Source: Collibacillus ludicampi
GTDB taxonomy: Bacteria > Bacillota > Bacilli > Tumebacillales > BOQE01
Direction: 5' to 3'
Assembly (NCBI RefSeq): GCF_023705585.1
Contig: NZ_BOQE01000001.1
Span: 3,070,710 to 3,134,709, forward strand
Length of the DNA: 64,000 nucleotides
This document shows, one piece after another, positions 1 through 64,000 of this stretch. Under the pieces are notes generated by a model that was not told the origin of the DNA, did no database searches, and saw only the letters and a list, made by a program, of their open reading frames with translations. Numbering within the stretch: position 1 is the stretch's first letter; every line of letters starts with the position of its first letter. A program made the position numbers and the translations under genes.

Positions 1-333
1 TACGCGAAAGCTGCCCGTTCGCCTGAACTTGGTTACTCAGTCACCGGGGCAATTGTTAGGGGAATCACAGAAGTGCCGAAACCGAAAATTCCGGAAGAAC
101 CGCTTGCTGGCGATATACCTCCGGAAAAAGCTTACCTTGGTACACGTAACGTGTATTGGAAAGGACAATGGGTGAAAGCCGACATTTGGGCAATGGAATC
201 GTTGAAAGCAGGTAACCGTATTAAAGGGTTCGCGATCCTTGAATCTCCGGCGACAACATTTGTCGTTCCGCCAGGGTATGAGACGTATCTCGATCAGCAC
301 CGTATCTTCCACCTAAAAGAACCTCGTGAGTAA
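1..333 (+). CDS. acxA: Acetone carboxylase beta subunit, C-terminal end (partial)
   Basis: The reading frame is open from the first base and stops at 333, so this is the last 110 residues of a gene that starts upstream of the window. The tail resembles the C-terminus of the hydantoinase A / oxoprolinase family beta subunit of acetone carboxylase, ending with a segment of the type FVVPPGYETYLD. The beta subunit works with the alpha and gamma subunits encoded directly downstream in the ATP-dependent carboxylation of acetone to acetoacetate. A GTG at 73 could be read as a start, but the open frame before it and the operon context argue against that. The call rests mainly on the neighbours, since only the tail is visible. 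Confidence 0.85.
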   Translation, partial: YAKAARSPELGYSVTGAIVRGITEVPKPKIPEEPLAGDIPPEKAYLGTRNVYWKGQWVKADIWAMESLKAGNRIKGFAILESPATTFVVPPGYETYLDQHRIFHLKEPRE

Positions 334-387
334 TTTTGGCTTAACAGTATCGCAATTTTTTCGAATCTTGAGAAGGAGGGATTTCCA

Positions 388-2664
388 TTGGCTATTCAGG
401 AAAAAGATTTGAAAGTTCAACAGACTTCGCGAGGGATTGGTTGGAACGGAAAAACACTCAAGCAAATGCGGGAGGAAATCGATCGATTAAGTCGTGAAAC
501 CGGTCACTATGCTGGTTTGAAGGAACTACCGTTTAAAGAATCCGATCCAATCCGTTATGAAAAGATGTTCGCCAAGCTGCGCGGAGGCGTTGTTCATGCC
601 CGAGAAACCGCAAAACGGGTGGCCGCTTCTCCGATTGTCGAGCAAGAAGGGGAGTTGTGCTTTACCCTGTACACTCCGGAAGCAGATTCAATCGTCACTT
701 CCACAGGTATTATCATTCATGTGGGTACGATGGGAGCCGCGATCAAATACATGATCAAGAACGATTACGAAGAGAATCCCGGCATCGAACCTGGCGATAT
801 ATTCTGTAACAACGACGTTCATATCGGAAACGTTCACCCTTGTGACGTGCACACCATCGTACCGATTTTCTGGGAAAATGAGGTGGTGGGCTGGGTCGGC
901 GGCGTCACTCACGTGATCGACGTCGGTGCGACCGCTCCCGGAAGCATGACGGTCGGACCGGTATCCCGTTACGATGATGGTTATCAGGTGGCATGCAGAA
1001 AAATTGGGAAAAATGATACGCTCCTTAAAGACTGGTTGATCGAGAGCCAGAGATCAGTCCGAACCACGAAATACTGGCTGTTGGATGAACGGACACGCGT
1101 GGCCGGCTGTCATATGATTCGAGATTTGGTTTTGCAAATGATTGAAGAAGAAGGAATCGATACTTATAAACAGTTTATCCGAGAAGTGATTGAAGATGGA
1201 CGCCGTGGCTTCATCAATCAGGTCAAATCGATGACCATTCCTGGAAAATACCGCGGTGTATCGTTCGTCGATGTTCCTTACAAAAACCTGGATGTGCCTC
1301 CTTATGCGCGAATCAATACGATTATGCATGCTCCTCATGAAATGACGATTCACAAAGATGGAAAATTCGAAATCGATTTTGAGGGAGTCAACCGCTGGGG
1401 CTGGCACAGCTACAATGCGACTCCAGTTTCCATCACAAGTGGAATCTGGGTCATGATGTCACAAACGCTGATTCCGAATGACCGCGTGAACGACGGTGCT
1501 TTATATGCTAGTAAGTTCGGCTTGCCTTACGGATCCTGGCTGAACCCTGACGATATCCGGACGGCCCATAGTTACGCATGGCATTTCTTGGTTACCGCAT
1601 GGAGTCCCTTGTGGCGCTCTTTGAGCCGGACCTATTTCTCCCGCGGTTATCTGGAAGAAGTGAATGCTGGGAATGCCAATACAAGTAACTGGTTACAAGG
1701 CGGCGGCTATAACCAGTTTAATGAAAACCATGCGGTCAACAGCTTCGAATCGGCGGCTGAAGGAGTCGGGGCAAGCGCTGTCAAGGACGGAATCGATCAT
1801 GCGGCAGCCGTTTGGAATCCGGAAGGCGACATGGGTGACATGGAGATCTGGGAGCTGGCCGAACCGCTCTTGTACCTTGGACGCGCAATCAAGCCTAATA
1901 CGGGAGGATACGGTAAGTACCGCGGCGGAAACGGCTACGAAACGCTGCGGATGGTATGGGGAGCCAAAGATTGGACCATGTTTTTCATGGGGAATGGGTA
2001 CATCACCAGCGATTGCGGTTTGATGGGTGGATATCCGTCCGCATCAGGTTACCGTTTCGAAGCTCACGGCACAAACATCAAGGAACTGATCGAGAAGAGA
2101 CTTCCTCTCCCGTTGGGCGGCGATCCTGATCCCGGAAATCCGACCTATGAAAAATTGATCGAAGCGAAGGAGATCAAGCGAGACAAACAGGCGATCACCA
2201 CAGAAACGATCTTTGAAAATTACGATCTCTATCTCAACTATCTGCGTGGGGGTCCTGGATTCGGCGATCCGCTGGAGAGAAAGCCGAAAGCGATCGAAAC
2301 AGACCTGAATGATGGTCACTTGCTTCCCAAGTATGCGGAAAAAGTGTATGGCGCTGTCATTCATCAGGACGAAAAAGGACGCTGGGTGGTCGATGAAGCA
2401 AAGACGGAACAGCGGCGTGCTGAAATCAGAAAAGAACGGATCCAACGCGGGAAGCCGACGCGTGAATGGATGAAGGAAGAAAGACAGAAGATTTTGAATA
2501 AGGAAGCGGCGATTCAGGTTCGACACATGTATGCAAGCAGCTTCGCACTGAGCGAAAAGTTTACCAACGAGTTCCGCAGTTTCTGGAGTTTGCCGGAAAG
2601 CTGGATCATCAAGGAAAGCGAATTAGAAATTCCTGTATTTGGCGCTCATAACCGCCTGCAATAG
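388..2664 (+). CDS. acxB: Acetone carboxylase alpha subunit (hydantoinase B family)
   Basis: This 758-residue protein has the length and character of the acetone carboxylase alpha subunit (HyuB / N-methylhydantoinase B family), which helps convert acetone, bicarbonate and ATP to acetoacetate. Family-type segments are the early GELCFTLYTPEADS stretch, NNDVHIGNVHPCDVH near residue 135, and a Gly-rich GGGYNQFNENH region near residue 430. The start is a TTG at 388, chosen because an AAGGAGGG ribosome binding site lies 7 bases upstream and no better codon fits. It follows acxA by 54 bases and precedes acxC by 26 bases, so the three are surely co-transcribed. A different substrate (another small ketone or an aromatic) cannot be excluded from sequence. 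Confidence 0.92.
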   Translation: MAIQEKDLKVQQTSRGIGWNGKTLKQMREEIDRLSRETGHYAGLKELPFKESDPIRYEKMFAKLRGGVVHARETAKRVAASPIVEQEGELCFTLYTPEADSIVTSTGIIIHVGTMGAAIKYMIKNDYEENPGIEPGDIFCNNDVHIGNVHPCDVHTIVPIFWENEVVGWVGGVTHVIDVGATAPGSMTVGPVSRYDDGYQVACRKIGKNDTLLKDWLIESQRSVRTTKYWLLDERTRVAGCHMIRDLVLQMIEEEGIDTYKQFIREVIEDGRRGFINQVKSMTIPGKYRGVSFVDVPYKNLDVPPYARINTIMHAPHEMTIHKDGKFEIDFEGVNRWGWHSYNATPVSITSGIWVMMSQTLIPNDRVNDGALYASKFGLPYGSWLNPDDIRTAHSYAWHFLVTAWSPLWRSLSRTYFSRGYLEEVNAGNANTSNWLQGGGYNQFNENHAVNSFESAAEGVGASAVKDGIDHAAAVWNPEGDMGDMEIWELAEPLLYLGRAIKPNTGGYGKYRGGNGYETLRMVWGAKDWTMFFMGNGYITSDCGLMGGYPSASGYRFEAHGTNIKELIEKRLPLPLGGDPDPGNPTYEKLIEAKEIKRDKQAITTETIFENYDLYLNYLRGGPGFGDPLERKPKAIETDLNDGHLLPKYAEKVYGAVIHQDEKGRWVVDEAKTEQRRAEIRKERIQRGKPTREWMKEERQKILNKEAAIQVRHMYASSFALSEKFTNEFRSFWSLPESWIIKESELEIPVFGAHNRLQ

Positions 2665-2690
2665 AGTCTCAACGAAGAGGAGGTTGAATC

Positions 2691-3188
2691 ATGGCAAAAT
2701 ATGACAAAAAAACGATTGAAGAATTGATTGACGGCACTATAGATTTCTTTAAACTGAAGGAAATGCTCTCGAGCTTCAAAGATCCTGAGCGGTTTGACAC
2801 ATATCTGAGCATCTTGCAGGAAAGGGTGCCTTGGGATGATCAAATTCTGCTCCCCGCCGGCCTTCATCTCTACATCGTGCAAAAGAAAAACGGCGACCGG
2901 ATTGTCAAATGCGATTGCGGACACGAATTTTGCGACTACCGTGACAATTGGAAACTGCACGCGTTAATTTACGTCAGAGATACGGAAGAGAAGATGGAAG
3001 AATTGTATCCAAAACTACTGGCACCAGACCCGGAATGGCAGGTAATTCGTGAGTACTACTGTCCATCATGCGCTACGCAGTTAGAAGTGGAAAACGTCAC
3101 CCCGTGGTATCCGGTGATCAAGGATTTCGAACCCGACATCGACGCTTTTTATGAGGAGTGGTTGGGTCGTCCCGTTCCGCAGCCGTAA
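2691..3188 (+). CDS. acxC: Acetone carboxylase gamma subunit
   Basis: This 165-residue protein matches the small gamma subunit of acetone carboxylase in size and in its cysteine pattern: a CDCGHEFCDY segment near residue 71 and a CPSCATQLE pair near residue 120, which together look like a metal-binding knuckle. The ribosome binding site GAGGAGG lies just before the ATG. As third gene of the acx operon it is expected to form the (alpha-beta-gamma)2 complex with the two upstream products. The gene ends 29 bases before a strong bidirectional hairpin, which marks the operon end. Confidence 0.92.
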   Translation: MAKYDKKTIEELIDGTIDFFKLKEMLSSFKDPERFDTYLSILQERVPWDDQILLPAGLHLYIVQKKNGDRIVKCDCGHEFCDYRDNWKLHALIYVRDTEEKMEELYPKLLAPDPEWQVIREYYCPSCATQLEVENVTPWYPVIKDFEPDIDAFYEEWLGRPVPQP

Positions 3189-3217
3189 CTCGCGGTCGAG
3201 CAACTGATTTGTGATGC

Positions 3218-3253
3218 AAAAAGGTAGGGCTACATCGAGAGCCCTACCTCAAT
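3218..3253. terminator. Bidirectional terminator between acx operon and its regulator
   Basis: A 9-bp perfect stem (GGTAGGGCT at 3223-3231 with AGCCCTACC at 3240-3248) has an A-run on its left and a T-rich stretch on its right, so it can stop transcripts from both strands. The stop codon of the minus-strand regulator lies inside the right arm. It separates two convergent units. Confidence 0.85.
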
Positions 3254-5160
3254 TTGTATTTTTGCATTTTTCGGTACAATGTGGTACGGGCGATATTGCA
3301 GCGTCTCGCCACTTCAGACAAATTGCCGTTCGTTTCCTGAATCAGTTGCTCCAGTATACGTTTCTCTTCCAATTCCAAAGGGGATTCTTTCTCTTTCGGG
3401 ACAGCGGGCGACACGGAGTGGGGCAAATCAGACATTTGAATCCGTTCCCCGTTCGTAAACAAGACAGCATGTTCGATCACGTTTTCCATCTCTCTCAAGT
3501 TACCCGGCCAATGATAGTCCAGGAAAAACGACAACACCTCTTCGTCGGCTGCTGTCACCGGTTTTTCGTATTTTGTTGCGAACCTTCGAATAAAGTGGTC
3601 GCATAACAAAGGGATATCCTCTTTCCGCTCCCGTAATGGAGGCAAATGCAATTCGACGACATTGAGCCGGTAATAAAGATCGGAGCGAAACTTCCCCTCT
3701 TCGATCAGCTTTATCAAATTTTGATTGGTGGCCGCAATGATGCGGACGTCAACAGGAATGGGCTTGGAGGATCCGAGGCGAACCACCTCTTTTTCCTGTA
3801 GAACGCGCAAGAGGAATACCTGCAAGTCAAGCGGCATCTCCCCGATTTCATCGAGAAACAGTGTTCCGCCGTTCGCGTCTTCAAATTTCCCCGCCTTACC
3901 TTTGGAATTCGCTCCTGTAAACGTGCCCGGAACATAACCAAACAGTTCGCTCGCCATCAGTTCCTTCGGTATGGCGCCGCAGTTGATCGCTAGAAAAGGG
4001 CCGCGGTGCCGCAGACTGGCGCGGTGGATCGCTTTCGCGAACATTTCTTTGCCGGTTCCACTTTCCCCTGTGAGCAATACCGGCACATTCGTGGGGGCTA
4101 CCATTTGGCTCTTGTATATCATGTCTTTTACCGCTTTTGTTGCACCGATGATGTCTGACCAACTATTGCTGGAGCGTGACACGGGAGAGCGATGCTGAGC
4201 CGATCGTTGGAGGTGAAGGAGAAAACCGATTCGTTCTGAGTCGATCACTATGTTTTGCACCGTAATTTTTGTTTGGTACAAAGGCAAATAGATTTCTTCT
4301 TCTTCACCGTTATTGTTGAGAAGGGCATCTTTCAGAACTTCAAGTCCGGAAAGTGACCAGAATTGACTAAAATTGTTGGTTTGAAACAGAGATAATGCAC
4401 TGGAAGTGGCATTCACGATTTGAAGGGCGGAATCCAATACGATAACGGGATCGGTTTTCCACTGATTGATCGCTTGGATAAAGTGGGTTCGTAAATGATG
4501 GAGCGTTTTCAGTGAAATTTCCCGATAGTGCTGCTGGATGACCGACGCGGTGACCGTTGCGATACCCAATGTGTGCGGCTGAGCTAGATCAGAAGGACCT
4601 GTCAGATCGACCACTCCCAAAAGTTGTCCGGTGAACGGATCCTGAATCGGAGCGGATGAACAGATCCAGGGATGGCATCCTTCACAGAAATGTTCATAAG
4701 AAAAAATCTGGATCGGCTGCTGTATGGCAATACAAGTTCCGATCGCGTTTGTACCGGCCGATTCCTCGCTCCAGTCGGCACCGGGCACGAAGTTCATAAG
4801 CTCGGCTTTCTGCAGGATTTTAGGATCCCCCTGCAAATAAATAATTTTACCTTTGCTGTCACAGAGGGTAATTATGTGTCCAGTATCGTAGATCTGATCG
4901 GCTAATTGTTGCAGGATCGGCAAGGAAATCTGATACAACTTCGATTTCTTCGCCCATTCGACCAACTGATCATTCGAAAGAACAATGTTGGCTTGTTTTT
5001 GTCTGGGGTTAACTCCGTAAGTCAAACAGCGTTTCCACGATTCGTAAACATTCATTCTCATTTGATCCGGATCGCGTTTTTCTATTACAAAGCTCTTCCA
5101 CTTGGTTTCCAACTCTTTCATTTTCTTTTGGATGTCACTGGTTGAACGAATAGCTATCAT
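3244..5160 (-). CDS. Sigma-54-dependent activator, AcoR type
   Basis: This 638-residue enhancer-binding protein has an N-terminal segment (YESWKRC near residue 45) and GAF-like sensory domain of the AcoR/DhaR class, a AAA+ domain with Walker A GESGTGKE near residue 365 and Walker [14 protein letters not shown], and a C-terminal Fis-type helix-turn-helix ending at the stop. It should activate promoters read by sigma-54 RNA polymerase. Facing the acx operon and ending 55 bases from it, it is the likely activator of acetone carboxylase, whose promoter lies outside the window. The sigma-54 contact loop reads GTFTGA instead of the usual GAFTGA. ATG at 5160 follows a GGAGGG site. A weak TATAAT lies at 5200-5205 on the minus strand. 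Confidence 0.9.
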
Positions 5161-5526
5161 ACCATCCCTCCAGTGAATAGAAAATTAATACTATTTTGTA
5201 TTATATCAAAGAAAGGATGACGGCGAAAGGAGGGGTGTATGTACTACTGAATATTCTGTTTTAAACATGCATCGAACCATTTTTTATTGTAATCTTTTAC
5301 GAAATCGGATTGAGAGGTACCAGCAGTCCGACTGAAAGATAAGAAAATGGCCCACCGTGTGAAACAGTATGGGCCAAATTGCATGAGACCGAATGGGGTG
5401 CCGTCGATACAATACAATTCTTAGTTTCAATTGGCATTATAGGGCTTGTCTCAACCAAATGAACTCAGACTACATTTCATCGTCTTATTATAAAAACGAC
5501 GTAACAAGTTTCCTCCATGTGTTCTT
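5161..5526. other. Intergenic region, no gene seen
   Basis: This 366-base AT-rich stretch lies between the start of the AcoR-type gene and the end of the DUF3052 gene, both on the minus strand. It holds the regulator's promoter area (minus-strand TATAAT at 5200-5205, poor -35) and a terminator for the operon to its right. I see no convincing reading frame or structured RNA in the rest. Confidence 0.6.
5348..5375 (-). terminator. Terminator of the nitrilase/GNAT/DUF3052 operon
   Basis: TGGCCCA at 5348-5354 pairs with TGGGCCA near 5369-5375. Read on the minus strand, the stem is followed by TTTTC. It lies about 150 bases beyond the stop of the last gene of the operon, so it is a plausible but not adjacent terminator. 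Confidence 0.55.
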
Positions 5527-5907
5527 TCATTTCTTTGGTTTACGGAATCTCATGGCAGACCAGGTTTCGTCTATAGATATGAGTGAAACACCTTCATACC
5601 CAGCTTCTTTAAGAACCTCCCATCCCTGGTCACGGCTAAGATCTGACTTTATCTTTGAACTTTTCTTTGGGTACGCTACCCAAAAAGTTGCGTCTTCCTT
5701 AAGATGGGGAAGTATCTTTGGTACAAAAGATATTAATTCTTCTTGGGAGTGTGCAAAAGCCAACACAAAATCAAAAATTCCGTCCAATTCGTCTGAAACT
5801 TCCACTTGATCTGTAAGTTCGTTGAGTGGCAACGTAAAATGGGCAGGAGCATTCACCACGGTCAATCGATACCCACTCTTTATAAAAAGCTTCTTAGCTA
5901 AACTCAT
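5527..5907 (-). CDS. DUF3052 family protein
   Basis: This 126-residue soluble protein has the DUF3052 pattern: a short N-terminal LFIKSGYRL turn, a central hydrophobic strand, and the C-terminal LSRDQGWEVLKEAG and DETWSAMRFR segments. The fold resembles a small Rossmann-like domain, but no function is established for the family. The ATG at 5907 follows a GAGGTGAAAC site. It is the last gene of a minus-strand operon of four, 46 bases after the second GNAT gene. I cannot assign a substrate or partner. Confidence 0.75.
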   Translation of the reverse strand: MSLAKKLFIKSGYRLTVVNAPAHFTLPLNELTDQVEVSDELDGIFDFVLAFAHSQEELISFVPKILPHLKEDATFWVAYPKKSSKIKSDLSRDQGWEVLKEAGYEGVSLISIDETWSAMRFRKPKK

Positions 5908-5953
5908 CGTTTCACCTCTTGATTCTTGACCTCTTCCAATGCAAAAATGAGTT

Positions 5954-6625
5954 TTAAATGGGCAATAACGCTACCGTATCTTTCGCTTCCAGATTTTCAA
6001 TCATTTCATACCAAGACTTTGGTTTGTTCGATAAAACCGAATAATAACGTCTCAAAAACTTCACGATAAGATCTGTTTGTACTTCATTGACGTTTTCGTC
6101 CATTGGAAGAAAACAAAGATCGAGTCCCGTTACGGCCTCTCCATCATTGTTCCAGGACGGGTGAACATAAGGGAAATCAAGACGCTTATAACCAAGGTGA
6201 GACAATACCTCACGACGAACATAGGGATCCATGGGTTTGATCCCGCCAAAATGATAATGCTCTACTCGATAAGGATCATAGATTTCAGCAAACATACCAA
6301 ATAATTGCTTTCCATTTGCCGCGGCCAAGGAATTTAAATCATCCAACCTCTTTTGCGCTAAAAATCGACCAATACCAAGTCCAGCTTGGCCAATGATCGT
6401 AAAATCTGTCATTGCCACATTAAAATCTTCATAATAGCGGTACTCCGTCGCACCGACTACATTCCCTTCGTGAACAGCAACAAACACACGAATTCCCGGA
6501 TCTTCCAGAGGCTCTTTCCAAAGATCGAACTCTAATACTTCTTCCGGAGGGAATACGTCTTGCATCAATTGGTGCATTTTTTTAAACAAAGGATCTTGAA
6601 TACTCGTAATTCTGCGATATTCCAT
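5954..6625 (-). CDS. GNAT-family acetyltransferase
   Basis: The product of about 223 residues looks like an N-acetyltransferase: FVAVHEGNVVGATEYRYY forms the central strand pair and GQAGLGIGRFLAQKRL resembles the acetyl-CoA pyrophosphate-binding loop (Q/RxxGxG/A). The frame is open to 6676, but I place the start at 6625. The third of three close ATGs (6634, 6631, 6625) has the best spacing from a GGAG site, and this avoids overlap with the upstream gene. A C-terminal extension of about 70 residues follows the GNAT core. Substrate is unknown; the operon also holds a nitrilase-family enzyme and a second GNAT protein. Confidence 0.75.
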   Translation of the reverse strand: MEYRRITSIQDPLFKKMHQLMQDVFPPEEVLEFDLWKEPLEDPGIRVFVAVHEGNVVGATEYRYYEDFNVAMTDFTIIGQAGLGIGRFLAQKRLDDLNSLAAANGKQLFGMFAEIYDPYRVEHYHFGGIKPMDPYVRREVLSHLGYKRLDFPYVHPSWNNDGEAVTGLDLCFLPMDENVNEVQTDLIVKFLRRYYSVLSNKPKSWYEMIENLEAKDTVALLPI

Positions 6626-6642
6626 CTTCATCATTCTCCATT

Positions 6643-7317
6643 TCAAGATTTTGATGAGTAAAAAGGATTTTTCCATTCCATAAGTGTCCCATAATTACAC
6701 GATTCTTCATCCTCTAAATAATTAGGCACCACTTTAACGGGGATACGTCCACAGCGAAGCAGGAAGGTGATAACAGGGTCCTTCAATTCACCTTTTACTA
6801 CAGCTTCAAGGTATTGCTCTGCCGTCATCTCTTTCGCTTTTTTGTGATAGCCAGGCATTCTTCCTCCGCCTAACAATCGTTCCAATCCCTTGTGAACAAC
6901 GACGTCATACATGGAAAACATCAGCCATTTTCCCAACCCTAATTTTCGATAGGAGGGACGAACGCTAATATCGACGACATAAAGCGTATTCCCGTTTGGA
7001 TTGTGGTTACGAATATACCCGTGATCCGTGATCTCTTCCCAAGTGTGTTCCGGATGATTGGGATCAAAGTCAACAAGAAGGCCGGTCATTGATCCCGCGA
7101 GTTCACCATTCACCTCAACACATAAGGCCCCCTCCGGGAATAAAGTAACATGGTTGTTCAATTGTTCCGTGTTCCACCATAACTCAGACGGGAATGGGGG
7201 AGGAAAACATTCCTGTTGTATACGAATTAAACCAGGAAAGTCACTTTCTTTATAATTTCGAATCACCGCCGGGACAGGCTGATCCTGATCAAAAACGTAA
7301 AACTCCTTTCTATACAT
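6643..7317 (-). CDS. GNAT-family acetyltransferase
   Basis: This 224-residue protein carries a GNAT domain with NTLYVVDISVRPSYRKLGLG, the strand and acetyl-CoA loop typical of motif A, preceded by IRNYKESDFPGLIRIQQECF at the N-terminus. The frame extends upstream to 7410, but the ATG at 7317 is directly preceded by GGAGGCGGAAGA, so I use it. The nitrilase-family gene ends 34 bases upstream. In B. subtilis YhcX a GNAT domain is fused to a nitrilase-family domain; here equivalent parts seem to be separate neighbouring genes, which supports a joint role on an amide or amine metabolite. Confidence 0.8.
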   Translation of the reverse strand: MYRKEFYVFDQDQPVPAVIRNYKESDFPGLIRIQQECFPPPFPSELWWNTEQLNNHVTLFPEGALCVEVNGELAGSMTGLLVDFDPNHPEHTWEEITDHGYIRNHNPNGNTLYVVDISVRPSYRKLGLGKWLMFSMYDVVVHKGLERLLGGGRMPGYHKKAKEMTAEQYLEAVVKGELKDPVITFLLRCGRIPVKVVPNYLEDEESCNYGTLMEWKNPFYSSKS

Positions 7318-7351
7318 TCTTCCGCCTCCTATTCGAGACTCTAAGCTCTCC

Positions 7352-8209
7352 TTATTTCCAATCCGGATAGAGATCGGTACGCCGATCACGCCACGTGGTG
7401 ACGGAACCACTTTTACGAACCTGATATAACAGTTCTAAATCCAGATCAGCGGTAACAATCATATCGTCATTAATTTCCCCTTCTGCCAAGATGCCGCGGG
7501 GAGGGAACGGAATATCGTTTGGTGTAATGACAGCCGCTTGACCGAAATTTGCCCGCATAAAATCAACGGTTGGAAGAGAACCCACGGTACCTGTAGTCAC
7601 CACATATACTTGATTTTCTACCGCTCTTGCGTGACTCGTATAACGTACTCGGTGAAACCCATGGCGATCATCGGTACAAGAAGGACAGAATATTACATCA
7701 GCCCCTTTAGCCTTCGCCATACGAACGATTTCTGGAAATTCTATGTCATAGCAGGTTAATATGGCGATTGTTCCCTTGTCAGTCTCGAACACCTGCAGGC
7801 TTTCACCAGGAGTCATTTTCCATTCCTTAACTTCCGTTGGTGTAATATGAAGCTTCGGCTGTTCAGCGATTCTTCCATCCGGATAGAACAAATGAGCGAC
7901 GTTGTATAATCGGTCACCTTTACGGATGACATGGGTTCCCCCAATAATATGCATCTTTGTTTGCTTAGCAAAATTCGTAAATAAAGACCGATATTGTTCT
8001 GTAAAATCAGGTAGGTCTTGGATGGTCAATGGTTGTCCTTGATCATTCCCAATCGACATCAATTGGGTGGTAAAGAATTCAGGGAACAGGATAAAATCAG
8101 CACCAAATTCTTCTGCAGTTTTAATATAATGTTCCACTTGTTTGGCAAATTCGTCAAAGGATTGTATTGTATGAAGATGATATTGGACCGCTGAGACTCT
8201 CAGTTTCAT
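7352..8209 (-). CDS. Carbon-nitrogen hydrolase (nitrilase superfamily)
   Basis: The 285-residue protein has the Glu-Lys-Cys triad of the nitrilase superfamily: E44 in LFPEFF, K119 in QPKLHITPTE, and C153 in LTCYDIEFPE. Such enzymes hydrolyse amides, N-carbamoyl groups or omega-amides. The length is normal for a single-domain member. The ATG at 8209 follows an AAGGAGGAGC site. It is the first gene of a four-gene operon with two GNAT proteins and a DUF3052 protein. Its closest architecture relative I know is the C-terminal half of YhcX. The substrate cannot be told from sequence. Confidence 0.88.
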   Translation of the reverse strand: MKLRVSAVQYHLHTIQSFDEFAKQVEHYIKTAEEFGADFILFPEFFTTQLMSIGNDQGQPLTIQDLPDFTEQYRSLFTNFAKQTKMHIIGGTHVIRKGDRLYNVAHLFYPDGRIAEQPKLHITPTEVKEWKMTPGESLQVFETDKGTIAILTCYDIEFPEIVRMAKAKGADVIFCPSCTDDRHGFHRVRYTSHARAVENQVYVVTTGTVGSLPTVDFMRANFGQAAVITPNDIPFPPRGILAEGEINDDMIVTADLDLELLYQVRKSGSVTTWRDRRTDLYPDWK

Positions 8210-8432
8210 AAGCTCCTCCTTTTATTACGAGTCTTGAAATATTTTTCTATTCTCTCTATATGTTATGATAAAAATTATGAAAACGAGTGAAATGAACGAT
8301 AACGTTATTATTAGACATATCATCCCTTAGAGCAAGTGCATACTTGATTATTCATGGAGTATCCACAAGCTGTAAACACTTCTGTTGCTGTTTTAGGCAA
8401 GCGGTAACTTTGCAAAACAAAGAATTTTCAAG

Positions 8433-8469
8433 GATGCGGAGCCTTTAAACAGATGGACCGCATCTTTTT
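8433..8469 (+). terminator. Unassigned intrinsic terminator upstream of the eutL promoter
   Basis: GATGCGG at 8433-8439 pairs with CCGCATC at 8458-8464 and is followed by TTTTT. No plus-strand gene precedes it, so it ends either a short untranslated RNA or stray transcription before the eutL promoter. Confidence 0.6.
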
Positions 8470-8492
8470 GAATGAAGTACTTGCGTAAGGGC

Positions 8493-8521
8493 TTGAAAAT
8501 TATCTAAATTCAATGTATAGT
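8493..8521 (+). promoter_or_regulatory. Sigma-A promoter of the eutL operon
   Basis: TTGAAA at 8493-8498 and TATAGT at 8516-8521 are separated by 17 bases. Transcription would begin near 8528, giving a leader of roughly 140 bases that includes the ANTAR hairpin and terminator. Confidence 0.75.
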
Positions 8522-8595
8522 ATAAACAAAATAACAAAAGAAAATTTTATACGCATGCAATGAAGTAATCATTAGATCAAAAAATGAATAGTAAT

Positions 8596-8647
8596 AGGCA
8601 AAGGTGCCTTGAATGTAGGAGCAATCCTGCATTGAGGCACCTTTTTT
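8596..8647 (+). promoter_or_regulatory. ANTAR-type antitermination leader of eutL
   Basis: A short hairpin, AGGC / GCCT closing the hexaloop AAAGGT (8600-8605), has A at loop position 1 and G at position 4, the signature bound by ANTAR-domain proteins such as EutV. Its 3' strand is also the 5' arm of a long terminator: AGGTGCCT at 8602-8609 pairs with AGGCACCT at 8635-8642, followed by TTTTT. The two structures exclude each other, so EutV binding should prevent termination. A weak candidate for the usual first hairpin is AATGA / TCATT at 8559-8573, but its loop does not fit the signature. Confidence 0.8.
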
Positions 8648-8671
8648 GTTGTAAGCGAGGTGATAACGATC

Positions 8672-9319
8672 ATGTTGAAACCGATCCGCGCAATCCCATT
8701 GGCCACGCGTCTGATCCCTAATGTCGATCCGGGATTGGCGGAAAAATTAAATTTGCCGTCCCACATTCGCAGCTTGGGTTTACTCACATCCACGATCGAT
8801 GATGTCGGATACACGGCGGTCGATGAAGCGACGAAAAAAGCATCGGTTGAAGTGGTATACGCGAAATCCTTCTACGCAGGTTCTGCACACGCTTCAGGTC
8901 CTCTGTCCGGGGAATTCATAGGGATTCTTGGCGGAGAAAATCCGGCAGAAGTGAAAAGCGGGATGGATGCCGCGATCGCCCTCATGGAAAATGGAGCCTG
9001 TTTTTATGCACTGAATGAAGATGGAACCCATGCGTATTACTCCCATGTGATCTCGAGAACGGGCACCTACCTCTCCAAAGTCGCAGGGATTCGCGAAGGG
9101 GAACCTCTGGCATATCTCATAGCGCCTCCCTTGGAAGCGGTCTATGGCTTGGATGCGGCACTTAAAGCGGCTGATGTGAAGATCCAACAGTTTTACGGGC
9201 CGCCAACAGAGACGAACTTTGGCGGAGGACTTTTGACTGGTAGTCAATCCGCTTGCACGGCGGCTGCTGCAGCATTTGCGGAAGCAGTCAGAAGCGTGGC
9301 GCAAGATCCGAGGAGATGA
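8672..9319 (+). CDS. eutL: Ethanolamine microcompartment shell protein EutL
   Basis: The 215-residue protein matches EutL, the tandem-BMC-domain shell protein that forms trimers with a gated pore. Recognisable segments are LPSHIRSLGLLTSTIDDVGY, DEATKKASVEVVYAKSFYAG, the HVISRTGTYLSKVAGI block and the PPTETNFGGGLLTGSQSAC tail. The ATG at 8672 follows GAGGTGATAACGATC; an in-frame GTG at 8660 lies inside the ribosome binding site and is rejected. It is the first gene of the locus, directly behind an ANTAR-controlled terminator, so the shell genes are made only when EutV is active. Confidence 0.96.
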   Translation: MLKPIRAIPLATRLIPNVDPGLAEKLNLPSHIRSLGLLTSTIDDVGYTAVDEATKKASVEVVYAKSFYAGSAHASGPLSGEFIGILGGENPAEVKSGMDAAIALMENGACFYALNEDGTHAYYSHVISRTGTYLSKVAGIREGEPLAYLIAPPLEAVYGLDAALKAADVKIQQFYGPPTETNFGGGLLTGSQSACTAAAAAFAEAVRSVAQDPRR

Positions 9320-9339
9320 TAAAGGAAGGATGATTTCTG

Positions 9340-9939
9340 GTGAATGTAACAGGTTTCGCTCTGGGAATGATTGAGACCCTTGGTGTACCTGCACTGATAG
9401 CCGCTGCCGATGCCGCCGCCAAAGCTGCAGATGTCACGATCATGACATATGAGAAGGCTGATGCGGGAATCGTCACCGTTTACATCATAGGGGATGTAGC
9501 ATCCGTTCAGGCTGCTGTGTCGGTGGGGGAGGCAGAAGCCCAAAGAGTCGGTCGGCTTTTACGTTCCCATGTGATTGCAAGACCTGACCAAAACGTTCAA
9601 AAAATGATGGCTCGTCTGCTCCGTTCAAAGACAGGATGTAGCGGCGAGCAACGTCAGCATACTCAACAATCGACTGAAGCCAAAGAACCGATGGCAGTGA
9701 CAAGCCCGTCTGAAGGGGCGGAGTGGACGATGGGATCGGCGGAAACAGATGGAAGTGTATCGGTGGATGCGGAGGCACCCAGCGAATGGAAGCGGAAGTC
9801 GATTTCCGAACTGCGAAAGATGGCGCTTTCATGCAAGGGGTTCCCTCTCTCGGCGGAAGAAATAAACTCGGCGAAAAAAGAAGAGTTGATCCGATTGTTG
9901 ATAGAAACAGAAAAAGAGAGAGGTGAAGAAAATACATGA
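9340..9939 (+). CDS. BMC shell protein with C-terminal SAP-like extension (EutK-like)
   Basis: The first ~85 residues form a BMC shell domain (FALGMIETLGVPALIAAADA, then a glycine-containing strand and the SHVIARP turn). A low-complexity linker of about 65 residues follows (many Ser, Glu, Ala), and then a C-terminal helical segment, SISELRKMALSCKGF...KKEELIRLLIE, which resembles SAP / Rho-N type helix-extended-helix motifs. E. coli EutK also joins one BMC domain to a possible nucleic-acid-binding domain, but that one is winged-helix. The start is GTG at 9340 behind AAGGAAGG. It overlaps eutE by four bases, so translation is coupled. Confidence 0.8.
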   Translation: MNVTGFALGMIETLGVPALIAAADAAAKAADVTIMTYEKADAGIVTVYIIGDVASVQAAVSVGEAEAQRVGRLLRSHVIARPDQNVQKMMARLLRSKTGCSGEQRQHTQQSTEAKEPMAVTSPSEGAEWTMGSAETDGSVSVDAEAPSEWKRKSISELRKMALSCKGFPLSAEEINSAKKEELIRLLIETEKERGEENT

Positions 9940-11408
9940 TCGTAGACAAAGACCTTCAATCGATACAGGAAGTTCGGAATTACTTGCAAGAAGCGAAAGA
10001 AGCGCAAAAATTACTCGAAAGAATGAGTCAAAGCCAAATCGACAAAATTGTCGAGAGCATGATGGTGGCAGCATGTGAAGAAGCGCCTCGATTGGCATCG
10101 ATGGCGGTCGAAGAAACCGGTTTCGGGAATGTTGCCGACAAAACAGAGAAAAATCTATTCGCTGCCAAAAATGTGTACGAAGCGATCAAAGACATGAAAA
10201 CGGTCGGAATCATCCGCAAAGATGAAGAGAAGAAAGTGTGGGAAGTGGCACAACCGGTCGGCGTTGTTGCCGGGATCGTACCTTCCACCAATCCGACTTC
10301 GACAGTGATTTTCAAATCCCTCATTGCTATTAAAGCGAGAAATGCAATTGTTTTCAGTCCACATCCGTCGGCAGCTCATTGCACGTTGGAAGCTGCAAGA
10401 TTGTTGCAAATTGCCGCCGAAAGGGGAGGTGCACCGAAAGGTCTGATTCATTGCATTACACAGCCGACTTTAGCGGCAACGAATGAATTGATGAAACACA
10501 AGCTCACGGACGTGATCTTGGCTACAGGCGGCACGGCGATGGTGAAGGCGGCTTACAGCTCGGGCAAACCCGCCTTCGGTGTAGGACCTGGAAACGTTCC
10601 TGTTTATATACACCCGAGCGCAAATCTCTCTGAGGCGGTGCGCCATATACTATCAAGTAAAACATTTGACTACGGTACCATCTGTGCTTCAGAACAAGCG
10701 ATCATCGCTGATCAAGCGATCAAAGATCAAGTGATTGCCGAGTTGAAGAGACAAGGTGCCTATTTCTTAAATAGGAGCGAAAAAGAAAAAGTGGGCGCCA
10801 TTCTCATGGTGAACGGATCCCTAAATGCAAAAATCGTAGGAAAATCACCGCAAGCGATTGCAGAAATGGCGGGAATTTCAGTTCCTCAAGAGGTGAAAGT
10901 CCTCGTCGCAGAAGAAACGGGTGTCGGAAAAGAATATCCGTTTTCTGTGGAAAAACTGTCAACGATTCTCGCTTTCTATACCGTTCAAGATTGGAAAGAA
11001 GGCTGCGAATTGAGTATCCGTTTACTTGAATTGGGTGGTCTGGGGCATACATTGGGTATACACAGTAACGATGAACAAGTGATAGAAGCATTCGCCGTGG
11101 AAAAACCGGCTTCACGCATTGTGGTCAATTCAGGTACAACATTCGGCGGAATCGGTGCGACGACAGGAATCCAGCCTTCACTTACTCTCGGATGCGGTTC
11201 CTTCGGTAACAATGTCACCTCGGACAATATCGGTCCGCAGCACCTGCTTAATATCAAACGAGTTGCGTTTGGTATTCGCGAGATGCAACGGATCGACGAA
11301 AAAACAAACATGAAGCATCCGCCGGTTGCAACACAAGAACAACCTCTCATCAGCAGAGATGAGGTAATGGAAATCATCAAAAACGTACTTGCTGAATTAA
11401 AAACTTAG
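9936..11408 (+). CDS. eutE: Acetylating acetaldehyde dehydrogenase EutE
   Basis: This 490-residue enzyme of the aldehyde dehydrogenase superfamily converts acetaldehyde, CoA and NAD+ to acetyl-CoA inside the microcompartment. The catalytic cysteine is C250 in [11 protein letters not shown], and the NAD-binding part contains [12 protein letters not shown]. The N-terminal helix ([20 protein letters not shown]) is followed by a normal catalytic core. A second amphipathic-looking helix at the extreme C-terminus ([16 protein letters not shown]) resembles an encapsulation peptide. The ATG overlaps the preceding stop (ATGA). It acts after EutBC and before PduL. Confidence 0.95.
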
Positions 11409-11446
11409 TATTTTAAATAAATTACAATAAATAGGAGGTTTATACA

Positions 11447-11734
11447 ATGGCAGGAGAAATGTCCGCATTGGGAATGATTGAAACAAAAGGTTTGGTTGGC
11501 GCAATTGAGGCAGCAGATGCGATGGCGAAGGCTGCAAACGTAAAGTTGATCGGTAAGGTGCATGTCGGCGGGGGATTGGTAACCGTTATGGTACGTGGGG
11601 ATGTCGGAGCTGTCAAAGCATCTGTTGACGCGGGAGCAGCAGCTGCTGAAAAAGTGGGCGAACTCGTTTCCATCCACGTCATTCCGCGTCCGCATAGCGA
11701 CATTGAACTGATATTGCCGAAACTGGAAGGATAA
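11447..11734 (+). CDS. eutM: Major hexameric shell protein EutM
   Basis: This 95-residue single BMC-domain protein is almost all canonical EutM/Pdu[21 protein letters not shown] at the N-terminus, a glycine-rich pore loop (VGGGLVTV) and the [14 protein letters not shown] end. Six copies form flat hexagonal tiles of the shell with a central pore for small polar molecules. The ribosome binding site TAGGAGG lies 10 bases upstream of the ATG. It is the most likely bulk shell component here. Confidence 0.96.
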
Positions 11735-11744
11735 TGTGTAGCAT

Positions 11745-12533
11745 ATGGCCTTGATCACGGAAGCAAGTTTAAGGGCCATGATCAAAGATGGCATTCCCAA
11801 TCCTTTCCCTCTCCAAGAGGAAGATAAAATTACCCCATCTGCAGTCGATTTTTTAAAGGGGAGAGGCATTCCATTGAAACGAGTGAACAACAAGGAAGTA
11901 ATGGAGCAAACAAATGCACTTGTCGCCCCTGATTTGACAATTCCTGTGGGTGTATCCAATCGCCATATTCACTTATCGCCAGAAGATGTGGAAAGACTTT
12001 TTGGACAAGGATATGAGTTGACACCCCTTAAGAATCTTTCCCAGCCTGGACAGTTTGCCGCGAAAGAGCAATTGACCCTTGTAGGTCCTAAAGGGATCAT
12101 TCATGGGGTAAGAGTCCTTGGTCCGGCAAGGGGAGCCAGTCAAGTGGAAATCTCAAAAACGGATGGCTTTCAATTAGGTATCCATCCACCAGTGCGATTA
12201 TCTGGTTCAATCGAAGGAACTCCAGGAATTACATTGATCGGTCCGAAAGGGTTTGCCACCCTAGCAAAGGGTGTGATCATCGCCAAATCACATGTTCATA
12301 TGTCTCCTGAGGAAGCCGAAACATTCCAAGTTCAAGATGGAGACAGTTTGATTTTACAGGCGATGGGAGATCGGCCGGTGATCTTTCCGGATGTAATCGT
12401 GCGGGTACATCCAAATTTTGTTCTCGATTTCCATATCGATCTTGATGAAGCGAATGCGGCTGCCTTGAAAACAGGAGACACGGTAAAAGTACTTGGAAAA
12501 AACGGGGTACTCCTCTCTTGGTCAAGGAGGTGA
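11745..12533 (+). CDS. pduL: Phosphate acyltransferase PduL/EutD with N-terminal module
   Basis: The core (from about residue 63) is PduL: IPVGVSNRHIHLSPEDVERL carries the first histidine zinc-ligand set, and AKSHVHMSPEEAE the second. The enzyme converts acetyl-CoA and phosphate to acetyl phosphate, recovering CoA inside the compartment. The first ~48 residues (ITEASLRAMIKDGIP...KITPSAVDFLKGRGI) are a separate module; a similar TPxAxDxLxxxGI segment ends the product of the next gene. In EutT and EutQ families I recall related N-terminal pieces. It is not the Pta-type EutD of enterics. ATG follows eutM by 10 bases. Confidence 0.92.
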   Translation: MALITEASLRAMIKDGIPNPFPLQEEDKITPSAVDFLKGRGIPLKRVNNKEVMEQTNALVAPDLTIPVGVSNRHIHLSPEDVERLFGQGYELTPLKNLSQPGQFAAKEQLTLVGPKGIIHGVRVLGPARGASQVEISKTDGFQLGIHPPVRLSGSIEGTPGITLIGPKGFATLAKGVIIAKSHVHMSPEEAETFQVQDGDSLILQAMGDRPVIFPDVIVRVHPNFVLDFHIDLDEANAAALKTGDTVKVLGKNGVLLSWSRR

Positions 12534-12538
12534 CGAAT

Positions 12539-13345
12539 ATGGAAATGAGAGAGTTGATTGAGTCCATCACGCGTGAACTATTAAAAAACATGCCAATTGA
12601 CAAACTGGCCCTTCCCAAAGTGCTCTATATATTCTGTGATAGCACAGCGCATGAGCCTTTTTATGAACAATTTATAAAACTGAGCAATCATGGAATTTGT
12701 CATGATATCCTTTTTCTGGACGGAGAAACATCTTCCTGGTTGGGGATGCATCGTATTGAATGCGGTGGAGCAGGGAAGGTCATCGCGACAGACGAATATG
12801 CCCCAGCTCCACTCGAATTGCCGAAAGAATATGATGGGATCGTTATACCGGAAATTGATCTAGATAACGCGGCTCGCGTCGTCACAGGGATGAAAGGCAC
12901 GATAAAAGCGGAAATCATCTTTTCCGCTCTTCTTTTAGAAAAGTTTGTCATCATCGGGGAAGATATCCCTGGTCTCAAGCGATCGGACCGACGGTGTTTA
13001 AGAACGTTATCACTCACTGCCCCTTATCACAAACTCTTTCTGAAACAAATCGAGGAAATGAAGGAATTGGGGATTGAGTTTAGGCCGCAAAAGGATTTGG
13101 CCGATGCGGTTATACAACGACTCAAAGGAAAGAAACAGGCGCAACCGATGGGAGGGGAGGCGGAGCCGGTTCAGGAGGAGCCCATTTTCTTTTCAGGAAA
13201 ATTGCTCACATCCGATTGGATCATGTCACAGTCCCGTTTCCCTCATCAACAAATCTCGATCCAAAAAGGTACGATCATATCTCCTTTGGCTCAGGATCTG
13301 TTAAGAGAGATGGGGATAACCGTTCAGTATATCGCAAAAGGGTGA
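12539..13345 (+). CDS. Conserved ethanolamine-utilisation protein of unknown function
   Basis: This 268-residue protein appears in eut operons of Firmicutes (Listeria-type loci) and I believe it corresponds to the 'ethanolamine utilization hypothetical' family TIGR02536. The N-terminus MEMRELIESITRELLKN is an amphipathic helix of encapsulation-peptide type. The middle looks like a flavoprotein-type alpha/beta fold (YDGIVIPEIDLDNAARV, EIIFSALLLEKFVIIGEDIP), but no cofactor site is certain. The last ~48 residues contain QKGTIISPLAQDLLREMGI, similar to the N-terminal module of the preceding PduL. The ATG at 12539 follows AAGGAGGTGA. Confidence 0.75.
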   Translation: MEMRELIESITRELLKNMPIDKLALPKVLYIFCDSTAHEPFYEQFIKLSNHGICHDILFLDGETSSWLGMHRIECGGAGKVIATDEYAPAPLELPKEYDGIVIPEIDLDNAARVVTGMKGTIKAEIIFSALLLEKFVIIGEDIPGLKRSDRRCLRTLSLTAPYHKLFLKQIEEMKELGIEFRPQKDLADAVIQRLKGKKQAQPMGGEAEPVQEEPIFFSGKLLTSDWIMSQSRFPHQQISIQKGTIISPLAQDLLREMGITVQYIAKG

Positions 13346-13350
13346 GCGAG

Positions 13351-13623
13351 ATGTTCATAGGCAAGGTAATAGGGAGCGTATGGGCTACCCAAAAAGAAAC
13401 AGGGATGGAACATATCAAACTCCTGATTGTGCAACCCATCGACTGGAAGGGAGTCGAGAACGGTAACACGATCATTGCCGCCGATCGAATCGGCGCGGGA
13501 GTGGGAGAGCGAGTCATTATATCCAGGGGCTCTCCTGCCCGCTATGTATTCGGTCAAACGTCCCCTGTTGATGCGGTGATCGTGGGGATTGTCGATTCGT
13601 TTGAGATAGCAGAAGACGTATAA
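13351..13623 (+). CDS. eutN: Pentameric shell vertex protein EutN
   Basis: This 90-residue protein is EutN/CcmL: MFIGKVIGSVWATQKE at the start and GAGVGERVIISRGSPARY in the middle are family hallmarks. Five copies close the vertices of the polyhedral shell. The ATG at 13351 is 5 bases after the previous stop, with a modest GTGAGCGAG site. The frame is open further upstream (to 13216), but that part overlaps the previous gene and lacks family similarity. Confidence 0.95.
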   Translation: MFIGKVIGSVWATQKETGMEHIKLLIVQPIDWKGVENGNTIIAADRIGAGVGERVIISRGSPARYVFGQTSPVDAVIVGIVDSFEIAEDV

Positions 13624-13636
13624 AGGAGGGGGATAC

Positions 13637-13978
13637 ATGGAACAAGAGCTCCAGAGGGTCATTCAAGAGTATGTCCCCGGTAAACAAGTGACTTTGGCAC
13701 ACGTGATTGCAAACCCTGATCCCATCCTTTATACGAAACTAGGAATTCAGGAAGCAGGCGCGATTGGGATATTGACATTGACACCGACAGAAACATCTAT
13801 TATTGCCGCAGATATCGCCACGAAAGCTGCAGAAGTGCAGTTGGGTTTCTTAGACCGTTTTACCGGTTCATTGATCATTGTAGGTGACGTATCCGCCGTC
13901 GATATTGCTATTCACGCGGTGAATCAATTTTTAAGCGAAAAATTAAAATTCGCCCCAGCGATATTGACGAGGTCTTAA
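13637..13978 (+). CDS. eutS: Shell protein EutS (circularly permuted BMC)
   Basis: The 113-residue protein matches EutS closely: IQEYVPGKQVTLAHVIANP, then AGAIGILTLTPTETSIIAAD, then VQLGFLDRFTGSLIIVGDVS. EutS forms bent hexamers, thought to shape the shell edges. An AAAGGAGGGGG site precedes the ATG. It lies between eutN and eutP, with 3 bases to the latter. Confidence 0.96.
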   Translation: MEQELQRVIQEYVPGKQVTLAHVIANPDPILYTKLGIQEAGAIGILTLTPTETSIIAADIATKAAEVQLGFLDRFTGSLIIVGDVSAVDIAIHAVNQFLSEKLKFAPAILTRS

Positions 13979-13981
13979 CAA

Positions 13982-14428
13982 ATGAAGAAGAGAGCTATGA
14001 TAATCGGTGCTGTAGGTGCAGGAAAATCGTCTTTGGTCAAGGCTCTGTTCAACAATGATCAACCGGCACGAAAAACACAAGCATTGGAATTTCATGATTG
14101 GTTGATTGATACTCCAGGTGAGTACACGGAAAATCCATTATATTATCGAAGTTTGATGGCAACCGCCTTGGAAGCGAAAGTATTGCTCATGGTGCATGAT
14201 GCGACACGAGAACGCAATTATTTTCCCCCTGGATTTGCCCAAGGATTTCCTATCCCTGTCATTGGAGTCATCACGAAAGCTGACCATCCACATGCGAATG
14301 TTTCAAGGGCAATCGGATTCCTTCGAGAATCGATCGGGGATGCGAAGATCTTTATCACCTCATCTTTCACAAAAGAGGGAATTCATGCATTATATACAAA
14401 TCTGATGCAAATAGTATCTTCCTCATAA
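13982..14428 (+). CDS. eutP: EutP/PduV P-loop protein
   Basis: This 148-residue P-loop NTPase has Walker A GAVGAGKSS near residue 9, a DTPGEY motif (G3-like) and TKADHP (G4-like). EutP/PduV proteins are associated with microcompartments; Salmonella EutP has been reported to have acetate kinase activity, which would complete the route from acetyl phosphate to ATP. The ATG is 3 bases past the eutS stop, with GAGGT upstream. It is the last gene before the eutA leader, so it ends the first antitermination unit. Confidence 0.92.
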   Translation: MKKRAMIIGAVGAGKSSLVKALFNNDQPARKTQALEFHDWLIDTPGEYTENPLYYRSLMATALEAKVLLMVHDATRERNYFPPGFAQGFPIPVIGVITKADHPHANVSRAIGFLRESIGDAKIFITSSFTKEGIHALYTNLMQIVSSS

Positions 14429-14477
14429 TCAATTTGCTTGCACAGTTGAAATCTGAACGAAAAGTGCATATGAAATC

Positions 14478-14547
14478 AAAGCAAAGGCGCTTTTGAAGTA
14501 GATGGGAATCGTGATGAACCCGCGACGAATCAGGTGTCTTTGCTTTT
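14478..14547 (+). promoter_or_regulatory. ANTAR-type hairpin with long competing stem, eutA leader
   Basis: AAAGC (14478-14482) and GCTTT (14489-14493) close the hexaloop AAAGGC (14483-14488), again with A1 and G4. The same bases can instead form a 15-bp stem with 14532-14546 (AAAGCAAAG against CTTTGCTTT plus weaker pairs). The 3' arm is T-rich but is followed by only one more T and then GCG, so it is a poor classical terminator. In Enterococcus faecalis a EutV site also precedes eutA. I infer the same control here. Confidence 0.65.
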
Positions 14548-14561
14548 GCGTGGTGAACAAG

Positions 14562-16007
14562 GTGGATGAACAATGGATTACAAGCGTAGGGATCGATTTG
14601 GGGACGAGTACGACCAAGTTTATCGTCAGCCGATTGCGCTTGGGACGGGTGTCGAGTACGATCTCATTACCGCGTTATCAGATCGTTGAACGGCATTTAC
14701 TTTATGCGAGTCCCATTTATTCGACCCCTCTCATCAATCGAGAAGAAATCGATACGGAACAAGTGTCTCGTATTTTGCAGAAGGAGTACGAGAAAGCGGG
14801 CTTACAGATGTCGGACATCAAGTCGGGAGCGGTCATTATTACAGGTGAAACAGCAACCAAAAGAAATGCTCAACAGATTGTTCATCTCTTAGCAGAACGT
14901 TCCGGGGATTTCGTTGTTGCTACAGCGGGTGCGGATCTTGAAGGGGTGCTTGCTGGAAAAGGTTCGGGTGCCGAGTCCCGTTCCAAGAAAATCAGGGGTG
15001 TGATCGCTAATATAGATATCGGCGGGGGGACAGCCAATATCGCTCTTTTCCAACGAGGAAAAGTGATCGGGACAGTCACTTTTCATATCGGTGGACGGCT
15101 GATCAGTCTTGATCCGCGAGGGGAGATTCATTATGTATCTCCACATCTGAATCGTTGGTTAACGGAAAAAGGTTGGAAGATTGAAAAGGGACAGTTGATC
15201 ACATACGAAGAATTGAAAGAAATTACCGTGGAATTGGCTCATACTCTCCTCTCGTACCTGAAAGGGGGAGGGAAAGAAGAGGCTTTGGCTCATCTGTTTG
15301 TGGGTCAGCCGCTCGAAAAAATCCCGACGATTGATGAGATTATAATTTCGGGCGGAGTTGGTCAACTCATGTTGGAACAGGCACCCTCTTCACTTCAAGA
15401 AGTGGCAGTACATGGAGATTTCGGGCCCCTTCTGGCGCATTCGTTGAAAGAGGTTTCACTCCATTATCCCTTTCAAGTGATTCCGCCGGAACAAACGGTA
15501 CGCGCTACGGTCATCGGTGCAGGGATGCAGAGTACGGAAATCAGCGGTTCAACCGTTTATATCAATCATTCTCTTTTGCCGATTCGCAATTTGCCCGTTC
15601 TCAAACTTGAGCTTGACGGGAGTGAAATGTCCGCGATAGATCGTATCAAACAAAAGATTGAAGGGATTATGGATACAGGTGCTCGCCTCTTTGACCCATT
15701 TTCATCACCCCCTTTTGCGCTCGCATTGCACGGGTTGACATACTGTTCCTACCGTTCGCTGCAAACTTTGGCAGATGAACTGACATTCCATTATAAGAAA
15801 AGGTTTTCGGAAAGCCGATTAATGGTCGTAATTACCGAAAATGATATGGCAAAAGCATTAGGACAATCTTTATCGATTCGTTGTCAGGGAAACCCTCACG
15901 TGATTTGTATCGATCAGATCCGCGTTGAACACGGAGATTACATTGATCTCGGAGAACCCATATCCGATACGATGATCCCCGTTGTCATCAAAACACTCGC
16001 CTTTTAG
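14562..16007 (+). CDS. eutA: Ethanolamine ammonia-lyase reactivating factor EutA
   Basis: EutA is an actin-like ATPase that exchanges damaged cobalamin bound to EutBC. Family segments here are SVGIDLGTSTTKFIVSRL at the N-terminus (phosphate-1 loop), VIITGETATKRNA, ANIDIGGGTANIALF (phosphate-2 loop) and EIIISGGVGQLML. I set the start at GTG 14562, giving 481 residues, because family members begin a few residues before SVGID and the alternative starts upstream (14502-14553) fall in or beside the regulatory stem. The ribosome binding site is weak. EutB follows after 46 bases. Confidence 0.93.
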   Translation: MDEQWITSVGIDLGTSTTKFIVSRLRLGRVSSTISLPRYQIVERHLLYASPIYSTPLINREEIDTEQVSRILQKEYEKAGLQMSDIKSGAVIITGETATKRNAQQIVHLLAERSGDFVVATAGADLEGVLAGKGSGAESRSKKIRGVIANIDIGGGTANIALFQRGKVIGTVTFHIGGRLISLDPRGEIHYVSPHLNRWLTEKGWKIEKGQLITYEELKEITVELAHTLLSYLKGGGKEEALAHLFVGQPLEKIPTIDEIIISGGVGQLMLEQAPSSLQEVAVHGDFGPLLAHSLKEVSLHYPFQVIPPEQTVRATVIGAGMQSTEISGSTVYINHSLLPIRNLPVLKLELDGSEMSAIDRIKQKIEGIMDTGARLFDPFSSPPFALALHGLTYCSYRSLQTLADELTFHYKKRFSESRLMVVITENDMAKALGQSLSIRCQGNPHVICIDQIRVEHGDYIDLGEPISDTMIPVVIKTLAF

Positions 16008-16053
16008 TCCTTCGAATGAAGCCTTTTTGATGAACACTCAGGAGGTGATACAC

Positions 16054-17415
16054 ATGTTTAAACGCGCAACGGTATTAGGAAAAACATATCAGTTTCGCGA
16101 TCTCAAAGAAGTGATGGCCAAGGCGAATGAGGAAAAATCGGGGGATCAGTTGGCCGGAATCGCAGCTGAAGACTCGCGGGAAAGGATCGCAGCCAAACAG
16201 GTATTAGCCGATTTGACATTAGCGGAGATACGAAACAATCCGCTGTTACCACCGGAAGAGGATGAAGTTTCGCTAGTGATTGAAGAAGGCGTCAATGAAA
16301 AAGTCTACTCCCGAATAAAAAACTGGAGTGTGGCAGAACTTCGGGAGTATATCCTCAGTCATCAAGTGGGGTTACGTGAGATCAAATGGTTAAGCCGAGG
16401 ACTTACCAGTGAAATGATCGCTGCTGTCACCAAATTGATGTCCAATTTGGACTTGATCACCGCTGCAGCCAAGATTCAAAACCAAACGCATTGCAATATT
16501 ACGATCGGTCAAAAGGGAGTACTTGCCGCAAGAGCGCAACCGAACCATCCTACAGACAGTATACCGGGGATTAAGGCCGCATTATATGAAGCGTTGAGTT
16601 ACGGTATCGGTGATGCGGTGATCGGTATCAATCCTGTCATCGATACAACGGATAGTGTGAAAGATATTCTCGTTGCTACCAAGGAAGTCATGGATAAGTG
16701 GCAAATCCCTACTCAAAACTGTGTGCTCGCACATGTTACCACACAGATGCGGGCGATCCGTCAAGGGGCTCCAGCAGACATGATATTCCAAAGTATCGCG
16801 GGGACAGAATTAGGGAATAAGGCGTTTGGGATTGATGTTTCATTGTTGGATGAAGCTACAGAACTTATACGTAAGGAAGGTACTTCAGCAGGGCCAAACT
16901 TTTGGTATTTTGAAACCGGTCAGGGATCTGAATTGTCCTCCGAAGCACATTTTGGAATTGATCAAGTGACACTTGAATCACGTTGTTATGGTTTAGCGAG
17001 AAAATATCAACCATTTATCGTCAATACGGTCGTAGGATTTATTGGTCCAGAATACCTGTACGACAGTAAAGAGGTGATCCGCGCCGGATTGGAAGATCAC
17101 TTTATGGGAAAGTTGCATGGTTTACCGATGGGTGTCGATGTTTGTTACACAAACCATATGAAAGCCGATCAAAACGATATGGAAAACCTCGGGGTACTTC
17201 TCGCTGCTGCGGGAGTCAATTACGTGATCGGTGTCGCTATGGCTGATGACTGTATGTTGAACTATCAATCGCTGAGTTTCCACGACATCGCAACACTGCG
17301 TGAAGTATTTGGGTTACGTCCCGCGCCCGAGTTCGAGAAATGGCTGGAGAGAATGGGAATCATGGAAAACGGCAAACTGACCGAAATTGCCGGCGACCCA
17401 TCGATTTTTATGTAA
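16054..17415 (+). CDS. eutB: Ethanolamine ammonia-lyase large subunit EutB
   Basis: The 453-residue protein has the same length as E. coli EutB and carries the barrel that binds ethanolamine and adenosylcobalamin. Typical segments are IKWLSRGLTSEMIAAVTKLM, the RAQPNHPTDSIPGI loop and GPNFWYFETGQGSELSSEAH. Together with EutC it cleaves ethanolamine to acetaldehyde and ammonia. The ATG at 16054 follows AGGAGGTGAT; the frame is open to 15982, but that part overlaps eutA's end. No adenosyltransferase gene (eutT) is in the window, so the cofactor must be made elsewhere. Confidence 0.97.
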   Translation: MFKRATVLGKTYQFRDLKEVMAKANEEKSGDQLAGIAAEDSRERIAAKQVLADLTLAEIRNNPLLPPEEDEVSLVIEEGVNEKVYSRIKNWSVAELREYILSHQVGLREIKWLSRGLTSEMIAAVTKLMSNLDLITAAAKIQNQTHCNITIGQKGVLAARAQPNHPTDSIPGIKAALYEALSYGIGDAVIGINPVIDTTDSVKDILVATKEVMDKWQIPTQNCVLAHVTTQMRAIRQGAPADMIFQSIAGTELGNKAFGIDVSLLDEATELIRKEGTSAGPNFWYFETGQGSELSSEAHFGIDQVTLESRCYGLARKYQPFIVNTVVGFIGPEYLYDSKEVIRAGLEDHFMGKLHGLPMGVDVCYTNHMKADQNDMENLGVLLAAAGVNYVIGVAMADDCMLNYQSLSFHDIATLREVFGLRPAPEFEKWLERMGIMENGKLTEIAGDPSIFM

Positions 17416-17445
17416 TCGGAATCAAGAGTCAGAGGAGGTGACAGT

Positions 17446-18366
17446 ATGAACATCACCCTGTTAGAAACGCTTGTGGATAAAGTGATGGCGGAATTACAAA
17501 AAAAATTAGTTTCACAATCACCGCAAAATCAGTCTGTGCAAGTGACCCCATGCGAGTCTCAGCAAACATTCGTCGATGAATCGCTTCATGATCATCTTGA
17601 GAATGTTGAATTAATAGGTCATGTGGAAGATATAAAAAAGAGTGAGCCATCGATTCCACGTCCAAAGTGGAAAGAAGGTTTAGCAGAATTAGTAGCGAGT
17701 ACTCCGGCGAGGATCGGGGTTTGGCGGACAGGAACTCGTCCTCTGACCAAAACCATGTTGCAATTTAGATGTGATCATGCGGCAGCGGTGGACGCTGTTT
17801 ATGGTGAAGTCAGTCAGCGAGTTTTGGATGAGTTTGACTTGTTCACAGTCGAAACCACTTATGGGAATACCGAAAATTATCTGAAGCGTCCGGATATGGG
17901 GAGGATTCTAACGGACGAAGCAGTCGCCCTGATTAAAGAAAAATGTAAAATGAATCCGCAGGTTCAAATTGTCGTCTCTGACGGACTCAGCGCCAATGCA
18001 GTCGATGCCAATTTGCCCGATGTATTCCCGGCTCTACTCGATTCCTTGCGCATGCATGGGTTAGATATCGGTACGCCCTTTTTTGTCAAAGGAGGTAGAG
18101 TCGCGTGTATGGATCATATCGGTGAAATTCTGCAACCGGACGTTCTCGTTCTTCTGATCGGGGAGCGTCCTGGATTGGTGACCGCGAATTCGATGAGCGC
18201 TTATATGTGTTATCGTCCTCGTAAAGGGGTCGTGGAATCGCAAAGAACCGTGATTTCAAATATTCACAAAGGAGGCACACCCCCGATTGAAGCGGGTGCG
18301 CATATCGGAACGATACTGAAAAAGATGCTGGAACAAAAAGCGAGCGGTGTCAATCTCGTCATGTAG
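17446..18366 (+). CDS. eutC: Ethanolamine ammonia-lyase small subunit EutC
   Basis: This 306-residue subunit completes the cobalamin site of the lyase. The family core starts near residue 85 with ARIGVWRTGTRPLTKTMLQF and includes VQIVVSDGLSANAVDANLPD and LLIGERPGLVTANSMSAYMC. The first ~80 residues are variable: a short amphipathic helix (LLETLVDKVMAELQKKL), which probably targets the enzyme into the shell, then a polar linker. AGGAGGTGACAGT precedes the ATG. It is the last gene before the permease leader. Confidence 0.97.
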   Translation: MNITLLETLVDKVMAELQKKLVSQSPQNQSVQVTPCESQQTFVDESLHDHLENVELIGHVEDIKKSEPSIPRPKWKEGLAELVASTPARIGVWRTGTRPLTKTMLQFRCDHAAAVDAVYGEVSQRVLDEFDLFTVETTYGNTENYLKRPDMGRILTDEAVALIKEKCKMNPQVQIVVSDGLSANAVDANLPDVFPALLDSLRMHGLDIGTPFFVKGGRVACMDHIGEILQPDVLVLLIGERPGLVTANSMSAYMCYRPRKGVVESQRTVISNIHKGGTPPIEAGAHIGTILKKMLEQKASGVNLVM

Positions 18367-18381
18367 TTTCTAGAATTATAC

Positions 18382-18410
18382 TTGAGAATATTACGAATTC
18401 ATTGTATAGT
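18382..18410 (+). promoter_or_regulatory. Sigma-A promoter of the permease gene
   Basis: TTGAGA at 18382-18387 and TATAGT at 18405-18410 are 17 bases apart. The start of transcription near 18417 would give a leader of about 255 bases holding the ANTAR hairpin and terminator at 18499-18551. Confidence 0.7.
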
Positions 18411-18498
18411 ATTAATATAAAGTGATAGATTATTTCTCTTTTTCCGATTATTTAATTTCTTTACGTTCGTTTCTTACACGATGATAAGTTAATAGCGC

Positions 18499-18551
18499 TA
18501 GGCAAAGATGCCTATGATTCAGGAATACGTCCTGTTTCAAGGCATCTTTTT
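18499..18551 (+). promoter_or_regulatory. ANTAR-type antitermination leader of the permease
   Basis: TAGGC / GCCTA (18499-18503, 18510-18514) closes the hexaloop AAAGAT with A1 and G4. The overlapping terminator uses AAAGATGCC at 18504-18512 with GGCATCTTT at 18541-18549, plus an inner CAGGA / TCCTG stem, and continues into T residues. As at eutL, the hairpin and terminator cannot form together. The stretch from 18552 to the permease ATG at 18672 holds no further gene. Confidence 0.8.
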
Positions 18552-18671
18552 GTTTAAAGGGGTGATATTGAAAATTATGTCAGCGGATCTCTAAAGGGTA
18601 ATCCCAAAAGATGTTGGAACAACAAGTAAGTAATGTATTTCTTGTGAATTCGAGTAAGGGGGCTTATCGAA

Positions 18672-20288
18672 ATGGGGATTGGAATACTTCTGTTGGTTAT
18701 TGCGGTCGCCGTGATGTTTTCAATTGGATATAAGGCAAACAAGAGCATTATACACTCCCGCAGATCAAGAAAGATTGCGGATGATCTATCATCTTTTGGG
18801 TATAAACAGGAATTACTCAGAGATATGGGGGGATTCTCGAATTTCGCCATTTCATTCTCGATCATTTCCATTCTTACGGGTGCAGTGACGCTCTACGGAT
18901 TCGGATTTAATCAGGGCGGACCGGCAGTTATGGGGTTAGGATGGCCCCTTGTCACGATTTTTGTCTTGCTTGTGGCCGCTTCGATGGCAGAATTGGCATC
19001 GGCTATTCCTACGTCAGGCGCTATTTATCACTGGGCGTCGATTCTTGGCGGTCCTTCTTGGGGCTGGTATGCTGCTTGGTTTAATATGATCGGTCAGATC
19101 ACAATCGTAGCGGGAATCGATTTCGGCTGTACAACATTTGCGGCGAATTTGCTCTTCGGTGAACCGACAAAGGTGCAACTCTTGACCGTGTATGCGATCA
19201 TCTTGCTTAGTCATGCCATTCTTAACCACGTGGGAATAAAAGTCGTAGCAAAGCTCAATGACGTTTCTGCCATCTATCATATCGTCGGCGTCGCCATTCT
19301 CATCGGTGCACTCCTTTATTTTGGGCCTGATCAAGATGTGTCCTATTTGTTTAAAACGGGTTTTTCGACAGCGGCACAGAACGGAACCCCTTATTGGTTT
19401 GCCTTTTTAGTGGGGTTGCTGCAAGCGCAATGGACATACACCGGATACGATGCGTCCGCTCACACGAGCGAAGAGACGATCGATCCGCGCGTACGTTCCC
19501 CTTGGGGTGTTTATCTATCGGTAGCGGTGTCCAGTATTTTTGGCTATCTTATGATTGCTTTAGTCACCCTTTCTATCAAAGATCCGGCTGCTGTTGCCGC
19601 AGCAGGGAATGACGGTTTTATCACAGCGATTCAACAAGCGATGGGTGGCACGTTTGGCAAGGCGGTTCTCTGGATGGTTACCATCGCGATGTGGTTTTGC
19701 GGCTTATCTTCAGTCACGTCTATTTCACGAATGATCTATGCATTCTCGCGTGATATGGGCATGCCTTTATCCGGTTTATGGTCGAAGGTGAGTGAGAAAT
19801 TCAGGACGCCTGCGAGCGCAATCTGGTTAAGTGTCATCCTTGCATTTGTTTGCGCATTGGCGGATAATGTGTACGCGGTCGTTACTTCGATTAGCGTGAT
19901 TGGCTTGTACGGATCGTACGGGATTCCATTGTTCCTAAAATTGCTCGCTCAGTTCAAAGGGGCTTGGACAGAGGATGACGATGGCCCGTGGAATCTTGGA
20001 AAATGGAGCCCATTAGTGAACGTCCTTGCTGTCATTTGGATCGGATTCGTTTCCGTGTTATTCGTAATTGCACCGAGTGATGTTCAATTGACGGAGAATT
20101 ATACTCTTCATTATGCGACGGGAAAAACTTTTCTTACCGTATTGCTCATTCTTAGCATTTGGTTTCTCTTAAGAGTCAGAAAGGAATTTTCCGGCCCCCA
20201 TCTTGGAACATATAAAGAAGTGTATGAAAGAATCAAAAATGGAAAACGCGTTTCCGGAGAGAATTTGCAACGAGACTACAAGAATTAA
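18672..20288 (+). CDS. APC-family permease, probable ethanolamine transporter
   Basis: This 538-residue protein has about 12 hydrophobic segments and the layout of the amino acid / choline / GABA permease branch of the APC superfamily: FGYKQELLRDMGGFSNFAIS just before the first transport helix, GSxPTSGAIYHWAS-like SAIPTSGAIYHWASIL, and QAQWTYTGYDASAHTSEET in the middle. It is not EutH, which has a different fold. Its own ANTAR leader and its place between eutC and eutW argue that it imports ethanolamine; APC-type ethanolamine permeases (Eat) are known in other bacteria. ATG follows AAGGGGG. Confidence 0.85.
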   Translation: MGIGILLLVIAVAVMFSIGYKANKSIIHSRRSRKIADDLSSFGYKQELLRDMGGFSNFAISFSIISILTGAVTLYGFGFNQGGPAVMGLGWPLVTIFVLLVAASMAELASAIPTSGAIYHWASILGGPSWGWYAAWFNMIGQITIVAGIDFGCTTFAANLLFGEPTKVQLLTVYAIILLSHAILNHVGIKVVAKLNDVSAIYHIVGVAILIGALLYFGPDQDVSYLFKTGFSTAAQNGTPYWFAFLVGLLQAQWTYTGYDASAHTSEETIDPRVRSPWGVYLSVAVSSIFGYLMIALVTLSIKDPAAVAAAGNDGFITAIQQAMGGTFGKAVLWMVTIAMWFCGLSSVTSISRMIYAFSRDMGMPLSGLWSKVSEKFRTPASAIWLSVILAFVCALADNVYAVVTSISVIGLYGSYGIPLFLKLLAQFKGAWTEDDDGPWNLGKWSPLVNVLAVIWIGFVSVLFVIAPSDVQLTENYTLHYATGKTFLTVLLILSIWFLLRVRKEFSGPHLGTYKEVYERIKNGKRVSGENLQRDYKN

Positions 20289-20360
20289 AAGATGAAAGAA
20301 TACCGTTGACGAATGAAGATGTTTATGATGAAAGCGACGGTATGCGTGTGAAGAAAACCC

Positions 20361-20389
20361 TTTACAAAGAAGCGGTGATTCCGTATAAT
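20361..20389 (+). promoter_or_regulatory. Sigma-A promoter of eutWV
   Basis: TTTACA at 20361-20366 and a perfect TATAAT at 20384-20389 are 17 bases apart. Transcription would begin near 20396, only about 16 bases before the ANTAR hairpin, which leaves no room for a second upstream hairpin. Confidence 0.8.
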
Positions 20390-20411
20390 GAATTTACAAA
20401 AAATTCGTATC

Positions 20412-20456
20412 ATAGGCAATGGCGCCTATCAACATTCTTGTTGACGGGCCTTTTTT
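20412..20456 (+). promoter_or_regulatory. ANTAR-type antitermination leader of eutWV
   Basis: ATAGGC / GCCTAT (20412-20417, 20424-20429) closes the hexaloop AATGGC with A1 and G4. The 3' strand is reused in the terminator: GCCTATCAAC at 20424-20433 pairs with GTTGACGGGC at 20440-20449 (one mismatch, one wobble), then TTTTTT. This implies that EutV controls its own gene. Confidence 0.78.
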
Positions 20457-20486
20457 CTTTTCTTCAGGTTTAAAGGGGTTATGTAT

Positions 20487-21923
20487 ATGGAAAATATGTC
20501 GCAAATTTACGATCTTTGTCATACCTATACTTCTCTTTCGAAAGAGGATATTCGACTGATTGTTGATAAGAGCCATATGCTCCAAACGATCGCCGATCTG
20601 GCGCAAGCGAACGTTTTTATCGATTGCCCGCAACGGGACGGGGAAACGATGATCGTTGTTGCGGAAGCGGTTCCTGCTACCATCCATTCATTATATAAGA
20701 CTGCAGTTGTAGGAAAGAAAATATATGAACCTTATGAACCTGCTGTTTTTCGTGCATATAGAACGGGAAAACCTACGATGGCACATCGAGCGATCACTCA
20801 CGAAGGCCAGCATGTGAAACAAAATGTAATACCGATCAAAAACCAGTCCGGCAAGACCATAGGATTATTAATCCTAGAACAGGATGTCACATTACAAGTG
20901 AAAAGGGAAAATGAGTTGGCAATCCTTTCCGAAACAACAGAGGAATTCTATCGCACTTTCTGGGATTTTATAACCAAAGAACGGATCATTCCCGATATTC
21001 TTGAGGAAGCCCTGGTCTTTTTAGATCAGGATGGAAGTATATTGTATGCCAATAATTATGCGATTGGGCTCATCGAAGGCTACGGTCAATTAAAAACAGA
21101 TAATTACATTAATTATCGAATTCAAGAAGCTTTACCGTTTGTAAAGGACAGCGATTATTCCCATGATGGATTTGTTCAAAGGGAGGTTAATTATTTAGAG
21201 AAAATTTTCATTCTTCGATCCATTTGTTTGAAAAGAAAGAATGATGATACGAGCCGCATTTTGATCAATCTTCGGGATATTACGGATCTTCGTTATAAAG
21301 AACGGCAGTTGATGGTCAAATCGGCTGTGATCAAAGAAATTCACCATCGAGTAAAAAACAATTTGCAAACGGTGGCGAGTTTACTTCGATTGCAAATGAG
21401 ACGTGGTGCAAGCGAGGAAGCTAAACTTTCCTATCAAGAAAGTCTTAATCGCATCATGAGCATAGCTACCGTTCATGAAGTACTTTCCTATAGCGGAATT
21501 GAAAAGGTTCATATGGATGAAATAATCAATAAAATTTCGAAACTGATTAGCTACAATTTTCCCGGACAAGAGTCCGATGTGCAAATCAAGTTGGAAACCG
21601 AGCCGATTCCATTAGACTCCCATCAGGCTGTTTCATTAGCTCTTATTTTGACTGAATTGATCCAAAATTGTTTAAAACATGCTTTCACCGGTCGCGAAGC
21701 CGGACGGATTACGGTTCGTTATTACCACATGGAAGGGATGATCCATCTCCTAGTTGAAGACGATGGAGTCGGCATAAAAGAAGTGCCCAAAACCGATCAA
21801 TTGGGATTAGGGATCGTGAAGAATTTAACGCATTATGATCTTGCAGGTACATTCACAATTGAACAGAACGTGATGCAAGGTACGACAGCCCATGTCATAT
21901 TTCCCTTGAAAGAGGAGGAATGA
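20487..21923 (+). CDS. eutW: Sensor histidine kinase EutW
   Basis: The protein of 478 residues is a soluble HisKA_2-type kinase: KEIHHRVKNNLQTVASLL holds the phosphorylated His (about H286), and NCLKHAF, DDGVGI and GLGIVKNL are ATP-site motifs. The N-terminal ~150 residues resemble the PdtaS/EutW GAF-like sensory domain, followed by a PAS-like segment (EALVFLDQDGSILYAN). No membrane segments are evident, so it probably senses a cytoplasmic signal such as ethanolamine. Of two ATGs (20481, 20487) the second has proper spacing from AAAGGGG. It ends at the eutV ribosome binding site. Confidence 0.92.
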   Translation: MENMSQIYDLCHTYTSLSKEDIRLIVDKSHMLQTIADLAQANVFIDCPQRDGETMIVVAEAVPATIHSLYKTAVVGKKIYEPYEPAVFRAYRTGKPTMAHRAITHEGQHVKQNVIPIKNQSGKTIGLLILEQDVTLQVKRENELAILSETTEEFYRTFWDFITKERIIPDILEEALVFLDQDGSILYANNYAIGLIEGYGQLKTDNYINYRIQEALPFVKDSDYSHDGFVQREVNYLEKIFILRSICLKRKNDDTSRILINLRDITDLRYKERQLMVKSAVIKEIHHRVKNNLQTVASLLRLQMRRGASEEAKLSYQESLNRIMSIATVHEVLSYSGIEKVHMDEIINKISKLISYNFPGQESDVQIKLETEPIPLDSHQAVSLALILTELIQNCLKHAFTGREAGRITVRYYHMEGMIHLLVEDDGVGIKEVPKTDQLGLGIVKNLTHYDLAGTFTIEQNVMQGTTAHVIFPLKEEE

Positions 21924-21925
21924 AG

Positions 21926-22534
21926 ATGAGCAAAGCACGGATCATGGTGGTTGATGATGAATCGATTCTTCGTATGGATATAAAAGAAATGCTGATAGAG
22001 GCCGGATACGATGTAGTGGCTGAAGCCAACACGGGTGAATTGGCCATTGAATTGGCGGCGTTGCATCGTCCCGACCTTATTGTCATGGATGTCAAGATGC
22101 CCAAGATGAACGGGATTAAAGCGAGCAAGATCATTCAGCAATCGTTTAAAATCCCGGTTTTACTGCTGACGGCATACAGTGAAACGGATTTAATCAAAGA
22201 AGCAAGGAACGCGAATGTTGTAGGATATCTTGTGAAACCAATTTCAGAACAAGACTTAATCCCTGCAGTTGAAGTTGCTCTCGGTCAATCCGAAAGGATA
22301 AAGGCCTTATTAGGCAATATTCAAGAGCTGGAATACAAAATGGAAACGCGAAAATTGGTTGAGAAGGCGAAGGGAATTCTTATGGAAATTTACAAAATTC
22401 CCGAAGAGGATGCTTATAAAAAAATTCGTTCTTATTGTATGACAAACAGAACGTCAATGAAGGAAGTGGCCGAGTATGTAATCAAGCATCGTCAACTCGA
22501 TTCTCGACGCGTTTCATCACTGAATTTACGTTAA
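21926..22534 (+). CDS. eutV: ANTAR response regulator EutV
   Basis: This 202-residue regulator has a receiver domain (VVDDES, phosphoacceptor about D55 in VMDVKMPKMN, conserved Lys in YLVKPIS) and a C-terminal ANTAR domain (LVEKAKGILMEIYKIPEEDAY through TSMKEVAEYVI). Phosphorylated by EutW, it should bind A1/G4 hexaloop hairpins in nascent RNA and stop terminators forming; four such sites lie in this locus. The ATG at 21926 is spaced 7 bases from GAGGAGG; a second ATG at 21920 overlaps the eutW stop but is too close to that site. A terminator follows 22 bases after the stop. Confidence 0.95.
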   Translation: MSKARIMVVDDESILRMDIKEMLIEAGYDVVAEANTGELAIELAALHRPDLIVMDVKMPKMNGIKASKIIQQSFKIPVLLLTAYSETDLIKEARNANVVGYLVKPISEQDLIPAVEVALGQSERIKALLGNIQELEYKMETRKLVEKAKGILMEIYKIPEEDAYKKIRSYCMTNRTSMKEVAEYVIKHRQLDSRRVSSLNLR

Positions 22535-22556
22535 AAAAACAAAAATGAAGTCATAG

Positions 22557-22600
22557 GCGTCTCATTGACTAATTCACTTTAGTCTTTCAGGCGCTTTTTT
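22557..22600 (+). terminator. Terminator of eutWV
   Basis: GCGTCT at 22557-22562 pairs with AGGCGC at 22589-22594, enclosing an inner GACTA / TAGTC hairpin, and TTTTTT follows directly. Although it starts with TAGGCG like the leaders, it lacks a hexaloop hairpin with A1/G4, so I take it as a plain operon end. Confidence 0.8.
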
Positions 22601-22724
22601 CTCTGTCGCTACTTTTGGGGATCCAAGCTGATTCATTGTATAATGTTCCAAATGAAACGAAAAAACCTAAGAAACCGATGTATACTGAATGAATACATTT
22701 AGAACGTACTGGAGTGAGAAGCAA

Positions 22725-23252
22725 ATGGATTCCCTGCATTTTTCTTACAATGGATATATGATCACACACACTGAAATCTACATAAGGCTTTTGGTCAGCG
22801 GTTTATTGGGACTATTTATCGGCTTGGATCGGTCTTTCAAAAACAAACCCGCCGGGTTGAAGACTTACACCTATGTGTCTGTCGCATGCGCATTGATTAC
22901 GATCGTTTCGATTTATAGCGCGGAATGGTACAGTAAGCCGAATAGCGGAACTCAGATGGATCCGATGCGACTTGCCGCACAAATTGTATCCGGGTTGGGT
23001 TTTTTGGGAGCAGGAGTTATCTTGAAAGACGGTTTAAAAGTCAAAGGTTTAACTTCCGCAGCGATGATCTTTTTTGCAGGCGGAGTGGGTATCGGAATTG
23101 GAGCGGGATTTTACGGGGTTGTAATCTTTGCGGTTGTCATCACATTCGCTTTAGCAAGAGTCGGTTTATATCTAGAGAAGAGGACTCTTGTAAGAACGAG
23201 ACGTAACCAGAGAAAAAACATCAATGAAGAAAATGAAAAGTTGCCTATGTGA
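22725..23252 (+). CDS. MgtC/SapB family membrane protein
   Basis: The 175-residue protein carries the MgtC N-terminal membrane domain with four to five helices: IRLLVSGLLGLFIGLDRSFK, KPAGLKTYTYVSVACALITI, and GLGFLGAGVILKDGLKVKGL are the conserved family blocks. Family members are linked with magnesium limitation and inhibition of F-type ATPase, but function in this organism is unknown. The longer C-terminal regulatory domain of enteric MgtC is absent. The ATG at 22725 follows GGAGTGAG; an ATG at 22689 lacks a site. It is probably monocistronic, with TATAAT near 22639. Confidence 0.85.
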   Translation: MDSLHFSYNGYMITHTEIYIRLLVSGLLGLFIGLDRSFKNKPAGLKTYTYVSVACALITIVSIYSAEWYSKPNSGTQMDPMRLAAQIVSGLGFLGAGVILKDGLKVKGLTSAAMIFFAGGVGIGIGAGFYGVVIFAVVITFALARVGLYLEKRTLVRTRRNQRKNINEENEKLPM

Positions 23253-23306
23253 TAAAGTCATGCAGATGGTGCATCATTCGATAGGATCTGTGTTGAATGT
23301 GAAGAG

Positions 23307-23340
23307 AACAGGCTCGTATATCCATGCGAGCCTGTTTATA
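23307..23340. terminator. Hairpin between mgtC and the small minus-strand gene
   Basis: AACAGGCTCG at 23307-23316 pairs perfectly with CGAGCCTGTT at 23327-23336. The T tract is short, but the 10-bp stem lies exactly between two convergent genes, so it may act in both directions. It overlaps the stop codon of the minus-strand gene. Confidence 0.6.
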
Positions 23341-23515
23341 TGCGTACCAGCACGAGGAGAACGATTCCAACGAGAATGGCCGCAAAAAAAATCGGATTAT
23401 ATGCTTGAAACGCCGTAAAATGAAACAACATCTTCGCCAAGAAACAAGCTGCGATCTCGACTGCCCCGATCCAAATGAGTATTGATGCCAAAGAGCGTAA
23501 TGAATGTCGCCGCAC
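23336..23515 (-). CDS. Small two-helix membrane protein (59 residues)
   Basis: A minus-strand frame from GTG 23515 to TAA 23336-23338 encodes 59 residues with two clear hydrophobic segments: LASILIWIGAVEIAACFLAK (about residues 9-28) and NPIFFAAILVGIVLLVLVRI at the end. An AAAGGGG site (23525-23531) lies 9 bases upstream of the GTG. The amphipathic layout with basic N-terminus (RRHSLRS) supports real translation. I do not recognise a family. A competing minus frame at 23397-23553 overlaps but has low hydrophobic order and looks accidental. Confidence 0.55.
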   Translation of the reverse strand: MRRHSLRSLASILIWIGAVEIAACFLAKMLFHFTAFQAYNPIFFAAILVGIVLLVLVRI

Positions 23516-23663
23516 GAATAAGAACCCCTTTCATCTTCCCACTGTTACTCATGATACACGACTCAGACAACCTTGTGGGGACTGATTGTCTGAACTTTTT
23601 ATGAATGACCTTCCGCATATTCAGGTGGGCAGCGGACACACTATTGGCAAAGGAGGGGAGCGC

Positions 23664-23960
23664 ATGGCTGAACAGGATGAACAAGTATATAAAAGAATGG
23701 AACGCATCGCCGTTTACTTGGAAAAACTCAATTTCGGAGATTATGTTCAGCTTCTGCAGCGACCTCATAGGATTATTTATTTAAATTTTCTCGGCGGGTT
23801 AGCACGAGGTGTAGGTATTGGAATCGGATTTACAGTTTTGGCGACGGTCCTTCTGTACCTATTACAAAAACTTGCTGTCTACAATCTTCCTTATATCGGA
23901 CGGTTCATCGCTGACCTTGTACGTATCGTACAGGCACATCTGTATACGCCGACTTTTTAA
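23664..23960 (+). CDS. DUF5665 domain protein
   Basis: The 98-residue protein has an N-terminal helical part (RMERIAVYLEKLNFGDYVQL) and a single long hydrophobic segment (ARGVGIGIGFTVLATVLLYL), as in the DUF5665 family found across Firmicutes. The ATG at 23664 follows AAAGGAGGGGAG; the frame is open to 23586 but without a site. It precedes the YteA-type gene by 32 bases and may be co-transcribed with it. Function is unknown. Confidence 0.8.
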   Translation: MAEQDEQVYKRMERIAVYLEKLNFGDYVQLLQRPHRIIYLNFLGGLARGVGIGIGFTVLATVLLYLLQKLAVYNLPYIGRFIADLVRIVQAHLYTPTF

Positions 23961-23992
23961 ATCGGTATCGAAACTTGGGGGAGGGAAGTGCT

Positions 23993-24724
23993 TTGAGTTT
24001 GACAGAAGCACAAATCGACGATTTGCGGCAACAACTTCTGAGCGAGAAAGAAGAGATCGAGCGGCGCATCGACCATTACTTATTGGACGAGTCAATGAGA
24101 GACAGCATCACCGAGCATTCGATGTATGATAATCATCCGGCCGATATCGGAAGCGAACTGTTTGAAAGAGGGAAAGATCTGGCGTTAAAAGATACGGATA
24201 GCCTGCGTCTCGCGAAGATCAACAGGGCGTTTGAACGCATGAACAATCACACGTACGGGATCTGCGCGCATTGCGGTAAGGAAATCCCTTTCTCCCGTCT
24301 GCAAGCGGAGCCGGCCGCAGAATATTGTATTCCTTGCCAGGTGGACTTAGAAGCACATGAAATCTCAACAAACAGGCCTGTGGAAGAAAATTTTCTGTAT
24401 CCGGGTTTTGGACGGACTTTTCTAGATCAAGCGAGTCATGAACAGATGGCTTATGACGGAGAAGATGCCTGGCAGGATGTCGCTCGTTACGGCACTTCCA
24501 ACTCGGCGGTTGACTTCGAAGACGGGACAAATCCCGACCTTCTCTATATTGATGCGGAAGAGAGGCGCGGATATGTGGAGGATATGGAAGCGTACTTGAC
24601 GGCCGATATTTATGGCAATCCGACCGGTTTCACGCGTAATGAAGCGTATCGCCGAAATGCGAGGCATTCGACGGAGGAAGGAAATTGGATGGGACTTGAT
24701 TCCGAAGAAGATAACCTGGAGTAA
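23993..24724 (+). CDS. DksA/TraR zinc-finger protein, YteA family
   Basis: The 243-residue protein has an N-terminal coiled-coil helix (LTEAQIDDLRQQLLSEKEEI), a central DIGSELFERGKDLAL segment, and a C4 zinc finger of DksA type (CAHCGKEI ... CIPCQ). A long acidic C-terminal extension is typical of the YteA branch in sporulating Firmicutes. It may bind RNA polymerase, but this is inferred from the DksA relation only. The start is TTG at 23993, seven bases from GGAGGG; a TTG at 23999 is also possible. It lies upstream of lspA, as ylyA does in B. subtilis. Confidence 0.82.
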   Translation: MSLTEAQIDDLRQQLLSEKEEIERRIDHYLLDESMRDSITEHSMYDNHPADIGSELFERGKDLALKDTDSLRLAKINRAFERMNNHTYGICAHCGKEIPFSRLQAEPAAEYCIPCQVDLEAHEISTNRPVEENFLYPGFGRTFLDQASHEQMAYDGEDAWQDVARYGTSNSAVDFEDGTNPDLLYIDAEERRGYVEDMEAYLTADIYGNPTGFTRNEAYRRNARHSTEEGNWMGLDSEEDNLE

Positions 24725-24789
24725 GTTGTTCGAATCCCCTGTATGTGCTACAATGGGCACGCATATGAGCAGTCAAACGGGGGGGCGTT

Positions 24790-25248
24790 ATGGTATACAT
24801 ACTCGCAGTATTAATTATCCTTCTGGATCAGTTCAGCAAATATCTTGTGAAAACGTATATGCAAATCGGTGAATCGATCCCGCTTCTGGGAGATGTGCTG
24901 CGCCTGACGTCGCATCGTAACCCGGGAGCGGCTTTTGGCATGTTACAAGGGAAACGCTGGTTATTTGTTGTCATCACAGTGATCGTGATTTCGGCGATCG
25001 CGTATGCGACCGGTCGCATCGGAAAAGAGAGGAAACTGCTCCGTATCTCACTCGGCTTATTGCTCGGCGGAGCTGTGGGGAATTTGATTGACCGTGTCTT
25101 ACACGGTGAAGTCGTCGATTTCATCGATGTTCACATCATTCATTATCCAATTTTTAATATTGCCGATTCGGCGATCGTGATTGCCGTCGTACTGATGATG
25201 ATCGATATGTTTATCATGTGGCGCAAAGAAGAGGCGACCCAGAGGTGA
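24790..25248 (+). CDS. lspA: Lipoprotein signal peptidase LspA
   Basis: The 152-residue membrane protein has four hydrophobic segments and the two catalytic aspartates of signal peptidase II, in GNLIDRVLHGEVVDFID and FNIADS. Additional hallmarks are DQFSKYLV at the N-terminus and HRNPGAAFGML. It removes signal peptides from prolipoproteins. The ATG follows a run of G residues (ACGGGGGGGCGTT). RluD follows with 5 bases between stop and start, the usual Firmicutes arrangement. Confidence 0.96.
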   Translation: MVYILAVLIILLDQFSKYLVKTYMQIGESIPLLGDVLRLTSHRNPGAAFGMLQGKRWLFVVITVIVISAIAYATGRIGKERKLLRISLGLLLGGAVGNLIDRVLHGEVVDFIDVHIIHYPIFNIADSAIVIAVVLMMIDMFIMWRKEEATQR

Positions 25249-25253
25249 GCGTA

Positions 25254-26216
25254 ATGAGTGAAGAGACGATGATATGGGAAGAGGAAGACCGGGAACTCGA
25301 TGGGCAAACCTATGACTGGACCGCTTCGGAGGAGGACGAAGGGGAACGGGTCGATAAATGGGTTGCAGAGAAGGTCGATCGATCTCGTACGATGGTACAA
25401 GGATATATCGAAGGCGGGCTCCTTCTTGTCAACGGAAGACCGATCAAGGCGAACTATAAATTGAGGCCAGGAGATGCCGTTTCTCTTGAGATACCGGAAC
25501 CGGAGGACACAAGGATCGAACCGGAAAACATCCCGTTAGATCTTGTCTACGAGGACGCCGATGTGATTGTCGTGAATAAGCCGAGGGGGATGGTCGTCCA
25601 TCCAGCGGCCGGTCATACGAAAGGTACTCTCGTGAATGCGTTGATGTATCATTGTACCGATTTGTCGGGTATCGGAGGGGAACTTCGGCCCGGAATCGTG
25701 CATCGTATCGACAAGGATACTTCCGGTTTGATCATGGCAGCCAAAAATGACATGGCCCACCAAAGTTTGAGCCGACAATTGAAAGATCATACGGTTACAC
25801 GGCAATATATCGCCTTGGTGCACGGAGTTGTCAACCATGATCTTGGAACGGTCGACGCACCGATCGGCCGCCATCCGGTACATCGCAAGGAAATGTCTGT
25901 GCGCAAGGATGGCAGGCATGCGGTGACTCATTTTCATGTTCTGGAACGATTCAACGGTTATACATTGCTCGAATGTAAATTAGAAACGGGAAGAACGCAT
26001 CAGATTCGTGTACATATGCAGTTTATCGGTCATCCTCTCGTCGGCGATCCGGTATATGGCCCGAAGAGAACCTTATCGGGAATCGAAGGTCAGGCGTTGC
26101 ATGCGCAGGTTTTGGGATTCACTCATCCACGCACAGGAGAATACTTGGAGTTTTCAGCGCCGATGCCTGAAGACATGCTTGCGCTTGTTGAACGGTTGCG
26201 GAAAGATATGGCTTGA
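25254..26216 (+). CDS. rluD: 23S rRNA pseudouridine synthase RluD family
   Basis: The 320-residue enzyme has an N-terminal S4 RNA-binding domain (GERVDKWVAEKVDRSRTMVQ) and the synthase core with the catalytic Asp in HRIDKDTSGLIMAAK, then GRTHQIRVHMQFIGHPLVGD. It modifies uridines in 23S rRNA. I chose ATG 25254 behind GAGGTGAG; an in-frame GTG at 25245 overlaps the lspA stop. It is 320 rather than about 300 residues because of an acidic N-terminal tail. The pyrR promoter region overlaps its end. Confidence 0.94.
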   Translation: MSEETMIWEEEDRELDGQTYDWTASEEDEGERVDKWVAEKVDRSRTMVQGYIEGGLLLVNGRPIKANYKLRPGDAVSLEIPEPEDTRIEPENIPLDLVYEDADVIVVNKPRGMVVHPAAGHTKGTLVNALMYHCTDLSGIGGELRPGIVHRIDKDTSGLIMAAKNDMAHQSLSRQLKDHTVTRQYIALVHGVVNHDLGTVDAPIGRHPVHRKEMSVRKDGRHAVTHFHVLERFNGYTLLECKLETGRTHQIRVHMQFIGHPLVGDPVYGPKRTLSGIEGQALHAQVLGFTHPRTGEYLEFSAPMPEDMLALVERLRKDMA

Positions 26217-26378
26217 CACTTTGTGATGTATAATGTAGACTCTATAACAGTTGTATAAGTACTTTTAAACTGATCCTGTGAGGTCGGTAAGGTAGCGGAC
26301 ATGGTTATATTTGCTGCACAACGGTTGTGTGGTCACATGCATTCGCCTCTTATCCCTCCCGGGATAAGAGGCTTTTTT
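26213..26378 (+). promoter_or_regulatory. Promoter region and PyrR attenuator before pyrR
   Basis: TTGACA at 26213-26218 and TATAAT at 26229-26234 are only 10 bases apart, so the -35 may instead pair with TAGACT at 26236-26241. The leader then holds GATCCTGTGAGGTC (26272-26285), close to the PyrR binding consensus ARUCCNGNGAGGYU, and ends in a terminator (GCCTCTTATCCC with GGGATAAGAGGC, 26345-26372, then TTTTTT). With UMP, PyrR would favour termination. This is the first of three similar leaders. Confidence 0.85.
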
Positions 26379-26393
26379 GATTCGCGAGTGTAG

Positions 26394-26951
<558 letters not shown>

Positions 26952-26972
26952 CGATTAGAACCCTTTTAAGAA

Positions 26973-27069
26973 GGCACAGAGAGGCCGCAAGGGGTGCAGA
27001 CTCACAGCGAATATAAGAGTTGACGCTGTGAAAACCAGCCCTCCTCACGTCTGTGCGGAGGGTGTTTTT
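26973..27069 (+). promoter_or_regulatory. PyrR attenuator before pyrP
   Basis: GGCACAGAGAGGCC at 26973-26986 resembles the PyrR binding loop, with the GAGAGGC core intact and a divergent 5' side. The terminator is CCCTCC (27039-27044) with GGAGGG (27057-27062), then TGTTTTT. An anti-terminator partner is the CTCACAGCG / CGCTGTG pair upstream at 27001-27030. Confidence 0.78.
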
Positions 27070-27105
27070 GTGCCTAAAGGTGTCATTTAAGGAGGTTTAT
27101 GAACA

Positions 27106-28314
27106 TTGGAAAACCAGAAAGTCATCGATGTGTCTGAAAGATTATCCTTTGGAAAATCACTCCCTTTATCTTTACAACATTTGTTTGCGATGTTCGGTTC
27201 GACAGTCCTCGTTCCCTTTCTGACCGGATTGAACCCGTCGGTCGCACTGCTTACGGGCGGCATTGGAACGTTGATCTATATCTTTCTTACCAAAGGGAAA
27301 ATACCCGCATATTTAGGTTCTTCTTTTGCCTTCATCGCACCGATTATCGCCGTTTCGAAGGCGGAAGGTTCGGGGGCGGCCATGTTTGGTGCAATGCTTT
27401 CGGGGATCGTTTATGTTCTCATCGCGGCGATTATCGCCCAATATGGTGTCGGGTGGTTGAACAGACTCTTGCCCCCCGTTGTCGTGGGATCTATCGTGAT
27501 CGTAATCGGCTTGGGACTTGCCGCGACGGCTATCGATATGGCGAAGAAAAATATGCTGATCGCATTCGTTTCTCTGGGGATCGCCGTAATAGCATCAACA
27601 CTATTTCGCGGTTTTCTTGGAGTCATTCCGATCCTTCTCGGTATTGTAGGCGGTTATCTGTTTGCATGGATGACGGGCGCGGTCGATCTTACGAAAGTAT
27701 CGGAGGCAGCATGGTTTACGGTTCCGGCTTTCACGTTCCCCAAGTTCTCGTCACTGGGAGCTTGGACGATCGCTCCTGTCGCCTTGGTCACGATCGCGGA
27801 ACATATCGGGCATTTGCTCGTTACGGAATCGATCGTGGGGCGTCCTTTGACCAAAGATCCGGGATTGCACCGCTCTATTCTCGGAGACGGTGTGGCAACA
27901 ACCGTCGCTGGACTCATCGGTGGGCCTCCTGCTACCACTTACGGTGAGAATATCGGCGTCATGGCGATCACGCGCGTGTATTCCGTGTGGGTGATCGGTG
28001 GGGCGGCGTGTATCGCGATACTGTTTGCCTTCATCGGCAAATTGAATGCGCTCGTCTCGTCGATACCGGTTCCCGTGATGGGCGGAATTTCCATCCTTCT
28101 CTTTGGGATCATCGCTTCCCAAGGGCTCCGTATGTTAGTGGACGCCGGTATCGATTTCAGCCAAAAGCGTAATCTGACCATCTCCAGTGTCATCATGGTA
28201 CTCGGGGTTGGCGGTGCTGTGATACACATTGGCGGGCTCGAAATCGGCGGAATGGCGCTCGCGACTTTCGCGGGAATCCTGTTAAACCTCATTTTGCCTA
28301 AAAAATTTTCATAA
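27106..28314 (+). CDS. pyrP: Uracil permease
   Basis: The 402-residue protein has about 12-14 membrane segments of the nucleobase:cation symporter-2 family. Diagnostic parts are SLQHLFAMFGSTVLVPFLTGLNP at the start (first part), AEHIGHLLVTESIVGR with the substrate-site Glu, and GGPPATTYGENIGVMAITR. It imports uracil for salvage. The start is TTG 27106, ten bases after AAGGAGG; a nearby ATG at 27099 is out of frame. It lies between two PyrR attenuators as in B. subtilis. Confidence 0.95.
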   Translation: MENQKVIDVSERLSFGKSLPLSLQHLFAMFGSTVLVPFLTGLNPSVALLTGGIGTLIYIFLTKGKIPAYLGSSFAFIAPIIAVSKAEGSGAAMFGAMLSGIVYVLIAAIIAQYGVGWLNRLLPPVVVGSIVIVIGLGLAATAIDMAKKNMLIAFVSLGIAVIASTLFRGFLGVIPILLGIVGGYLFAWMTGAVDLTKVSEAAWFTVPAFTFPKFSSLGAWTIAPVALVTIAEHIGHLLVTESIVGRPLTKDPGLHRSILGDGVATTVAGLIGGPPATTYGENIGVMAITRVYSVWVIGGAACIAILFAFIGKLNALVSSIPVPVMGGISILLFGIIASQGLRMLVDAGIDFSQKRNLTISSVIMVLGVGGAVIHIGGLEIGGMALATFAGILLNLILPKKFS

Positions 28315-28345
28315 AGAATGATTCTCCATCCGTGACCTTTAAGCT

Positions 28346-28437
28346 GGTCCCGTGAGACAAGTAAGGTTATGTGGATGAGCGTTGAAGACGAGAGAGCTTC
28401 GGTGCGAACTCCCTGCCTTACTAGCAGGGAGTTTTTT
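28346..28437 (+). promoter_or_regulatory. PyrR attenuator before pyrB
   Basis: GGTCCCGTGAGACA at 28346-28359 resembles the PyrR binding loop. The terminator pairs AACTCCCTG (28407-28415) with CAGGGAGTT (28425-28433) and runs into T residues. This third leader gates the biosynthetic genes. It is followed by 360 bases without a gene, taken up mainly by inverted repeats. Confidence 0.85.
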
Positions 28438-28498
28438 CATACTCTCCCTGCAGCAAGCGATGCCTGCAGAAGTGTGAATAGTTTCTCAGGAGGAGCGT

Positions 28499-28745
28499 TA
28501 TGCTTTGCGTGTGACAGCGACTTTGAAGATCGTCTCGCTTCCTTTCGGATGTAAAAGGGTATATGCATTGCGCGTAATAGCGACTTTAAAGGTCGTCTCG
28601 CAACATATGATTATGATTCCATGCGAGACGACCTTCACGGAGCATAAGCGCAATGCATATACCCGCTGAAACGACCTCCACGGAGCATGAACGCCAAGCA
28701 TATGCCCGCAATGACGACCTTCACGCAGCATGAGCGCAAAGCGAT
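28499..28745. repeat. Array of five imperfect ~40-base repeats, two inverted and three direct
   Basis: The unit reads roughly GCGAGACGACCTTCACGGAG then CATAAGCGCAATGCATATACCC. Two copies lie in reverse orientation (28499-28538 and 28557-28601) and three in forward orientation (28623-28663, 28671-28710, 28714-28745). The middle pair can form a large hairpin: 13 bp (GCGAGACGACCTT with its complement) plus 17 bp (GCGCAATGCATATACCC with its complement), around a 21-base loop. It lies in the transcribed leader between the attenuator and pyrB. It resembles REP/BIME-like or MITE-like elements; no reading frame or T tract is present. Confidence 0.8.
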
Positions 28746-28801
28746 ACATCCATCCAAGCGCAAATGATCAAGCAGAAACAAGCAACGAAAGGATGTTAAC
28801 G

Positions 28802-29755
28802 ATGATCCGTCATATTGTTGGAGCGAAACAATTTGCCCGCTCGGAGTTAGAAACGTTGTTTTATCTCGCGGATGAAATGGAAGCGATTGAAAGGAACGGG
28901 GGCAGCCAACTGCTTTCGGGGAAAATTATGGCGTCCTTGTTCTTCGAGCCTTCGACACGCACGCGTTTTTCCTTTGAGTCGGCGATGTGCCGCCTAGGGG
29001 GGCAGGTGATCTCTACGGAGAATGCTTCCCAGTTTTCCTCAGCGATCAAAGGGGAAACGCTGGAAGATACCATCCGCGTAATCTCCGGATATGCGGATGT
29101 GATCGTCATGCGCCACTATGAAGTAGGTGCGGCAGAAAGGGCGGCTGCCGTTGCGGAAGTACCTGTGATCAATGCGGGGGATGGAGCGGGCGAACACCCG
29201 ACGCAAGCACTGCTTGACATCTATACCATCCGCAAAGAACGGGGAATTGTGGATGGTACGTCTATTGCCATGGTCGGCGATCTAACGTACGGAAGAACGG
29301 TTCATTCGTTGTGTTTCTTGCTCGCGAATTACAATGATGTGACAATCTACTTCGTTTCACCACCGAATGTGCCGATTCCAGGTAAGGTAAAAGAATTTTT
29401 GCAGCAAAAAGGGGTTCGTTTTTACGAGAATGACCGCTTGCATGAAGTGGCAGGGAAAGTGGATGTGTTGTATCAAACGCGCATTCAGAAAGAGAGATTT
29501 CCAAATCGTGCAGAATATGAGAAGGCGGCCGGCCATTATACGGTAGATTACGAATTGCTGGATAAAATGAATGAGCGGGCAATCATTATGCATCCCCTTC
29601 CCAGGGCGGGTGAGATTTTGCCGGAAGTCGATGCTGATCCGAGAGCCGCTTACTTCCGCCAAGCGAAAAACGGCGTGTATATCCGCATGGCGCTTTTGGC
29701 GCACGCTTTGGGGAAACGTGACATAACAGCGATTCAGACGGCAGCACGCTACTAG
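28802..29755 (+). CDS. pyrB: Aspartate carbamoyltransferase catalytic subunit
   Basis: The 317-residue enzyme joins carbamoyl phosphate and aspartate. The carbamoyl-phosphate loop FFEPSTRTRFSFE, the AGDGAGEHPTQALLDIYTI helix and the HPLPRAGEI loop are all present. The ATG at 28802 follows GAAAGGA with eight bases of spacing; frames upstream (to 28730) run into the repeat array. No regulatory subunit (pyrI) is seen, as usual in Bacillales. It heads pyrBC-carAB. Confidence 0.96.
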   Translation: MIRHIVGAKQFARSELETLFYLADEMEAIERNGGSQLLSGKIMASLFFEPSTRTRFSFESAMCRLGGQVISTENASQFSSAIKGETLEDTIRVISGYADVIVMRHYEVGAAERAAAVAEVPVINAGDGAGEHPTQALLDIYTIRKERGIVDGTSIAMVGDLTYGRTVHSLCFLLANYNDVTIYFVSPPNVPIPGKVKEFLQQKGVRFYENDRLHEVAGKVDVLYQTRIQKERFPNRAEYEKAAGHYTVDYELLDKMNERAIIMHPLPRAGEILPEVDADPRAAYFRQAKNGVYIRMALLAHALGKRDITAIQTAARY

Positions 29756-29883
29756 AAGCCGCTGATGCGGTACCACGAAAGAGTCAATCGCCTCGCTCGT
29801 GTGGCGGGGCGCAAAGATAAAATTTGACTTTGGGCGGGCATCTTATCCTTGTCTGTGCTCAAAGTAACATGGGAGGAACAACT

Positions 29884-31158
29884 ATGGGATTGTTGTTGAC
29901 GGGAGGATATCTGTTGGATCAAAGGACAGGAGAAAAAGTGAGGCGCGATGTGCTTCTGGAAGACGATAGGATCCAGCGAATCGCCGAAACCATCGATCCG
30001 GTCGGGCATGAGTGTATCGCTGTAAACGGCCATTTGATCGTTCCCGGTTTCATCGATGTGCACGTTCACCTGCGCACCCCCGGATTTGAATATAAAGAGA
30101 CGATCGCAACGGGTACGAAAGCGGCGGCGCGAGGGGGCTATAGTACGGTCGTCTGCATGCCGAATACTCGGCCTGTGCTCGATTCAAAAGAAATGATCCA
30201 ATTTGTGTACGATTCGGCCGTTAAAGAAGGAAACTGCCGCGTCTTTGCATATGGTGCGATTACAAAAGGGGAGCTTGGTGAAGAACTGACAGACATGCAC
30301 GCATTGAAAGAGGCAGGTGTCGTCGGTTTTACGGATGACGGTGTGGGTGTTCAAGAAGCGGCCGTGATGCGTCGAGCGATGGAACAGGCGGCAGAACTCG
30401 GTTTGCCAATCGTCATACATGCAGAAGATGAGAGTCTCGCAGGAAACGGATGCATGAACGAAGGGGAAGTCTCGCGGAGACTCGGTCTACCCGGAATCCC
30501 AGGCACGGCCGAATCGGTGCACGTGGCTCGCGACATCTTGCTGGCTAAGCAAACGGGCGCTCATTTGCATGTATGTCACATCTCCGATGCGGATGCCGTG
30601 GAAATGGTTCGTTTCGCGAAAAGCCAAGGAATCCGAGTGACTGCGGAAGTAACGCCCCATCATTTGCTCTTGACGGATGAACAGATCGACGGGACAGACG
30701 CAAATTGGAAAGTGAATCCTCCGTTACGCACCGAACGCGATCGAATCGCTTGTTTGGAAGCTTTGCTTGACGGGACGATCGACATGATCGCAACAGACCA
30801 TGCGCCGCATACGAAAGAAGAAAAGGCGAAACCGTTTCAAACGGCTCCCTTCGGATTCGTCGGACTGGAGTTCGCTTTCCCCCTTCTCTATACCCATCTC
30901 GTAGAGACAGGGAAGATGAGTTTGGCACAACTGGTTGAAAAATTTACGACGAGTCCTGCGAAGGTATTCGGTTTGCCGGGAGGTACGCTCGCGGAAGGCA
31001 ACCCTGCTGATATCACGATACTCGATCTTTCGCAAGAAAATGTGATTGATCCGAATACGTTTGCTTCGAAAGGCCGCAATACACCGTTTAAGGGAATGAA
31101 AGTCAAAGGTTGGCCGATTCTAACGATCACAGCGGGTACAATCACTTACCGCGCGTAA
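29884..31158 (+). CDS. pyrC: Dihydroorotase
   Basis: The 424-residue amidohydrolase has the metal motif GFIDVHVHLRTPGFEYKE, the conserved MPNTRPVLD loop, HAEDESLAGNG, and the catalytic Asp in DMIATDHAPHTKEEK. It closes carbamoyl aspartate to dihydroorotate. It is a class I (long) dihydroorotase. The ATG at 29884 follows GGGAGGA; an upstream in-frame start at 29824 has no site. The gap to pyrB is 128 bases, and carA follows 14 bases downstream. Confidence 0.96.
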   Translation: MGLLLTGGYLLDQRTGEKVRRDVLLEDDRIQRIAETIDPVGHECIAVNGHLIVPGFIDVHVHLRTPGFEYKETIATGTKAAARGGYSTVVCMPNTRPVLDSKEMIQFVYDSAVKEGNCRVFAYGAITKGELGEELTDMHALKEAGVVGFTDDGVGVQEAAVMRRAMEQAAELGLPIVIHAEDESLAGNGCMNEGEVSRRLGLPGIPGTAESVHVARDILLAKQTGAHLHVCHISDADAVEMVRFAKSQGIRVTAEVTPHHLLLTDEQIDGTDANWKVNPPLRTERDRIACLEALLDGTIDMIATDHAPHTKEEKAKPFQTAPFGFVGLEFAFPLLYTHLVETGKMSLAQLVEKFTTSPAKVFGLPGGTLAEGNPADITILDLSQENVIDPNTFASKGRNTPFKGMKVKGWPILTITAGTITYRA

Positions 31159-31172
31159 GACAGGAGGGATAG

Positions 31173-32246
31173 ATGTCGATGAATGCGAGACTCATATTGG
31201 AAGACGGCTCTATTTTTGCAGGAAAAGCGTTCGGTGCCTCCGGCGAATCCTTTGGTGAAGTGGTTTTTAACACGGGAATGACCGGTTATCAAGAAGTATT
31301 GACAGACCCATCCTATTGTGGGCAAATCGTCACAATGACATATCCGTTAATCGGCAATTACGGGGTGAACGTGGACGATATCGAATCCACCCGTCCGCAG
31401 GTACGCGGTTTTATCGTCAGAGAAGCGGCAAAATACCCTTCCAATTGGCGCAACATGGGGACGATTCATGAATATCTCGAACGTTACGGGATTATGGGAA
31501 TCGAGGGAATCGATACGCGCGCGTTGACGAAACGGATTCGTGAACATGGAACAATGCGCGGATTGATCACGACGAGCGAAGCTTCCGACGAGGAACTGCA
31601 CGCGAGAGTACGAGCATGGGAGCCTCGTCGCGATCAGGTGAAGCAAGTCACGACACCGGCCATCTATCGCTGTCCCGGTGAAGGAAAACGCGTCGTGTTA
31701 ATGGACTTCGGTACGAAATCGGGAACGGTTCGTTCGCTTCTGAAACGCGGCTGTGATGTGACGATTGTTCCCGCTTATACGTCTGCCGAAGAGGTTTTGT
31801 CGTGGCAGCCGCACGGGGTGATGCTGTCAAACGGACCGGGCGATCCTGCCGACGTTCCGGAGATCATCGAAACGGTTCGCAAGTTGATCGGAAAGGTTCC
31901 CATTTTTGGCATCTGCCTTGGTCACCAATTGATTTCGCTCGCATGCGGCGCAAAGACGGAGAAACTGCCGTTCGGCCATCGCGGTGCCAACCATCCGGTG
32001 AAGGATGTAACGAGTGGACGGGTATATTTAACGTCGCAAAACCATGGGTATTACGTGACAAAAGAATCGTTGGAAGGCACGGATCTTCTCTTGACACATA
32101 TCAACCAAAATGACGGAACGGTCGAAGGGGTTCGCCACAAAATGTATCCTGTTTTTTCCGTACAATATCACCCGGAGGCACGTCCAGGACCCGATGATTC
32201 GGATTATCTTTTTGACCAGTTTGTGGACTTTATGAACAACCAATAG
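31173..32246 (+). CDS. carA: Carbamoyl phosphate synthase small subunit
   Basis: The 357-residue subunit hydrolyses glutamine. The class I amidotransferase domain contains the nucleophile Cys in [16 protein letters not shown] and the His-Glu pair in [15 protein letters not shown]. The N-terminal domain has the [20 protein letters not shown] hallmark. The ATG at 31173 follows GGAGGG. It is 14 bases from pyrC and 14 bases from carB. In the Bacillus nomenclature it is pyrAA. Confidence 0.97.
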
Positions 32247-32260
32247 GAGGGGACGAACGG

Positions 32261-35200
32261 ATGCCACGTCGTGAAGAATTGAAAAAAATAGTCGTTATCG
32301 GATCGGGTCCAATCATCATCGGTCAAGCGGCGGAATTCGACTATGCCGGCACGCAAGCCTGCCAGGCATTGCGCGAAGAAGGAATCGAAGTGGTATTGAT
32401 CAATTCCAACCCGGCTACGATCATGACAGACCCTGATATCGCGGATCGAATTTACATCGAACCGCTGACTCCCGAATTCGTTGCGCAGGTCATCCGCCAG
32501 GAACGGCCCGATGGGCTTCTGGGAACGTTAGGGGGACAAACGGGTCTCAATCTGGCTGTACAACTATCGGATATGGGTGTTCTTGAAGAAGAAGGTGTGG
32601 AACTGTTAGGTACCCCTCTCCAATCGATCCAGAGGGCAGAGGATCGTGAACTGTTCCGTGCGTTGTGTAAGGAAATTGGCGAACCGGTACCGGAGAGCGA
32701 GATCGTCAATAATTGGCCGGAGGCAGAGGAATTTGCCAAGAAAATCGGATTTCCGATTATCATTCGTCCCGCTTATACGTTAGGAGGAACGGGCGGAGGC
32801 ATCGCCACGAATTGGGAAGAATACAAAGAAATTGTCGAACTGGGGTTACAATTGTCCCCGATCCATCAAGTACTCGTGGAACGGTCGATTGCCGGATACA
32901 AAGAGATCGAATATGAAGTGATGCGCGATAAGAACGATAACTGTATCGTGATTTGTAACATGGAAAATATCGACCCCGTAGGCATTCACACGGGAGATTC
33001 GATTGTTGTCGCGCCGTCACAAACGTTATCGGATCATGAATACCAGATGTTACGCAGCGCGTCATTAAAGATCATCCGTGCGCTAGGCATACAGGGTGGA
33101 TGTAACGTACAGTTCGCTTTGGATCCGCATTCCTTCAACTATTACGTCATCGAAGTAAATCCGAGGGTCAGCCGTTCATCCGCACTCGCTTCCAAAGCGA
33201 CCGGTTATCCGATCGCGAAAGTGGCGACAAAAGTGGCGATCGGTTACACTCTCGACGAGATTATCAATCCTGTGACCGGAAAAACATACGCATGTTTCGA
33301 ACCGGCTCTCGATTACGTGGTCACGAAGATTCCGCGCTGGCCGTTTGACAAATTCGTCAACGCCAAACGAGAATTGGGCACACAAATGAAAGCGACCGGT
33401 GAAGTGATGGCCATCGAGCGATCTTTCGAAGCGTCATTGCTGAAAGCGGTACGTTCGCTCGAGATCGGCATGGAATTTCTTGACCTCAAAGGGGCGAATG
33501 AAATTCCGGATGATGTGCTGAAACAACGAATCATGCGCGCGGATGACGAGCGGCTTTTCTTGCTGGCAGAAGCCTTCAAAAGAGGATGGACGATGGAAAC
33601 GCTCCACGATCTATCAAAAATCGACCGCTTTTTCCTCGAAAAGATCGAAGGAATCGTCCGTTTCGCGCAAAGCCTCGCTCAAGGATTGGACGAGGACAAG
33701 ATCCGGGAAGCGAAACGCCTTGGTTTAACAGACCGAACGATCGCACATTATGCGGGCGTGTCGGAAGAAGAGGTTTATGCACGTCGTCAAGGACTCGATT
33801 TACGCCCAGTATATAAAATGGTCGATACTTGTGCGGCTGAATTCTCGGCGGCAACCCCGTATTATTACTCAACGTATGAGATGGAAGATGAAGTGAAAAC
33901 TTCAGACAAACCGGGAATCTTGGTGCTCGGATCCGGCCCCATCCGCATTGGTCAAGGGATCGAGTTCGACTACTGTTCCGTACATGCGGTCTGGGCATTA
34001 AAAGAAGAGGGATACGAATCGATCATCATTAACAATAACCCGGAAACCGTCTCGACCGATTTCAATACGTCCGATCGACTCTATTTTGAGCCGTTGCATG
34101 TGGAAGATGTCATGAACGTGATCGAAAAAGAGCGTCCGGAAGGGGTTATCGTTCAGTTTGGCGGTCAGACGGCGATCAACCTAGCGGAACCGCTCGCCAA
34201 ACGCGGGGTACGCATTCTCGGTACATCACTTGAAGATATCGATCGCGCGGAAGATCGCGAGAAGTTTGACCAACTTTTGTCGGAGTTGGATATTCCGCGT
34301 CCGAAAGGACACACGGTTTTCACGGTAAAAGACGCGCTCGAAGTGGCCAAAAACCTCGGCTTCCCCGTGCTCGTTCGTCCGTCGTACGTGCTTGGCGGAC
34401 GAGCGATGGAGATCGTTTATAACGAACAGGATCTGTTGCACTACATGCAACATGCGGTTCAAATCAACCAAGAACATCCGGTTCTCATCGACCGTTATCT
34501 GGTGGGTAAGGAAGTGGAAGTAGACGCGATCGCTGACGGGGAAACCGTACTGATACCGGGTATCATGGAACACATTGAGCGCGCTGGGGTTCATTCCGGT
34601 GATTCCATCGCCGTTTATCCGCCTCAATCGATCTCCTCAGCTATTAAAGAGAAGATCGTCGAATACACGGTCAGAATCGCCCGCGCGCTTAAGATTAAAG
34701 GAATGGTAAACATCCAGTTTGTCGTTCATCAAGACGAAGCGTACGTGTTGGAAGTGAACCCTCGTTCATCCCGTACCATACCGTTTTTGTCCAAGGTGAC
34801 GGGAGTTCCAATGGTCGATGTAGCTACGAGAGTGATCCTAGGCAAGAAATTAAAAGAAATGGGTTACGAAAATGGACTCTGGCCGGAAACGGACATGGTT
34901 GCAGTAAAAGTACCCGTATTCTCCTTTGCGAAATTGCGCCGAGTGGATGTAACGCTCGGTCCGGAAATGAAATCGACAGGTGAAGTGATGGGTTCGGATC
35001 GCACGTTTGCAAAAGCATTGTATAAAGGTTTGCTTTCAGCCGGAATCCGCATTCAGGAACATGGTACGATCATTGCGACGATTGCGGACAAAGATAAAGA
35101 AGAAGCACTACCGATCCTCCGTCGTTTCGCCGAGCTGGGATTTAAGCTCGCTGCTACGGAGGGAACGGCTGCGTTCTTGAGCACATACGGGACTCCTGTT

Positions 35201-35449
35201 GAAAAAGTGAAGAAACTCTCGGAAGGCTCGCCGAATCTGATTGACCGAGTGCGCTCCGGTAAGATTCATATGGTCATCAATACGCTGACAAAAGGGAAAG
35301 AACCGCAGCGGGACGGTTTCCGGATCCGCCGCGAAGCCGTCGAACACGGCATTCCTTGTCTCACGTCATTGGATACGGCAAAATCGATTCTCGATGTGCT
35401 GGAAACCATCAAATTTAAGACCGTTCCACTTGGCGCTATGAAGAAATAA
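32261..35449 (+). CDS. carB: Carbamoyl phosphate synthase large subunit
   Basis: The 1062-residue protein has the expected duplicated ATP-grasp halves: [20 protein letters not shown] near residue 15 and [20 protein letters not shown] near residue 557, each followed by the NNPET / NSNPAT loop, and a C-terminal allosteric MGS-like domain. It makes carbamoyl phosphate from bicarbonate, ammonia (from CarA) and two ATP. AGGAGGGG precedes the ATG. The gene is followed at once by a terminator-like hairpin rather than by pyrK-pyrD. Confidence 0.97.
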
Positions 35450-35453
35450 TCCT

Positions 35454-35481
35454 CCCCGGCGTTTGGGCCGGGGCAATTTTT
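35454..35481 (+). terminator. Terminator-like hairpin between carB and pyrF
   Basis: CCCCGGC (35454-35460) pairs with GCCGGGG (35467-35473) around a 6-base loop and is followed by CAATTTTT. A true terminator here would separate pyrFE from the upstream operon or reduce its expression. No obvious promoter follows before pyrF. Confidence 0.7.
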
Positions 35482-35528
35482 GCATGATACTTGTTCGAGC
35501 AGAGCGATAGGCCTGAGGGGGATCGAGC

Positions 35529-36251
35529 GTGATGAAGAACATACAAGAACGAATTTATATAGCTCTCGACATGGACAACATGGATGACGCGTTGAGACTT
35601 GTGGATCGCTTGGGTGATACGTTTCGTTCGTACAAAGTCGGGATGCAATTATATAATCTGGTGGGTCCTGAACTGGTTTCGCGCTTGCATGCGGAAGGGT
35701 GCCGCATATTTGCAGACTTGAAGTTTCATGACATCCCCAATACGGTCGCCTGTGCGGCCGATACGATGACCCGTCAAGGTGTCGCCATGTTTAATGTCCA
35801 TGTGGCGGGCGGAGTTGAGATGATGCGCCGCGCCAAACAAGCGGCAGAAAAGAGGGCGAAGGAATGCGGAAAACAAATTCCTCTCGTTATCGGAGTTACA
35901 CAATTGACTTCCACTTCTCAACAAGTGTTGAATGAGGAAATCGGCATCACCGGAACGGTCGAGGAGGCGGTCATCCGTTACGCGAAACTTGCGAAAGAGG
36001 CAGGGCTTGACGGAGTGGTTGCATCCGGACATGAGGTCACGGCGATACGAGAGGCATGCGGCGATGATTTCGTCACAGTAATCCCGGGAATTCGCCCGAT
36101 ATGGGCAGAGAAAAACGATCAGGTGCGCGTGATGACGCCCCGTCGCGCTCTCGAAGCGGGTGCCCATTATCTGGTCATCGGCAGGGCGATTACCGCAGCA
36201 AGTGATCCCAAATCGGCTGCTCTCCGTATCTTGGAAGAGATCCAAGACTGA
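35529..36251 (+). CDS. pyrF: Orotidine 5'-phosphate decarboxylase
   Basis: The 240-residue protein matches PyrF: IALDMDNMDDALRLV, the catalytic Asp-Lys-Asp set in IFADLKFHDIPNTV, and the phosphate loop IPGIRP plus YLVIGRAIT. It converts OMP to UMP. The frame starts GTG-ATG (35529 and 35532); the GTG has the better spacing from GAGGGGG, so I use it, although ATG remains possible. pyrE follows after 74 bases. Confidence 0.95.
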   Translation: MMKNIQERIYIALDMDNMDDALRLVDRLGDTFRSYKVGMQLYNLVGPELVSRLHAEGCRIFADLKFHDIPNTVACAADTMTRQGVAMFNVHVAGGVEMMRRAKQAAEKRAKECGKQIPLVIGVTQLTSTSQQVLNEEIGITGTVEEAVIRYAKLAKEAGLDGVVASGHEVTAIREACGDDFVTVIPGIRPIWAEKNDQVRVMTPRRALEAGAHYLVIGRAITAASDPKSAALRILEEIQD

Positions 36252-36325
36252 AAGTACAGGAACAGGCGAATCCACTGAGCAAACGTTCATCCAGAAAACT
36301 TTACCATAGAAAGGAGACGACCTCA

Positions 36326-36955
36326 TTGATACAATACACGATAGCCAAGATGTTGTTACAGATCGGCGCTGTCACCTTGCGGCCTAAGGAACCTTTCACT
36401 TGGACATCGGGAATCAAATCTCCCATTTACTGTGATAACAGACTTACAATCTCTTATCCGTATATCCGCGATACGATCGCTAACGGTTTCCAGAAAATCA
36501 TTACGGAACAATTCGGGGCTGTGGACGTCTTGGCCGGAACGGCGACCGCCGGCATTCCCCATGCCGCGTTTGTGGCACAGAAAATGATGCTTCCGATGGC
36601 ATATGTACGTGAAAAAGCCAAAGGACATGGGAAAGAAAATCGGATCGAAGGGATCATTTCCGAAGGGGCGCGAGTGGTCGTATTTGAAGACACGATCTCC
36701 ACGGGAGGCTCTTCCTTAAAAGCTGTGGAAGCGGTACGCGAGGCAGGTGCAGATGTAGCGGGGGTCGTTGCCATTTATCATTACGAATTCGATCGAGCGA
36801 TACGATCATTTGCAGAAATGCGTGTTCCGTGTTTTACATTGACAAATTATAGCACGTTGATTGATGTTGCGCGCGAAGAAGGTTTTATTAACGAAGAGGA
36901 ACTCGCGGTACTCCGTGAATGGAAGGAAAATCCGGAAGGATATGCCTGGAAGTGA
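36326..36955 (+). CDS. pyrE: Orotate phosphoribosyltransferase
   Basis: The 209-residue enzyme joins orotate and PRPP. The PRPP motif is VVVFEDTISTGGSSLKAVEA, the substrate part includes FTWTSGIKSPIYCDNR, and LAGTATAGIPHAAFVA is the second phosphate loop. The start is TTG 36326, behind AAAGGAGAC. It is the last pyr gene; the following gene is a Crp/Fnr regulator with its own control region. Confidence 0.95.
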   Translation: MIQYTIAKMLLQIGAVTLRPKEPFTWTSGIKSPIYCDNRLTISYPYIRDTIANGFQKIITEQFGAVDVLAGTATAGIPHAAFVAQKMMLPMAYVREKAKGHGKENRIEGIISEGARVVVFEDTISTGGSSLKAVEAVREAGADVAGVVAIYHYEFDRAIRSFAEMRVPCFTLTNYSTLIDVAREEGFINEEELAVLREWKENPEGYAWK

Positions 36956-37012
36956 TTTCGTCTTTCAAGATCGTCATTCTCACCGCTTGCCGGTTCGGCT
37001 TCCGCATGATAT

Positions 37013-37029
37013 CGTATACTTTGTATACG
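37013..37029. repeat. Perfect inverted repeat upstream of the Crp/Fnr gene
   Basis: CGTATAC (37013-37019), three T residues, then GTATACG (37023-37029), ends 30 bases before the regulator's start. It could be an operator for autoregulation or part of a promoter (TATACT). The half sites do not match the usual Crp or Fnr consensus. Confidence 0.45.
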
Positions 37030-37059
37030 TTTGATGCGGTTAGCAGGGGAGGGTGAAAG

Positions 37060-37743
37060 GTGGAGGATTGTACAATCTGCGCGTTGCATGAATACGAGCT
37101 CTTTAAAGATCTCAATCAAGCGGAACTTGAGTTGCTTGGAAAACGAAGCCAAGCGACGATCGTTCCGAAGAGAGAGTACATCTTTACCCCTGATTCCCCA
37201 AGCGATGCGGTCTATATGTTGAAAAAAGGCCGGGTGAGAATCTCGCGCCTCTCAGAAACGGGGAAGCATTTTACCCTGGTCATTTTAGAACCGGGAGACA
37301 TATTTGGTGAGAATGCCATCTTTGGCGACGAACCGCGGCGTAATTTTGCCGAAGCGCTCGATGACGCACATATCTGTATGATTGATAAACGCGATTTTGA
37401 GACGATTGCGGCGCAAAACCCGCGCATGTCCCTGAAACTGGCTCAGATCGTCGAACAGCGTTTGGCAGAAGCGCAAGAACAGATGGAGAATCTCGTCTTC
37501 TATGATGTACAGACGCGTCTGGCCCGGCTCCTTCTCAAATTGGCGGATATTCACGGCAAGCGTACAGAAAGCGGAGCTGTTCAGATCGGTATCAAGCTTA
37601 CCCATGAAGATATAGCGAGCCTGATTGGTTCAACGCGTGAAACGACGAGTAAAATATTAAATGAGTTTAAATCGGCAGGTTATATCGACGTGATCAAACG
37701 TCACATTCTTTTACTTGATCAACAATCGCTTGCGAGTATGTGA
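37060..37743 (+). CDS. Crp/Fnr family transcription regulator
   Basis: The 227-residue protein has a cyclic-nucleotide-binding-like beta roll (FTPDSPSDAVYMLKKGRVRI, LEPGDIFGENAIFGDEP) and a winged helix (LTHEDIASLIGSTRETTSKI). Two cysteines near the N-terminus (CTICALH) could bind a metal or sense redox, but the four-Cys pattern of FNR is absent. The effector is unknown. The start is GTG 37060 behind GGGAGGGTGAAAG. It is likely a single-gene unit with a terminator directly after. Confidence 0.88.
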   Translation: MEDCTICALHEYELFKDLNQAELELLGKRSQATIVPKREYIFTPDSPSDAVYMLKKGRVRISRLSETGKHFTLVILEPGDIFGENAIFGDEPRRNFAEALDDAHICMIDKRDFETIAAQNPRMSLKLAQIVEQRLAEAQEQMENLVFYDVQTRLARLLLKLADIHGKRTESGAVQIGIKLTHEDIASLIGSTRETTSKILNEFKSAGYIDVIKRHILLLDQQSLASM

Positions 37744-37746
37744 TTG

Positions 37747-37775
37747 AGCCTTCTCCTTCAGTGGGAAGGCTTTTT
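37747..37775 (+). terminator. Terminator after the Crp/Fnr gene
   Basis: AGCCTTCTC (37747-37755) pairs with GGGAAGGCT (37763-37771) with one wobble, followed by TTTT. It lies four bases after the stop codon. Confidence 0.8.
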
Positions 37776-37937
37776 GGTTACTTTGAGTTAATCACGATCC
37801 GGCCGGGCGTGTGCTTTGGCACGTTCCGCGGAGATCCGCGAGACGATCTCAAAGTCTCTGTGCAAAGCATTACGCCTACCTTTAGCTCCCTCATGCGCCA
37901 AATGGGATTCTAAAAAACATGAAAGAGGTGGGCGAAC

Positions 37938-40900
37938 ATGAAAAGAGGGGTCATCGTACTGCACCGGCCAGGGAGTGCTGCTTTCGGCGTCGTACTGGAG
38001 GATGTCATTCGCTTTGCTAATGAGGGACATGTCGCCTACGTTCTCCCTTCCCAAAAACTTGTACCGCGAGCGCTCCGTCGCTTGGCACAAGAATCTACTG
38101 ATTTGCAAAAAAGGGTCGATGTACGTACATTTGACAGGTTTGTCCGCAGTCTGGCCCGGAGCAGTAAAACGTTACTTACATCGGAACAACAGAAATTGAC
38201 AGTCCTCATGGCGGTTGAGCGTGCCGCAAAGAAGCAGCCTTTTTCTTATTTTCGCGATTCGCTGACACATACCGGTTGGTTGCGCGCGATCGAAGAGTGG
38301 ATCGGCGAAATGAAACGCGCCGCCGTGACGGTCGAACAGTTACGGGAACTATGGTCGAACGGGACACAAAAACAGAAAGAGCTTTTCATGATTTTTTCGA
38401 CCTACCAAGAGCTTTTGGCTGCCATGGGGCTGGTTGATCATGAAGAAGAGTATCTTGAGATGATCGACTGGTTAAAAAATACCGAAAATCACGTTCAGGA
38501 TGTACCCAAGCGGGTGGTTCTCGAACATTTTTACGATTTGAATCAATTGCAAGCCCATGCTTTACAGGTATTGGCTGAACGGGGAGTCGAGATCTATTTT
38601 CACGTTGAATATGACGGGACGAGAAAACATGTGTTTACGGAAGCGCACCGAACGATTGATATTTTGCAATCGATCGGTTTCGATGTTGAAAACGAGAGGA
38701 ATGTACAAGTGCAGAGTTTACGAACGGCCGACCTGCAATTTCTCATTGATCGATTTTATGTACCCGATTTCTCCGTTCAACAAAGGAACGGAAAATCTGT
38801 TGAAATCGTTGAATCATCGAGCCGTCTGCGTGAAGTGGAAGCGGTTGCGGCCCGTATCAAAACATTCGTGCGGGAACAAGGATATTCACTGCAGGAAATC
38901 GGGATCGTTGTTGCCAATATGGAAGAGTATGAGGATGTACTTTTATCCGTCATGGAAAGGGCAGGAATCCCCCTGTTTTTCGCGAAAAAACAGAGGTTGA
39001 ACGAAAACACGCTAATTCAGAGTGTACTACAATTTCTTCGTGTACGTATCGAACATCCCAAAGATTTCACTCATATGTGGCTGAGCCCATACTTTCCATG
39101 GGGCGAAAAATCGGGCGAGCTGCTTGAAATCTATCGTGCACTCGGAAAGCCTTCGTCTGCGGAAGAGTGGCAAATACGCGTTGAGCAGTTAATCAAATCC
39201 CATCTGGATTCAGGAAATTTGGAAGAAGAGAAGCGGATTCGACAGCTCTTCTCACAGGGATTATGGCTCTACCAATTGCTCGAACAGATCCCCGAAGCAG
39301 CGACAGTCGATCAGTTTGCCGTTATGATACGAAACCTCGAGGAGCTTGGGGGTTTTCATCAAGGGTTCCGCCGACTGTTGGAAGATGAGGACGAACGCGC
39401 ATTTTTACTGGTTACGCGTGATATGAAAGCATTGGTCGCTCTTCATGAAGTCATGGATGAGATCGGGAATCTTGCGGCGATGGCGGGTGAAGCGGACAAA
39501 GAGATTCCCTTGTCGGAATATGTTCGACGCTTGCAGCTCTCTTGCGAGAACAAAGAGTTTGCCTATCAATCGGGGGTCAAAGGCGGTGTGCATATCGTTC
39601 ATCCGAACCATATCCGCGGACAAATGTGGCGTGCCGTGTTTGCCATCGGGATGTTGGAAGGGGAGTTCCCCCGCGCAGTAAAAAACGATTGGCTTTTGCC
39701 GGATGAAGAACGGTACGATCTAGAACAAGCCCATATCCGGCTATGGTCGTCACGCGATCTTTATAATGGACAGAGTTACCGCTTTTATATGACAGCGGCT
39801 TCCGCACGAGAAAAGTTGATTCTCTCCTACCCGTCAACAGGAAGCAACGGAAAAGAACGGTTACGTTCCACGTTTGTCGAGGAGGTTCTGCGGCTCTTTG
39901 ACAAAGAGAGCGTGAAGTTTCACTCGATCGCGATATCTGACGTTGTACCGCAGAGTTATGGGGAATGCGTAACGATGGAAAGATTCACGGAAAAGGTGAT
40001 CGCTGATATTTCTTCCTGTCCGGATCAACCTACCTTGGCACTCTTCAGGTATCGTCCGTTGAGAGAACGACTCCGAAATCTCTACCCGCGCATCCAAGTC
40101 GAGTGGGAGAGGAGAGGCAGGGAGTTTGGAGCGTTCGACGGCGTCTTGCAGTCAGCTCATGTGAAGCAAAGGGTTCAGGAGATGTTCGCGCATCATGTAT
40201 GGAGCGCATCTCAGCTGGAAACATTGATGCAATGCCGCTTTGCCTTTTTTGCGGAACGTCTCCTTCATCTCTCTTCCTGGGAAGAAGAGGATGACGCGAT
40301 GTCTCCGATGGAACAGGGGAATCTGCTGCATATGATTTTATTTCGCTTCATGCGGGAGAAAAAGGGAATCGTTTGGCAAACGCATGAGAAAGAATCCCTG
40401 TTGCAAGAATTGCTTGCTCGCGCGAAAATGGAGATCAACAAATACCGGGAAACACATGCGCTGCAGAGACGGAACCCCGTGTTGTGGCAGATCGATGAAG
40501 AGCGTTTGCTTTTACAGTTAAGGCGTTTTTTTGATGTGGAATGGAAGAGGCGTGAAAGCGAACGGATGGGACTGTCCCCGGACTTGCTGGAGATTTCATT
40601 CGGCATGCCTGTGGACGTGGAGAATGCGGACGAACGTTCCCGAAAAGAGTCCATTTCTTTGACCTTTGGCGATCAGACGATCCGTATGCGAGGGAAGATC
40701 GACCGTGTGGATACATCGCCGGACGGACATTTTGTAGTATACGACTACAAAAAAGGGACGGCCCCTGTTTCGCAGCAAGTGAGAGAAGGGATCTATATCC
40801 AATTGCCTCTCTATCTCTGGGTTTTGGAGAAGGGATTCGGTTTTGACTTGGCCAAGGCACAGGGGGCCGCGTATTTCACGCAAAATGATCGCAACCAAGG

Positions 40901-41138
40901 ATTTTGGCGGAAGGAGTCATTGAAAGAGTTAGGGATTCATCATAGTGTCTCTAGCAAGATCGAGCAGAGCGAGTGGGAAGATGTCATGAAAACCATAGAG
41001 CAACGGATTGCTAATACGCTGCAACTCGCCATGCAGGGGAATTTTGCTGTTGTTCCCGCGATCGAATGTCCTTCCTATTGCAGGTTCCGTCATGTGTGCC
41101 GCTTTTCTGAAGAACGATTGCAGACACGGAATGATTGA
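37938..41138 (+). CDS. addB: AddB subunit of the ATP-dependent helicase/nuclease
   Basis: The 1066-residue protein has the AddB/RexB layout: a degenerate helicase-like body and a C-terminal RecB-type nuclease with GKIDRVDTSPDGHFVVYDYKK. Four cysteines (one in METLMQCRFAFF, three in CPSYCRFRHVC) fit the iron-sulfur staple of AddB. The N-terminus (LHRPGSAAFGVVLEDV) lacks the GxxGxGKT Walker motif of B. subtilis AddB, so it resembles RexB in this respect. With AddA it processes DNA ends for recombination. AGAGGTGGGCGAAC precedes the ATG; addA starts 40 bases downstream. Confidence 0.92.
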   Translation: MKRGVIVLHRPGSAAFGVVLEDVIRFANEGHVAYVLPSQKLVPRALRRLAQESTDLQKRVDVRTFDRFVRSLARSSKTLLTSEQQKLTVLMAVERAAKKQPFSYFRDSLTHTGWLRAIEEWIGEMKRAAVTVEQLRELWSNGTQKQKELFMIFSTYQELLAAMGLVDHEEEYLEMIDWLKNTENHVQDVPKRVVLEHFYDLNQLQAHALQVLAERGVEIYFHVEYDGTRKHVFTEAHRTIDILQSIGFDVENERNVQVQSLRTADLQFLIDRFYVPDFSVQQRNGKSVEIVESSSRLREVEAVAARIKTFVREQGYSLQEIGIVVANMEEYEDVLLSVMERAGIPLFFAKKQRLNENTLIQSVLQFLRVRIEHPKDFTHMWLSPYFPWGEKSGELLEIYRALGKPSSAEEWQIRVEQLIKSHLDSGNLEEEKRIRQLFSQGLWLYQLLEQIPEAATVDQFAVMIRNLEELGGFHQGFRRLLEDEDERAFLLVTRDMKALVALHEVMDEIGNLAAMAGEADKEIPLSEYVRRLQLSCENKEFAYQSGVKGGVHIVHPNHIRGQMWRAVFAIGMLEGEFPRAVKNDWLLPDEERYDLEQAHIRLWSSRDLYNGQSYRFYMTAASAREKLILSYPSTGSNGKERLRSTFVEEVLRLFDKESVKFHSIAISDVVPQSYGECVTMERFTEKVIADISSCPDQPTLALFRYRPLRERLRNLYPRIQVEWERRGREFGAFDGVLQSAHVKQRVQEMFAHHVWSASQLETLMQCRFAFFAERLLHLSSWEEEDDAMSPMEQGNLLHMILFRFMREKKGIVWQTHEKESLLQELLARAKMEINKYRETHALQRRNPVLWQIDEERLLLQLRRFFDVEWKRRESERMGLSPDLLEISFGMPVDVENADERSRKESISLTFGDQTIRMRGKIDRVDTSPDGHFVVYDYKKGTAPVSQQVREGIYIQLPLYLWVLEKGFGFDLAKAQGAAYFTQNDRNQGFWRKESLKELGIHHSVSSKIEQSEWEDVMKTIEQRIANTLQLAMQGNFAVVPAIECPSYCRFRHVCRFSEERLQTRND

Positions 41139-41178
41139 TACACATGATTTTCAAAGTGATGCGTGAGGAGGAACCGGT

Positions 41179-44100
41179 ATGATCACCCTCGATACTCAAG
41201 TGTCCTCGTTGACTCCTGAGCAGAAGTTGACGGTCGATTCGCTGCATGTCAACACGATCGTCCCGGCGGGTGCGGGCGCGGGAAAAACGCGTGTCTTGGT
41301 CGAACGTTTTTTGCAAATTGTGGAGGAAAATCCTAGAGGACGCGAGAATGTTCTGGAGACGATCATCGCGATTACGTTTACGGAGAAAGCGGCTTTGGAA
41401 ATGAGAGAGCGTGTGCGGCGGGGAATCGAAGAAAAAATCAAGCATTTCCACGAAAAAGGGGATTTTCAAACACTCGTCAAATGGCAAAAGGCATTGAATG
41501 ACCTGTACCGTGCATCCATTTCAACATTTCATTCCTTTTGTGCCCGCCTCTTGCGGGAGTACCCGGTGGAAGCTGGGATTGACCCCCGTTTCTCCGTCCT
41601 CGATGACACGGAAAGTGCCTGGCTGCTGAAAGAGGCGGTTGAAGAGGCCATTCAGAATCGAATCATGCGCGATCATGCGATGAAGAAAATGGTTGTCGCA
41701 TTTGGATATCCGCGCATCGTGAACGAAGTGACATCGCTTTATCAAGTGATTGCGGGAAGCGGTCTGTCGCTTGATGAGGTGAGAGACAGAACTTGGATGG
41801 ATTGGGAATCGGCGAAACAGGAGATGCAAACGTTTCTTGCCGCGAGGGTGGAGGAACTGTTGGTAGCCGGTGATGGATTGGCTGACTATCCCGTATCAAC
41901 GAAAACCAGTCAAGAGTTCCGTTCGCTGTGGGAGACATGGCGCAAACACATCCGTTCATCCGCGAAGGATGTCGAGCGGTTGATGGAAGTACTCGATGCA
42001 TTGTGTGTCTTCGTCAAGAAATCATGGGGGAGAAATCCTGAACTGACGAAAGCAAAAAATGATTTCAAAGATCACGTACTCCTCCCACTTCAGGAACGGC
42101 TGCAAGCGTTTTGCTATCATGCCTTTGAACGTGAATCACTTCACAGTCTTTTGGATCTGTTAACAGAAACGGAAAAACGATACAGTCGGGCCAAGCGGGA
42201 AGCGGGAGGGATCGATTTTGACGAATTGCAAATCCGTGCGCTTCAATTGTTGGAACGACATGAAGAAGTCCGACGAAAAGTACAGGCACAGATCGATTTT
42301 TTGATGGTAGACGAGTTTCAGGACACGAACGATTTGCAGAAACGATTGATTCGTCTGTTAGTAGAAAGGGAAAACGAAATTCCCAAGGGATCGCTCTTTA
42401 TCGTCGGCGATCCGAAACAGTCGATCTATCGCTTTCGCGGTGCCGATGTGACCATTTTTTCCGAAATGCAAAAAGAGATCGAAGAAATGGATGGACGCAT
42501 CGCCCCGCTTGTAAACAATTTTCGCTCGGATCCCCGATTGATTGAATTTGTCAATGGTTTTTTCACGAAAATCCTGGCGGGAGATCCATCATCTCCTAAT
42601 TATTACCGTCCTGCCGTGGCAAAAGGGAAGATGGCAAGAGGGGATACACCTGTTGAATGTTTACTCATTCCTCAAAAAGACGAGCGAGAAGAAGGGGAGG
42701 AATACAGAACCATTGAGGCGCGTTGGATCGCTCGGCGCATACATGACTTGCTGCAGGAAGGATACCGCTTCGGTGATATCACGATTCTGTTTCGCTCGAT
42801 GTCAAATGTCAAATTGTATGAAAGAGCACTGGCTGAAGCGGCCATTCCGTTTTATGTCGTTGGGGGACGGGGTTTTTATCAGAAGCAGGAGATTCGCGAT
42901 CTCGTGCATGTTTTGACTTGGTTGACCGATCGATCCAACCGGATCGCTTGGGCGGGGATGTTGCGTTCACCGTATGTGGGTCTGTCGGATGATGCTTTGT
43001 TTTTGCTTGCACAAGCAGGCGTGAATCTGTACGAAGTAGAAACGTGGAAGGATATTTCCGGACTCTCGGAAACAGATCGCGAGAAAATGAACGTTTTCTG
43101 CTCCTGGTTTTTGCCTTTGCAAAAACAGGCCGGGCGTGTTCCAGTCGATCATCTCATCCGGGAGTTGATCGAAGGGAGCGGGATCCGGGCGATCCTTTTA
43201 ACGACACCTGATGGCAGGCAGTCTTGCGCCAATTTGGACAAGTTTCTCGATTTTGCCCGTAGTTTTCGCGTACAGAGTTCATCTTCCTTACTGGAGTTTC
43301 TCGAACGGGTGGAACTTTTGACAGAGGAGGAAGTACGCGAAACGGAAGCGGCGATCGAGACTCCTGACAGCGATTCGGTTCAATTGATGACGATTCACCA
43401 GTCAAAAGGTTTGGAGTTTCCGGTCGTCATTCTGCCCGATCTTTCACGTGTACCGAAACATGACACCTCCCTTTTTTATTTTGATCGTTTTCGGGGGATT
43501 ACGTCTTGTATTGTGGATGAGGACGAGAAAAAAATGCCTTTGCGCCATTTGGATCTCAAACAGATCAATCACCGCCTCGAACAGGAAGAATCGGTGCGGG
43601 TGCTTTATGTGGCGGTAACGAGGGCGAAAGAACGCTTCATATTCACGCTGATGCCCGAGGAAGCGAAAGAGAAAGAACGGCGTGATATTCTTGAGTACCG
43701 AAAGTGGAGCGAATGGTTTGATGCAGTTATGGACATTTCCGGAATCGACCGGGATAGAGGCGTATGGAACGTTGAACTCTCGGGACAGCCGTTTGTGATT
43801 CGTGTGCTGGAGTATGACGGGAAAGGCCGACCGTCGGACGAAACGATTGGTTATTCAATAATGAGGGACCTTTTTGAAAAGGAGTTGTATGAACCAAAGG
43901 ATTCGGTGGTTCCGGAGGAATGTGCAGGGATCGAACCTTTTGTTTCGGAAGGAGAAGCGCCCGTTCCACTCTCCGTCTCAGCGATCATGACGTATTCTAC
44001 CTGTCCGCGACAATATTATCTCGCGTATGTGTTACAGATGCCACGGTGGGAATACGGAGGCACAGATGAAGATGACCGCGAAGCGATGACAGAATGGGAG

Positions 44101-44859
44101 GATGCCGTTTCGGCGAACGGTGAAGATCGCGATGTTGTCGGTCCGCTCGCAGTCTCTTTGTCACCTGCTCTGCGCGGAATGGTCGCTCATAAAGTGATCG
44201 AAATCTTGCGTGCGCCCAGCGAGCATCATCCATTGGCGGCAAGCGAGAAGGAAATCGAAACAGCGATCCATGAGGCTGTACGTCAATTGGACGTTGATGC
44301 ACTTTATATTCCGTATCTCTTCCCCGATGTGAAGCGCTGGATAAACCAATATGTACAAAGCGATCATTATCGAAAAGCGGCAGTAGCGAAGTGGTTGAAT
44401 GAGGTGCGTTTCACTCTCCCATTGAACGGATATCTGGTGGAAGGTATCATCGACCGATTGTCAGTACATGAAGACGGCACGTTAACGGTGATTGATTTCA
44501 AGACCAACCGTTTACGGGAAAAGAGAGATTTTTTTATCAAAGTGAAACTATATATGCCACAGCTCCGTATCTACGCTCTCGCTGCTGAGGTTATCATGGG
44601 ACGGCAACCGGATAAAGTAGCTCTGCATTTTCTCGATTGGGGCGATCAATACGAAAAACGCGTCGATTCGCAGTGGATGGAAGAGGCGCTTTTGGAGACG
44701 GAACGTTTGCTGCAAGCGATGAAAAACAGCAAGAACTTGCAGGATCATCCGACAAAACCGGGCCCTCATTGCAAAAGCTGCACATATCGCGCGGTTTGCA
44801 AAGCGGCAGAAGAGGATTCAACTCCATATAGGCCCCATGTGGAATACGTAAACCTTTAA
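41179..44859 (+). CDS. addA: AddA subunit, UvrD-like helicase and nuclease
   Basis: The 1226-residue protein is a superfamily 1A helicase: Q-motif LTPEQ, Walker A AGAGAGKT (residues 30-37), Walker B LMVDEFQDTNDLQ, GDPKQSIYRFRGAD, and motif VI VRVLYVAVTRAKERF. The C-terminal nuclease has VEGIIDRLSVHEDGTLTVID plus the Lys. Unusually, it also has a Cys set (CPRQYYL, then CKSCTYRAVC) that looks like an iron-sulfur staple. The ATG follows GAGGAGGAACC. A terminator follows at once, so addBA is a two-gene operon. Confidence 0.95.
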   Translation: MITLDTQVSSLTPEQKLTVDSLHVNTIVPAGAGAGKTRVLVERFLQIVEENPRGRENVLETIIAITFTEKAALEMRERVRRGIEEKIKHFHEKGDFQTLVKWQKALNDLYRASISTFHSFCARLLREYPVEAGIDPRFSVLDDTESAWLLKEAVEEAIQNRIMRDHAMKKMVVAFGYPRIVNEVTSLYQVIAGSGLSLDEVRDRTWMDWESAKQEMQTFLAARVEELLVAGDGLADYPVSTKTSQEFRSLWETWRKHIRSSAKDVERLMEVLDALCVFVKKSWGRNPELTKAKNDFKDHVLLPLQERLQAFCYHAFERESLHSLLDLLTETEKRYSRAKREAGGIDFDELQIRALQLLERHEEVRRKVQAQIDFLMVDEFQDTNDLQKRLIRLLVERENEIPKGSLFIVGDPKQSIYRFRGADVTIFSEMQKEIEEMDGRIAPLVNNFRSDPRLIEFVNGFFTKILAGDPSSPNYYRPAVAKGKMARGDTPVECLLIPQKDEREEGEEYRTIEARWIARRIHDLLQEGYRFGDITILFRSMSNVKLYERALAEAAIPFYVVGGRGFYQKQEIRDLVHVLTWLTDRSNRIAWAGMLRSPYVGLSDDALFLLAQAGVNLYEVETWKDISGLSETDREKMNVFCSWFLPLQKQAGRVPVDHLIRELIEGSGIRAILLTTPDGRQSCANLDKFLDFARSFRVQSSSSLLEFLERVELLTEEEVRETEAAIETPDSDSVQLMTIHQSKGLEFPVVILPDLSRVPKHDTSLFYFDRFRGITSCIVDEDEKKMPLRHLDLKQINHRLEQEESVRVLYVAVTRAKERFIFTLMPEEAKEKERRDILEYRKWSEWFDAVMDISGIDRDRGVWNVELSGQPFVIRVLEYDGKGRPSDETIGYSIMRDLFEKELYEPKDSVVPEECAGIEPFVSEGEAPVPLSVSAIMTYSTCPRQYYLAYVLQMPRWEYGGTDEDDREAMTEWEDAVSANGEDRDVVGPLAVSLSPALRGMVAHKVIEILRAPSEHHPLAASEKEIETAIHEAVRQLDVDALYIPYLFPDVKRWINQYVQSDHYRKAAVAKWLNEVRFTLPLNGYLVEGIIDRLSVHEDGTLTVIDFKTNRLREKRDFFIKVKLYMPQLRIYALAAEVIMGRQPDKVALHFLDWGDQYEKRVDSQWMEEALLETERLLQAMKNSKNLQDHPTKPGPHCKSCTYRAVCKAAEEDSTPYRPHVEYVNL

Positions 44860-44885
44860 GCTCTTCACTGGAGAAGAGCTTTTTC
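44859..44885 (+). terminator. Terminator of addBA
   Basis: AGCTCTTC (44859-44866) pairs with GAAGAGCT (44873-44880), then TTTTT. A second hairpin lies downstream (GCGGCAGC 44959-44966 with GCTGCCGC 44973-44980, and a T run five bases later), perhaps a back-up. Confidence 0.85.
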
Positions 44886-44993
44886 TCTCACATCATGGTT
44901 CACGCATGTTTACCTTCAGAAACCTGCCATCACTTAGCGGTGTTTGTTTATAATACTTGCGGCAGCTGGGGTGCTGCCGCGTTGGCTTTTTTA

Positions 44994-46859
44994 TTATGGT
45001 TTAAAATTCTTCGCTGTGTCGATCGCCGATTGGACATTGACGAGCCCGGAGCCAAAGTAAGGATCTTTGCCAGGTGCTCCAATATCTGTGGCTGTTCGTT
45101 TCAAAATGTCGACAACTTGATCGGCCGATAAATTGGGGTTTATGGCTCGTATCAGACCTGCAACACCGGCGATATGCGGAGATGCCATCGATGTTCCCGA
45201 AAGAGCCGCGTAGCGGTGATCGGGATATGTGCTGGCGATCGAAACACCGGGTGCGGAAATTCCAGCATTCGGTCCATAATTGGAGAAATCGGCACGATTT
45301 CCATTCTCATCGGTTGCACATACGGCTAATACTTCCGGATAAGCGGCCGGATAACTCGGTTTATTGGTATTATCATTGCCCATAGCGGAGACGACGACTA
45401 CATTTTTGTCTTTGGCATAGCGGATCGCATCATGCAAATATGCGGAATCTTCGTATTCCCCAAGGGAAAGGTTGATGACCTGAGCACCGTGATCGACAGC
45501 CCAAATGATGCCGTCGGCGATATCGAAGACAGAGCCCGAACCGTCCGCCCCCATCGTTTTCACCGGCATGATTTTCGAATGCCAATCGATTCCGGCGATC
45601 CCTTCAACGTTATTCGTACGCGCTGCGATGATCCCGGCTACGTGTGTACCGTGTCCGTTATCGTCCTGTGGATTATCGTTCTGATCGACAATATTGTATC
45701 CTGGCACTAATTGTCCTTGGAATTCCGGGTGGTTCAAGTCAACACCCGTATCGACCACAGCGATGACCACATGCGGGTTTCCCGTCGTTTCCCTCCAAGC
45801 GGAATCCGTATGAATCATCGGCAGATTCCATTGGTACCTTTGGTACAAAATATCGTTGGGTAATTCATTTGGGTGATAAAGGATGTTCGGCTCAACATGT
45901 TGAACGGATGGATGTGATTTAAAATAGGCGACAAGTTCATCCACCGTTTTCGTATCGGAACGAAACACACAGGAATTGCGAGTATTCTTCCTCACGCAAA
46001 TCCCTTGAATATCCGTACGGATTTTTTGTTCTTCGGCGGAAGTGAGAGGTCTTGCAAAACGAACAACCACTTCATGATGCTTCAAACGTGGTTTCATCTC
46101 TTTCGCGTCTTTGGGAGCACTGGACACTTTCCAACGGGATCCGTCTACCGCCGCTTGCACACGTGACGGATGATCTTCGATCGCTGAAGCATGCGCTTTT
46201 TCATGCATTCGTACAGTCGAACCGTCATGGTTGTGCAGGATGGTACGCGTACCCATCTCGTGATCGACTTTTCGCGTCACGTCGCGGATGTATTCCACGC
46301 TGGTATCGGCTGTTAACACCCCCGCAATTTTTGAATGGATGAAGATCGGCACTCCCATCGTCATGATGAGTTGAGGTGTTCCCTTGACGTTTTGCGTTTC
46401 GTAAAGATCGGAAAGATAGAATGCTTGCGTTTGTTTGACCTGTTCTACCGCTTCTCTTGCCGCTTTCTCATTTTTCGTGTCTCCTTCAGCCAAGACGGAT
46501 GGTGGAGAGAAATGAGTCAGGCGCACGGAAAGAAATTGCGGATGTTCTTTCATCGCCTGACGAAACAGTTGAATGCGCATAGCCGGATCGGTTGTGTGTT
46601 GCAATCGATTGGCCAGTGTCTGCAATGAATGGCGACAGTCCCTGACGCATAAAGCGGTCGTTCGCGCAAGATCTTGCGCGGCAATCTGTTGGTTGGTCAG
46701 CGCCCTTTGTTTTTGCTCATGTGCTCCAGGTCCGCCAGGCGTTCGGTTTGTCGTGATAAAGGGCCTTTTGGAGTCAGGTGTGATCGGGCGCGGCGTCAGG
46801 AGAGTGGTTAATGCGAGAACGGAGACGAGAGCTCCGGCAACCCATATGCGGTTACGCAT
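44994..46859 (-). CDS. Secreted subtilisin-like serine protease with Cache-like domain
   Basis: The 621-residue protein starts with a signal-peptide or anchor helix (IWVAGALVSVLALTTLLTP). Residues ~60-235 resemble an extracellular Cache sensor domain (RIQLFRQAMKEHPQFLSVRL, QLIMTMGVPIFIHSKIAGVL). A pro-peptide-like part follows (VVVRFARPLTSAEEQKIRTD, SHPSVQHVEPN), and then the S8 catalytic domain with Asp in VVDTGVDLNHPEF (~370), His in GHGTHVAGI (~404) and Ser in LSGTSMASPHIAG (~557). Such a sensor-protease fusion is uncommon. The ATG at 46859 follows GGAGGGG. It faces addA and stands alone. Confidence 0.9.
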   Translation of the reverse strand: MRNRIWVAGALVSVLALTTLLTPRPITPDSKRPFITTNRTPGGPGAHEQKQRALTNQQIAAQDLARTTALCVRDCRHSLQTLANRLQHTTDPAMRIQLFRQAMKEHPQFLSVRLTHFSPPSVLAEGDTKNEKAAREAVEQVKQTQAFYLSDLYETQNVKGTPQLIMTMGVPIFIHSKIAGVLTADTSVEYIRDVTRKVDHEMGTRTILHNHDGSTVRMHEKAHASAIEDHPSRVQAAVDGSRWKVSSAPKDAKEMKPRLKHHEVVVRFARPLTSAEEQKIRTDIQGICVRKNTRNSCVFRSDTKTVDELVAYFKSHPSVQHVEPNILYHPNELPNDILYQRYQWNLPMIHTDSAWRETTGNPHVVIAVVDTGVDLNHPEFQGQLVPGYNIVDQNDNPQDDNGHGTHVAGIIAARTNNVEGIAGIDWHSKIMPVKTMGADGSGSVFDIADGIIWAVDHGAQVINLSLGEYEDSAYLHDAIRYAKDKNVVVVSAMGNDNTNKPSYPAAYPEVLAVCATDENGNRADFSNYGPNAGISAPGVSIASTYPDHRYAALSGTSMASPHIAGVAGLIRAINPNLSADQVVDILKRTATDIGAPGKDPYFGSGLVNVQSAIDTAKNFKP

Positions 46860-47010
46860 ACATGCCCCCTCCAGTCGAAATGAAATGATCGATTTATGGA
46901 CAGTCTTCCACGGTGAACTCCCCTTGACTCAGGGAAAATGCGGTGGGTATTCATAAGGTATTTCAGACATACTAAATTTGTACATGCCAGCGATGTGGGG
47001 GTTACCGGAT

Positions 47011-48672
47011 ATGAGTTTCAAGGCAAACTTCAAACATGCGCCCGTATCCGCCGGTATCATCTTCCATTTATTGTTCTCCTGGATTTTGATTGTAGCGATT
47101 CTTGTATGGGCACCCCCGGTTTTCTCGGGAGACACAGAGACGGCACGAAACTATCTGAATACGATCGCCGGAACGCTCTCCACGATTCTCGCACTGTGTA
47201 TCTCGCTCGTCATGGTCGCCATCCAGCTGACGGCAAGTAAATATAGTCATCGTGTGCTCGATTTTTTTATCCGCCTTCCGTACAACGCATCCTTGCTTTC
47301 GTTTTATCTGCTAACGATTTTTCACTCGATTTATGTCCTCTCGAAAGTTCGTGATTTTGCTTATGATCCCCTGCCTTTTTGGCTCGATCAGGCGATGAGC
47401 GCCGACCTTTTTTTATTGATCTTTTGTTTTCTCGCGTTGCTCGTGTATATGTTTGCGATCATGAAACTGCTCAATCCGGAAACGATCGTAAGGGCGATCG
47501 CGCGTGAATATATGGTTGCCTATCGTCACAGCCGTTACGATGAGGCTGTCGATAAGATGGAACAGATTGCGGATATCGGAAAACGTTGCCTCTCCGACAT
47601 GGATGCATCGACAGCCATCGTGAGTGTCGAATATTTGGCGCAGATGATGCATCAAACGCGCATGCCGACTGCAGAATCCGACGCGGTTCTCTGGTATCAC
47701 CGCAAGATCGTTCATTTGCTGCTCGGAATTGCCAGTATCGCCTTTAAAGAACGGGAGACCTCGATTTCAAGCGCAATCCTTGATGAGTTTTTCGATATCG
47801 GAGAACGTTATGCGGAAACAGGTTCGCTCAAAGCGGCGGGTATGATCCTTGAAGCGTACGAATGGATCATCATGAACAATCTGATTGGAGAGAAACAGCA
47901 TAGTTTGATTGAGCGAGTCATTGAGCAGACATTCCAAATGACGTGTGAAATTGTGAAGCGGGAACAAGGGGAAGAACAGCTGCACAAGTTCGTCTTGCGA
48001 TCTTTCCGTACTCTTCGCAGAATCGGGCAACAGATTCTCAAAACGGAGGTGTTCGGCAATGAACTGGTAGCCAAACAGATCGTCTCCAAAATGTTTGGCG
48101 AGTTATTGGCAACCATCATTGAAAAAAATGGGCCCGCCTATCCGAAAACGCTTATCCGTGAATTGTTACACGAATATATGAAGTTATCCCGTTTGTTACT
48201 CATGAAATCGGAAGCGAAAGAGATTGTGCGCATCACGACATGGTTGCGTGAAGAAATGTTGCCGCACCGTGAGAACCGCATGCGCGTCTATCCTTTTTTA
48301 TATCTGTACACATTACTTGGAGCCTCGGCTTTGTACTTGAATCGAAAGGAAATGGTGACGATTTTAATAAGGGCGATCGGCAAATATTTTCCGCCTGATC
48401 AAACGGTCTTGCGCGAACTGCAAGAGGAGCGCATGCAAGTGCGCGCTTTTTTTGATTTTCACGAACCGGAACGTTATCTGTCCGAGTTATACGTCCTCTG
48501 GGACGCTTACCATCGTTATGCCGCGGCACATCAAGAGGATGATCGAAAAGCGCTTGATTTATCCTCATCAGCGATCCGTAACAGGAAGGCATGGTATGAC
48601 CTGTTTGACGGAAAACCGCTCGAACAATTTTTACAAACGGAACATCAGGGAGAAAAAAAAGGATGGGAGTGA
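47011..48672 (+). CDS. DUF2254-like membrane protein
   Basis: The protein of about 553 residues has four N-terminal membrane helices in the first ~150 residues (IIFHLLFSWILIVAILVWAP; TLSTILALCISLVMVAIQLT; SLLSFYLLTIFHSIYVLS; LFLLIFCFLALLVYMFAIMK) and a large, mostly helical cytoplasmic region. This is the layout of DUF2254 proteins, whose function is unknown. The start is uncertain: the frame opens at TTG 46978, and I chose ATG 47011 because GTGGGGG lies nine bases upstream. It is convergent with the esterase gene. Confidence 0.72.
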   Translation: MSFKANFKHAPVSAGIIFHLLFSWILIVAILVWAPPVFSGDTETARNYLNTIAGTLSTILALCISLVMVAIQLTASKYSHRVLDFFIRLPYNASLLSFYLLTIFHSIYVLSKVRDFAYDPLPFWLDQAMSADLFLLIFCFLALLVYMFAIMKLLNPETIVRAIAREYMVAYRHSRYDEAVDKMEQIADIGKRCLSDMDASTAIVSVEYLAQMMHQTRMPTAESDAVLWYHRKIVHLLLGIASIAFKERETSISSAILDEFFDIGERYAETGSLKAAGMILEAYEWIIMNNLIGEKQHSLIERVIEQTFQMTCEIVKREQGEEQLHKFVLRSFRTLRRIGQQILKTEVFGNELVAKQIVSKMFGELLATIIEKNGPAYPKTLIRELLHEYMKLSRLLLMKSEAKEIVRITTWLREEMLPHRENRMRVYPFLYLYTLLGASALYLNRKEMVTILIRAIGKYFPPDQTVLRELQEERMQVRAFFDFHEPERYLSELYVLWDAYHRYAAAHQEDDRKALDLSSSAIRNRKAWYDLFDGKPLEQFLQTEHQGEKKGWE

Positions 48673-48685
48673 TTCCACTCCCATC
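48655..48685 (-). terminator. Terminator between DUF2254 and esterase genes
   Basis: GATGGGAGTG and CACTCCCATC (48662-48685) form a perfect 10-bp stem with a 4-base loop. Read on the minus strand the stem is followed by TTTTTT (48655-48660), so it ends the minus-strand operon. Both neighbouring stop codons overlap it. Confidence 0.8.
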
Positions 48686-49427
48686 AAGAAGAATGTTTGC
48701 AAAAGTAATCGAGTGCGTGAGGGAGATCTTGCTGCCACGTTCCCCACGTGTGATCGCCATCATATTCGCTGTATTCGACTTGCGCTCCTTTGCTTTGCAA
48801 CAAATCTTTCATTTTGCGGTTTGCATCCACGAAATTGAGAATCGTCCCATTGCTCATCTGAAAAGCGGTTTCCTTGAGACCGACCATCTGGTGACAATGA
48901 AGCCCATGATGGGATTCCCGATTCCTTACCGCTTGCAGTGAAGATTCGAGGAAGGCTCCCGATTGTAACAACAGAATTTGAAACATGCGCGGATACTGTA
49001 AATACGTATGTAGCGCTGCCGTTGCACCCAACGAAGAACCGATGATGCCTCTGGCAGATGCCAAAGGAATCGTCGAATACTTTTCGTCGATCATGGGGAC
49101 GAGTTCTTCAGCGAAAAAACGGATATACGCCTCATTTCGTTCGCCGGTTGGACTGTATTCTTCCGTTCGGATGTTTTTATCAACCGGGACGAAGACGACG
49201 AGGAACGGGGTAGCCTTTTGCGGTGTGAAACGTTTATTAAGCAATGTCAGCATGCGTCCCAAAGACATATAGTCGCTTCCGTCGTTCGCATACAGTACGG
49301 GATACGAGTATAAGGGAGAATAAGTGTGCGGGAGATAAATCTTGACTTGCCGTGTTTCACCGAGGAAGCGGCTAGTAATCGCCAGTTTTTCGGTTTTACC
49401 CGTGAGTATTTGTGTATCATTGGTCAT
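48684..49427 (-). CDS. Alpha/beta hydrolase, esterase D / Fes-like family
   Basis: The 247-residue protein is a putative esterase: YPVLYANDGSDYMSLGRML near residue 42, the nucleophile elbow GSSLGAT (Ser near residue 131) and the C-terminal His in GDHTWGTWQ. No signal peptide is present, so it acts in the cytoplasm. Relatives cleave trilactone siderophores or simple esters; the substrate here cannot be told. AAAAGGAG precedes the ATG at 49427. It is the last gene of the minus-strand cluster that starts with the ABC transporter. Confidence 0.82.
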   Translation of the reverse strand: MTNDTQILTGKTEKLAITSRFLGETRQVKIYLPHTYSPLYSYPVLYANDGSDYMSLGRMLTLLNKRFTPQKATPFLVVFVPVDKNIRTEEYSPTGERNEAYIRFFAEELVPMIDEKYSTIPLASARGIIGSSLGATAALHTYLQYPRMFQILLLQSGAFLESSLQAVRNRESHHGLHCHQMVGLKETAFQMSNGTILNFVDANRKMKDLLQSKGAQVEYSEYDGDHTWGTWQQDLPHALDYFCKHSS

Positions 49428-49433
49428 GGATTT

Positions 49434-49595
49434 CTACTCCTTTTCGAGTTTTTCCGGTGCAAGTTCATGCAAGCATTTGACGAGATGTTCAATAGCTTTT
49501 TGCTGTTGCTCTCTATGTTTTCCTTTCAAGTCGTTCGGTACGCCGCTGATGGCGCCGCTTGCGACTGGGCGGTTTGGTAAGATTTCTTTTTGCAC
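49434..49595 (-). CDS. Small protein of unknown function (about 53 residues)
   Basis: A minus-strand frame ends at 49434-49436, six bases before the esterase ATG, and can start at GTG 49595. The residues look protein-like: ILPNRPVASGAISGVPNDLK then a charged helix EQQQKAIEHLVKCLHELAPE. The frame stays open further upstream toward 49640, but without an ATG, and the ribosome binding site for the GTG (GAAGTGAG) is distant, so the start is uncertain. It fills the gap between the ABC permease and the esterase. I recognise no family. Confidence 0.45.
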   Translation of the reverse strand: MQKEILPNRPVASGAISGVPNDLKGKHREQQQKAIEHLVKCLHELAPEKLEKE

Positions 49596-49640
49596 CAGTG
49601 CTTCGTGAAACTCACTTCTCTTTATTACCCTAAGGGTACG

Positions 49641-50447
49641 TTACGAACCGGTGCTTGTATATCGTTTGATGCTTAACCGCCAGACAAAACCTGCAAGGAT
49701 GACCAAGAGAACTGCTACAAACGGGGACGCGAACGGGAGAAACGGATGAACCCCGACTTCACCGGTCTTCCCGAGCAAAAACAGGCTCGGATAATAGTTC
49801 ATAAAAGCAAATGGCAAAATAAACGTGACGATCGCGCGGATGGAGCGGCCAAACATATCCAACGGGTACTGTTGTACAAGGTTAAAACTAAACTGTGTGG
49901 CCGCATTCACGAATGCCCGCGAACGGGTCGTGAAGAAAGCCATGCAGGAAAGCGTGAGTACAAGCGTGACTTCCACTGTGGCCGATGAAAGCACGACGAC
50001 AACAAACCAGGGAAACATCCAGGGGCTCCAGTGAAGCCCCAAATGGTTGTATGCCAGTGTGAGCATCGTCGATGACAACAACATATCTCCCACACCCAAA
50101 TAATGAACTTCCCGTCCCAGAAATTGAATCAGCGGGGACGCGGGTTTGGTAAGAAACTGGTCAAACGTTCCCTGCACGATATATTCTTCCAGGAGGCTGA
50201 CCTGTCGAAAAAAGATCGCACGGATGCTGTGACCCAAAAGCCAGAGATTATAGAGGAAAACGATTTGCCAGAATGTCCATCCGTGAATGGTTTGAAAACG
50301 TTGCAACAGGATCCATGTGGTTCCAAGCGTCGCTCCGTTCAGGATAAATACCCCGAGAATTCCCATGAGAAAATCAGCACGGTATTCGAGACGACATAGG
50401 ATGGCTGCTCGGAGCATTGCCAAGTAGGTATTCATCGCATCACGCAT
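49641..50447 (-). CDS. ABC-2 type permease (DUF990-like)
   Basis: The 268-residue membrane protein has about six helices (for example MLLSSTMLTLAYNHLGLHWS, PWFVVVVLSSATVEVTLVLT, PFVAVLLVILAGFVWRL) and the LEEYIVQGTFDQFLTKPASP loop typical of DUF990-type ABC-2 permeases. With the adjacent permease and ATPase it should form a heteromeric exporter. The ATG at 50447 follows GGAGGGTGAACGC. Substrate is unknown; such trios often export lipophilic compounds or peptides. Confidence 0.85.
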   Translation of the reverse strand: MRDAMNTYLAMLRAAILCRLEYRADFLMGILGVFILNGATLGTTWILLQRFQTIHGWTFWQIVFLYNLWLLGHSIRAIFFRQVSLLEEYIVQGTFDQFLTKPASPLIQFLGREVHYLGVGDMLLSSTMLTLAYNHLGLHWSPWMFPWFVVVVLSSATVEVTLVLTLSCMAFFTTRSRAFVNAATQFSFNLVQQYPLDMFGRSIRAIVTFILPFAFMNYYPSLFLLGKTGEVGVHPFLPFASPFVAVLLVILAGFVWRLSIKRYTSTGS

Positions 50448-50451
50448 GCGT

Positions 50452-51252
50452 TCACCCTCCTTGCACAGTCAGGTAGCGATGCACTCGGCTCCATACCCAC
50501 AGGGAGAGAAGATACAACGCTACGACCCAGAGCGCTTGTATGCTGATCGCCTGTACGATTGCGGCACCGTTTACCTTTCCGATATAGATCGCGAGCGGGG
50601 TATAGAAGATCGCTTGAAAAGGCAATGCGTACACAAGCGACTTCAGCCAATCGGGATATAGCCAGATCGGTACCAATTGACCGGAAAGAAAACGCAAGAG
50701 CGCCCAGTAGGTAAACATGAAACCGATGAGATCTTGTGTCTTAAACACGATCAGTCCGAACAAAAAATTGCAGAAGAAGAGAACCAAGTACGATAAAATA
50801 AGACTCAGCAAAAACAGAGCCGCCTGTTGAATACTTGCCGGAATCTGCAGATCGAGAATCAGATAGGCTACCACCAGAGGCGGCAGAACGTAGAAAATGG
50901 TGCGAGCGATCGTATCCCCTGTAGAACGCAACAGCATATGTGCAGGAAAACTGATCGGCTTCAACAGATCGTTTGCAATCATCCCTGTTTTCACCTGTGT
51001 GGTGATATATTGATGCGGTCCCTCATCGGTCGATAATACGATCCCCATAACGATACTGATCACTCCATATGTGATCATCTGTGACAATGAGATGTTACCG
51101 AAGATGGAGGGCGCTTGTTTGTACAATACGCTCCATAATGTTTTTACGACAAAAATCTGCACGAATAGAGTGAACATCTCCGTCCAAAAATTCGCCCGAT
51201 AGGCGGAAATCTTAAAAAACGCTTGACGGCTAAATGTCCAAAACAGCGACAC
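50452..51252 (-). CDS. ABC-2 type permease
   Basis: This second permease of about 266 residues has six predicted helices and the GPHQYITTQVKTGMIANDLL loop, which parallels the loop of its partner. The frame is open to an ATG at 51273, but the strong AAGGAGG lies inside that extension and nine bases before GTG 51252 (then SLFWTFSRQ), so I take the GTG. It overlaps the ATPase gene end by 23 bases and is 4 bases from the next permease, indicating tight coupling. Confidence 0.85.
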   Translation of the reverse strand: MSLFWTFSRQAFFKISAYRANFWTEMFTLFVQIFVVKTLWSVLYKQAPSIFGNISLSQMITYGVISIVMGIVLSTDEGPHQYITTQVKTGMIANDLLKPISFPAHMLLRSTGDTIARTIFYVLPPLVVAYLILDLQIPASIQQAALFLLSLILSYLVLFFCNFLFGLIVFKTQDLIGFMFTYWALLRFLSGQLVPIWLYPDWLKSLVYALPFQAIFYTPLAIYIGKVNGAAIVQAISIQALWVVALYLLSLWVWSRVHRYLTVQGG

Positions 51253-52261
51253 GTTCGCGTTCCTCCTTCTCATTCAACCCCTGTTCGTAGATTTGCCGAA
51301 CGATCGCTTCGATTTCCGGTTCTTCGACTGTGACATCGCGAATCGTATGGTGTTGCGCGATTTGCAACATCAACTCGGATGCCGTGACGAGGTCTTTGTC
51401 GAAAGCCAGCCACATCCGTCTGCCTTCTTGCCGGGTGATCCGTGCGTGCGGAAGGTCGAGCGGCTGCGCAAGTTGTCCTTCATCCAGCTCGACGATCAGG
51501 GTGCGCTCGCCTCCAAACCTTTTCTTCAAATCGTCAATCGAGCCGTCGTACAAAATGCGTCCTCCATCGATAATCATCATGCGGTTACACAGTTTCTCGA
51601 TATCGGTCATGTCGTGAGTGGTAAGTAAGACGGTAACGCCCCGTTCCCGATTGATTTCCCGGATAAATGCACGCAAACGTTCCTTGGCCAGTACGTCGAC
51701 GCCGATCGTCGGTTCGTCGAGAAATAAGATTTGTGGATCATGTAAAAGCGCAGCCGCCAGATCGGCCCGCATGCGTTGCCCGAGAGACAATTGACGAACC
51801 GGTTGATGTTCGAACTCGTGAAGATCAAGCAGTTCGCGAAACAGATCGAGATTTTTCTTATACACGGTGGGCGGGATCTTGTAGATCGTCTTTAACACGC
51901 GAAAACTTTCAATGACAGGAATGTCCCACCAAAGTTGCGTTTTTTGTCCAAAGACCACTCCGATATTTTTCGCATGTTCTTTTCGTTCCAGATAGGGCAC
52001 CCTGCCTGCCACTTTCACTTCACCGGATGTCGGTACCAGAATCCCGGTGAGCATCTTGATCGATGTCGATTTGCCGGCACCGTTCGGTCCGATATAGCCA
52101 ACGAGCTCACCCTTCTTTACTTGAAAGCTGATATTATCGACCGCCGTATGTACGGTATAGTTTGTATTCCACAGATTGCGAATCGAAGACAGGAATCCTT
52201 CCTTCGGGATCAATCGTTTAAATTCTTTGCGTAATTCACGGACTTCGATCACATGTTCCAT
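51230..52261 (-). CDS. ABC transporter ATP-binding protein
   Basis: The 343-residue ATPase has Walker A GYIGPNGAGKSTSIKML, the Q-loop, signature LSLGQRMRADLAAAL, Walker B ILFLDEPTIGVD and H-loop TTHDM. A C-terminal extension of ~90 residues follows the nucleotide-binding domain. An N-terminal insertion (KEGFLSSIRNLWNTNY) before the first strand is typical of ATPases that pair with DUF990-type permeases. The ATG follows AAGGAAAGG. It heads an operon with two permeases, a small gene and an esterase. Confidence 0.93.
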   Translation of the reverse strand: MEHVIEVRELRKEFKRLIPKEGFLSSIRNLWNTNYTVHTAVDNISFQVKKGELVGYIGPNGAGKSTSIKMLTGILVPTSGEVKVAGRVPYLERKEHAKNIGVVFGQKTQLWWDIPVIESFRVLKTIYKIPPTVYKKNLDLFRELLDLHEFEHQPVRQLSLGQRMRADLAAALLHDPQILFLDEPTIGVDVLAKERLRAFIREINRERGVTVLLTTHDMTDIEKLCNRMMIIDGGRILYDGSIDDLKKRFGGERTLIVELDEGQLAQPLDLPHARITRQEGRRMWLAFDKDLVTASELMLQIAQHHTIRDVTVEEPEIEAIVRQIYEQGLNEKEERERVAVLDI

Positions 52262-52481
52262 AAGAAATTCCTTTCCTTCATAAAGTCTACTATCTACTAT
52301 ACATGATTGTCTCCATAATGGAATGGATCTTTTTTCAGAGAGGATAGGAAATGAACCATATGGGTAAGCTGTTGATTGTCCCGTGTCGCGTCAGACGTTC
52401 CCCATTTTTAGTTGGTATGCTTACAATCGGCAAAAACGGTTTGTTTTAGGAAAACCACAGAAATTAGGGGAGGCCGATTGC

Positions 52482-52718
52482 ATGAGCGAAATCTTCTTTC
52501 ACACAGGCGACCGGATCGATGCGCATGATTATCAGCGCCTGGAGGAGTTATTGCCGCGAGTGCAAGGCAAAGATGTGTTGAGGGTCATGATGGAAGGCTC
52601 AGACTCGATCCAAGCGGACGCATTGTTCGATTTGCTCGAACAGAACGGTTTCGAGCGGCATGTCAAGGGCGGCCATCAAGATCACTTCATGATCATCGCA
52701 CGGCGCAAAAACGGCTGA
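52482..52718 (+). CDS. Small protein of unknown function (78 residues)
   Basis: The predicted product of 78 residues is compact and polar: IDAHDYQRLEELLPRVQGKD, then SIQADALFDLLEQNGF and a C-terminal HFMIIARRKNG strand. The alternation of helix and strand suggests a small alpha/beta domain, with some likeness to TusA-type folds that I cannot confirm. The ATG at 52482 follows GGGGAGGCC; an open frame back to 52383 lacks a site. It stands between two minus-strand units. Confidence 0.6.
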   Translation: MSEIFFHTGDRIDAHDYQRLEELLPRVQGKDVLRVMMEGSDSIQADALFDLLEQNGFERHVKGGHQDHFMIIARRKNG

Positions 52719-52750
52719 CCGCCACGGAGATGCTGACCCAGGTAGGGTCA

Positions 52751-52785
52751 AAATAAAGTCCCGGTACGGTGAGGTGCCGGGACTG
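52751..52785 (-). terminator. Terminator of rqcH
   Basis: On the minus strand AGTCCCGGCAC pairs with GTACCGGGACT (52758-52785, one mismatch) and is followed by TTATTTTG. It ends the rqcH transcript 38 bases after its stop. Confidence 0.8.
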
Positions 52786-52823
52786 AACTGCTAATCTTCC
52801 ATGTATCTGGTTGATTCCAGGCT

Positions 52824-54548
52824 TCAATTCCCTACCTTCATTCGTTTGACCAGTTCAGCGTCTGGCGTTACATAGATCGTTTTTTGTTTCTCATAAAGTA
52901 CAAAACCCGGTTTTGCACCATTCGGCTTCCACACATGTTTGATCAGCGTATAGTCTACCGGAACCTGTGAAGATTCCCTGCCTTTTGAAAAATAAGCAGC
53001 CAAGTTCGCAGCTTCGAAGAGTGTGGTTTCAGAAGGCTCTTTTGCTCGGATGACGACGTGAGAACCTGGAAGATCCTTTGTATGCAGCCAAGTATCTGTG
53101 CTGGATGCCATTTTCATTGTCAAATAATCGTTTTGCCGGTTGTTTTTGCCCACATAGATATCGATACCATCGGAAGAACGATAATATTCAGGACGGACAG
53201 GAGGTTGTTTTTTGCTTCCTTTGTTTTTTCGTTTTGCTTTCAGATATCCTTCTTGCTCCAATTCCTCACGAATCTCATCTAAATCATTCCAGTTAGAAAA
53301 ACGAAGTTGTTCGAGTACGCTTTCCAGATAGGAGATTTCCTCGCGTGTCAAACGAATCTGCTCTTCAAGAATAGGAATCGATTTCTTCACTTTGTTATAT
53401 TTCTTAAAATAAGCTTGGGCATTTTCCATAGGTGTAAGACCTGGATTCATAGGGATGGAGACTTTTTTCATGTTCTCGTCATAAAAATTCGGGAGACTGA
53501 CTTCAGTAAGCCCTTTATCGATTTGATACAAATGGGCGGTAATCAGTTCCCCGTACAATCGGTAGGTCTCCGCTTCTCTCGAATCCTCAATCGCTTCCTC
53601 AAATTTACGTAATTTGGCTCGATTTTTCGAAAGCTCCGTTTGAAGCAGACGTTCGATATCTCCCGCTTTCTGTTTGAGCGCATCCTGCCAGCTTTTTTCA
53701 TGGAAAAACGTCTCGATACATTGAGAAATACTTTTCATTCGCTCACGTGTACCCTCTTTATGGGTGAGAGTTACCGCGGAGAAAGCGAGCGCCTTTCCGT
53801 CCCCGTCCCAAACAATCGTTGGTTCGTAGTCATGAACGCGAAGTTTTTTCAAAACCTCGTTAAACGACTCCCATTCCGCGATCGGATCGTCCGATGCCGC
53901 ACGATAAGAGAACTCCTTTCCGAGTAACGGAGAGATCCCGCTATACATGCGCACGAGAAATTGATCGAAAGCGAGTTCAGGGTGTTCTTTGCGCAATCGC
54001 AAAAATTCTTCGCGCGTAGCGGTAAGAGGATTCGCTTTCCCCTGCTCGGGCGGTGCGATATATGGACGTCCGGGCAAGACTTCACGGTGCCGGCTCGTAG
54101 AGAAGTTTACATGTACGATTCCGTCAAGGATGCGTTGCTCGGAAGGGTCAAGCAAGATGATATTCGAATGCCGGCCCATGATTTCAACCACGAGATGGCG
54201 TTCTGTCAGATCCCCTAATTCATCCCGATTTTCCACAGCGATGATCAGGATGCGTTCATTATCGACTTGTTCAATGCGCGTGATTCGCCCCCCTTCAAGA
54301 TGTTTGCGCAGAAGCATGCAGAACATAGGGGGTTCCAGCGGATTTTGGGCGTGATACCGTTCGACCAAGTGAACGCGAGGGTAGACCGGATGGGCAGACA
54401 GAAGAAGCCTGTAGTTTTTTCCTTGATTGCGGATTTGCAAAAGGAGATCCCTCTGAAGCGGTTGATGAATTTTGTCCACACGGCCACCCAAAATGGTTGA
54501 TTCCAGTTCGTGTGTGACCGCACGCAAGACAACCCCGTCGAATGCCAT
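52824..54548 (-). CDS. rqcH: Ribosome quality control protein RqcH (NFACT family)
   Basis: The 574-residue protein has the NFACT order: NFACT-N domain (MAFDGVVLRAVTHEL through the fibronectin-binding-like part), two coiled coils (~270-340 and ~390-440, with LSKNRAKLRKFEEAIEDSRE) and the NFACT-R domain (DTWLHTKDLPGSHVVIRAKE). RqcH adds alanine tails to stalled chains on the 50S subunit. Older names are FbpA and YloA. The ATG at 54548 follows AGAGGTGATTCTC; a GTG at 54557 sits within that site. It is divergent from the Ca-ATPase, as yloA and yloB are neighbours in B. subtilis. Confidence 0.93.
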   Translation of the reverse strand: MAFDGVVLRAVTHELESTILGGRVDKIHQPLQRDLLLQIRNQGKNYRLLLSAHPVYPRVHLVERYHAQNPLEPPMFCMLLRKHLEGGRITRIEQVDNERILIIAVENRDELGDLTERHLVVEIMGRHSNIILLDPSEQRILDGIVHVNFSTSRHREVLPGRPYIAPPEQGKANPLTATREEFLRLRKEHPELAFDQFLVRMYSGISPLLGKEFSYRAASDDPIAEWESFNEVLKKLRVHDYEPTIVWDGDGKALAFSAVTLTHKEGTRERMKSISQCIETFFHEKSWQDALKQKAGDIERLLQTELSKNRAKLRKFEEAIEDSREAETYRLYGELITAHLYQIDKGLTEVSLPNFYDENMKKVSIPMNPGLTPMENAQAYFKKYNKVKKSIPILEEQIRLTREEISYLESVLEQLRFSNWNDLDEIREELEQEGYLKAKRKNKGSKKQPPVRPEYYRSSDGIDIYVGKNNRQNDYLTMKMASSTDTWLHTKDLPGSHVVIRAKEPSETTLFEAANLAAYFSKGRESSQVPVDYTLIKHVWKPNGAKPGFVLYEKQKTIYVTPDAELVKRMKVGN

Positions 54549-54693
54549 GAGAATCACCTCTTTCAGTCAATCCCAGTATAAAGAGCGCGCATAGGATCGT
54601 CAAACAGTTGGACGAGGGAGGGCATGTTCTTATGCGGTCAAGCATAGACATGGGGTTAGATAATGAATGTTGACGGAAAAGGGGTGGCACTCG

Positions 54694-57420
54694 GTGCAGA
54701 AGACGTACTGGCATTCCATGAGTGTACAAGAATGCCTGCAAAAGCAAGAAGTAAAATTGTCCGGTTTAACGGAAGACGACGTGTATGCACGACGGGAACA
54801 ATACGGAGAGAATCGCTTGGCAGAAGGGGAGCAGAAAAGCCTTTTAACACTGTTTTTGGATCAATTTCGCGATTTCATGATTCTCGTGCTCTTGGGAGCG
54901 ACCCTGATTTCGGGACTGCTCGAAGAATATACAGATGCGATCACCATCATCGCGATCGTCATTGTCAACGGGTTTCTCGGTTTCTTTCAGGAAGTGCGTG
55001 CCGAACGATCGTTGGCATCATTAAAGGAATTATCTGCACCAACAGCACGTGTGATTCGAGAAGGGAAAAAACGTGTCATTCCGGCAGCCGAGTTGGTTCC
55101 TGGCGACATCATCGAGTTGGAAGCGGGAGACCGTGTACCTGCCGATCTCAGGCTAATCGCAGTACACGGATTGGAGACGGAAGAATCTGCATTAACGGGA
55201 GAATCTTTACCCGTAGCCAAACTTGTAGAGAGGATCAATGACCCTGAAGCCGGACTGGGGGACCGTCGCAATATGGCCTATATGGGAACGATGGTGACTC
55301 GCGGAAAAGGTCAGGCGGTTGTCGTGGCTACGGGTATGCAGACCGAAATGGGAAAAATAGCCGATTTGATTCAATCTGCGGAAGATGCCATGACTCCTTT
55401 GCAAATGCGTCTCGAACATTTGGGAAAGATCCTCGTTTATGTAGCCCTTGGGATTACAGCCGTAGTCGTCATCACGGGAATCCTTCATGGACAGAAAATG
55501 TACGAGATGTTCCTCGCAGGTGTATCATTGGCTGTGGCCGCTATCCCTGAGGGATTGCCCGCGATCGTAACGATCGCGCTCGCGCTTGGCGTACAAAGAA
55601 TGATCAAACGGCGCGCCATCGTGCGCAAATTGCCTTCTGTGGAAACACTGGGCTGTGCCACGGTTATCTGTTCCGATAAGACAGGGACTTTGACACAAAA
55701 TAAGATGACTGTTCAGAAAGTGTGGCTCGGCGGTATTTTTTACGGAGTAACCGGTTCGGGATATGAACCGCAGGGAGAGTTTCTTCTGTCCGGTAGAACC
55801 ATCGATCCGAATCGCCGTCCCGATTTGAAAAGACTGTTGCAAATCGGTGTCTTGTGTAACAACGCTGAACTGGTCAAAGTGAACAAAGGGAAAGGAGAGG
55901 AGACTCTCTGGCAAGTGAACGGCGATCCGACGGAAGGAGCATTGCTCGTGTTAGGCGGCAAAGCGGGAATCCGCACGGACGCCATAGAGCAGGTCGAACA
56001 AAGAGTGGAAGAGATCCCGTTCGATTCGGTGCGGAAAATGATGTCTGTGCTTACGCGCAACAAGGAGGGTGAAATGCATCTCCTGGTGAAAGGGGCACCG
56101 GATGTCCTTTTATCCCGTTGTTCCCATATGTTGGTGGAAGGGAAAGTTGTTCCCCTCTCCGCTTCTTTGCGCAAATCGATCATTCAGGCGAATGAAGAGA
56201 TGGCCCGCGAAGCGTTGCGCGTTCTCGGTTTTGCTTACCGTCCTCTCTATGACATCAAGCAATTGAAACAGAGGGATCCTGAACAAAATCTCGTTTTTGT
56301 AGGATTGGCAGGGATGATGGATCCCCCTCGTGAAGAAGTGTTTGAAGCGATACAAAAATGTAAACGTGCGGGTATTAAAACGATCATGATCACAGGTGAC
56401 CATCAAGCGACTGCGGAAGCGATCGCGCGTCAACTGGGGATCCTGCCCGCAAAAGGGATCGTGCTGAACGGGAACGATTTGCAACAGATGACCGATCAAC
56501 AACTGATCGACAAAGTAGATCATACCTACGTATTTGCGCGCGTATCGCCTGAACACAAACTGCGTATCGTCAAAGCATTGCAAGCAAGGGGACATGTGGT
56601 AGCGATGACAGGCGACGGCGTAAATGACGCGCCGGCGATCAAAGCGGCCGATATCGGTATTTCGATGGGACAATCGGGCACAGATGTGGCCAAAGAAGCG
56701 TCTGCGCTGATCTTATCGGATGACAATTTTGCTACCATCGTCGCGGCGATCGAAGAGGGGCGCGGCATTTACGATAACATTCGCAAATTCGTGCGTTATT
56801 TACTCGCATCAAACGTGGGCGAGATCGTAACGATGTTCATCGCCATGCTCATGGGGCTTCCGTTGCCTCTGTTACCGATACAGATCTTATGGGTCAACCT
56901 TGTGACCGATGGATTGCCGGCGATCGCCCTCGGTGTCGATCAGGCGGAAGCGGATATTATGAAGCGCCCCCCTCGAAACGTGAAAGAGAGTATATTCGCA
57001 AGGGGGCTTGGATTTAAAATTCTCTCGCGTGGGATCTTGATAGGCTTGGCTACACTGGCTGTCTTTTGGTACGGTTTGCAAACAGACCCATCCAATCTCG
57101 AGAAAGCGCAGACCATGGCCTTCGCAACATTGGTGATGGCTCAACTCATCCATGTGTTTGATTGCCGCTCTGTGGAAAAAGGTATCTTCTCACGCAATCT
57201 TTTCGAAAATATGTGGCTCGTCGCTTCCGTGCTCTCGTCCACTCTGTTGCTACTCACTGTCATGTATGTGACCTCCTTGCAGCCGATTTTCCGAACGGTT
57301 CCCCTCGGTGTTGTCGACTGGTTACTCGTACTCGTGGCATCTGCGATCCCAACTTTCGCGTTGGCTGCACGCCGGGCGACTCGACAAGCGAAGCCGCGTT
57401 TGGGTCTCAGCCGTCGTTAG
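54694..57420 (+). CDS. Calcium-transporting P-type ATPase
   Basis: The ~908-residue protein is a type IIA pump. Motifs are the phosphorylated D328 in CSDKTGTLTQNKM, TGES in the actuator domain (SALTGESLPVAK), the M4 ion site AAIPEGLPAIVTIALALG, MITGDHQATAEAI and MTGDGVNDAPAIK. It likely exports Ca2+, as YloB does. The frame opens at TTG 54667; I chose GTG 54694, nine bases after AAAAGGGG. About ten membrane segments are seen. A good terminator follows, so it is a single-gene unit. Confidence 0.92.
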   Translation: MQKTYWHSMSVQECLQKQEVKLSGLTEDDVYARREQYGENRLAEGEQKSLLTLFLDQFRDFMILVLLGATLISGLLEEYTDAITIIAIVIVNGFLGFFQEVRAERSLASLKELSAPTARVIREGKKRVIPAAELVPGDIIELEAGDRVPADLRLIAVHGLETEESALTGESLPVAKLVERINDPEAGLGDRRNMAYMGTMVTRGKGQAVVVATGMQTEMGKIADLIQSAEDAMTPLQMRLEHLGKILVYVALGITAVVVITGILHGQKMYEMFLAGVSLAVAAIPEGLPAIVTIALALGVQRMIKRRAIVRKLPSVETLGCATVICSDKTGTLTQNKMTVQKVWLGGIFYGVTGSGYEPQGEFLLSGRTIDPNRRPDLKRLLQIGVLCNNAELVKVNKGKGEETLWQVNGDPTEGALLVLGGKAGIRTDAIEQVEQRVEEIPFDSVRKMMSVLTRNKEGEMHLLVKGAPDVLLSRCSHMLVEGKVVPLSASLRKSIIQANEEMAREALRVLGFAYRPLYDIKQLKQRDPEQNLVFVGLAGMMDPPREEVFEAIQKCKRAGIKTIMITGDHQATAEAIARQLGILPAKGIVLNGNDLQQMTDQQLIDKVDHTYVFARVSPEHKLRIVKALQARGHVVAMTGDGVNDAPAIKAADIGISMGQSGTDVAKEASALILSDDNFATIVAAIEEGRGIYDNIRKFVRYLLASNVGEIVTMFIAMLMGLPLPLLPIQILWVNLVTDGLPAIALGVDQAEADIMKRPPRNVKESIFARGLGFKILSRGILIGLATLAVFWYGLQTDPSNLEKAQTMAFATLVMAQLIHVFDCRSVEKGIFSRNLFENMWLVASVLSSTLLLLTVMYVTSLQPIFRTVPLGVVDWLLVLVASAIPTFALAARRATRQAKPRLGLSRR

Positions 57421-57440
57421 TCTTGAATAGACGTTCATTA

Positions 57441-57469
57441 GGGCCTGACACAGATGTAGGCCCATTTTT
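57441..57469 (+). terminator. Terminator after the Ca-ATPase gene
   Basis: GGGCCT (57441-57446) pairs with AGGCCC (57458-57463) and is followed by ATTTTTATT. The 180 bases from here to yicC hold only a likely promoter (TTGTTT and TAGAAT, 18 bases apart, near 57582-57612). Confidence 0.75.
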
Positions 57470-57649
57470 ATTTGTCTTTTCGATCACTGAACGGCAAGTA
57501 AGAAAACGAGGGGACAGGGCCCGTCGCAGAGCGCCGAAAATCCCCCAGAATCAAAGAATACGTAAGAAAACTTGAGAATCCTTGTTTTTTGTGGGGAAAA
57601 TGAAGTAGAATAGGATAAGGTTTCAAATCCGAAAGAAAGGGATATCCAT

Positions 57650-58531
57650 ATGATTAAGAGCATGACCGGGTATGGTCGCGCGGAACTGTCCATGGATGGA
57701 TATCGTGCAACGGTAGAAATCAAAGCTGTCAATCATCGGTACTGCGATATCGTTTTTCGCATGCCGAGAGAGTATCTTTCATTGGAAGATTCATTAAAAA
57801 AAATCGTGGCTTCACGTGTAAAGAGAGGCCGTCTCGATGTCTACATAACAGTGGAGAAGACCGCGACGGATGCACGTACCTTGTCGGTCGACACGGTTCT
57901 TGCCGAGCGGTTGAAAAACGTTGCAGACGAACTGAGTGAAAGACTCGGTATCGACAATGATATGTCGGTGTCAGACCTTCTGCAATTTCCCGAACTTCTG
58001 CGCATCGAGGAAGAAGAAGCAGATCAAGAGATCACGGGATCGCTTTTGCAACAATGTGTAAGCGAAGCGTTGGAAGCTCTCGTTCAAATGCGGTTGCTGG
58101 AGGGGCAACGGTTGCAACGCGATTTTGAGAACCGGTTGGAGGTATTGAAAGAAATCGTGGCACGCATGGAAGTGAGAAGTCCTCAGACCGTTCTCGAATA
58201 TAAACAAAAATTAGAAACTCAAATGCGTGATTTGTTGTCAGGGCTTACGGAAGTCGACCATTCACGACTCCTCATGGAAGTGGCATTGATGGCGGATCGT
58301 GTGAACATAGAAGAAGAACTGGTACGCCTGAAAAGCCATATCAGCCAGTTTGCCGATGCCTTGAAGCTAGAAGAACCCATTGGGCGCAAGTTGGACTTTA
58401 TCGTACAGGAGATGAATCGGGAGTTTAATACCATCGGTTCCAAGGCGAACGATTTCTCGTTGTCTGCATCTGTCGTGGAAGCGAAGAGTGTTTTAGAGCA
58501 AATTCGCGAACAGGTGCAGAATGTTGAGTAA
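57650..58531 (+). CDS. YicC family endoribonuclease
   Basis: The 293-residue protein matches YicC/YloC from end to end: MIKSMTGYGRAELSMDGY at the start, VEIKAVNHRYCDIVFRMPRE, and the C-terminal DUF1732 part GRKLDFIVQEMNREFNTIGS KAND (here given in two pieces). E. coli YicC has been reported to be an endoribonuclease acting on small RNA. AAGAAAGGG precedes the ATG. It begins the conserved string yicC-remA-gmk-rpoZ and is 20 bases from remA. Confidence 0.93.
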   Translation: MIKSMTGYGRAELSMDGYRATVEIKAVNHRYCDIVFRMPREYLSLEDSLKKIVASRVKRGRLDVYITVEKTATDARTLSVDTVLAERLKNVADELSERLGIDNDMSVSDLLQFPELLRIEEEEADQEITGSLLQQCVSEALEALVQMRLLEGQRLQRDFENRLEVLKEIVARMEVRSPQTVLEYKQKLETQMRDLLSGLTEVDHSRLLMEVALMADRVNIEEELVRLKSHISQFADALKLEEPIGRKLDFIVQEMNREFNTIGSKANDFSLSASVVEAKSVLEQIREQVQNVE

Positions 58532-58551
58532 ATGCGTGGGAGGTATGAACT

Positions 58552-58818
58552 GTGAGCATTAAATTGATAAATATAGGGTTTGGTAATATAGTCTCGGCGA
58601 ATCGTATTGTGTCCATTGTTTCACCTGAGTCCGCGCCCATCAAGCGAATCATTCAAGAAGCGAGGGATCGCGGGATGCTGATCGATGCCACGTACGGTCG
58701 GCGTACCCGTGCGGTCATCATCACCGACAGTGACCACGTGATCCTTTCGGCTGTTCAGCCGGAGACAGTAGCACACCGTCTGATTGCAAAAGACAGCAAT
58801 CAAGATGAGGAAGAATAG
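58552..58818 (+). CDS. remA: Extracellular matrix regulator RemA
   Basis: The 88-residue protein is DUF370/Rem[21 protein letters not shown] followed by [20 protein letters not shown] and [20 protein letters not shown]. In B. subtilis RemA is a DNA-binding activator of biofilm matrix genes; the family is a ring-forming regulator. The start is GTG 58552 after GGGAGGTATGAACT. The position before gmk is as in other Bacillales. Confidence 0.95.
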
Positions 58819-58836
58819 CATTAAAGGGGCACAATC

Positions 58837-59451
58837 ATGGTTCAAAAAGGTTTGCTAATCGTTCTTTCAGGACCATCGGGGGCCGGAAAAGGTACCGTAT
58901 CGAAGGCGCTTATGCCTGTTCTCCCTACCTTATGGTTTTCCGTTTCCTGTACGACGCGTCCGCCTCGTCCCGGTGAAGTGGAAGGCGTCAATTATTATTT
59001 TAAAACGAAAGAACAGTTCCTCGATATGATCGAAAACAACGAACTGCTTGAGTGGGCGGAAGTGTACACGAACTATTACGGCACACCGAGAAAACCGATT
59101 GAAGAACGTCTGGCCAAAGGACAGAATGTCCTTTTGGAGATCGATATCCAAGGGGCCAAACAGGTGAAGCGCCAGTTTCCTGACGGGGTATTTATCTTCC
59201 TGATTCCGCCTTCCCTCGAGGAATTGAAGAAACGGATTCTCGGACGTGGAACCGAGACAGAAGAGTCGTTTTCTTTACGTTTCGGCGCCGCTGCAGATGA
59301 AATGAAGCACATCAGCGAATATGATTATGTTGTCGTTAACGATAAAGTGGAGTATGCTGTAGATCGCATACGGTCGATTATTCAGGCGGAGTTGTGTTCA
59401 GTGGCGCGCAATCGCGAATACTATGATCAGATTATAAAGGAGGGAACGTAG
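58837..59451 (+). CDS. gmk: Guanylate kinase
   Basis: The 204-residue enzyme phosphorylates GMP to GDP. The P-loop is LSGPSGAGKGTVSKAL, the GMP site includes SCTTRPPRPGEVEGVNYYF and the LLEIDIQGAKQVKRQFPDGV helix follows. Length and order are normal. A weak AAAGGGG precedes the ATG. Its stop is one base before the rpoZ start, so the two are translationally coupled. Confidence 0.97.
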   Translation: MVQKGLLIVLSGPSGAGKGTVSKALMPVLPTLWFSVSCTTRPPRPGEVEGVNYYFKTKEQFLDMIENNELLEWAEVYTNYYGTPRKPIEERLAKGQNVLLEIDIQGAKQVKRQFPDGVFIFLIPPSLEELKKRILGRGTETEESFSLRFGAAADEMKHISEYDYVVVNDKVEYAVDRIRSIIQAELCSVARNREYYDQIIKEGT

Positions 59452-59452
59452 G

Positions 59453-59659
59453 ATGTTATATCCTTCCATTGACCGCCTGATGAAACTGGCGGACAGCAAA
59501 TATACTTTGGTTGTCGCAGCAGCCAAACGTGCAAGGCAATTGCAAGACGGAGCAGAAAAGCTCGTCAAAGTGCAAACGAACAAAAATGTTACTGTTGCAT
59601 TGAATGAGATCGCGGAAGAGAAAATCAAATTCGTCCGAACAAAAGAAGGAATCAAGTAA
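59453..59659 (+). CDS. rpoZ: RNA polymerase omega subunit
   Basis: The 68-residue protein has the omega pattern: MLYPSIDRLMKLADSKYTLV, VAAAKRARQL, then TVALNEIAEEKIKFV. It supports assembly of RNA polymerase. GGAGGG lies before the ATG, within the end of gmk. A terminator overlaps its stop, ending the yicC-rpoZ unit. Confidence 0.96.
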   Translation: MLYPSIDRLMKLADSKYTLVVAAAKRARQLQDGAEKLVKVQTNKNVTVALNEIAEEKIKFVRTKEGIK

Positions 59660-59687
59660 GAAACAACCTGATGGTTGTTTCTTTTTT
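59659..59687 (+). terminator. Terminator after rpoZ
   Basis: AGAAACAACC (59659-59668) pairs with GGTTGTTTCT (59673-59682) around TGAT and is followed by TTTTT. The 10-bp perfect stem is strong. Confidence 0.88.
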
Positions 59688-59739
59688 GGATGGGTTCCTC
59701 CGTTGACGGGCACCATTTTCAGGTTGGGAGGGGTAAACC

Positions 59740-60942
59740 ATGGTCGGCAAGGTGATTGTAGTCGGAGTCTCAGGAGGCATTGCCGCTTTTAAGACAGTTT
59801 CTCTTTGTTCAGCATTGGTCAAAGCGGGGGCGGAAGTACACGTGATCATGACCGAATCGGCCGTCAAGTTTGTCACTCCGCTAACCTTTCAAAGCATCGT
59901 GAAAAATCCTGTCATTATCGATATTTTTAGTGAACCAAATCCCGCCGAAATCAGCCATATCGCACTTGCGGACAAAGCGGATCTCATGGTGATCGCCCCC
60001 GCTACCGCTAATATTATCGGAAAGGTGGCGAACGGCATTGCGGATGATATGTTGACCACAACCGTACTTGCCACAAAAGCGCCTGTTTTGTTTGCTCCCG
60101 CGATGAATGTGAACATGTACGCGAATCCGGCTGTTCAACGCAACTTGCGGACGTTGCGCGAGTTCGGTTATCGGATTATGGAACCGAACGAAGGATTACT
60201 CGCGTGCGGATGGCAAGGGAAAGGACGCCTGCCGGAACCGGAAGAATTGTTTGAGGTCATCTCACAAATGGTACAAGTCAAGCGTGATTTGGAAGGTGTT
60301 TCTTTGTTGGTCACAGCGGGTGCCACGCGAGAGCCGATCGACCCTGTACGCTACATGACCAATCGCTCTACCGGAAAAATGGGTTATGCAATCGCGGAAG
60401 CGGCTGCAACGCGAGGGGCTTCGGTCACGCTGATTTCAGGAACGAACAGATTGCCGGTACCGCCGGGGGTTACTTTTGTTCCCGTCCAGTCGGCACTCGA
60501 AATGTATGAAGCGGTGATGGAGCGTTTGCCGGAACAGGATGTGATCGTTAAAGCCGCAGCGGTGGCAGACTACCGTCCGAAAGAAGTGTATGACCAGAAG
60601 CTGAAAAAGCGGGATGGCATATTGACAGTGGAATTTGTACGCAATCCGGATATCGCATTCGAAGTCGGCAAGCGTAAACGACCCGGTCAAATACTCGTGG
60701 GATTTGCTGCAGAGACGGAACATATTGAGGAATATGCACGAAATAAATTGTTGAAGAAAAATGCGGATATGATTGTCGCCAACGATGTTTCGCAAGCGGA
60801 TGCCGGATTTGCCGTCGATACAAACCGGGTCATTTTTGTCTTTCGCGATTCCCCGACCAAGCGTTTACCTCTCCTTTCCAAACTGGAAGTGGCGCATGCG
60901 ATCATTGATGAGATTGTAAGGTTGCGAGCGGAGCGGAAGTGA
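59740..60942 (+). CDS. coaBC: Bifunctional phosphopantothenoylcysteine decarboxylase / synthase CoaBC
   Basis: The 400-residue protein carries both steps of CoA synthesis after phosphopantothenate. The N-terminal flavoprotein decarboxylase has VGVSGGIAAFKTVSLC, the PAMNVNMYANPA motif and the Cys-containing EGLLACGWQGKGRLPEP flap. The C-terminal synthetase has VTAGATREPIDPVRYMTNRS and KAAAVADYRPKEV. GGGAGGGGT precedes the ATG. Its stop overlaps the priA GTG. Confidence 0.96.
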   Translation: MVGKVIVVGVSGGIAAFKTVSLCSALVKAGAEVHVIMTESAVKFVTPLTFQSIVKNPVIIDIFSEPNPAEISHIALADKADLMVIAPATANIIGKVANGIADDMLTTTVLATKAPVLFAPAMNVNMYANPAVQRNLRTLREFGYRIMEPNEGLLACGWQGKGRLPEPEELFEVISQMVQVKRDLEGVSLLVTAGATREPIDPVRYMTNRSTGKMGYAIAEAAATRGASVTLISGTNRLPVPPGVTFVPVQSALEMYEAVMERLPEQDVIVKAAAVADYRPKEVYDQKLKKRDGILTVEFVRNPDIAFEVGKRKRPGQILVGFAAETEHIEEYARNKLLKKNADMIVANDVSQADAGFAVDTNRVIFVFRDSPTKRLPLLSKLEVAHAIIDEIVRLRAERK

Positions 60943-63407
60943 GTACAAAACTAACGAAAATGTTATTGGCAGAAGTTATCGTCGATGTGAAATCACACGA
61001 AACGGATCGGACGTTTCAATATTTCATTCCCGAAGAATTACAGAAGCGTGTCGTCATCGGCATGAGAGTTCTCGTTCCGTTTGGTCCGCGTCGCGTGGAA
61101 GGATATGTCGTCTCTCTTACAAACAATCCGGAAACCCCTTTGGAGAAAGTCAAACCGATTCTCCGCGTGTTGGATGAATTACCTCCATTGACGCCCGAGC
61201 TGATCGAACTATCCGATTGGTTGTGTGAACGATACATTTGTACTCGGGCGCAAGCGGTACAAGCTCTCTTGCCGGGCGGTATGCGTTTCAAATCGACGCT
61301 GGTCATAGAAGCATCGGACGTGACTCCAGCGATACTTGATGCACGAGAAAAGGAAGTCCTATCATTTCTCAAGAACAAAGGGCCTCAGGTGAAATCGCAA
61401 TTGTTGAAAGACCACCCTTCTTGGCGGGGGGCGATCGCCAAGTTACTGCAAAAGGGTGCAATCACCGAACGCTTCATGGAACGGACAGGAGTCAAAGAGA
61501 AACAAGTCGCGTATGTCGTCTTACAAATGGACAGAGAAAGTTTGCTGCAAAAACTGGATCACTTACAAGCAAACGCATTCAAACAAAAAGAGGTGGCCCT
61601 TTGGCTTTTGCATCAAGGGGGAACCGTGCGGCTTCGGGATCTGCTCGCCGCTACAAAAGCGGCACGTTCAACCATTGAGGCACTGAGACAAAAAGGAATT
61701 TTGGATATTGAACAACGTGAAGAGAGACGCGATCCATATCATGGGAGATATATAGGGGAAAAAGAGGGGAAGTTGCCTTTAACCGCTGCGCAGGAGCGAG
61801 CCTATTCCGCGATTCTGAGCATGTTACAGACTCGACAGGCTCATACCGTCCTTCTGCAAGGGGTCACAGGGTCGGGAAAGACCGAAATCTATTTGCAGAC
61901 GATTGAAGCGTGTGTACAAATGGGAAGACAAGCGATCGTTCTCGTTCCGGAGATCGCGCTCACCCCGCAGATGGTCGAGCGTTTCAAAAAAAGATTCGGT
62001 GAGGATGTAGCTGTGTTACATTCCCGTTTGTCTCCGGGCGAACGCTATGATGAGTGGAGGCGTATCCGTCAAGGAGAAGTTTCCATCGCGGTTGGTGCGC
62101 GATCCGCGGTTTTTGCGCCATTTGAAAAATTGGGGCTACTTATCATCGACGAAGAGCATGAACTTTCTTACAAGCAGGAAGAAAACCCGAAGTATCATGC
62201 GCGTGAGGTGGCGTATTTCCGAGCGTTGTATCACGGAGCGACCGTCGTGCTCGGGTCAGCCACACCTTCGATGGAAGTCCGTTATGCAGCAGCGAAAGGC
62301 AGAGTCACCCGTATCCTTTTGCCCGAACGCGTCAATCGAAAGCCTCTGCCTCCCGTGGAAATCGTCGATATGCGATTGGAACTGAAACAGGGTAACCGTT
62401 CCATATTCTCGCGAAGATTGCATGAGGCGATCGCGGAGAAGCTGGCCCATCGCGAACAGATGATCCTCTTTCTGAACCGGAGGGGCTATTCAACATTCAT
62501 CCTTTGCCGAGCGTGCGGATATGTTGCCCGTTGCCCGTCATGTGATGTTTCCTTGACCTATCACTATTTGAATAGTATACCGATCCTCCGCTGCCACTAT
62601 TGCGGACATTCGGAAGAGGTGGCTGGGAGATGTCCGGAATGCGGAAGTCAACATATCCGCAATTTTGGAACAGGTACACAGAAAGTAGAAGAAGAACTGT
62701 TGCGTTTGTTTCCCGAAGCAAGGGTCATCCGCATGGACGTGGACACAACGGCGACAAAGGGCAGTCATGAAAGGCTGTTACGTACGTTTGGCGCGCGCGA
62801 AGCGGATATCCTCTTGGGTACGCAAATGATCGCAAAAGGCCTCGACTTTCCAGGGGTTACACTTGTCGGTATCATCACAGCGGATACGTCCTTGAATGTA
62901 CCTGATTTTCGGGCGGCGGAACGTACCTTTCAATTATTGACGCAGGTGGCGGGCAGGGTTGGAAGGCATGATGCTGCGGGCGAGGTCATCTTGCAAACCT
63001 ATCATCCCGAGCATTACGCGATTCAGTGTGCGGTAACACAAGATTATGAGCGGTTTTTCCAAAAAGAGATCGAAATACGTCACTCCCTCGATCATCCGCC
63101 ATTTTGGGAAATGACCGTTTTCACCGCAGCACATGAATCCCAAAAAGAAGCTTATCGCCTTGCGAGAGAAACGGAACGTTGGATGCGCCGGCGATTTTCG
63201 GAAGATCCCGAAGTGATCGTTCATGAAACGACTGCTGCACCTCTCGCCCGTTTGCATGGCAAGTATCGTTTTCATCAAGTGATCAAATATAAATCATACA
63301 AGAAAGTGAAAGCGGAATTATTGGCTGCCTATTTCCACGCACGGGCAAAAGCGAAAAAGATTGACGGTGTCCTCTCGGTGGATGTCAATGCGCAAATGGT
63401 GCTATAA
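60939..63407 (+). CDS. priA: Primosomal replication restart helicase PriA
   Basis: The 822-residue helicase has the 3'-end-binding N-terminal domain (VDVKSHETDRTFQYFIPEEL), Walker A GVTGSGKTEIYLQ, the DEEH box LLIIDEEHELSYKQEE, and the zinc insertion with paired cysteines (CRACGYVARCPSC, CHYCGHSEEVAGRCPECGS). It reloads the replisome at stalled forks. The start is GTG 60939, overlapping the coaBC stop by four bases. Order coaBC-priA-def is conserved in Bacillales. Confidence 0.96.
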   Translation: MSTKLTKMLLAEVIVDVKSHETDRTFQYFIPEELQKRVVIGMRVLVPFGPRRVEGYVVSLTNNPETPLEKVKPILRVLDELPPLTPELIELSDWLCERYICTRAQAVQALLPGGMRFKSTLVIEASDVTPAILDAREKEVLSFLKNKGPQVKSQLLKDHPSWRGAIAKLLQKGAITERFMERTGVKEKQVAYVVLQMDRESLLQKLDHLQANAFKQKEVALWLLHQGGTVRLRDLLAATKAARSTIEALRQKGILDIEQREERRDPYHGRYIGEKEGKLPLTAAQERAYSAILSMLQTRQAHTVLLQGVTGSGKTEIYLQTIEACVQMGRQAIVLVPEIALTPQMVERFKKRFGEDVAVLHSRLSPGERYDEWRRIRQGEVSIAVGARSAVFAPFEKLGLLIIDEEHELSYKQEENPKYHAREVAYFRALYHGATVVLGSATPSMEVRYAAAKGRVTRILLPERVNRKPLPPVEIVDMRLELKQGNRSIFSRRLHEAIAEKLAHREQMILFLNRRGYSTFILCRACGYVARCPSCDVSLTYHYLNSIPILRCHYCGHSEEVAGRCPECGSQHIRNFGTGTQKVEEELLRLFPEARVIRMDVDTTATKGSHERLLRTFGAREADILLGTQMIAKGLDFPGVTLVGIITADTSLNVPDFRAAERTFQLLTQVAGRVGRHDAAGEVILQTYHPEHYAIQCAVTQDYERFFQKEIEIRHSLDHPPFWEMTVFTAAHESQKEAYRLARETERWMRRRFSEDPEVIVHETTAAPLARLHGKYRFHQVIKYKSYKKVKAELLAAYFHARAKAKKIDGVLSVDVNAQMVL

Positions 63408-63600
63408 AGAATAAAATATGAAATAAATGCATGCGCTCTTCTTTTCAGCGCCTGTTCAAAAAGAGGACAAACAGGATCAGGCCGTTCAAGGAGAGACAGC
63501 CGACGATCGCGGAGTAAAGGCAAGACTGCTTTATTAACATCCTCTTTCATAAGAACGATGATTTGTAATATGATACATGCAGAAATGGGGGAAAGTAACC

Positions 63601-64000
63601 ATGGCAATTCGAATGATTCGATTGGAAGGAGATCCGGTATTACGACAAGTGGCAAAGCCGGTTCCGGAAATTACTAAGAATATCCACAAATTGTTGGACG
63701 ATATGGCTGATACCATGTATGACGCGGAAGGGGTGGGTCTGGCCGCGCCGCAAATCGGTGTTTTGAAACGAGTCGTCGTTATCGACATCGGCGAAGGTTT
63801 AATCGAATTGGTAAACCCGGAAATCGTTTTGACGGAAGGCGAACAGTACGGTCCGGAAGGATGTCTATCCATCCCCGGATTTCACGCGGATGTGTTGCGT
63901 CCGAACCGCGTTGTGGTTAAAGCGCTCAACCGTCATGGGGAAGAGATCACGGTTGACGGGGAAGGTCTTTTGGCAAGGGCGCTCGCGCACGAAATCGATC
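63601..64000 (+). CDS. def: Peptide deformylase (partial, runs off the window)
   Basis: The first 133 residues are visible. Motif 1 [10 protein letters not shown], motif 2 EGCLSIPGF and the beginning of motif 3 (HEID, second His beyond the end) identify a metal-dependent deformylase that removes the formyl group from new proteins. A GGGGGAAAGTAACC site precedes the ATG at 63601. It follows priA after 193 bases that include TATGAT (63564-63569 region), so it may have its own promoter. fmt would be expected next. Confidence 0.94.

Follow-up and report, generated by a model that had tools for sequence, protein, structure and literature searches.

BOX elements of Streptococcus pneumoniae and S. 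suis are modular interspersed repeats of up to several hundred base pairs, in which constant ends enclose variable inner modules; they fold as stem-loops and possess terminal inverted repeats and target duplications, as set out in the part of PMC3049150 that is drawn on here. From the same part (PMC3049150) comes the description of two end sets in S. suis, boxA/C and boxE/F, around one type of boxB, along with the prediction that boxB units pair little with A and C, and the case of one BOX that lies between two T boxes in a trp leader. REPs, at 20–40 bp, combine a GTAG (or CGTC) tag with an adjacent short palindrome, according to extracts of PMC3733652, PMC8266576 and PMC6006769, and the extract of PMC6006769 also describes IS200/IS605 elements as using the lagging-strand template.

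In a stretch of 64,000 nucleotides from Collibacillus ludicampi (here called the window), the array of repeats that precedes pyrB represents a single copy of an element that is palindromic, modular and non-coding and occurs dispersed at well over 100 places. By analogy, the way in which the family of this element works appears closest to that of a modular repeat of BOX type that carries an IS200/REP-like end. The constant ends and variable number of inner modules, which define membership of BOX, are both found here, as are two end sets, the likeness being one of design and not of boxA, boxB or boxC sequence; moreover, the pyrB copy adjoins the pyr attenuator as the BOX of the trp leader adjoins its T boxes. 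In comparison with BOX as portrayed in the extract cited above, the family differs in having no terminal inverted repeats and in that each inner unit has a partner on the other arm, such that the element forms a telescoping hairpin. We consider it probable that the array is a copy of a high-copy, non-coding and non-autonomous mobile element which keeps this telescoping-hairpin form and is a passenger in the pyr leader. What would be new here, as a variant of the known repeat types, is a dispersed element in which the hairpin lengthens through paired blocks.

The repeat array in front of pyrB

Five units of about 40 bases lie upstream of pyrB, two in one orientation and three in the other, all at the positions given for them in an earlier description made from the letters of the DNA (the sequence-only reading). 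The two units of the first orientation (28499–28538 and 28562–28601) are 85% alike, and the three of opposite orientation (28625–28667, 28668–28710 and 28711–28753) follow each other at an exact 43-base spacing, with 81% and 67% likeness to the first of them. Two inner inverted pairs, 28557–28576/28645–28664 (20 nt, 95%) and 28589–28602/28622–28635 (14 nt, 100%), come close to the central hairpin of 17-bp and 13-bp blocks that had been proposed. The repeat unit is beyond chance, since neither its matches nor its fold are found in shuffled sequence: the 35-mer consensus of the unit, at up to three mismatches, has 1 match in the window and 0 in 100 shuffles, and the predicted RNA fold of the region (−106.6 kcal/mol, z −7.1) was equalled in 0 of 200 shuffles. 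A protein-coding repeat is rejected, as 43, the length of the unit, is not divisible by three and the number of units varies; an 83-aa open reading frame on the minus strand falls inside the repeats. A weak scan for internal promoters and terminators in the element region, which also missed the terminator of the attenuator, gave 0 against expectations of 0.7 and 0.6, respectively, and Rfam covariance models gave no match to the element with E < 1, the only match being that of the neighbouring attenuator (RF00515).

That attenuator (28332–28440, plus strand; RF00515, 44.7 bits, E 6.1e-5) comprises an antiterminator region and a terminator with a T-run and lies outside the element, between the permease gene and pyrB. 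It is the second PyrR attenuator of the window and scores below the RF00515 gathering score (44.7 against 54 bits), such that it is missed at that threshold, which the first PyrR site (26258–26379) exceeds. The open reading frames that follow the first site are what we take to be pyrR (26406–26951) and a uracil permease-like gene (27106–28314); those after the element are presumably, in order, pyrB, pyrC, carA, carB and pyrF. The element begins directly after the T-run of the terminator, and the second attenuator is thus complete. The sequence-only reading was right that the array is not part of any known PyrR system, the attenuator being a separate, whole unit just upstream. The first gene past the element, pyrB (28803–29755, plus strand), was given the start at ATG 28803, which is preceded by the ribosome-binding-site-like AAAGGATG. 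The longest pyrB open reading frame opens at ATG 28730, within the element, and encodes 341 aa; automatic annotation may therefore lengthen PyrB by two dozen residues, partly of repeat sequence.

The likely effect of the element in the pyr operon would be a structured stretch of ~340 nt in the leader. The element would sit in this 5′ leader as a passenger, with the attenuator intact. It is probably not built for pyr control, because it is missing in relatives with the same attenuator and present at more than 100 other sites. A regulated leader, running from the PyrR attenuator to pyrB, carries a hairpin insert of ~340 nt that leaves the attenuator whole, much like the BOX in the pneumococcal trp leader.

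Modular build of the element

Elements of the family are about 185–630 bp in size. In forward order, each opens with a common left end, CTAYC-TTGAAAA, followed by an outer 5′ stem, for which there are two types, A and B, by 0–4 units of 43 nt and by the apical loop, after which come 0–2 units of 63 nt, the outer 3′ stem (again A or B) and a right end, likewise common to the family, that holds a small REP-like hairpin (...GCCGCTTGCGGC...CTAYC). The long hairpin is thereby built of 1 to 5 blocks, an inner block being a 43-nt unit of the 5′ arm paired in register with its 63-nt counterpart in the 3′ arm. The two outer stem sets, A and B, enclose the same inner blocks, and their smallest forms measure about 231 bp (A) and about 185–189 bp (B). 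The types of the two outer stems match in 121 of the 133 elements that have both, the other 12 being A/B mixtures. The ends are sharp and common to the elements despite unrelated flanks. Elements often stand in tandem: 36 of 131 arrays contain more than one left end and 5 contain parts on both strands, and the 128 arrays of more than one part span 76–632 bp (median 341). In composite B-A arrays, nearly identical B parts recur at four unrelated sites, which points to a spread that, by the measure of the family, is recent.

Comparison with these other copies places the pyrB element between about 28438 and about 28776, from module matches and alignment of the ends, and on the minus strand, that is, against transcription of pyrB; the limits first proposed, 28499–28745 (~250 bases), were too narrow. 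All of its parts are on the minus strand. What we read as its decayed right end (28439–28481), judged by position and by sequence relative to the family consensus, falls below the blast threshold for the right-end module; the small hairpin is kept there with other letters, CTGCAG..CTGCAG replacing ATGCCGC..GCGGC-GC-CAT of the family. Next come a B-type right-end module (28475–28509; 77% to the consensus, blastn E 7e-4) and the 3′ arm, which consists of an outer block (28499–28538; 87.5% to the consensus of 3′-arm units, M3) and a 63-nt inner block (28539–28601; 98% to M3). The apical loop (28602–28622) lies between the arms of the innermost inverted repeat. On the 5′ arm, an inner block of 43 nt (28625–28667; 98% to the consensus of 5′-arm units, M5) is followed by a second of 43 nt (28668–28710; 86% to M5) and by the A-type left end, which includes an outermost unit of its own (28711–28776; left-end-A match at 28715–28772, 76%). 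Judged by these matches, the pyrB copy looks like an A/B mixture, its left end being of type A and its right end a weak B, which would explain the count of three units against two.

Copies in the genome and in relatives

The genome from which the window comes comprises 4.09 Mb in 7 contigs. Blastn with the pyrB element found 40 near-full places in it, these being the 40 candidates scored of 199. At up to three mismatches the right end occurs at 61 places and the 3′-arm unit at 209, with 0 for the reversed pattern in each case, and a covariance model of the inner hairpin, built from 45 diverse inner hairpins chosen from 120, has at least 150 matches. From 467 kb, mostly sequence around matches, 131 arrays of the element were parsed. 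Since these arrays were gathered around matches mostly on the plus strand, strand counts over all of them are biased, and the list of right ends is fairer; it contains the places with at most three mismatches and misses old copies such as that at pyrB. A lone 31-base stretch of the window at 49543–49572 is 87% like the small hairpin of the right end and stands without other parts of the element. No match to the pyrB element was found in phages and plasmids, nor to one exact element pattern in viral contigs.

Chance or local duplication in front of pyrB, for which the sequence-only reading had named two signs, a unit found nowhere else and an array not conserved in close relatives, is rejected. 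The first sign did not appear, as like units lie at well over 100 other places, and with no point in its favour this origin has a negligible probability. The second is correct at this site. PyrB of the window is 70–71% identical to PyrB of Tumebacillus, and in three Tumebacillus an attenuator of like layout has pyrB a few dozen bases downstream, with no element in between. Because the site is empty in these three, the element would have been inserted at the pyr site.

Beyond this site, blastn found no copy of the element in 40 other genomes, of which 13 belong to the same order and 0 to the same family, and the element pattern has 0 matches in a wider collection of genome contigs, from which the genome itself may be left out. 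The covariance model, whose E-values are rough, matches 1 of the 13 other genomes of the order, a member of another family (G004), at two hairpins (best E 1.2e-6); under stricter filters it matches 1 of 199 other genomes of the class, again G004 (E 1.8e-4). Within G004, blastn with its own hairpin gives 10 places, the query included. Several of these hairpins have an outer helix, an asymmetric internal loop and a TCGTCTTGC inner helix, with compensatory letters among the copies, and they have a similar plan and some internal-loop letters in common with the pyrB-element family, to which they are probably homologous. The few copies of G004 that were read have no like orientation bias to genes. 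A Y1 gene of G004 was considered as a partner and rejected: the clear one (E 2e-36) is not beside hairpins among the matches listed, and its locus is without like ends; G004 has one further, marginal Y1 match. Hairpins that are probably related and belong to a different family of the order would be as compatible with a conserved function as with a mobile lineage. A limited search of the open-access literature returned nothing on repeats of this kind in Tumebacillus or in the order to which it belongs.

Ends, flanks and candidate enzymes

The element has no terminal inverted repeats, the left end being TTGAAAA... and the right end ...GGGGRCTAY. The inverted repeat of the long hairpin starts ~12 nt inside the left end; on the other side, the 3′ arm is followed by an additional, small hairpin before the right end is reached. 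On the opposite strand this end reads GGTAG-CCCCCC-ATGCCGCAAGCGGCGCCAT, with a GTAG tag ahead of a small bulged hairpin, as in REPs in the extracts cited above, the pyrB copy being decayed at this point; the family resembles those REPs also in its intergenic position, high copy number and tandem arrangement. It differs from them in its size of 185–630 bp, in its second, large hairpin and in that the genome has no Y1 transposase. Indeed, a search with PF01797 (E ≤ 0.01), which was positive in 6 of 14 controls, found 0 Y1 transposases in this genome, and hence none of the RAYT type whose presence the sequence-only reading had proposed to look for; a REP driven by a RAYT is accordingly rejected. 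The broader proposal of a REP/BIME-like element or MITE is upheld as regards a high-copy dispersed palindrome with a GTAG-plus-hairpin end, and fails as regards size, Y1/RAYT and terminal inverted repeats.

In respect of IS200/IS605 elements, the family shares the lack of terminal inverted repeats, the presence of hairpins a few bases in from either end, a short motif that is conserved at the left flank and the right end, and a strand bias with respect to replication (in part after PMC6006769). It differs from them in that the genome has no TnpA, that no autonomous relative was seen and that the motif at both ends is CTAYC. A single TnpB-like gene, a 365-aa open frame in a genome with no Y1 transposase, is situated at C2:83541–83741; as a partner it was rejected, its flanks being without like ends.

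A classical MITE moved by the DDE transposase of one of the genome's insertion sequences, with its ends misjudged here, would agree with the size, palindromic build, intergenic position and high copy number. A MITE is expected to differ from this family in its terminal inverted repeats, and here TTGAAAA... faces ...GGGGRCTAY; moreover, in a test for target duplication, 5-mers of the left and right flanks gave 167 matching positions where shuffling averaged 160.6 (p 0.14; the 56 of 131 arrays with both ends). For the single elements (47), p is 0.095. We regard an origin as a DDE-moved MITE as quite improbable. Some of these results also count against the reading as a mobile element, namely the absence of a Y1 transposase, the flank 5-mers at p 0.14, and the absence of any gene between the element ends in the 131 arrays, among which no autonomous version was found.

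Position and orientation

The elements are situated between genes and are mostly oriented against both transcription and replication. With flanking genes taken from a simple ORF scorer instead of annotation, and with the 3 one-part arrays of the 131 left out, 75 of 128 arrays are opposite to co-directional flanking genes and 19 run in the same direction; the remainder are convergent (17), divergent (13) or without a gene on one side (4). A cruder ORF scorer gave 46 opposite against 10 in the same direction, with 58 arrays lacking a flanking gene. On the fairer list of right ends, 37 are opposite, 8 the same, 6 convergent, 4 divergent and 2 without a gene on one side; in other words, 37 of the 45 arrays with co-directional genes oppose them (p 1.5e-5). 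The median distance is 51.5 nt to gene ends and 63 nt to gene starts.

For replication, GC skew and gene strands yield an estimated origin near 1.5 Mb and a terminus near 3.55 Mb of contig C1. Opposite to replication are 94 of the 128 arrays, and 23 of the 30 that are convergent or divergent. In a joint fit, transcription (p 5e-4) and replication (p 0.013) both contribute, the plus-strand bias of the array set being absorbed only in part by the fitted constant. At genes that run against replication, 13 elements are opposite and 5 the same, too few to part both causes by themselves.

On the lagging-strand template, the strand oriented along the direction of replication, the element starts with GGTAG and the small hairpin, in the order of a REP. 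Orientation and end shape are suggestive, by analogy, of single-strand entry like that of IS200/IS605. Because of these two features, the element may be mobilised in trans by some enzyme while folded as a single strand; entry into the sense strand of leading-strand genes would then be entry into the lagging-strand template.

Intergenic dispersal and replication-related orientation would also be in keeping with a chromosomal protein-binding array, a BIME-like site bound by a protein of the nucleoid or topoisomerase kind. This is very improbable, there being no short site conserved above the helices, and the nearly identical B parts at four unrelated sites indicating recent spread.

Matched arms and growth of the hairpin

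The two arms of the hairpin are matched in number and in letters. The number of inner units is equal on both arms in 109 of 133 elements, against a mean of 47.5 and a maximum of 66 in 5000 shuffles, and in all 36 elements with two matched blocks in-register pairing is better than out-of-register pairing (mean scores 14.25 against 10.18). Across 120 inner hairpins, 115 of them distinct, the arms of the same copy form 2460 standard pairs out of 2520, whereas arms exchanged between copies never gave more than 2372 in 500 swaps. Compensatory changes occur at 9 of 22 inner pairs in an alignment of 45 copies; the copies are related by descent, such that counts of pairs and blocks are not independent events.

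Long hairpins with matched arms are usually taken as proof of selected RNA structure. In this regard, a functional mRNA element has to be weighed, that is, a structured leader that would set the processing (for example by an RNase III cut) or the stability of pyrBC-carAB and other messages. The strong fold (z −7.1) with its compensatory pairs would be expected of such an element, as would a bias against the transcription direction beyond that of replication (p 5e-4), the proximity to gene ends and starts (medians of 51.5 and 63 nt) and the related G004 hairpin with similar internal-loop letters. Against this, block number varies, the copies include both orientations and convergent and divergent sites, and the element is missing at the pyr site of three Tumebacillus that keep the attenuator. 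Internal loops, moreover, are no more conserved than helices (0.90–0.91 against 0.91–0.95), and internal-loop conservation was for that reason dropped as proof of a binding site. Lastly, the compensatory pairs could be obtained from template switching alone. Altogether, a functional mRNA element seems unlikely.

Template switching at quasipalindromes is said to copy one arm from the other and so restore pairing. Since template switching alone can match arms, matching arms can arise without selection. One array, C1:621729–622060, contains an exact inverted repeat of 47 bp, the next longest among the 131 arrays being 22 and the median 16; its 5′ arm repeats its 3′ arm in inverted form, with the internal loop too, and from this likeness the arm was likely rewritten by a template switch. 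The hairpin model matches both strands at C1:621729–622060, as also at C1:2711457–2711591. The asymmetric internal loop, which template-switch events erase, persists in nearly all copies. On the reading of the pyrB array as a mobile element, the arms would be kept matched by polymerase template switching, one arm being copied from the other, with or without the help of selection. The likeness to quasipalindromes hence lies in arm-to-arm copying, and the difference in that this is a dispersed family of more than 100 copies, in which perhaps whole blocks are concerned. With more than 100 copies, countable blocks, exchangeable ends and at least one apparently rewritten arm, the shares of copying and selection become measurable.

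As a further possibility, which we hold to be less likely than not, the hairpin might gain whole paired blocks on both arms in one step, through hairpin-templated synthesis by a host or a lost enzyme. The tops of hairpins might be copied or captured at a stage when the element exists as a folded single strand, of either DNA or RNA. To our knowledge, such a mode of growth has not been described for BOX, REP or MITE families, and a limited search of the open-access literature found no paired-block growth for them. If it were true, and if the G004 hairpins were homologous, block growth would be ancient. One-sided tandem growth of the 43-nt unit also occurs: two arrays, at 708208–708631 and 3627671–3628160 of C1, have four inner units on the 5′ arm against one or two on the 3′ arm.
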